Virus record (IMG/VR): IMGVR_UViG_3300031784_000179
Location: 1-26,212 of that record
DNA: 26,212 nucleotides
Direction: 5' to 3' (one strand)
From: a virus
The stretch's first letter is position 1; each line of letters begins with the position of its first letter. The notes beneath the pieces are model-generated. The model did not search any database and was not told where the DNA came from. It saw only the letters and a program-made list of their open reading frames with translations. Shown here piece by piece: positions 1 to 26,212 of this stretch. The position numbers and the translations under genes were made by a program.

Positions 1-1173
1 GAGCGACACATTGCTTTTAAGTTTAGAAAAAACTTTTTTACGAAAGAAGAACAGGATGCAGCATATGCTGGTTTGCGTGAAGCAGCTGTTCGCACTGAAA
101 ATCGTGGTCTTGCTTCTGGAATTAAAGAAGGAACATCGGTAACTGGTGAGGGTCGTGAGTGGGTTACTAATTATCAGGAAGAAATGATGCTTGCTTTGCT
201 AAATGCAGAGAAAGCAAAACTCGGCGATGAAGATGTTATTGAAGATGTCAGATCACGTTATCCAACACCAGAAGCACGTTTGAAAGCACTTGGTTCTGGT
301 AAAAACAATGTTTGGGTTATCTCAAGATTTAGAAATAAATTTAATTTCGATGAATGGGTTGATAGTATTATTCCTATGACACCTGCGCAAAGAGCAGAAT
401 CAACAAAAGAAACTATGAAGATGATCAGCGAAACTTCTTATGGTAATCCTGTTGATTCTGGTATCGCAGGTTGGTTCGATCGTTATCCTCGTATTCCGTT
501 TGGTCGTGCGACTACATATACTCGTGATAACTTTGAGAAGTTTAAGATGGCATATCCTTTCCTTCAACACTTGTCTAGAGGATTTGAAACACTTCTCCCA
601 ACAAGATATTCTGCTCAGAAAGCAGCAACTGATAAGATTGATCCAAGATTTGTTATTCCCGAAACACCCTTTACTACAGTAACAGTAAATAAAACATTTA
701 GAACAGCTGCTCATCGCGACGCAGGTGATTTTTCTGATGGTCTTTCTAATCTATTGACATTATCTAATGATGGTAGATATACAGGTGGATATTTGATTTT
801 TCCTGAAATTCGCATCGCAGTAAATGTTCGCCCAGGAGATTTGTTGCTGGTAAATAATCATGAGGTTATTCATGGTAACACACCAATTGTTTGTGAAGAA
901 GGTTCTGAGCGTGTTTCTCTTGTTGTGTATCTTCGCGAAAATATGTTAGAACTTGGTTCATACGAATATGAAAATACTAGATATGAATATGTTGAATCTC
1001 GTAGATTGAATAAAGAACACCCTCTATGGAAAAAACTGTGGAATGGTGTTTCTCCAGGAATGTGGGAAGAGCAGGAGTGGTATGACTATCTTCGCAATAA
1101 ACTTGGCGAAGAAGTTCTTGCCAAATATCATTCGAACGCAATGAAAGCGGACATAGAAGAATTCTTCTCTTGA
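1..1173 (+). CDS. TET/JBP-family 2OG-Fe(II) dioxygenase, 5' end outside window
   Basis: The frame is open from the first base (390 residues visible) with no in-frame ATG near the edge, so the N terminus is cut off; a TTG at 73 is unlikely to be the start because the upstream codons read like protein. The core matches the TET/JBP oxygenase pattern: an FRTAxHxDxGD segment with the metal-binding HRD at 712-720, a GGYLIFPE strand, VRPGDLL, then HGNTP with the distal His at 871, and a likely 2-oxoglutarate Arg at 910 in a RVSLVVY strand. HxD to His spacing is 53 residues, close to JBP1. Family members oxidise the 5-methyl group of thymine or 5-methylcytosine in DNA. The next operon holds a glycosyltransferase, which suggests hydroxymethyl-base glycosylation. 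A non-DNA 2OG oxygenase is the alternative but fits the motif worse. Confidence 0.8.
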   Translation, partial: ERHIAFKFRKNFFTKEEQDAAYAGLREAAVRTENRGLASGIKEGTSVTGEGREWVTNYQEEMMLALLNAEKAKLGDEDVIEDVRSRYPTPEARLKALGSGKNNVWVISRFRNKFNFDEWVDSIIPMTPAQRAESTKETMKMISETSYGNPVDSGIAGWFDRYPRIPFGRATTYTRDNFEKFKMAYPFLQHLSRGFETLLPTRYSAQKAATDKIDPRFVIPETPFTTVTVNKTFRTAAHRDAGDFSDGLSNLLTLSNDGRYTGGYLIFPEIRIAVNVRPGDLLLVNNHEVIHGNTPIVCEEGSERVSLVVYLRENMLELGSYEYENTRYEYVESRRLNKEHPLWKKLWNGVSPGMWEEQEWYDYLRNKLGEEVLAKYHSNAMKADIEEFFS

Positions 1174-1198
1174 CATTTATAGACGATTATAGTATAAT
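1170..1198 (+). promoter_or_regulatory. Consensus sigma-70 promoter
   Basis: TTGACA (1170-1175) and TATAAT (1193-1198) are separated by exactly 17 bp, a perfect match to the bacterial housekeeping consensus. It overlaps the stop codon of the dioxygenase gene and lies 21 bp before the ATG of the next gene, so it would drive the 1219-3398 pair early through host RNA polymerase. The -10 lies in a 6+1+6 palindrome (1186-1198), probably chance in AT-rich DNA. Confidence 0.85.
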
Positions 1199-1218
1199 AT
1201 AGTTTTAGGAAATAAACA

Positions 1219-2052
1219 ATGCGTAATAATTATTGGTCATGTACAAAATTCGCTGATTGGCTTCGTGGAACACCGAAGCCACACGCAGAAACATCAAAGG
1301 GATGGAGAAACTGGAATGCAGCTGCAAAAGAAGCACACAAATTTCGTTACTGGCTTGCAGAAGAAGGTCTTGATGCCATTCAGGGCGCAATTCTATACAT
1401 CCCTGATGCGATTTACTCTGTTAAATACTACATCAATAATCGCTGGGTTACTCGCACTCATTCTCTTACTGCCCATCCTCGTGACATTAAGCCAGGAAAC
1501 TGGTGTGATGTCGGAAATCGCTTCCTACCATGCCTCTTCAATGAACTTGTCGATTTTGTGGAAATAGAACTTGCGTGGTGGCATGTTGTTTGGGATGAAG
1601 AGTCACGCAAGAAGTTTAAATCGCCTTGGTATGCTACAGGTTGGTTCCGTTGGCGCACTTGGCGTAATCCAGAGTGCGGACTTGCCAATCTAGAATGGCA
1701 ACGTAACCTTGTTTGGAATGAAGACGAGATGTTAGACAAGGATGACCCAAGGTATGGTAAACCTACTAGTCAAGCCATCAAAGCGCAAGAAATACTAGAT
1801 CTATATACATGGTGGACTGTTGAGAGACCAAAGCGTCCTGACCCACACGAGATTTCTGGTTGGACTGCTATCTGCAATAAGCGTCGCGAGGCTGACAAAG
1901 GATTCTTTGACTACGAGGATCGTACCGAAGAAGAAAGAGAAGAAACTAAAAAGGCACTTGACTTGTGCACTGAAATTGAGCAACGCTATGAGCAAGAAGA
2001 CGAAGACATGATGATTCGTTTGATTAAAATTAGACAAGGACTTTGGACATGA
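1219..2052 (+). CDS. Conserved phage protein of unknown function
   Basis: 277 residues, soluble, unusually rich in Trp and charged residues, with no signal peptide or transmembrane segment. The middle (about residues 60-150) contains the run IKPGNWCDVGNRFLP followed by a Trp-rich LAWWHVVW segment and YATGWFRWRTWRNPE; I recognise this as a family common in T4-like marine phages, always unnamed. The start is ATG 1219 with AGGAAA upstream and a consensus promoter just before it. Its stop overlaps the start of the glycosyltransferase gene (ATGA at 2049-2052), so the two are co-translated. The position between TET/JBP oxygenase and glycosyltransferase makes a role in DNA modification conceivable, but nothing in the sequence shows it. 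Confidence 0.85.
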   Translation: MRNNYWSCTKFADWLRGTPKPHAETSKGWRNWNAAAKEAHKFRYWLAEEGLDAIQGAILYIPDAIYSVKYYINNRWVTRTHSLTAHPRDIKPGNWCDVGNRFLPCLFNELVDFVEIELAWWHVVWDEESRKKFKSPWYATGWFRWRTWRNPECGLANLEWQRNLVWNEDEMLDKDDPRYGKPTSQAIKAQEILDLYTWWTVERPKRPDPHEISGWTAICNKRREADKGFFDYEDRTEEEREETKKALDLCTEIEQRYEQEDEDMMIRLIKIRQGLWT

Positions 2053-3398
2053 AAATTTTAATGGTAATGCATACCTTTAACAACTTTGGTGGAATTATTA
2101 ATCACTGTGAACATTTGATGGCAGGATTGAAAGAACTTGGTCATGAAGTAAATTTTGCATATCTCAAAGGAACAAAAACAGTTCGCCCTGTTGAGATTCC
2201 TTCTGTATTGAAAGAGGGATGGGAGATTGGTATTGGTTCTGGTTATCCTGTCCACCAAGGTGATGGATGGATGGCTCCCTACTATTCTTATAAAGTAAAA
2301 GAATCTATCGACAAGTTTGTTGATGATGCGAACAAACATGATATTGTTATTTGGCAATCTATTTTCGGTTTTAAAAATAAAGACACTGAAAAGTATAAAG
2401 ATTGGTTGCCGATGATTGAAAATGTCAAAGCAAAACAAGTCGTAATTATCCACGACGCAAATCTGAAGAAACTCTATCCTTGGATTAGTTTGTTTGAAAA
2501 ACATTTTGCTGGTCTCGCATGCGTGCATCCTGCTGCGTACGAGTCGGCTGATTTTATGTCCACACCTCGAGCGTTAATTTTGAACCCTCAGGATATCGCT
2601 GGCGTACCACCTACTCCGCAGTTTGCTGGTCGCGAGAACAAAATCCTGTCTATACAGACCTTTAAGCGCTGGAAGCGTGTGGACGACCTTATCCGTGCAG
2701 TGCCTTACATGAAAAATGTTAAGACACTTGTTGGTGGTTATGGTATTGAAGCAGCATATATGATGTCGAAAGACAAATGTAAAGAAGAATATTTTGCCAC
2801 TAGACAATACGATCCAGATGTAACACCTGATCGAGAGGGAAAACGTATTTGGGAAAATGCTGAGAATTCTGGCAACTTTGACTATCTTGGTTTTATTTCT
2901 GGAGAAAAACGCGACGAAATACTGTCAACCTCAAAGTTTCTGGTTGATCCTAGCTGGAGTAATACTTTTGGTGAGCATTTTAATCGTGTTGTGGTTGACG
3001 CTATGCGGATCGGGGCTGTGCCCATTGCTGTAAATTTTGGGGTTTCCAACAATGAAGAAGGTAATGGTGTTTTGTTAAAAGCAGGCGTAAACTACTGCAT
3101 GCTCAAGAAGTCATATACGCCAAAAGAATATGGTGAGAAGATCGCTGAGTACTGCGATATGTCTGAGGCAGAATATATGAGAATCGTTCAGAACAACTAT
3201 GAGTTGATTCAACAGTTTGACCGAAAGCGTATTGCCCAGCACTATATTGATCTCTCCGCTGGGAAGCCAACTGGTTATCTAAACGAACTTCTTACAAAGT
3301 CGAATTTTGATCCGAATTTACCTAAAAATTCGCGAAATATGTTCGATGAACACTTCGAAAAGAAAGAAACTCTGAGTTTAGACGAATTCTTCGGATAA
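2049..3398 (+). CDS. GT-B fold glycosyltransferase (GT4-like)
   Basis: 449 residues from ATG 2049, which overlaps the previous stop as ATGA; a TTG two codons earlier is less likely. The N terminus (KILMVMHTFNNFGGIINHCE) is a typical GT4 Rossmann start with a Gly-rich acceptor loop, then a helix of AGLKELGHEV type. The C-terminal half has a QTFKRWKRVDDLI strand-helix (nucleotide-sugar domain) and a SNTFGEHFNRVVVDAMRIG segment corresponding to the conserved Glu-containing donor-binding helix. It is not recognisably T4 alpha- or beta-glucosyltransferase. Donor and acceptor are unknown; linkage to a TET/JBP oxygenase makes hydroxymethylated DNA bases a plausible acceptor, while a cell-surface or protein acceptor is the alternative. 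About 180 bp (2521-2700) is roughly 53% GC by hand count, against about 23% in 2341-2400. Confidence 0.75.
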   Translation: MKILMVMHTFNNFGGIINHCEHLMAGLKELGHEVNFAYLKGTKTVRPVEIPSVLKEGWEIGIGSGYPVHQGDGWMAPYYSYKVKESIDKFVDDANKHDIVIWQSIFGFKNKDTEKYKDWLPMIENVKAKQVVIIHDANLKKLYPWISLFEKHFAGLACVHPAAYESADFMSTPRALILNPQDIAGVPPTPQFAGRENKILSIQTFKRWKRVDDLIRAVPYMKNVKTLVGGYGIEAAYMMSKDKCKEEYFATRQYDPDVTPDREGKRIWENAENSGNFDYLGFISGEKRDEILSTSKFLVDPSWSNTFGEHFNRVVVDAMRIGAVPIAVNFGVSNNEEGNGVLLKAGVNYCMLKKSYTPKEYGEKIAEYCDMSEAEYMRIVQNNYELIQQFDRKRIAQHYIDLSAGKPTGYLNELLTKSNFDPNLPKNSRNMFDEHFEKKETLSLDEFFG

Positions 3399-3403
3399 AC
3401 TGC

Positions 3404-3432
3404 TTGACAACGAACAACCCATAAGGTATAAT
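3404..3432 (+). promoter_or_regulatory. Consensus sigma-70 promoter
   Basis: TTGACA (3404-3409), 17 bp, TATAAT (3427-3432), a second perfect consensus promoter. It lies in the 68-bp gap after the glycosyltransferase and reads into the metallopeptidase-like gene at 3467. The spacer ends in GGTATAAT, as does the promoter near 18640. Confidence 0.85.
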
Positions 3433-3458
3433 AAAGGATAAATATTCCTAACCTTATG
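3420..3458. repeat. 8-bp inverted repeat around the transcription start
   Basis: CATAAGGT (3420-3427) and ACCTTATG (3451-3458) are perfect reverse complements 23 bp apart. The left arm touches the -10 box and the right arm lies in the 5' leader next to the ribosome-binding GAGG (3458-3461). The left arm lies upstream of the expected start (about 3439), so this would act as a DNA operator, not an RNA hairpin. A second 5+5 stem (AACCT 3450-3454, AGGTT 3459-3463) could form in the RNA and cover the ribosome-binding site. Function is inferred only. Confidence 0.4.
3437..3444 (+). promoter_or_regulatory. Possible T4-late-type promoter (GATAAATA)
   Basis: GATAAATA matches the T4 late consensus TATAAATA at 7 of 8 positions and lies 22 bp before the ATG at 3467, directly downstream of the sigma-70 promoter. 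It would let the gene be read both early and late. A match this short in AT-rich DNA may be chance. Confidence 0.3.
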
Positions 3459-3466
3459 AGGTTGCT

Positions 3467-4186
3467 ATGGAACATCTCAATCAAGTCAATATCGATTTCG
3501 TAGAATTCCTTCCTTTCTCTGAACGTCCGTTCAGAGCGAAGTTCATACCATCCAAAATTTGGGACGATCTAGATCATTATCGCAATGATTCAAAGGGTCT
3601 TTCCAACTACTTCAAAAAATGGCGAACAAGAATAGAGTATCGCCCAGAGAAACTGAAGTCTAAATTTTATGAAACAAATGTCGCAATGGGTGGTGAGTAT
3701 GACCCACAAGAAAGACGTTGCACAATTCATATCTACACAGATTATTTCAATAAGTTTCCATTTACAGACACTACTTGGAAAAGATTTAAGTTTAGACTTA
3801 TACAAATTTCAATGCATGAACTAGTGCACTTTATGCAGTTTGACAGAAGATGCGATGAGTGGTCAAATTATGTCCTTCCCTACAAAAAAGTAAAACAACT
3901 TAAAAGGAATGAAGAAAGAAAATATCTTTCGGAGTTTGATGAAATACAAGCATATGCTCATTGCATATATTTGGACTTTAAAAGAAATCGACCAAATATT
4001 CCAGTAACTCAACTACTTTCTAGAGCCAGAAAAGGAAGAGATTCTAAAACTCTTCGATATTATCTCAAAACATTTAATTATGATGCCCACAACAACCAAG
4101 CAATACCAAAGTTGTTCAAACAGGTTATTAAGTGGAGCAATAAATATGAGAGAGTTGCTTATAAACAAAGAAAAAAACAGAGATAA
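3467..4186 (+). CDS. Putative zinc metallopeptidase-like protein (HExxH)
   Basis: 239 residues starting at ATG 3467 with GAGG at good spacing. Residues 117-121 are HELVH, an HExxH zinc-binding and catalytic motif in a helix (LIQISMHELVHFMQF), followed about 35-40 residues later by SEFDEIQAYAH, whose Glu156 or Glu159 could be the third zinc ligand. This is the gluzincin-like layout seen in many small phage proteins. The C terminus is very basic. No signal peptide is visible, so it would act in the cytoplasm or the virion. The substrate is unknown; prohead maturation, host protein cleavage and a non-catalytic role are all possible. It has its own consensus promoter and is followed after 12 bp by the long structural gene run. 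Confidence 0.65.
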   Translation: MEHLNQVNIDFVEFLPFSERPFRAKFIPSKIWDDLDHYRNDSKGLSNYFKKWRTRIEYRPEKLKSKFYETNVAMGGEYDPQERRCTIHIYTDYFNKFPFTDTTWKRFKFRLIQISMHELVHFMQFDRRCDEWSNYVLPYKKVKQLKRNEERKYLSEFDEIQAYAHCIYLDFKRNRPNIPVTQLLSRARKGRDSKTLRYYLKTFNYDAHNNQAIPKLFKQVIKWSNKYERVAYKQRKKQR

Positions 4187-4198
4187 TTTTACAAAAAT

Positions 4199-5254
4199 AT
4201 GGCTAAACTAAACGAAGGCGATGTGATCGAAGGCATTTTTACTATTGCTTTATCACTGCATCTAGCGTACGGCAAAGTTGAAAAAAATGTATTAAACAAA
4301 ATTAGATCAGAAGTTGATACTAAAATGTTTTCTACAGGAAGATTCAAATATTCTGTCGCAAAAAATCTAAAGAGACAAAAGGGAAAGAACGCACCTGACT
4401 TTTTTAATGTCGGGTTTGAAATGAGATTAAAACCTGAGTCTGTCATCGGAGCGTTTGGTAAAGATTATGATGTGCTTTATAAATCTTCCAAGGACATCGG
4501 TAAGATTGATCAGAAAGTTGAACAATTAATTAAATCTTTCGATAGAGCAGATTTTGCAAAAAAGACAAACAAGGCAGTAGATTATTTTCTAGATAATAAT
4601 AAAGGTGAGGTTGCAACATTTACAGTTATTGCAGATGGAATCGCAGGAGAATCTAGTGGTGGCGAAATAAAGGGTGATGTTACTCTAGAGATTTATGCAA
4701 CAGCAAAAGGTTCTACTAAAAAAATTATGTCAGATTCTTTACCTTTCTCATTAAAATCAGAAAGTGTTACAGTTGCCAACTTATCGCCATATAATGGTAT
4801 GCTAGATTTTGCTAATGCTATGAATATTAAGTGGGATGCTAGAGAGAAATATGTAAGATTGAGTAAATCGTTTAATGGACCAGAAGAACAGAAATCAAAA
4901 TTTGAATTAATCAGTTCAATGTATAATGATCTAAAAAAAGAAATACTTAAAAAATCAACCGAGGCAAACTTTTCAAAAACTGCATATTCATTTTTAAAGA
5001 AAAGCATTTTTGGTTCTGATCTTGCTAATGTTGTTGACGTACAGCGTGGCGCAGTAAAAGAAATTACTGTAGATTATTTTGATAATCTTGAAAAAACTAC
5101 AAAATTAATTGCAGAAGCAAAGGGTAACAATCTAGTATTTTTGGACAAAGAATCTAAAGCGCCAATCTTTCAAATAAGAACAAAACTTAGACCACCACCT
5201 GCGAATGAAGCAAAATTTTATTTGGAAGTAGGAAAAGGAATATACACAAAATGA
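4199..5254 (+). CDS. T4-like phage protein, possible PD-(D/E)XK nuclease-like fold
   Basis: 351 residues. The N-terminal helix contains Glu11 (DVIEGIFTIALSLHLAYG); further on come GDVTLEI (Asp160) and a strand ending in FSLKSES (Lys186). A helix Glu, then Asp, then xLK 26 residues later is compatible with a divergent PD-(D/E)XK nuclease core, but the match is weak and no family name can be assigned. The rest is Lys-rich with long helices (residues 205-310) and a C-terminal FQIRTKLRPPP strand. There is no clear ribosome-binding site at ATG 4199. The stop overlaps the start of the ligase-like gene (ATGA at 5251-5254), tying the two in translation. It may be a virion protein; the nuclease idea is inference only. 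Confidence 0.75.
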   Translation: MAKLNEGDVIEGIFTIALSLHLAYGKVEKNVLNKIRSEVDTKMFSTGRFKYSVAKNLKRQKGKNAPDFFNVGFEMRLKPESVIGAFGKDYDVLYKSSKDIGKIDQKVEQLIKSFDRADFAKKTNKAVDYFLDNNKGEVATFTVIADGIAGESSGGEIKGDVTLEIYATAKGSTKKIMSDSLPFSLKSESVTVANLSPYNGMLDFANAMNIKWDAREKYVRLSKSFNGPEEQKSKFELISSMYNDLKKEILKKSTEANFSKTAYSFLKKSIFGSDLANVVDVQRGAVKEITVDYFDNLEKTTKLIAEAKGNNLVFLDKESKAPIFQIRTKLRPPPANEAKFYLEVGKGIYTK

Positions 5255-6459
5255 GATTCTCTGATTACTTAACAGAAACAGCAAACGACACCACTCGCCT
5301 CAAGCACCTTTCACATTTAGAAGATTTGATGTTTGAAGAAGGTAGATCAGGATTGAATTTTGCTGTTGAGAGCATTCAAATATATGTTAATGCTCTGTAC
5401 AATAAAGCGCCAGGAACATTAATTACTACGAAATGGGATGGATCGCCATCAATTATCATTCATGATTCAGGAACAGATTTTTGGGTTGCTTCAAAGTCAG
5501 CGTTTAATGCTTCTCCTAAATTAAATCGTACAGATAAAGATATTGAAGAGAACCATGGACATTCTGCTGGTCTTGTAGAAAAACTAAAATTCGCATTAAA
5601 ATATTGTAAAGAACTTGGAATAAATGGAACAGTGCAGGGAGATTTCCTTTATACTGACAATGATTTGAAACCATTAGTTATTGATGGAGTAAAACATGTT
5701 ACTTTCAAACCCAATACTATTGTTTATGCTGTCGCTGCTGATAGTGATCTTGGTAGAAGAATCCTCGCAAGCAAAATGGGGATTATTTTCCATACTTTCT
5801 ATACTGGCTCTGACCCAGCTACTATGAAAGCAAACTTCGGTTATTCAATCGCTAGTCTTAAAAAATCAAAGAATGTTTTTGTTGATGATGCGATTTTAAA
5901 AGATAAAACAAAAGACTTGTCTTTGAATGCTGACGAGCAAGCAACTGTGTTAAAAGCGCATGCTCAATTAGAAAAACTTAAAGTTGCAATCCCCAATTCT
6001 TTTTTATCATATCTTTCTACACATAAACAGGTATCTGTGCTAATGGCAAAATACAACAACGCCAATGTTCGTGCAGGTAATTATACTGGTCTCACGCATG
6101 CGCATGGGTTTGCTCAATATGTTCATGATGAGTTGCAAAAAGATATCGATAAAGTAAAAACATCAACAACAAAACAAAAGAAATCTGACGAGAGACAACA
6201 AATTGTAGATTTCCTTGATAAGAACAGAGTTGTTCTTGAGAAAGCGTATGAAGCGTTTTCTTTGATTGTTACATGTAAAATGATCATTGTAAATAAACTG
6301 AATAAATTAGAAACAGGAGTCGCTGGTTTTGTTGAGCGTGGAAACTCTCTTGTTCCAACAACACCAGAAGGATTCGTGGCTGTTCAGGGAGATCGTGTTG
6401 TTAAGTTGGTTGATCGTCTTGAATTTTCTAGAAACAACTTCTTAAATAGACCGAGGTAA
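5251..6459 (+). CDS. Ligase-like nucleotidyltransferase (DUF6267-type phage protein)
   Basis: 402 residues. The motifs of covalent nucleotidyltransferases (RNA/DNA ligases, capping enzymes) appear in order: KWDGSPS at 61-67 (motif I, candidate nucleotide-accepting Lys61), QGDFLY at 129-134 (motif III-like), EGFV at 373-376 (motif IV) and VVKLVD at 383-388 (motif V). The 12-residue motif IV to V distance is similar to T4 RNA ligase 1, but motif I to IV (312 residues) is long, implying an inserted domain in the middle. The N terminus MRFSDYLTET resembles a T4 capsid-targeting peptide. I believe the family is annotated as DUF6267 in related phages, without proven activity. It is co-translated with the gene before it. 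Ligase, end-repair and adenylyltransferase roles are all possible. Confidence 0.65.
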   Translation: MRFSDYLTETANDTTRLKHLSHLEDLMFEEGRSGLNFAVESIQIYVNALYNKAPGTLITTKWDGSPSIIIHDSGTDFWVASKSAFNASPKLNRTDKDIEENHGHSAGLVEKLKFALKYCKELGINGTVQGDFLYTDNDLKPLVIDGVKHVTFKPNTIVYAVAADSDLGRRILASKMGIIFHTFYTGSDPATMKANFGYSIASLKKSKNVFVDDAILKDKTKDLSLNADEQATVLKAHAQLEKLKVAIPNSFLSYLSTHKQVSVLMAKYNNANVRAGNYTGLTHAHGFAQYVHDELQKDIDKVKTSTTKQKKSDERQQIVDFLDKNRVVLEKAYEAFSLIVTCKMIIVNKLNKLETGVAGFVERGNSLVPTTPEGFVAVQGDRVVKLVDRLEFSRNNFLNRPR

Positions 6460-6461
6460 GT

Positions 6462-6806
6462 ATGAAGAAACTAATAGCAGGTATAGCATTAGTTGTTTTA
6501 ACAGGATGCTCTTTTATTATGCCAATTCCGCACGATCCAGTTATGTTTGGCGATCTTGTTGATTTAAAGATATCTGTTAACAAGTTATCTTGCGCAGATA
6601 GAAATTGGAAAACAACTTTTGATAAAGTTGAGAGATTAAAAACCTACGCTACTTTACGCAAAGATCCACAAGCTGAAGCATTAGGTAATATGGAAGATGC
6701 TCTAAAGAAAGCGCAAGCATCAAGCAATGAGAAATTCTGCGAAGGTGTTGTTAAATTACAAAAGACAAGAGTAGAAGTAATTACTAACGCATGGAGAGGA
6801 AGATGA
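6462..6806 (+). CDS. Small lipoprotein
   Basis: 114 residues with a lipoprotein signal: MKK, a hydrophobic stretch and lipobox LTGC with the acceptor Cys at residue 16. The mature part is about 98 residues, mostly helical and charged, with two further Cys residues (near 39 and 90) that could form a disulphide in the periplasm. GAGGTAAG precedes the ATG at 6462. Small phage lipoproteins can act as o-spanins, in superinfection exclusion or as virion cement. A proline-rich o-spanin candidate sits elsewhere in this window (18015), so spanin function is less likely here. I recognise it as a T4-like phage hypothetical but know no function. Confidence 0.75.
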   Translation: MKKLIAGIALVVLTGCSFIMPIPHDPVMFGDLVDLKISVNKLSCADRNWKTTFDKVERLKTYATLRKDPQAEALGNMEDALKKAQASSNEKFCEGVVKLQKTRVEVITNAWRGR

Positions 6807-7039
6807 ATTTAATAGAACAATTACAGCAGCAAGCAGGAATGGGTGGTGCAGCAGGTACTCTTGCTAGTGATTTAATTTCATTTTATGAGCAATACACAAG
6901 TGGTCAACTTACTAAAGAAGAATACGAGTTTCTTGTTAAAGAGGTTGCTGAAATTAGAGCGCAACAAGAATTGGCTAATGACGAAGTAGCCTGTCGTTGG
7001 ATTGTAGCTGCAGCGCAAGGAATATTGGCAGTAGTATGA
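6803..7039 (+). CDS. Small conserved phage protein
   Basis: 78 residues from ATG 6803, chosen over the in-frame ATG at 6791 because the upstream gene's stop forms ATGA with 6803 and a GGAG (6793-6796) lies 6 bases before it; nothing precedes 6791. The protein is helical, with a Gln/Gly/Ala N terminus, an acidic middle (GQLTKEEYEFLVKEVAEI) and a hydrophobic C-terminal helix (IVAAAQGILAVV). It is translationally coupled to both neighbours in the tail-type gene group, so a virion assembly role is likely. No function recognised. Confidence 0.75.
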   Translation: MNLIEQLQQQAGMGGAAGTLASDLISFYEQYTSGQLTKEEYEFLVKEVAEIRAQQELANDEVACRWIVAAAQGILAVV

Positions 7040-7689
7040 GTGAACTAAAAGAGTTGTTTGCTGAACTTGCTAAAGCCAAAGCAGAATCAAAAAAAGCACA
7101 GGAAAGCACTCCTGCTGGTCAAGCACTAAAGGGTGTTCAGGAAAGACTCAAAAAAAATAATGAGATTGGTGAATTGCTTGGAATATTTGTTGAGAAGAAA
7201 GCGCAACCAAAAGAAATTATAAAAGAAGTTATCGTTGAGAAAGAAGTTATTGTTGAAAAAGAAGTAACGAACAAAGATTCTTTTCAGCAACCTGCTCCAC
7301 AACCTGTTGATCCAAACATCGCTGGTATTATCAAGAAGATGCAGTTTCTTGAACAAGCGATTGGTCGAATTGCTGCTTATGGTCCAGGTGGTGGCGCTGG
7401 AGATGTTGTTAATCTCGACCACCAAACAACACTAGTAACAGCAGCAACTTATACAGTTGGAAGAAAAGACTACTATGTTGGAATTAACTATGCAGGAACA
7501 GTAACAATAACACTACCAACAAATGTAAAAAATGGTAGATATATTATAATCAAAGACGAGTCAGGTCGTTGCTCTAGATTTCCAATTATTGTTCAAGGCA
7601 ATGTTGACAATGATCCTGATGGATTTATATTAAGGGTTGACAATGGTGGTATTCAAATGATCTATAGAGATGGGTGGAAAATAGTATGA
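7036..7689 (+). CDS. Virion/tail-associated protein with coiled coil
   Basis: 217 residues from ATG 7036, which overlaps the upstream stop (ATGA); the longer TTG-started form is rejected. Residues 1-60 are a Lys/Glu-rich helix, followed by a tandem IxEKEV heptad-like repeat (about residues 57-72), a Pro/Gln linker, another short helix (IIKKMQFLEQAIGRI) and then a beta domain with a Gly-rich entry and a GRYIIIKDESG segment ending in GGIQMIYRDGWKIV. This C-terminal domain type is common in T4-like phage tail and fibre accessory proteins. It overlaps the next structural gene by 4 bp. It is probably a trimeric coiled-coil connector of the tail or neck. Confidence 0.7.
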   Translation: MSELKELFAELAKAKAESKKAQESTPAGQALKGVQERLKKNNEIGELLGIFVEKKAQPKEIIKEVIVEKEVIVEKEVTNKDSFQQPAPQPVDPNIAGIIKKMQFLEQAIGRIAAYGPGGGAGDVVNLDHQTTLVTAATYTVGRKDYYVGINYAGTVTITLPTNVKNGRYIIIKDESGRCSRFPIIVQGNVDNDPDGFILRVDNGGIQMIYRDGWKIV

Positions 7690-8903
7690 CGTATTTATTT
7701 CAAGAAACAGAATTAGACAGTAAGGGTCGTGTTAAAGTACAGACACAGCAAACCATTTTCTTTAACACATTTCAGTATGGTAAAGAGACAGATGTATGGG
7801 ATGAAGCTACATACAATGGTGGTTCTGCTGTATTTGACGCTTCATTAAGTCAAGTTCGTATGCAAGTAACCAATCAAGTGGGTTCTAAAGTCATACGACA
7901 AACTCGCAATGTACAGCGTTATACTCCAGGTCGTACACAAACCATAGCATTTGCTGTTAGGTTGCAAACTCCAGTTACTGGTATACGTCGTAGATTTGGT
8001 ATGTTTGATGGTACTGATGGATTTTTCTTTGAGGACTGTGGTACAGTCGATGCATTGACAGGAGAGCCACAGTATGCTTGTGTAGTAATCAATAGCGATG
8101 GTGCTGTACCTACAGTAGAAAGAATATATCGCAAAGATTGGAACTACGATAAATTAGATGGCAATGGTCCTAGTGGTATTACAGCAGATCCCCAAGCGCA
8201 ACAGTTAGTGGTAATGGATTATGAGTGGTATGGTGCTGGCCAGATAAGGTTTTCGTTTTTAATTGATGGTACGCCAAGACTTATACATGTTGTTAACAAT
8301 GGTAATAGACTACAAACTCCATGGTGTAAAACTCCATTTTTACCTATTAGACTTGAAATAGAAAATCTTACAGGTGTAGCTGGCACTCACTACTTGTGGC
8401 AGGGCAGTAATAGTTTATTGGCAGAAGGATCGGTTGAGAAGTTGGGAATCGCTGAAAGTATATTGACTCCCCTAACTGGTATTAATTTACCTGCTGCTAG
8501 AACTTTTTATCCTGTAGTAAGTATTAGATTAAAAAGCACAGCTCTAACAGGAATAGTACTACCAACATTTTTCCAAGCAGCTACTATTGATAATACCACC
8601 ATATATTTTAAACTTATTCGAAATGCTACGATAAACGGAACTTGGGTAGATCACCCTGATTCTGATGCCTTTACACAGTACAACTATACCAGCACTGGTG
8701 CTATTACGAATGGAAATGATCTACAATCAGGTATTATTTCAGCTGGTGGCGGAGGAACTGGCATCAGAGTAGATACAGATACAGTTTATCAACTTGGACG
8801 CAGCAATTTAGGCACAGTCAGCGACACTCTTACTATTGCTGCTGCTAGTTCTGTAGGAAACAAGGATGTAGTAGCATCGCTTACTTGGATCGAGCAAAGA
8901 TAA
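7686..8903 (+). CDS. Virion structural protein (T4-like phage family)
   Basis: 405 residues from ATG 7686 (ATGA overlap with the gene before; the ORF could open four codons earlier but that lies inside the upstream gene). It is beta-rich and glycine-rich throughout with no transmembrane segment. The N-terminal half contains a jelly-roll-like stretch around RQTRNVQRYTPGRTQTIAF and FGMFDGTDGFFFED that I recognise from uncharacterised structural proteins of T4-like marine phages; the C-terminal third is Thr/Ser/Gly-rich, like a fibre or adhesin. It forms one translational unit with the three smaller genes before it. It is likely a tail-fibre or baseplate-associated component; the exact place in the virion cannot be read from the sequence. 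Confidence 0.7.
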   Translation: MTYLFQETELDSKGRVKVQTQQTIFFNTFQYGKETDVWDEATYNGGSAVFDASLSQVRMQVTNQVGSKVIRQTRNVQRYTPGRTQTIAFAVRLQTPVTGIRRRFGMFDGTDGFFFEDCGTVDALTGEPQYACVVINSDGAVPTVERIYRKDWNYDKLDGNGPSGITADPQAQQLVVMDYEWYGAGQIRFSFLIDGTPRLIHVVNNGNRLQTPWCKTPFLPIRLEIENLTGVAGTHYLWQGSNSLLAEGSVEKLGIAESILTPLTGINLPAARTFYPVVSIRLKSTALTGIVLPTFFQAATIDNTTIYFKLIRNATINGTWVDHPDSDAFTQYNYTSTGAITNGNDLQSGIISAGGGGTGIRVDTDTVYQLGRSNLGTVSDTLTIAAASSVGNKDVVASLTWIEQR

Positions 8904-8909
8904 AAGATG

Positions 8910-8917
8910 ACTAAATA
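8910..8917 (+). promoter_or_regulatory. Possible T4-late-type promoter (ACTAAATA)
   Basis: ACTAAATA in the 43-bp gap before the gene at 8947 resembles the late-promoter -10 of T4-like phages (TATAAATA) with changes in the first three positions. A start about 12 bases downstream would leave a short leader. This is one of the few real gaps in the structural run, which supports a promoter there. Confidence 0.35.
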
Positions 8918-8946
8918 ATTGATTATTACTCATATAGATGGATTAA

Positions 8947-11900
8947 ATGAAAGCATATAGCCAATTCCTGAAGGAATTACCTTCTAAAAAGATTGTTTTT
9001 GCGTTTGGTCGCTTCCAGCCACCAACGACAGGTCACGAATTATTGGTTCGTGCAGTAGAGCGTCTTGCATCTACTCATAATGCTTCTCATGTAATCTATG
9101 CGTCCAGAACTCAGGACAAAACTAAAAACCCACTCCCAGTAGATCGTAAGGTTTACTATCTCAAAAGAATGTTTCCAACAGCAAAATTTATGGCTGCTGG
9201 TCCATCAACAAGAACATTCATCGAAGTTGCTAAAGAACTTAATAAAAAATACAAAGATATTATTATGGTCGCAGGAAGCGATCGTGTTGTAGAGTACACC
9301 AAACTGTTAAATCAGTACAACGGCAAAGAATTTAACTTTAACACAATACAAGTAGTGTCTGCTGGTGAGCGTGATCCAGATAGCGATGATGCAACTGGAA
9401 TGTCTGGTACCAAAATGAGAGAAGCTGCTAAAAAAGGCGATTTTGATACATTCAAAAAGGGATTACCAACAACTCTTACCACAATGGATGGTCGTCGTTT
9501 GATGAACGAAATCCGTCAAGCAATGGGTCTTGATGTTGTTAAGGAACAAGTTACAGTTACTGATTGGTTACGAGAGTCATACCACAGAGGCGAAATTTTC
9601 AAAGTTGGTCAGATAGTTGAATCAAACGGAGAGAGATATGAAATTCTTGATAGAGGCTCCAATTATCTTACTGTGGTTGATACTTCTGGTAATACACATC
9701 GTAAGTGGTTGCACAATGTAACAGTTGTTGAAGATTACCAAGAAACCGAAGACACAAGCGATTTCTCATATAAGAATTATAAACCACAAAACATTAAACA
9801 TCCACAAGTTATTGCAGCATTTTCTAGACTAACATCTAGAGATGATGTTGATCCAGTTGCAGTTCTTAACGCATTAAAATCAACTGACGAGTATCATTCT
9901 ATTTTAAATAAAGCAGTTGAATACGATGAGATTAGCGAAGAAGAAGTTGACCAATTTAATTCGTCTATTCAGATGGCTCAAGAATATCTGATGAAACTTG
10001 GAGAGTTACACCACCACGCAGATTACATTAACCACGCAATTCACGATATTGATCAAGTGCGTGCGCAGTACCATATGGAAAAAGAAGAGGGCATGGAAGA
10101 ATCTATGAAAACTTTTAAAGAACTAATAGAGATGAAGTTCAGTTCATCAGACAAAATAAAAGTGGCAAGAATCATTGCTGATGCTCTTGGTGTTCCTGAT
10201 GTTGAAAAATCGTCATCAGCAGATCAACTTGTTAATAATGCGCTAAGGAAAATACGCAATAAACCTATGCGTCCAGAATATATGTCTGTTCTTAAAAATA
10301 TGCTACAAACAGCAAGAGAAGCAGGCATCAACTATGATGAGAAACTTGTTCCAGGAAAGATTGAAGAAGGATACGATGAGATTGAAACTTCTGACACAAA
10401 ATTAGACAAGCGTGGTAGAAAAATCCGTGCCCATACATTGCGTTTTAAGAATTCAGAAAAAGAAGATGACAAAGAAGAAGTAAAGGAAGGATTAAAACCA
10501 GAACATAATATGCGTCCAGGTTGGATGATAAAGGGTGATCCAGAGTTGGCTGCTAAACTGAAAAAAAGTAAAGAAATTTTAAAAGCACGTAAAGCAGCTT
10601 ATGGAAATCCTGCAGCTGGTAAATCTGTTAAAGAAGAAACAGAACTTGACGAATCGCACGTAGAGTTTAGAATTGATCATCGTCAGAAAGTTACTCCTGG
10701 TCATGAGAAAACATTTAAAGATCATGACGCTAAAGTTTCAGAAATAAGCGACAAAGCAACATATGTAAAAGTTCCTGCTGATAAAGCAAATGCGTTTAAA
10801 GCAGCAATGAAGTCTAAACATAATACGCATTTAGAACTTGCTGAAGAATTTGAACTGATTGATAATGCTCTTAATGCATTAGAAGAAGCGATTTCAACAA
10901 TCGACAAAGGCGAGTACGATTACGAAGGCGCAATGGCAAGAACTCAACTGCAAACAGTAGTAAGAAATTCTCAGGAACTTATTAACATGCTGTCAATGGA
11001 TGACAATATGCCAGAATGGGTTCAATCAAAAATAACATTGGCTCAGGATTATATTTCAAGCGTAAGAGATTATCTAAAGTCGAGAGAAGAACTCGGCGAG
11101 GCTACTGCGTATTACAACAAACCATCTTTCTTAAAGAAAATGTCACGTATCGCTAAACAAGAACGCCAAGCACGTGAGAAGAAAGAAGCAGAACAAAAGA
11201 AACAAGTTAAAGAGGAATCGTCTTCTGTTTATGATAACCATATAAAAGGTCATTCTGACTACGGATCAATTGTTAAAAAACATGGTGTTATAAAAACAAA
11301 ACAAATAATTCGTCATTTGAAAACTGAAAGAGAATCAATGAGGAAATCTGACTGGGCAGGTCCTGCTCATTTAAAGAAACATGATTATGCTATTCGTGGT
11401 TTAAGTCGTGCTTTGGGTGAAGAAAAAATTGAGTATGAAGAGCATGAGCAATCTACATACGATGATAGTAAGTTCGTTGTTGGAGATACAGGAAAACTTA
11501 CATATGATGCTATGAAGAGATTTCTTGGAATTCAAAATGTATCAGATTTAGAGAATTTAAAAAACAAATCTTCATTCACTATGGCACAAAAAAGATACAT
11601 GCATGAAGAAACTGAAGAAGAAAATTTTGACGAAGAAGATTTCGATGACGATATCACAAGTATGTCAGAGCCAGAACATATTATCGATGCCTATGATGAT
11701 GAAGAATTCGCAATCGTTGATGATGAGAGCGGAGAAGAATTAGACACTGATGGATACGAAGAAGAAGATAAAGAAGAAGAAGCAAAGATAAAAGAAGGTA
11801 AAATTATTATTCTTGAGATCTCTCGTATGGAGCGTATTCGCCGTAAGCAGAGATTTGCTAGAACAAAGTCTAAACGTGAAGTTCGTGCTCAGATTGCGCT

Positions 11901-12138
11901 AAGAAGAACATCAAATCAAACAACAATAAACAAGCGTGCTCGTCGTTTAGCAACTGCTATGATTAAGCGTAGATTACTGCGTAAAGATCCAAACAAAGCA
12001 ACATTACCAGAAAAAGAAAGAGTCGAGAGATTTTTACAAACTAGAAAAGCATTAGTAGACAGATTATCACGCAGAGTTGCGCCAAGAATCCGTCAGATAG
12101 AAAAATCAAGATTACAACATAAGAAATTTACAAAATGA
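8947..12138 (+). CDS. Giant virion protein with N-terminal nucleotidylyltransferase domain
   Basis: 1063 residues. Residues 15-190 are a HIGH-type nucleotidylyltransferase domain: GRFQPPTTGH (21-30) and SGTKMR (153-158, the ISSTxxR-like motif), closest in look to NMN adenylyltransferase of the NadM/NadR type. The rest is long helices and highly charged segments; an acidic stretch (about 880-945) is followed by a very basic C terminus (about 955-1063). Three (I/L)-x-E-(A/G) sites, like T4 prohead protease sites, lie between segments: IEE/G 472-475, LGE/A 716-719 and IKE/G 948-951. The N terminus MKAYSQFLKE resembles a T4 capsid-targeting peptide. I infer a packaged, processed head protein whose enzyme may act in the newly infected cell on NAD or a related cofactor. 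Its stop overlaps the next start (ATGA). Confidence 0.75.
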   Translation: MKAYSQFLKELPSKKIVFAFGRFQPPTTGHELLVRAVERLASTHNASHVIYASRTQDKTKNPLPVDRKVYYLKRMFPTAKFMAAGPSTRTFIEVAKELNKKYKDIIMVAGSDRVVEYTKLLNQYNGKEFNFNTIQVVSAGERDPDSDDATGMSGTKMREAAKKGDFDTFKKGLPTTLTTMDGRRLMNEIRQAMGLDVVKEQVTVTDWLRESYHRGEIFKVGQIVESNGERYEILDRGSNYLTVVDTSGNTHRKWLHNVTVVEDYQETEDTSDFSYKNYKPQNIKHPQVIAAFSRLTSRDDVDPVAVLNALKSTDEYHSILNKAVEYDEISEEEVDQFNSSIQMAQEYLMKLGELHHHADYINHAIHDIDQVRAQYHMEKEEGMEESMKTFKELIEMKFSSSDKIKVARIIADALGVPDVEKSSSADQLVNNALRKIRNKPMRPEYMSVLKNMLQTAREAGINYDEKLVPGKIEEGYDEIETSDTKLDKRGRKIRAHTLRFKNSEKEDDKEEVKEGLKPEHNMRPGWMIKGDPELAAKLKKSKEILKARKAAYGNPAAGKSVKEETELDESHVEFRIDHRQKVTPGHEKTFKDHDAKVSEISDKATYVKVPADKANAFKAAMKSKHNTHLELAEEFELIDNALNALEEAISTIDKGEYDYEGAMARTQLQTVVRNSQELINMLSMDDNMPEWVQSKITLAQDYISSVRDYLKSREELGEATAYYNKPSFLKKMSRIAKQERQAREKKEAEQKKQVKEESSSVYDNHIKGHSDYGSIVKKHGVIKTKQIIRHLKTERESMRKSDWAGPAHLKKHDYAIRGLSRALGEEKIEYEEHEQSTYDDSKFVVGDTGKLTYDAMKRFLGIQNVSDLENLKNKSSFTMAQKRYMHEETEEENFDEEDFDDDITSMSEPEHIIDAYDDEEFAIVDDESGEELDTDGYEEEDKEEEAKIKEGKIIILEISRMERIRRKQRFARTKSKREVRAQIALRRTSNQTTINKRARRLATAMIKRRLLRKDPNKATLPEKERVERFLQTRKALVDRLSRRVAPRIRQIEKSRLQHKKFTK

Positions 12139-13187
12139 AAACATTTAAATGGTTCATAACTGAAGAATACGAATCTCTGTATTTGGAAGAATTAAATGAA
12201 GCAGTAGATGATGCTACTAAAGAAGGTGGTGTTTCAAATAATACCAAAGGTGTATTGCATGAACTTCTAGTTGGTAGACATTTAAACAATGGCAAACATC
12301 TAGAGAAGCACAAAAACGAAAACGATGAGACACCCCAACAAGCACATGATCGTTTAGAGAAACAAATACATCCGAATGATTACAACAGGATTGCAGCTAA
12401 TGCAAAATCTGCTGCTGCACACATTAAAGCGCATATAGATTCTACTCACAAGGGTCATGTAATTCATGCAGTTCATTGGACTTCAAAACCTGGAGACACA
12501 GAAAAGGTAACAGGACATAAAGCAAGTCAGAAAGAAGATTCTTCTGATGTATATGTTACTACTAAACATCCAAAAACAGGTAAAGAAACACATCATGGTA
12601 TAAGTTTAAAGGTCAGCGATAAATCAAATAAGAACATTCCAGCATCAAGTCTTGGTATGGAATCAGGTGGTTCGAAAGCCAGAGAACACTTTAATGCACA
12701 CAAAGCTGCTATTCTTAAAGCGCATCCTGATTTGAGTGGTAAAAATAAAGTAGAACGTAAAGAAATTCTTAAAAGTAATCCTAAAATGCAAGCGGATATA
12801 AAGAAACGCAATCAAGATCTATTGCATAAAGTTGCCCATAGTCATGCTTCTGAATTACAACATCATTTAGATTCTGGTAATCACGAGCATGTTGTTAAGC
12901 ATATTCGTGAGGTTCTTCATGCCCATTCAACTCCAGCTGAAGAAAAAGGACATACTTTTATAAAACATACAACATATCAAACTGCTAAAGGTGTTCAGCA
13001 TCATACAAGCAAACCAAGCGAAGATCATGAACATATTCTTAAAGATCACAAGAATATTACAGTAAAATCTAGTGGTGGTTCAGTACACTTCTATCACAAT
13101 GGTAAAAAGTTTGCTTCTCAAGCCCACAAGTTTGACTCTCAATCAGACCCATTAAGTTCATTAAAAAGCGCAGGGAGGGCTACATAA
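12135..13187 (+). CDS. Possible PD-(D/E)XK-like protein with capsid-targeting-like N terminus
   Basis: 350 residues, strikingly rich in His and Lys. The N terminus MKTFKWFITE closely resembles the T4 internal-protein capsid-targeting peptide, and a second candidate protease site LNE/A follows at residues 20-23. The core has a helix with Glu43 (GVLHELLVGRHL), then SSDVYV (Asp138) and GISLKVSDK (Lys159): helix Glu, Asp and xLK 21 residues later, the order of a PD-(D/E)XK nuclease site with Ser in place of the second acidic residue. The C-terminal half is a long His-rich helical region that could bind metal or nucleic acid. It overlaps the upstream gene by 4 bp and abuts the next. Nuclease activity is inference; a purely structural role is possible. 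Confidence 0.7.
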   Translation: MKTFKWFITEEYESLYLEELNEAVDDATKEGGVSNNTKGVLHELLVGRHLNNGKHLEKHKNENDETPQQAHDRLEKQIHPNDYNRIAANAKSAAAHIKAHIDSTHKGHVIHAVHWTSKPGDTEKVTGHKASQKEDSSDVYVTTKHPKTGKETHHGISLKVSDKSNKNIPASSLGMESGGSKAREHFNAHKAAILKAHPDLSGKNKVERKEILKSNPKMQADIKKRNQDLLHKVAHSHASELQHHLDSGNHEHVVKHIREVLHAHSTPAEEKGHTFIKHTTYQTAKGVQHHTSKPSEDHEHILKDHKNITVKSSGGSVHFYHNGKKFASQAHKFDSQSDPLSSLKSAGRAT

Positions 13188-13469
13188 ATGGTATCGTTTA
13201 AAGAGTATTATCTCAATGAAGCAACATATCAAGGTAAGAAAGTCACTCTTAACAAACCAATGGCTGGTGATGTTAAGAAATCTAAAGTTTTTGTTGATCC
13301 AGATGGTGATGGTAAAGCGCAAAAGGTCAACTTTGGTGACAAAAACCTTTCCATTAAAAAACATATCCCTGCTCGTAAAAAATCTTATTGCGCGAGATCT
13401 TCTGGTCAGGGTAATTTAACAGATAAGACCAGCGCAAATTACTGGTCAAGAAAAGCATGGGATTGTTAA
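13188..13469 (+). CDS. Small conserved phage protein (DUF6321-type)
   Basis: 93 residues with a strong GGGAGGG upstream and ATG immediately after the previous stop. I recognise the body (a GKKVTLNKPM segment, a DPDGDGKA loop at 37-44, then KHIPARKKSYCARS and a C-terminal WSRKAWDC) as the small DUF6321 family of T4-like phages. The Asp-Pro-Asp-Gly-Asp-Gly loop resembles a calcium-binding turn, and two conserved Cys lie in the C-terminal half. The N terminus MVSFKEYYLNEA has the same short leader plus LNE/A cleavage-like site as its neighbours, so it may be packaged in the head. Function unknown. Confidence 0.8.
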   Translation: MVSFKEYYLNEATYQGKKVTLNKPMAGDVKKSKVFVDPDGDGKAQKVNFGDKNLSIKKHIPARKKSYCARSSGQGNLTDKTSANYWSRKAWDC

Positions 13470-13904
13470 ATGAATGAATTGATAGTATCTCTTAGAGTTT
13501 TATTTGGAAATACATTTGTTATGTATTTTAAAGCACAATCACACCACTGGAATGTAGAGGGAATAAATTTTTCTCAGTTTCACGATTTTTTTGGTAAATT
13601 GTATGAAGATGTTTATGGTTCTATTGATCATATTGCAGAAGAAATTCGTGCTATGGGGGAATATGCTCCAAGGACTATTTCTGAAATTTATGAATATAAA
13701 ACACTAAACGAGGGTAATGTTTCGTCTACAGTAGAACAAATGCTTCAAGATCTTCAAATTGCTAACGATGGAGTTCTAGAATCACTAAATAAATCGATGG
13801 AGATCGCTATTAGAGAGAATAAGCAGGGATTAGCTGATTTTCTCGCTGGAAGAATAGATATTCACGAAAAACACGCATGGATGATAAGGAGTCACCTTAA
13901 ATGA
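13470..13904 (+). CDS. dps: Dps-family ferritin-like protein
   Basis: 144 residues, four-helix-bundle type, slightly shorter than bacterial Dps. The ferroxidase residues fall at the canonical spacing: His26 (in SHHWNVEG), His38, Asp53 and Glu57, i.e. 12, 15 and 4 residues apart as in E. coli Dps (51, 63, 78, 82). Dps dodecamers oxidise Fe(II) with peroxide, store iron and in many cases coat DNA. This version lacks the Lys-rich N-terminal tail of E. coli Dps, so DNA binding through that tail is not expected. It lies within a group of candidate head-packaged proteins and its stop overlaps the start of the AT-hook protein (ATGA), so the two are co-expressed. Possible jobs are protection of host or packaged DNA from oxidative damage, or iron supply. 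Confidence 0.88.
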   Translation: MNELIVSLRVLFGNTFVMYFKAQSHHWNVEGINFSQFHDFFGKLYEDVYGSIDHIAEEIRAMGEYAPRTISEIYEYKTLNEGNVSSTVEQMLQDLQIANDGVLESLNKSMEIAIRENKQGLADFLAGRIDIHEKHAWMIRSHLK

Positions 13905-15247
13905 GTAACCCATTTAGAGAAATATATCTGGAAGCACTAAAAGGCGGACAGCACAAAATTGACGTAGATAAAGACGGAAAGATCGAAGGCGAAGATCTGG
14001 CCAAGCTGCGTGCGAAGAAAATGAAAGAAGAACTCGTCTCAGAGAAAGCCAAAGAAAAAGAAGAAGACGACGAGATGGAAGATGAAGAAAACGAGATGGA
14101 AGATGAAGAAGATGATGAAGAAGAGAAAGAAATGAAAGAAGAAGTTGAGCAGATCGATGAGGTTGAGAAAGCCACTGGTGGTCTTAAAGATGCATGCTGG
14201 AAAGGATATACCGCAGTTGGTATGAAGATGAAGAACGGAAAGAAAGTTCCTAACTGCGTGCCAACAAAAGAATCTACAAATATTCCATTCGATGGTCCAT
14301 ATAAGAAAGTTTCTGATACAGTAACAGATAAATCTGGCGCCAAACATTCACCAATGTCTCGTGTCAAACATTTGGCTCAAATGGCTGCTAAGAAAAAAGA
14401 AGACGAGGCAAAGAAAGAAGTTAAAGAGGATGTTGAAGAAGGATACATTCCTCCAGTGAAACCAAAACTAACACCATCTGATTCTAAGACACTTAATAAA
14501 GTTGCTGCATTAATGGCTAAAGAAAAAGCTGCGAAAGCTGCCAAAATGAAAGAAGAAGTTGAACAAGTTGAAGAAAAATCTGATCAAGCAAAACGAAACA
14601 AGACAATGAAGAATCTAATGGCTGCATCTAAAGGCGCACAAATTAATCGTGGTCTTAAATTAGATCCAGCTGAGTATGGCTACAAAAGAGCACAAAACCT
14701 AAACGTAGCAATTGGTCGTGCTGCAATGAAAGCAGAGGAAACCCAAATGGAATTTACACAAGAAGAACTACAACTAATCGAGCAGTTTATTGAAATCGCA
14801 GAAAAAATGAATATGTCAAAAGCATCTATGGGCGATGTCATTAAAGATTTTAAGAAATCAGATGCTCCACAGTTTGCTGGTAAATCTATGGAAAAACGTC
14901 GCCAGATGGCAATCGCTGCCAAGCTGTCGGCAGATCGCGAAACCAAAAAAGAAGAAACAGAATTAGTTTCATTTAAGGGATTTTCTTTAGACGAAATTAA
15001 AATGTCAGATCTTCCTTCTCGTAAAGTGACTGGTAAATATGGTACAGAATACTATAAGGGTGAAAAGGATAAGGACGAAAAGGGATATGATGCTGATGAT
15101 GACAAAGAATCATCAACAGAGAAACGTGGGCGTGGTAGACCGAAAGGTTCTGCATCTGGCGCAAGGCAAAAAGGGTCAACACCAAAGAAAAAAGGAAGTG
15201 GTGTAGAGATGACAGGTTATCCATTACATCTTCCTAATTCTAGATAA
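13901..15247 (+). CDS. Acidic/basic low-complexity protein with EF-hand-like loop and AT-hook
   Basis: 448 residues with AAGGAG 9 bases before ATG 13901. Features in order: N terminus MSNPFREIYLEA, similar to the leader peptides of the neighbours; an EF-hand-like loop DVDKDGKIEGED at 21-32 (Asp at the final ligand position); a Glu/Asp/Met-rich acidic tract (about 45-90); a CWKGY...VPNC module at about 100-125 that I know from T4-like phage proteins; Lys/Ala-rich helices; and an AT-hook GRGRPKG at 410-416 inside a basic C-terminal tail. An AT-hook binds the minor groove of AT-rich DNA, fitting this genome. It is likely a head-internal, DNA-associated protein or scaffold. It is co-translated with Dps. 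The apparent reverse-strand ORFs here are shadows of its acidic repeats. Confidence 0.7.
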   Translation: MSNPFREIYLEALKGGQHKIDVDKDGKIEGEDLAKLRAKKMKEELVSEKAKEKEEDDEMEDEENEMEDEEDDEEEKEMKEEVEQIDEVEKATGGLKDACWKGYTAVGMKMKNGKKVPNCVPTKESTNIPFDGPYKKVSDTVTDKSGAKHSPMSRVKHLAQMAAKKKEDEAKKEVKEDVEEGYIPPVKPKLTPSDSKTLNKVAALMAKEKAAKAAKMKEEVEQVEEKSDQAKRNKTMKNLMAASKGAQINRGLKLDPAEYGYKRAQNLNVAIGRAAMKAEETQMEFTQEELQLIEQFIEIAEKMNMSKASMGDVIKDFKKSDAPQFAGKSMEKRRQMAIAAKLSADRETKKEETELVSFKGFSLDEIKMSDLPSRKVTGKYGTEYYKGEKDKDEKGYDADDDKESSTEKRGRGRPKGSASGARQKGSTPKKKGSGVEMTGYPLHLPNSR

Positions 15248-15264
15248 ACAAGGAGAAAACTAAA

Positions 15265-15789
15265 ATGGCACTTTGGGGAAAACAAGACGCTGCAGCACCA
15301 TCTACTGGCACAACTGTTGGCGTAACAAATGCATCGACTGCAGTAACTGGAGTTGGTACATCATTTTTAACAGATCTAGATATTGGTGATGTTCTCATCA
15401 TCACTTCTGGTACAACAACAAAAAATCGTGTTGCTGCAATCGCATCAAACACTGCATTGACATTAGCAGATAACTTTACTGGCACAACAGCTGCTACATT
15501 GGCTATTGCTAACGTAAAGATTCAACAACAACCAAAATATGCATATCAAGACAGCAATTCACAAGCTGATGGAACAGCTCCAGGAAAAGCTGCTCTTGAA
15601 GATATCTTCGGTGTTGACGCAACAGAACAGAAAGTTGCTGGCAACAAAGTCGGCGCAAGCCCAGGATGGGTTCGTCGTATCGCTTTAACTGGTGGTAAGT
15701 CTGGTCGTGTACAAGTAGAAACATTGGTAGCTGGTCGTAATTTGATCACTGGCGATGCTGCTGACGATTCAGTTCTTGCAGACAGTTAA
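15265..15789 (+). CDS. Virion structural protein (decoration-type)
   Basis: 174 residues, start ATG 15265 with a strong AAGGAG at 15250-15255. It is Thr/Ala/Gly-rich and beta-rich, with an N-terminal MALWGKQDAA, then an AVTGVGTSF...GDVLIITSGTTTKNRV fold and a C terminus running GWVRRIALTGGKSGRVQVETL to DAADDSVLADS. I recognise this as a small structural protein family widespread in T4-like marine phages, often found by virion proteomics but not functionally named; head decoration is the usual guess. A late-promoter-like element follows the gene. Confidence 0.75.
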   Translation: MALWGKQDAAAPSTGTTVGVTNASTAVTGVGTSFLTDLDIGDVLIITSGTTTKNRVAAIASNTALTLADNFTGTTAATLAIANVKIQQQPKYAYQDSNSQADGTAPGKAALEDIFGVDATEQKVAGNKVGASPGWVRRIALTGGKSGRVQVETLVAGRNLITGDAADDSVLADS

Positions 15790-15795
15790 TAAATA
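15788..15795 (+). promoter_or_regulatory. Possible T4-late-type promoter (AATAAATA)
   Basis: AATAAATA fits the NATAAATA late consensus of T4-like phages and starts in the stop codon of the gene at 15265, 54 bases ahead of the fibre-like gene at 15842. It is the largest gap in the structural run, and the downstream gene has its own GAAAGG ribosome-binding site, so independent late expression is plausible. Confidence 0.5.
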
Positions 15796-15841
15796 ACTTT
15801 ATCATCAACAATTTTCAATAACCTGAAAGGTACATGAAAAA

Positions 15842-16804
15842 ATGGCTTCTAAAAAAATATCTGAATTAAATTCAGCTGCGTCGTTAACAGGCGCAGAAAC
15901 ATTCTTAATCGTGCAGTCTGGAGACAATCGTAAGTTGACTTTAGACAGTTTGCTTGGTAATATGACAACTACTGTGTCAGTAAATCCAACCCTTACGCTA
16001 ACAACAAATTCATATATTGTTAAGGCGACTGGTGGTTCTGCAGCAAATGGTATTTTCAAACTAACTGGTAATGCAACACAACCAACGCTTACATTAAACA
16101 ATTCAACAGCTGATAATAAATTTGTGTTTAATATTGGCGCATTGAACACAGTTGGCGGAACAAGTTTGGCTATTACAGAAACATGGAACTCTGCTGGTCT
16201 TGACTTTACTTCATTAAATCTGGCTATTACAAACAGCGCATCTTCTGCAAATAGTCGTGGGTTTAAAATGACTGTTGGTGGCACTGAAGTTTTCGGTGTT
16301 ACTGCAACAGGTGGTGCGTTTGTAAGAGACCATGTCTACTCAAGATTTGGTGTTCTGCCATTCGTAGGAACACAAAACGGATTTACACAAGCTCTTGGTT
16401 ATACTGTTTCAACTTCTTCAACAATTTCTCCATCTGCTTCTGATATGAGAAATGGCGGTGCTGTGTTTATCACTGCCTCTGGCGCTTCTGGTCAAATTAT
16501 TAATTTACCTGTTATGTCAACACAAGACATTGGAAAAGTCTGGGTATTAAATGTTACTCAAACAAACAGTTTAGATATTTCTCCAACTGGTGGATCAACA
16601 AACTCTGGACAATCATATTGGAGAATTAGAACAGAAAACGTAGCAAGAACATACGCAATTTGGTACGCTTGGCTTGATTTGACTGGAACAGCAAAATGGT
16701 ATTATTATGCTCCAGGTGGATGGTATAATACAGCAAATACAATCCCAACATCAGTTACTAGCAGCCAAAATGCTGGATCTCTATTTAATTACTGTTCTGC
16801 TTAA
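15842..16804 (+). CDS. Tail-fibre-like structural protein
   Basis: 320 residues. The N terminus KISELNSAASLTGAETFLIV is the short module that begins many phage fibre and tailspike proteins (KISELxxAxxLTGxE). The middle is Thr/Asn/Ser-rich beta repeat sequence without cysteines. The last 120 residues, with several aromatic clusters (YWRIR, AIWYAWLDL, KWYYYAPGGWY), look like a receptor-binding or chaperone-like tip. ATG 15842 with GAAAGG 11 bases upstream is chosen; a nearby ATG at 15834 opens a very short frame. It is preceded by a late-promoter-like element. Host-range determinant is an inference from architecture. Confidence 0.7.
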   Translation: MASKKISELNSAASLTGAETFLIVQSGDNRKLTLDSLLGNMTTTVSVNPTLTLTTNSYIVKATGGSAANGIFKLTGNATQPTLTLNNSTADNKFVFNIGALNTVGGTSLAITETWNSAGLDFTSLNLAITNSASSANSRGFKMTVGGTEVFGVTATGGAFVRDHVYSRFGVLPFVGTQNGFTQALGYTVSTSSTISPSASDMRNGGAVFITASGASGQIINLPVMSTQDIGKVWVLNVTQTNSLDISPTGGSTNSGQSYWRIRTENVARTYAIWYAWLDLTGTAKWYYYAPGGWYNTANTIPTSVTSSQNAGSLFNYCSA

Positions 16805-16813
16805 TATGTAAAT

Positions 16814-17185
16814 ATGTTCAAAAGTGATGCGGAATTTTTACAGTATGCAATGCATAATTATGATAATCCTCAGTGCTCTACTGTTAGTGAGTTTGAGGAA
16901 GATCTGAAGAAATTCCTTTATATTAAAAAACTGTTTACTAGATATAAAAAGAACGATGAGTTGAAAGAAAGATTAATTCTAAATCATCTTATCGTTCTTT
17001 TCAATTTGTTCGGTGAAGCAACACTGAAAATGTTGTTTTATAAGATAGAAAGAGAAGATTGGAACTTATTAGCAACATTCTTAATCTATATAAACAAATT
17101 ACCAGAAAACGTACCAGGAACAATGTTAGTTTCTTCAGACTTTAGATTAGATGAAAAGATAATTTCTGAGTTAAGGAAAATTTAA
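16814..17185 (+). CDS. Conserved T4-like phage protein (DUF7207-type)
   Basis: 123 residues, mostly helical. The block CSTVSEFEEDLKKFLYIKKLF followed by ERLILNHLIVLFNLFG and a Leu/Phe-rich helix is a family I recognise from T4-like phages, small and of unknown function. No signal or true transmembrane segment; the hydrophobic helices look like a packed soluble bundle. The stop overlaps the next start by one base (TAATG), so it is coupled to the gene at 17185. Confidence 0.75.
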   Translation: MFKSDAEFLQYAMHNYDNPQCSTVSEFEEDLKKFLYIKKLFTRYKKNDELKERLILNHLIVLFNLFGEATLKMLFYKIEREDWNLLATFLIYINKLPENVPGTMLVSSDFRLDEKIISELRKI

Positions 17186-17682
17186 TGTCGCAGTTTGTTG
17201 ACAATTTAATTGCATTTAGAGTTTTAAATATGCTGGTAACTCCGTTTGAAGAAACCAAAGCATATGAACTCGGCATTATCGACAAAAGTGGAAATCCTCT
17301 TAAGAAATTAAAGGATATGACATTTACTGAAAAAGATCAGTATTCAATGTTACATAGAATGGCATTTAGAATCAAACGAATTATGGAAAAAGTTCCAGGT
17401 CTTGGTTCTAAACTAGGCACATTGGCAGCTGCTTATTTTCTTGTTAGAGAATGTGTAGAAAACAAAAGATCAATTAATAATTTAGAAGAAGACTATAATA
17501 ATCTTTTGACGAAAATTAGAAGAGAAGATATAATTCTCTGTGAGGAGTTTCTGCTAGTAGAGAAGTTCTTATCAGAAGAAGTCCCAACAAATGCCACTGG
17601 TTCTGCTGTTTCTACTGATGAACCTATTGTTAGAAAAAAAATAAAACAGATACGAATGTTGAAAAGAGTAAAGAAAGTATAA
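17185..17682 (+). CDS. Conserved T4-like phage protein
   Basis: 165 residues, helical, starting on the last base of the previous stop. The signature LVTPFEETKAYELGIID followed by a Lys-rich segment and HRMAFRIKRIMEKVPG...SKLGTLAAAYFLV is a family I have seen repeatedly beside the 16814-type gene in T4-like marine phages, without known role. The C terminus is a basic tail (RKKIKQIRMLKRVKKV), which suggests nucleic acid or membrane-surface contact. It directly precedes the lysis genes. Confidence 0.75.
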   Translation: MSQFVDNLIAFRVLNMLVTPFEETKAYELGIIDKSGNPLKKLKDMTFTEKDQYSMLHRMAFRIKRIMEKVPGLGSKLGTLAAAYFLVRECVENKRSINNLEEDYNNLLTKIRREDIILCEEFLLVEKFLSEEVPTNATGSAVSTDEPIVRKKIKQIRMLKRVKKV

Positions 17683-17683
17683 C

Positions 17684-18292
17684 ATGTTAATGTTGTCGTT
17701 TATTCCTGCTGAGTGGATCTCCTATGCTATTCATGCAATATTCGTTATTGGTGTTGGTGGTGTTATAATTGGAACAGTTGGATCAAAGCTACCATTTGTT
17801 TCGACATACGGACACATAGTAAAAGGAATCGCTGGGGTATTTTTAATTGCTGGTTTATTCTTAGAAGGATATAACTACGCATCAAAGTCTTGGGTTGAAG
17901 CAGCAAAAGAATATGAGAAAAAAGTGAAAGTAGCTGAAGAAAAATCAAAGAATCAAAATGTAAAAATTGTTGAGAAAGTTGTAAAAGAAATAGAAATTGT
18001 AAGGGAAACTGCTAATGAAAACAAACAAGTCATTAAAGATGTCGTTGCTAAAGATCTTGACAATCAGTGCAGCTTGCCTAACTCTGCAGTCATGCTTCAT
18101 GACAGTGCCAGTAAAAATGAAGTTTCCAGAAGCGCCCAAGGAACTGATGGAGGAACCTCCGATGTTAAAGCCAGTCAAGTCCTTGAAGTCGTCGTCGACA
18201 ACTACGCAACCTGCTACGAAGTAAGAAGCAAGTTGAAGGGATGGCAAGAATGGTATCGAACTCAAAAGCAAATATACGAGGAAGTAAAATGA
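17684..18292 (+). CDS. Rz-like i-spanin (inner membrane)
   Basis: 202 residues. Two N-terminal hydrophobic segments (about 15-34 and 45-66) are followed by a long coiled coil (about 70-125) and a C-terminal CSLPNSAVMLHDSA motif, which matches the conserved CxxPxxxVxLHDxA part of Rz-type inner-membrane spanins. Two hydrophobic segments rather than one is unusual. A second gene lies wholly inside it in the +1 frame (18015-18224) and looks like the outer-membrane partner, the classic Rz/Rz1 arrangement. Spanins fuse inner and outer membranes in the last step of lysis of Gram-negative hosts, so a diderm host is implied. The stop overlaps the start of the XhlA-like gene (ATGA). Confidence 0.75.
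   Translation: MLMLSFIPAEWISYAIHAIFVIGVGGVIIGTVGSKLPFVSTYGHIVKGIAGVFLIAGLFLEGYNYASKSWVEAAKEYEKKVKVAEEKSKNQNVKIVEKVVKEIEIVRETANENKQVIKDVVAKDLDNQCSLPNSAVMLHDSASKNEVSRSAQGTDGGTSDVKASQVLEVVVDNYATCYEVRSKLKGWQEWYRTQKQIYEEVK
18015..18224 (+). CDS. Rz1-like o-spanin lipoprotein nested in Rz
   Basis: 69 residues encoded entirely inside the i-spanin gene, +1 frame as in lambda Rz1. ATG 18015 has AAGGGA 8 bases upstream; a second in-frame ATG at 18039 is possible. The product has a basic N terminus, a hydrophobic signal (LLKILTISAACLTLQSC) with acceptor Cys27, and a Pro-rich mature part (FPEAPKELMEEPPMLKP), all hallmarks of o-spanins. The lipobox LQSC has Gln at an uncommon position. It would be anchored in the outer membrane and bind the i-spanin across the periplasm. 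Confidence 0.75.
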   Translation: MKTNKSLKMSLLKILTISAACLTLQSCFMTVPVKMKFPEAPKELMEEPPMLKPVKSLKSSSTTTQPATK

Positions 18293-18615
18293 GTCCAGTA
18301 GAAGAGAGAGTCGCTTCTCTTGAGACGAATGTCGAAAATCTAAAAGAGGATATTTCCGAAATTCGTTCTGATGTAAAAGAAGTGCATTCTAGAATTACAA
18401 CTACCACAAGAGAAATCGTTGACAAAATTGATGCTTCGACAGCATCAATTAAACATGACGCTACTACTCAACATCAATCTCTGTCAGATCAGATGCATAA
18501 GATTGACAATCGTGTTGATGTTCTCGAGAAGTGGCGATGGATGATTGTTGGCGGTGCAGTAGTTCTTGGATATGTTATTGGCCATTCAGATTTGTTTACG
18601 AAGTTTTTTAATTAA
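18289..18615 (+). CDS. XhlA-like membrane protein, candidate holin
   Basis: 108 residues from ATG 18289, which forms ATGA with the i-spanin stop and has GAGGAAG 6 bases upstream; a longer frame from 18241 lies inside the spanin gene and is rejected. The N-terminal two thirds are a coiled coil (EERVASLETNVENLKEDISEI...), and one transmembrane helix lies near the C terminus (about 83-99, WMIVGGAVVLGYVIG). This is the topology and sequence style of the XhlA haemolysin family, which in phages works with holins. Its location right after the spanin pair supports a lysis role. A tail-anchored protein of another function cannot be excluded. Confidence 0.65.
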   Translation: MSPVEERVASLETNVENLKEDISEIRSDVKEVHSRITTTTREIVDKIDASTASIKHDATTQHQSLSDQMHKIDNRVDVLEKWRWMIVGGAVVLGYVIGHSDLFTKFFN

Positions 18616-18616
18616 C

Positions 18617-18645
18617 TTGCTTTTTAACCCCATTCGGGGTATAAT
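18617..18645 (+). promoter_or_regulatory. Sigma-70-like promoter for the primase operon
   Basis: TTGCTT (18617-18622), 17 bp, TATAAT (18640-18645). The -10 ends 6 bp before the ATG of the primase gene, so transcription should begin at or next to the start codon, giving a leaderless or nearly leaderless message. There is no Shine-Dalgarno sequence before that ATG. Confidence 0.75.
18627..18640 (+). other. Hairpin in the promoter spacer (ACCCC-ATTC-GGGGT)
   Basis: A perfect 5-bp GC-rich stem with a 4-base loop lies between -35 and -10, 12 bp after the stop of the lysis operon. As RNA from upstream it could act as a weak terminator, but it is followed by ATAATTATATT rather than a T run. As DNA it could be an operator. 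The 3404 promoter has a related AACCC...GGTATAAT spacer. Confidence 0.4.
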
Positions 18646-18651
18646 TATATT

Positions 18652-19665
18652 ATGCTTTACATTGATCTAAAATACATCACCCAACTACGTCCTCGTCTCC
18701 GAAACTTTAAGGAGAAGAAGGACAACACATTTAATTTCTCTTGTCCATTCTGTGGCGATAGTACAAAAAATAAACTTAAAGCGAGGGGGTATGTGTATCC
18801 TTCGAAAAATGATTTATTTTATAAATGTCATAATTGCGGTGTGTCAACAAATGCAGGAAACTTGATAAAACAGGTTGATCCGTACCTTTATGATCAGTAT
18901 GTAGTAGAGCGATATAAGTCGGGTCCAAAGAGATATAATGATCATAAAAAGATAGAAATTGCTGATACAAAGCCGATTTTTGTTGATCTACAGGACGATA
19001 CGTTAAATGGTCTTAGAAGGATTGATACAATGAGAGCAGATCATCCTGCTGTGTTGTATGTTCAAAAACGTAAAATACCACATGAGCATTATGAGAATCT
19101 TTTTTATGCTGCGAAATGGAAATCATACGTGAACAAGGTTAAATATACTTACACTTCTGAAGACGATGATCATCCTCGACTAGTAATTCCCTTCTTTAAT
19201 GAACATGGAAAAGTTTTTGCTTTTCAGGGAAGAGCTTTTGGCGACGAGCAGCCAAGGTATATGACGATTAAACTAGACGATAACATGGAGAGGATTTATG
19301 GACTTGAGAGAGTTGACTTTAGTAAAAAAGTTTATGCTGTTGAAGGACCGATCGATTCTTTGTTTATACCAAACGCAATTGCTGTTGCAGGTGCCAGCTT
19401 TGATTCTGTTTATCTTCGTAGTCTTGCTAGTAATCTTGTAGTTGTTTTTGATAATGAACCAAGAAATAAAGAGTTGTGTAAGCAGATTGAAAAATGCATC
19501 GATCTTGGTTATACAGTTTCATTGATGCCAGAGACAGGTTATAAAGATATAAATGATTTATTTCTTGCTGGTTATACGCAGGAAAAAATTGTACAGATGA
19601 TTGATGAATATACCGTAACTGGTTTAGAAGCGAAAGCGAGATATGCTGTATGGAAGAAAGTTTAA
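18652..19665 (+). CDS. DNA primase, T4 gp61 type
   Basis: 337 residues, close to T4 gp61 (342). An N-terminal zinc-binding domain has Cys31, Cys34, Cys59 and Cys62 (CPFCGDS...CHNCG). The central TOPRIM domain carries YAVEGPIDS (Glu231), VVFDNE (Asp267) and KDINDLF (Asp299, Asp302), the metal-binding positions for RNA primer synthesis. It would work with a gp41-type helicase, which is not in this window, at the phage replication fork. The gene follows a sigma-70-like promoter whose predicted start is at the ATG, so the message may be leaderless. It begins the replication and nucleotide gene block that continues with thyX and nrdA. Confidence 0.92.
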   Translation: MLYIDLKYITQLRPRLRNFKEKKDNTFNFSCPFCGDSTKNKLKARGYVYPSKNDLFYKCHNCGVSTNAGNLIKQVDPYLYDQYVVERYKSGPKRYNDHKKIEIADTKPIFVDLQDDTLNGLRRIDTMRADHPAVLYVQKRKIPHEHYENLFYAAKWKSYVNKVKYTYTSEDDDHPRLVIPFFNEHGKVFAFQGRAFGDEQPRYMTIKLDDNMERIYGLERVDFSKKVYAVEGPIDSLFIPNAIAVAGASFDSVYLRSLASNLVVVFDNEPRNKELCKQIEKCIDLGYTVSLMPETGYKDINDLFLAGYTQEKIVQMIDEYTVTGLEAKARYAVWKKV

Positions 19666-19727
19666 ATATCCCTGTTCTCGAAAATGAAGAAATGTGGGCA
19701 CAAAGAGTTATTGATGAAGGAACTAAA

Positions 19728-20396
19728 ATGAAAGTAGAATTAATCTCGTATTCGCAACCAGCTGAATACTTTGCTGAAAACATGACAGAACTTGTAGCAT
19801 TCTGTGCACGTGTGAGTAATCCAAGTAATCAAAGCAACAAAGAAACTAGTGAGAAACTAATCAAGTATCTAATTAAAAATCAGCATTGGTCTCCACTAGA
19901 AATGGTAAATGTTTGTTTAGAAATAACAACAACACGTGACATTGCAAGACAGATGCTACGTCATCGTAGTTTTTCTTTCCAAGAGTTTAGTCAAAGGTAT
20001 GCTGATCCAACGAAGGATCTTAATTTTGTTATTCGTGAAGCACGTTTACAAGATGATAAGAATAGACAGAACTCTATTGAAATTGATTTTAAGAACGATG
20101 AGCATCGTCAAATTGCTTACCAGTGGGAAAATCTTCAGCGTGATTTAATCCAAAGAAGTACTGATGTATATGCTTGGGCTGTTTCTAAGGGTATCGCTAA
20201 AGAACAAGCAAGAGCTGTTCTTCCAGAAGGACTCACCGAATCTAAACTTTATATGAATGGAACCTTAAGATCCTGGATTCACTATATACAGTTACGCTCA
20301 TCAAACGGAACACAAAAAGAACACACACTCATCGCCAAAGCATGTGCTGAGGTAATTGCGAAAGTATTCCCCCTGTCTAAAGAGTTCGTACAATAA
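19728..20396 (+). CDS. thyX: Flavin-dependent thymidylate synthase ThyX
   Basis: 222 residues from ATG 19728, chosen because AAGGA lies 6 bases upstream and MKVELIS is the usual ThyX start. The frame is open to an ATG at 19650 inside the primase gene, which would add 26 residues; that ATG has no ribosome-binding site. The signature RHRxxSxxxxSxRY is present (RHRSFSFQEFSQRY, from residue 78), as are ITTTRDIARQ and the C-terminal active-site region ARAVLPEGLTES followed by SWIHYIQLR. ThyX makes dTMP from dUMP with FAD, NADPH and methylene-tetrahydrofolate. It sits before nrdA, so dTTP and dNTP supply are expressed together. If phage thymine is further modified, ThyX would also feed that pathway. 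Confidence 0.95.
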   Translation: MKVELISYSQPAEYFAENMTELVAFCARVSNPSNQSNKETSEKLIKYLIKNQHWSPLEMVNVCLEITTTRDIARQMLRHRSFSFQEFSQRYADPTKDLNFVIREARLQDDKNRQNSIEIDFKNDEHRQIAYQWENLQRDLIQRSTDVYAWAVSKGIAKEQARAVLPEGLTESKLYMNGTLRSWIHYIQLRSSNGTQKEHTLIAKACAEVIAKVFPLSKEFVQ

Positions 20397-20417
20397 AAAT
20401 AATATTTGGAGTGTTAA

Positions 20418-22214
20418 ATGCAAGGCACCATTAATGGGTTGGTAGTAGATTATAGCAGAGATAGTTTGTTTGATTCACTTGGTGTAAAAAGACTGCGTGA
20501 ATCATATATGAAAGAAGAAGAGCAATCCCCACAAGAAAGATTTGCGTATGTATCGAATACTTTTAGTAGTAATCGTGAGCATGCTCAGCGCTTGTACGAC
20601 TATTCGTCCAGGCATTGGTTGTCATATTCAACACCAATTCTATCCTTTGGGAGAAGTAAAAGGGGTATGCCTATCTCTTGTTTTTTAAATTATATTGAAG
20701 ATACAGCGGAGGGACTAGTTGACAATCTTAGTGAAACTAATTGGCTTAGTATGCTTGGTGGCGGTGTTGGTATTGGTTTTGGTATTCGTTCGGCAGATGA
20801 TAAATCTACTGGTGTCATGCCTCACCTCAAAATTTACGATGCCAGTTCTTTGGCATATCGCCAAGGTCGTACTCGTCGTGGCAGCTATGCTGCTTATCTC
20901 GACATTAGCCATCCAGATATTATCCCTTTCTTAGAAATGCGCAAGCCAACTGGAGACCAAAATCTCCGTTGTCTTAATCTGCATCATGCGATAAACATTC
21001 CCGATTCATTTATGCAAATTATTGAGAAATGTATGCTTGATCCAGAAGCAGATGATTCCTGGGAATTAAAAGATCCACACAGCGGAGAGATTCGTGAAGT
21101 TGTTTCTGCTCGTGCTTTGTGGCAACAAATTCTAGAACTACGTATGGTGACAGGTGAACCCTACATTCACTTCATCGATACAAGCAATCGTCATCTACCA
21201 CAATGGTTAAAAGATAAAGGTTTAAAAGTTCACCAATCAAACCTTTGTTCAGAAATTATTTTACCAACTAATGAAGAAAGAACAGCTGTTTGCTGTTTGT
21301 CGTCGCTAAACTTGGAGTATTATGATGAATGGAAAAACGAACCTTTATTCTTACGTGATGTTGCTGAGATGTTGGATAATGTCTTGCAGTTTTTTATTGA
21401 CAATGCTCCTGACGCCATTAGTCGTGCCAGATATAGTGCTAAACAAGAACGAAGCATTGGTATTGGTGCTTTGGGGTGGCATGCATATCTTCAGCGCAAT
21501 AATTTTCCTTGGGAATCGGCGATGGCTGTCGGAAGAAACAAACAAATTTTTAAACACATCAGAGAGGGATTAGATCGTGCTAATAAAGAATTGGGAACTG
21601 AGCGAGGCGAAGCGCCTGATGCAGTGGGTACTGGGAATCGCTTTAGTCATCTTATGGCTATTGCTCCCAATGCTTCTTCTTCCATTCTTATGGGCAACAC
21701 TAGTCCTTCTATTGAACCTTATCGTGCCAATGCTTATCGGCAGGATACTCTTTCGGGTTCTTCGTTGAACAAAAACAAATATCTTGACAAAATTATTAAG
21801 GAGAAGTGTGATGCAGACAGTAAGCTGGACTATAACGAAGTCTGGTCAAGTATTATCGCCAACGATGGAAGTGTTCAACATCTCGAGTTCCTTACAGAAT
21901 GGGAGAAAGATGTTTTCAAAACTTCAATGGAACTCGATCAGCGATGGCTTGTACAGCATGCAGCAGACAGGCAAGAATATATTGATCAAGCACAATCACT
22001 TAACTTATTCTTTAGACCAGATTCCCACATCAAATATGTACACGCAGTACACTTCCAAGCATGGAAAGAGGGTCTCAAAACACTTTACTATTGCCGAAGT
22101 GAGAAAATTGGCAAAGCTGATAAAGTTGCAAAGAAAATTGAACGAGAAGTAATTCAAGAGATTGATTTAAAATCTCTCGCTGAGGGAAATGATTGTCTTG
22201 CATGTGAGGGATAA
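20418..22214 (+). CDS. nrdA: Class I ribonucleotide reductase large subunit NrdA
   Basis: 598 residues with GGAG 6 bases before ATG 20418. The ten-stranded barrel active site is intact: Cys88 (ISCFLNY), NLCSE with the thiyl-radical Cys277 and Glu279, Cys292/293 (CCLSSLNL), and the radical-transfer LYYCRS tyrosine pair near the C terminus. The last residues end in CLACEG, the CxxC pair that shuttles electrons from thioredoxin or glutaredoxin. It is much shorter than E. coli NrdA (761) because the N-terminal ATP-cone is missing, so dATP shut-off is probably absent, which suits phage demand. It needs NrdB, encoded at 24098 after an inserted group of lipid-type genes; nrdA and nrdB are normally adjacent. 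Confidence 0.95.
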   Translation: MQGTINGLVVDYSRDSLFDSLGVKRLRESYMKEEEQSPQERFAYVSNTFSSNREHAQRLYDYSSRHWLSYSTPILSFGRSKRGMPISCFLNYIEDTAEGLVDNLSETNWLSMLGGGVGIGFGIRSADDKSTGVMPHLKIYDASSLAYRQGRTRRGSYAAYLDISHPDIIPFLEMRKPTGDQNLRCLNLHHAINIPDSFMQIIEKCMLDPEADDSWELKDPHSGEIREVVSARALWQQILELRMVTGEPYIHFIDTSNRHLPQWLKDKGLKVHQSNLCSEIILPTNEERTAVCCLSSLNLEYYDEWKNEPLFLRDVAEMLDNVLQFFIDNAPDAISRARYSAKQERSIGIGALGWHAYLQRNNFPWESAMAVGRNKQIFKHIREGLDRANKELGTERGEAPDAVGTGNRFSHLMAIAPNASSSILMGNTSPSIEPYRANAYRQDTLSGSSLNKNKYLDKIIKEKCDADSKLDYNEVWSSIIANDGSVQHLEFLTEWEKDVFKTSMELDQRWLVQHAADRQEYIDQAQSLNLFFRPDSHIKYVHAVHFQAWKEGLKTLYYCRSEKIGKADKVAKKIEREVIQEIDLKSLAEGNDCLACEG

Positions 22215-23003
22215 ATGCATTACAAAAGCATATTCGTTAGTGATGTGCATTTAGGTACAAAAGACTGCAAAGCAGACTTACTAAATAATTTTCTAAAACA
22301 TAACACCTGTGAGACATTATATCTCATAGGTGACATTATTGATGCTTGGAAAATACAACGCAATAAGTGGAGATGGAAACAGAGCCATACAAATGTGGTT
22401 CGTAGAGTTCTTGGTTATGCTAAACGTGGTGTTCGTGTAGTCTATGTTAGTGGTAATCATGATGAGTTTTTAAGACCAATGATACCTTATGGTTTGTCTT
22501 TTGGTAAGATAGAATTGTGCAATCAATGTGAACATAATGGCATTGATGGGAAACGATATCTTGTTGTTCATGGAGATTTATTTGATGGTATCACTAGACT
22601 AGCGCCATGGATTAGTTTTCTAGGAGATAAGGCATACGACTTTGTTCTTAATCTCAATAGTAAATATAACTGGATTCGGCATCGTATGGGGTTTGGTTAT
22701 TTTAGTCTTAGTAAGTTTCTTAAGCATAAAGTTAAAAAAGCAGTAGATTTTATTTTTCAATTCGAAAAAAATCTTGCTGTATATTGTAAGAAAAAAGGTT
22801 ATGATGGTGTTATATGCGGACATATACACAATGCCGAGATAAAAGAAATTGAAGGAGTAATGTATATGAATGATGGTGATTGGGTTGAATCATGTACAGC
22901 ATTAGTAGAGCACTTAGATGGTAGATGGCAAATTGTTCACTGGGGAGAAATGATAAATGTGGGTACTGATTCTACTGGCAGTTCACACGAACAATCCAAA
23001 TGA
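22215..23003 (+). CDS. PlcP/LpxH-type metallophosphoesterase
   Basis: 262 residues directly after the nrdA stop with GAGG upstream. All calcineurin-type metal motifs are present: SDVHLG (Asp10, His12), GDIIDAW (Asp40), GNHDE (Asn81, His82), HGD (His119) and GHIH (His203, His205). The middle stretch FGYFSLSKFLKHKVKKAVDFI is typical of bacterial proteins named UDP-2,3-diacylglucosamine diphosphatase, a group that includes PlcP, the phospholipase C that removes phosphate head groups from membrane lipids under phosphate starvation. Because a GT4 glycosyltransferase follows, as agt follows plcP in some alphaproteobacteria, PlcP is the preferred reading; a lipid A hydrolase (LpxH-like) is the alternative. 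It would act on the inner face of the cytoplasmic membrane. Confidence 0.8.
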   Translation: MHYKSIFVSDVHLGTKDCKADLLNNFLKHNTCETLYLIGDIIDAWKIQRNKWRWKQSHTNVVRRVLGYAKRGVRVVYVSGNHDEFLRPMIPYGLSFGKIELCNQCEHNGIDGKRYLVVHGDLFDGITRLAPWISFLGDKAYDFVLNLNSKYNWIRHRMGFGYFSLSKFLKHKVKKAVDFIFQFEKNLAVYCKKKGYDGVICGHIHNAEIKEIEGVMYMNDGDWVESCTALVEHLDGRWQIVHWGEMINVGTDSTGSSHEQSK

Positions 23004-23127
23004 TGTGCCAGGAAAAGTAGAAATAAAATTTAGTAATGAACAACAATGTTTACAAGCACTGGAAAATATGACATACTGGTTAAAGTTTCAATCGTTTAAA
23101 GTGACAGGACAATGCAAAAAATCTTAA
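22957..23127 (+). CDS. Small conserved-looking protein overlapping both neighbours
   Basis: 56 residues in a second frame: it opens at ATG 22957 inside the phosphoesterase gene (GGAG at 22943-22946) and ends at TAA 23125-23127 inside the glycosyltransferase gene. Without it, 23004-23111 would be an oddly long gap in this compact genome. The protein has a hydrophobic N terminus (MWVLILLAVH), a soluble middle with Cys31 and a Cys53 near the C terminus, and resembles small two-cysteine proteins I have seen in T4-like phages. The N terminus may be a beta strand rather than a signal. Function unknown. Confidence 0.65.
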   Translation: MWVLILLAVHTNNPNDVPGKVEIKFSNEQQCLQALENMTYWLKFQSFKVTGQCKKS

Positions 23128-24095
23128 TTATTACAGACGCATGGGAACCACAAGTAAATGGTGTTGTTAGGACATATCAAAACACTATTCATGAACTTGA
23201 GAAGAATGGTAAGGTTGTTGATGTTATACATCCTTATTGCGTTGGTTTTAAAAGAGTTAAATTTCCAGCATATCCTGAAATAGAACTTGTGATAAATCCA
23301 TGGAAAATGAAACAGAAAATCTGGGTATCTTTATATGAAGGATGGAAAATACACATAGCAACTGAAGGACCACTTGGAATTTATGCTCGTATGTTACTTC
23401 GTAAGAAAGAATTCACAACTTGCTATCATACACAATTTCCAGAGTTTATTCAAAAGAGAACAAAGATTCCTGCTTCTGTGTTCTATCCTTTCTATCGTTG
23501 GTTTCATAACAATGCTAGATCAACAATGGTTCCCACACAAACTATGTGTGACATGTTAATCAGCAAAGGATTTACTAAAGTTGATGTATGGTCTCGTGGT
23601 GTAGATACAAAAGTTTTTAATCCGAGTCGTAGAAATAAACCATCGCATTATATTGTTTGTGTAAGTAGAGTTTCTAAAGAAAAAGGTTTAGACGATTTTT
23701 GTAAATTAAAAGGTAAAAAGGTTTTGGTTGGTGATGGACCATACCTAAATGAATTAAGAAAAAAATTTCCAGAAGTAGATTTTGTTGGAACTAAAGTTGG
23801 TGTTGAATTAGCTGAACTTGTAGCAAATGCAGATGTGTTTGTATTTCCAAGCCAAACTGATACCTTTGGTATAGTTATATTAGAAGCAATAGCGTGCGGT
23901 ACTCCAGTTGCAAGTTATGAGCAACCTGGACCGATAGAGGTAATTAATCTTATGTATAATGGAATGTATAGTGGTAACTTAGCACATAATGTCGAAGCAT
24001 GTAAATTAATAAACAGAGTAGAAGTATTCGAGTCATCAAAAAAATGGTCTTGGAAACAATCAACAAAACAGTTTTTAGAAATAATCGGAGAGTAG
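23112..24095 (+). CDS. GT4-family glycosyltransferase, Agt-like
   Basis: 327 residues. The start KILIITDAWEPQVNGVVRTYQNTI is the standard GT4 acceptor loop shared with SqdX, MgtA and alpha-mannosyltransferases; CYHTQFPEF and VPTQTM follow, then the donor-binding half with VSRVSKEKGLDDF, VGDGPYLNELR and FPSQTDTFGIVILEAIACG (ExxxxxxE donor motif region). Such enzymes transfer hexoses to diacylglycerol, phosphatidylinositol or polyprenyl acceptors at the inner membrane. It is encoded just after the PlcP-type phosphoesterase, which would generate diacylglycerol, so glycosyl-diacylglycerol synthesis is the best guess. AGGA precedes ATG 23112. The alternatives are LPS or capsule sugar transfer. Codon use looks like the phage neighbours, so transfer from bacteria would be old. 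Confidence 0.82.
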   Translation: MQKILIITDAWEPQVNGVVRTYQNTIHELEKNGKVVDVIHPYCVGFKRVKFPAYPEIELVINPWKMKQKIWVSLYEGWKIHIATEGPLGIYARMLLRKKEFTTCYHTQFPEFIQKRTKIPASVFYPFYRWFHNNARSTMVPTQTMCDMLISKGFTKVDVWSRGVDTKVFNPSRRNKPSHYIVCVSRVSKEKGLDDFCKLKGKKVLVGDGPYLNELRKKFPEVDFVGTKVGVELAELVANADVFVFPSQTDTFGIVILEAIACGTPVASYEQPGPIEVINLMYNGMYSGNLAHNVEACKLINRVEVFESSKKWSWKQSTKQFLEIIGE

Positions 24096-24097
24096 GA

Positions 24098-25093
24098 ATG
24101 GCGCATAAAAGAGAAAAATTAAAATTAACAGACGATAGAAACTCGTTTAAACCATTTAATTACCCATGGGCATATGATGCTTGGTTGAAGCATGAACAAG
24201 CGCACTGGTTACATACAGAAGTTCCTATGATGGAAGATGTAAAAGACTGGAAGAAAAAACTTACAAATGAAGAGAAACATTTCTTAACAAATATTTTTAG
24301 ATTCTTTGTTCAAGGAGATGTTGATGTTGCTGGTGGGTATGTTAATAATTATTTACCATACTTTAAACAACCAGAAGTTCGTATGATGTTGCTTGGCTTT
24401 TCTGCTAGAGAAGCGTTACATGTTGCTGCGTATAGTCACTTGATTGAGACAGTTGGTATGCCAGAATCAACTTATAATGAGTTTCTCGAGTATGCGCAGA
24501 TGAGGGACAAACATGACTACTTTATGGCATTATCTAAAGCCAATGGCACTGCCGAATCAGTAGCAACAAATATTGCAGCATTCTCTGCTTTTACTGAGGG
24601 CATGCAATTATTCTCATCATTCATTATGTTGCTCAATTTTCCTCGTCATGGTATGATGAAGGGAATGGGTCAGATTGTCACATGGTCAATCGTCGACGAG
24701 ACAATGCATGCTGAGTCTATGATTAAGTTGTTTAGAACTTATGTAGAAGAGAATCGTGAGTTATGGAATGATGAATTGAAGAGTAAGATATATACTATTG
24801 CTGAAAAAATGGTTGAACTCGAAGATAAGTTTATTGATCTTGCTTTTAGTTTGGGTGATATGCGAGATTTGACATCAGATGATGTGAAGAAATACATTCG
24901 CTACATCGCAGATCGTCGTTTAATTTCGTTAGGTCTTAAGGGTATTTTTAAAGTTAAGAAAAATCCTCTTCCTTGGGTTGAAGAAATGATTAACGCACCA
25001 ACTCATACTAACTTTTTTGAGAATCGTGCTACTGACTATGCGAAAGGCGCATTAACAGGCGACTGGCAAGATGTTTGGGCTAAAGCTGCATAA
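24098..25093 (+). CDS. nrdB: Class I ribonucleotide reductase small subunit NrdB
   Basis: 331 residues from ATG 24098, with GGAG 7 bases upstream; a longer frame from 24044 lies in the glycosyltransferase gene and is rejected. The di-metal ligands are all present with E. coli NrdB spacing: Asp74, Glu105, His108, Glu167, Glu201 and His204. The radical tyrosine is also kept (Tyr112, four residues after His108), pointing to a tyrosyl-radical class Ia-type subunit rather than a Tyr-less subclass. It forms the active reductase with NrdA. Unusually it is separated from nrdA by about 1.9 kb of lipid-type genes. Confidence 0.95.
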   Translation: MAHKREKLKLTDDRNSFKPFNYPWAYDAWLKHEQAHWLHTEVPMMEDVKDWKKKLTNEEKHFLTNIFRFFVQGDVDVAGGYVNNYLPYFKQPEVRMMLLGFSAREALHVAAYSHLIETVGMPESTYNEFLEYAQMRDKHDYFMALSKANGTAESVATNIAAFSAFTEGMQLFSSFIMLLNFPRHGMMKGMGQIVTWSIVDETMHAESMIKLFRTYVEENRELWNDELKSKIYTIAEKMVELEDKFIDLAFSLGDMRDLTSDDVKKYIRYIADRRLISLGLKGIFKVKKNPLPWVEEMINAPTHTNFFENRATDYAKGALTGDWQDVWAKAA

Positions 25094-25731
25094 TGGCGCA
25101 CATAATAGCAAATCTTCCACCTATTAAATGTTTTGTCCGTAAACAGTTTCTATACGATTTTGCGAAAGGGCACGATGAATTAGAACCATGTTGGTGGATA
25201 AGTATTAAGTCATTAAGAGGACAAGCATTTAGAATAGAAGCATATCTAAATAACTATGGCGCTTTATATGATAAACTGCCATTACACGCATTTTGCTGGA
25301 AGCCGATTGAAGGAGTACCATTACCATTAGACTACTTACAACTTTGGGATTGTTTGTCATATGATATAACTGTGTTAAAAAAAGCACAGCTGCAATCATT
25401 AAAATGCAAATTTAAACTTAAAGACGGAAATTGGATGTATGGTACCTATCTATTCACTGTTGACTCTGCTCACCCTGATTTTAATATTCTTGACACTGGA
25501 TTTACTGAAGATCCCGAAGATCATAAATCTTATAATTTTATTATGTGTGATAATGGGCAGTTCGCTGCTCAGCCAAACAATCGTCTTATTATCCTCGAGC
25601 CTTCGTCTAATCCTCGGGAACTAAAGATGCCAGATTTTAAAGTAGCAACAAAACGCTGGTCTGTAGAAACAGATTCTAAGTGGTCATTGGGAGATACCAA
25701 TACCGTAATGTACGAAAGGCAAGATGATTGA
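25093..25731 (+). CDS. Conserved T4-like phage protein of unknown function
   Basis: 212 residues beginning on the last base of the nrdB stop (TAATG). It is beta-rich and soluble, with KCFVRKQFLYDF near the N terminus, a Trp-rich CWWISIKSLRGQAFRIEAYL strand pair and the block YGALYDKLPLHAFCWKP...LPLDYLQLWDCLSYDITV, which I recognise from T4-like marine phage genomes as an unnamed family. There is no signal, transmembrane or catalytic motif. It overlaps the desaturase gene by 8 bp. The link to nrdB is only by position. Confidence 0.78.
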   Translation: MAHIIANLPPIKCFVRKQFLYDFAKGHDELEPCWWISIKSLRGQAFRIEAYLNNYGALYDKLPLHAFCWKPIEGVPLPLDYLQLWDCLSYDITVLKKAQLQSLKCKFKLKDGNWMYGTYLFTVDSAHPDFNILDTGFTEDPEDHKSYNFIMCDNGQFAAQPNNRLIILEPSSNPRELKMPDFKVATKRWSVETDSKWSLGDTNTVMYERQDD

Positions 25732-26212
25732 ATTAGTTTATCTGTTGGTAATGACACACATTACCATTGTTTGTGTTACTTTGTTTTTACATAGAGGGCA
25801 AACACATAGAGGGTTAGAGTTTCATCCAGTTCTTTCGCATTTTATGAGATTCTGGTTGTGGTTAACAACTGGTATGATAACAAAAGAATGGGTTGCGATA
25901 CATCGTAAACATCATCAGAACTCCGATAAAGAAGGCGATCCCCATAGTCCTCACAACGAAGGTATCTGGTTTGTTTTGTTCGCTGGAGTTTCTTGCTATG
26001 TTCAATCCGCAAGAGATAAAGAAATGATTCAGAAGTATGGTGTCGGTACTCCAGATGATTGGGTAGAAAAAAATATCTATTCTAAATTTCCATACGCTGG
26101 AATAGTGCTCATGCTAGCAATTAGTTTAATGTTGTTAGGATGGTGGGGAATTTGGTTCTGGGCAATTCAAATGGTATGGATTCCATTCTGGGCAGCAGGT
26201 GTTGTGAATGGC
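25724..26212 (+). CDS. Fatty acid desaturase, 3' end outside window
   Basis: 163 residues are visible and the frame is still open at the last base. It starts at ATG 25724 inside the end of the previous gene, with AAGG 4 bases upstream. Two of the three membrane desaturase histidine boxes are present: HRGQTH (His23-His28, HxxxxH) and HRKHH (His60-His64, HxxHH). They flank hydrophobic segments at about 4-22 and 37-55, and two more membrane helices lie around 125-160. These di-iron enzymes introduce double bonds into acyl chains of membrane lipids (delta-9 type for acyl-CoA or acyl-ACP relatives). The third box should lie in the missing part. With the PlcP-like and GT4 genes it forms a lipid-directed group. 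Confidence 0.88.
   Translation, partial: MIELVYLLVMTHITIVCVTLFLHRGQTHRGLEFHPVLSHFMRFWLWLTTGMITKEWVAIHRKHHQNSDKEGDPHSPHNEGIWFVLFAGVSCYVQSARDKEMIQKYGVGTPDDWVEKNIYSKFPYAGIVLMLAISLMLLGWWGIWFWAIQMVWIPFWAAGVVNG

Follow-up and report, generated by a model that had tools for sequence, protein, structure and literature searches.

The stretch of DNA analysed here (the window) is a virus record of 26,212 bases, from a phage known only from metagenomes. Close to its 3' end a metallophosphoesterase gene and a GT4 glycosyltransferase gene are located between the genes for the two ribonucleotide reductase chains, at exactly the positions given in an earlier note based on the sequence alone. The following features were identified, all on the + strand:

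20418..22214 (+), nrdA, ribonucleotide reductase large chain (PF02867, 2.7e-105), its stop abutting the plcP start codon
22215..23003 (+), plcP-like gene, 262 aa metallophosphoesterase (PF00149, 2.1e-12), predicted phospholipase C acting on PE/PG head groups
22957..23127 (+), microprotein gene, 56 aa, overlapping the plcP end by 47 nt and the GT4 start by 16 nt, function unknown
23112..24095 (+), agt-like GT4 gene, 327 aa (PF00534, 9.7e-19; PF13439, 4.2e-13), predicted UDP-sugar:diacylglycerol glycosyltransferase
24044..25093 (+), nrdB ORF, ribonucleotide reductase small chain (PF00268, 3.4e-75); a later in-frame ATG at 24098, just after the GT4 stop, is a likelier start as inferred from the translation
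25724..26212 (+), DesA-type fatty-acid desaturase, cut by the window end (NF049918, 2.5e-80; PF00487, 8.2e-07, just under its cut-off)

A phrog_3704 protein is also encoded in this region. The microprotein gene and the desaturase gene were not mentioned in the earlier note. Three other IMG/VR contigs (L003, L004 and L005) carry the same genes in the same order at 97-100% identity, and a complete 236-aa copy of the desaturase is found in L004. The two genes are not a chance pair of frames, as dN/dS is 0.009-0.16 for plcP (6 pairs) and 0.095-0.16 for the GT4 (6 pairs), showing that both are under purifying selection.

Relationship of the two proteins to PlcP and Agt

The metallophosphoesterase is 55% identical over 242 aa to a PlcP from Pseudomonas aeruginosa and 46% identical over 243 aa to a PlcP from Sinorhizobium meliloti, whereas it is only 22% identical over 125 aa to Escherichia coli LpxH. 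The two references are same-species homologs found on records of a plasmid collection, and judging from their neighbouring genes they probably correspond to the products of PA3219 and SMc00171. The motifs DxH, GDxxD, GNHD, HGD and GHxH, which probably form the metal site, are conserved. Residues D10 H12, G39 D40, G80 N81, H119 G120 D121 and G202 H203 H205 are invariant in 20 sequences including LpxH, and H82 D83 are invariant in the 13 viral PlcP. In a tree of 143 rows, seven LpxH proteins (E. coli and six from beta-proteobacterial genomes) split from all 136 PlcP-type rows with support 100. Furthermore, the protein scores 35 and 43 bits against LpxH models with cut-offs of 190 and 134.

The GT4 protein is 37% identical over 331 aa to P. 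aeruginosa Agt1, an enzyme that makes MGDG from UDP-glucose and diacylglycerol (PMC8528852), and 38-43% identical to the glycosyltransferase next to plcP in 30 SAR11-like genomes, where "SAR11-like" is inferred from a size of 0.9-1.5 Mb and a GC content of 25-30%. These values are lower than the 46-58% given for the published GTcp group, but far above the under 25% given for other GT4 (PMC8231724). The same study names 13 residues in SAR11 Agt whose change abolished or almost abolished activity (G16, G82, G85, H104, R163, R190, K195, D256, T257, F258, G259, E264 and W320), and the window protein keeps all 13. The numbering was transferred by way of the SAR11-like Agt proteins, of which 23 of 30 fit all 15 positions checked at zero shift and 26 of 30 when allowing one residue. 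T162, called crucial in one figure legend of that study, is replaced by S161 in the window protein and varies among the viruses. Across 47 viral GT4 proteins 12 of the 13 positions are invariant, D256 being D in 44 and E in 3, whereas four E. coli GT4 enzymes keep only 6, 5, 5 and 3 of the 15 positions.

In a tree built with a quick method, the 47 viral GT4 rows form one side of a branch with support 100, inside a group of 107 Agt-type rows. Four E. coli LPS or colanic-acid GT4 enzymes (WaaG, WaaB, WcaC and WcaI) stay out of this group, although the forks that part them have a support of 87-89, below the mark of 95. The viral GT4 rows remain on one side also when SAR11-like Agt are added. Viral PlcP falls in two or more groups whose places shift between trees, in particular that of the PlcP type of the viral locus L116. 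A recent single capture from a host was rejected on these grounds.

Distribution of the gene pair and of the overlapping microprotein gene

Of 80 bacterial plcP loci, 64 have an Agt-like GT4 within 500 b downstream, as in the published operon (PMC4796936), and the same arrangement was found in 30 of 30 SAR11-like loci. Among viruses, 80 of 92 GT4 loci with enough sequence upstream have plcP within 300 b, 5 have it further off and 7 have no plcP in view (not dereplicated). Starting from PlcP and dereplicating by shared 15-mers, 54 loci gave 19 with an Agt-like GT4 directly downstream, 28 with a GT2 in its place, 5 with neither and 2 that were too short, i.e. a glycosyltransferase follows plcP in 47 of 52 testable loci. 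The two types never occur together in 130 viral loci (78 GT4, 41 GT2, both 0, neither 11), a set from which 11 loci that repeat a contig or the window itself, as well as loci L001 and L002, were left out. Two further viral scans gave 103 dereplicated loci. With PlcP from Pelagibacter phage Mosig as query 30 GT4, 10 GT2, 6 other and 7 short loci were found, whereas with the L116 PlcP as query 16 GT4, 33 other and 1 short locus were found. A glycosyltransferase partner is thus the rule in two sets and the exception in the third, where 33 of 49 testable loci lack a GT4 or GT2 next to plcP. The GT2 had no match in the 80 bacterial plcP loci, and a fold search with its model (pLDDT only 76.5) returned generic GT2 enzymes such as TarP and GtrB, so its acceptor is unknown.

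Confirmed viral relatives number 341 and 140 for the window's PlcP and GT4, and 109 and 200 for two other viral PlcPs (overlaps not removed), some of them on contigs of 200-340 kb. Only the best 80 of 341, 140, 581, 109 and 200 confirmed relatives were kept in the respective searches, and all fractions given here hold for the kept loci. Among named phage genomes, PlcP relatives are in Pelagibacter phage Mosig, Synechococcus phage S-SRM01 and two unannotated records, whereas the GT4 has none above 33%.

Of the 130 loci, 17 have plcP between nrdA and nrdB, 6 of them with the GT4, so the location emphasised in the earlier note holds for a minority of the viral loci. In 37 loci nrdA or nrdB is near, 54 show only plcP-GT4 within 4.5 kb, and a desaturase lies within about 4.5 kb of plcP in 18. 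PstS is located 73 b from plcP in the viral locus L054, follows the GT4 in loci L133 and L134, and is about 150 b away and divergent in Mosig. In total 5 of 30 records examined hold PstS, in 4 of them within 1.3 kb of plcP, whereas 25 do not, although many of these are fragments. In the two later scans 14 of 157 loci show PstS, 13 of them within 1.5 kb.

The earlier note suggested looking for Pho-box-type sites upstream of the pair. No Pho box was found in the window (1 weak match with 3 mismatches at 13045, far from the pair, 3.2 expected), although host Pho boxes may differ from the consensus used. A scan of the window for the T4-type TATAAATA gave no support either, and a sigma-70 scan gave 29 matches where 27.5 were expected. 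As plcP starts at the base after the nrdA stop, it is probably read with the nrd genes. No tRNA was found that could hint at the host, and the nearest relatives do not settle it: by virion protein these are a spring-water genome labelled Podoviridae at 57% and cyanophages at 50-53%, and by NrdA an Alcaligenes phage at 61% and pelagiphages at 55%.

The 56-aa microprotein gene overlaps both plcP and the GT4 gene. A profile of it hits next to plcP in 63 of 141 viral loci (window copy included, not dereplicated), with GT4 and with GT2 downstream alike, and in the two later viral sets in 10 of 157 loci, with one more hit about 1.1 kb from plcP in locus L394. This amounts to 73 of 298 viral plcP loci, compared to 0 of 110 bacterial loci (80 bacterial and 30 SAR11-like). 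In 30 records searched whole, 18 hold it, once each and always in the cassette. In pairwise comparison third codon positions change most (1630 against 1056 and 922). The predicted structure is a strand-strand-helix-strand (pLDDT 96). Fold searches gave nothing at E 0.001 or better (3e-03 at best in the viral fold library) but many uncharacterised small phage proteins, and the copy in the viral locus L132 matches phrog_5579 at 1.5e-06, the window copy only at 0.057. The overlap with both genes suggests translation in step with them. The microprotein probably acts on or with the two enzymes, but its role is a guess.

A predicted role in lipid remodelling during infection

The earlier note proposed that the pair is PlcP-Agt-like and could free phosphate for DNA synthesis while keeping the membrane intact. 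This interpretation is largely supported, although the pathway, which the note placed in several alphaproteobacteria, is not confined to these. The identity of the first protein as PlcP is well supported by homology and residues, and that of the second as Agt only slightly less so. We propose that the cassette is a viral form of the bacterial plcP-agt lipid-remodelling operon, whose enzymes have published activity (PMC4796936, PMC8231724, PMC8528852, PMC9239053). PlcP would remove the phosphorylated head group from host phosphatidylethanolamine or phosphatidylglycerol and leave diacylglycerol, onto which the GT4 would then put a glucose, galactose or glucuronic acid from a UDP-sugar, so that the membrane keeps its bulk as a phosphorus-free glycolipid. 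The freed phosphate can feed nucleotide and phage DNA synthesis, and the neighbouring nrdA, nrdB and thyX serve the same need. Enzyme activity of the phage proteins and their expression with the nrd genes are inferred. That the pair remodels lipids during infection is likely (probability about 0.8), whereas phosphate as the main gain is our best guess, somewhat more likely than not.

The same enzymes may also serve another purpose, where the phage changes the cell surface or membrane charge, for example to shut out later phages or resist antimicrobial peptides, and phosphate release is incidental. This speculation is supported by the observation that glycolipids from Agt1 and Agt2 changed polymyxin tolerance of E. 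coli (PMC8528852), by a review arguing that lipid renovation may alter phage binding (PMC9804370), and by a Ruegeria study linking aminolipids to phage attachment (PMC9938194). The use of a GT2 instead of Agt in 28 of 52 loci and the records without PstS are in line with it. However, we consider it unlikely, as the window pair lies in a nucleotide-synthesis cluster, PstS is found beside plcP in several unrelated contexts, and plcP is kept without an adjacent glycosyltransferase in many viruses, which suits phosphate release better than glycolipid display. The stand-alone plcP genes could also point to a role where diacylglycerol weakens the membrane and helps lysis, with the glycosyltransferase as a brake. 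This is very doubtful given the glycosyltransferase directly following plcP in 47 of 52 loci and the nucleotide genes around the window pair, and no lysis gene family turned up among the plcP neighbours scanned with Pfam (7 proteins).

That the pair is a true LpxH-type lipid A enzyme with an LPS or O-antigen glycosyltransferase, altering host LPS, is consistent with public annotation, which names such genes UDP-2,3-diacylglucosamine hydrolase, and with LpxH being the only solved-structure matches by sequence (E 1e-4). Nevertheless, this is highly improbable considering the LpxH scores and trees described above, the finding that 5 of 6 beta-proteobacterial genomes searched hold an over-cut-off LpxH as well as the PlcP through which they were found, and the grouping of the GT4 with Agt, although only the four E. 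coli enzymes served as controls and no SqdX or MshA sequence was placed in the tree. Equally improbable is a metallophosphoesterase working on nucleotides or DNA ends with the nrd genes beside an unrelated neighbour. The position between nrdA and nrdB and weak PHROG matches to exonuclease and metallophosphoesterase families (8.8e-08 and 9.3e-08) speak for it, whereas the full-length 46-55% identity to phospholipase PlcP and the linkage to glycosyltransferases where no nrd genes are near speak against it.

A more far-reaching reading, somewhat less likely than not, is that of a virus-made module of three genes, plcP, an overlapping microprotein and a swappable glycosyltransferase (GT4 or GT2), that mines membrane phospholipid as a phosphate store during infection and rebuilds the membrane as glycolipid, with the microprotein steering host or viral lipid enzymes. 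The 28 GT2 loci would then be a second, undescribed diacylglycerol glycosyltransferase family, and "lpxH" entries in viral auxiliary-gene surveys would in large part be plcP. Two viral surveys list lpxH among their auxiliary genes (PMC10653327, PMC9611531), and given the annotation of the Mosig and S-SRM01 genes some of these may be plcP. If phages take phosphorus from host membranes, this is a store that surveys of viral phosphorus genes (pstS, phoA, phoH) do not count, and the cassette offers a small, defined three-gene set for asking how a virus rebuilds a membrane during infection. No report of a viral plcP-agt pair was found among the open-licence PMC papers covered.

Comparison with known systems

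LpxH, the UDP-2,3-diacylglucosamine diphosphatase, belongs to the same metallophosphoesterase superfamily and is the source of the usual annotation, but forms a separate clade. The phosphate-acquisition genes pstS and phoH, which appear to be auxiliary genes of marine phages, have the same presumed benefit, phosphate for phage DNA. Those import or respond to external phosphate, whereas the present cassette would mine the host membrane.

The PlcP-like protein of Pelagibacter phage Mosig EXVC030M, annotated as "putative UDP-2,3-diacylglucosamine hydrolase", is 47% identical over 94% of the query, and its gene lies 150 b from a divergent PstS gene. No glycosyltransferase is annotated beside it, and the genome announcement does not discuss the gene in the passages searched.

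The bacterial plcP-agt lipid-remodelling operon (SAR11 PB7211_983/960, P. aeruginosa PA3219/PA3218, Methylosinus OB3b) shares with the window both protein families, the same order and strand, and the same catalytic residues in the glycosyltransferase. The cassette in the window differs in being carried by phages and set in a nucleotide-synthesis cluster, with no Pho box seen in the window, in having an overlapping microprotein gene that is absent from 110 bacterial loci, and in that the GT4 is replaced by a GT2 in many viruses.

Genes adjoining viral plcP

Between the plcP gene and the glycosyltransferase gene of the window lies a conserved, overlapping microprotein gene, which was found in 73 of 298 viral plcP loci. 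The encoded protein has two invariant cysteines and a confident strand-strand-helix-strand model.

22957-23127, microprotein gene, 56 aa
25724-26212, DesA-type fatty-acid desaturase gene

In viral loci L013 (8895-9617), L030 (8711-9481), L033 (8737-9450) and 38 others, a GT2 glycosyltransferase of about 237 aa, whose acceptor is unknown, takes the place of Agt directly after plcP. It was never seen together with the GT4 in 130 loci. In loci L366 and L369 an ORF resembling, by eye, an amidinotransferase follows plcP in place of a glycosyltransferase. A DesA-type desaturase gene lies close to viral plcP in 18 of 130 loci, abutting it in several, and is exemplified by L011 (7301-8029) and L021 (7305-8000).

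Ribonucleotide reductase neighbourhood and a bacterial contig

In loci L028, L047 and L056, plcP lies directly behind an nrdA that is only 21-23% identical to that of the window, so the site beside RNR genes recurs with a different RNR type. In locus L077, whose plcP has no glycosyltransferase beside it, nrdB is followed by an ORF (9739-10632) that appears, by eye, to be sugar-nucleotide epimerase-like. A PlcP grouping with the viral ones is also encoded on a Methylotenera MAG contig (L162, 4989-5756), where the neighbouring ORFs look phage-like by eye, possibly representing a prophage.

Annotation of the viral genes

The protein encoded at 25093-25731 of the window is labelled "ferredoxin" by its PHROG hit (1.8e-81), yet Pfam finds nothing in it and the label looks doubtful. 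The viral "lpxH" entries in auxiliary-gene surveys (PMC10653327, PMC9611531) and in phage annotations, such as those of Mosig (L001) and S-SRM01 (L002), may be mislabelled plcP.
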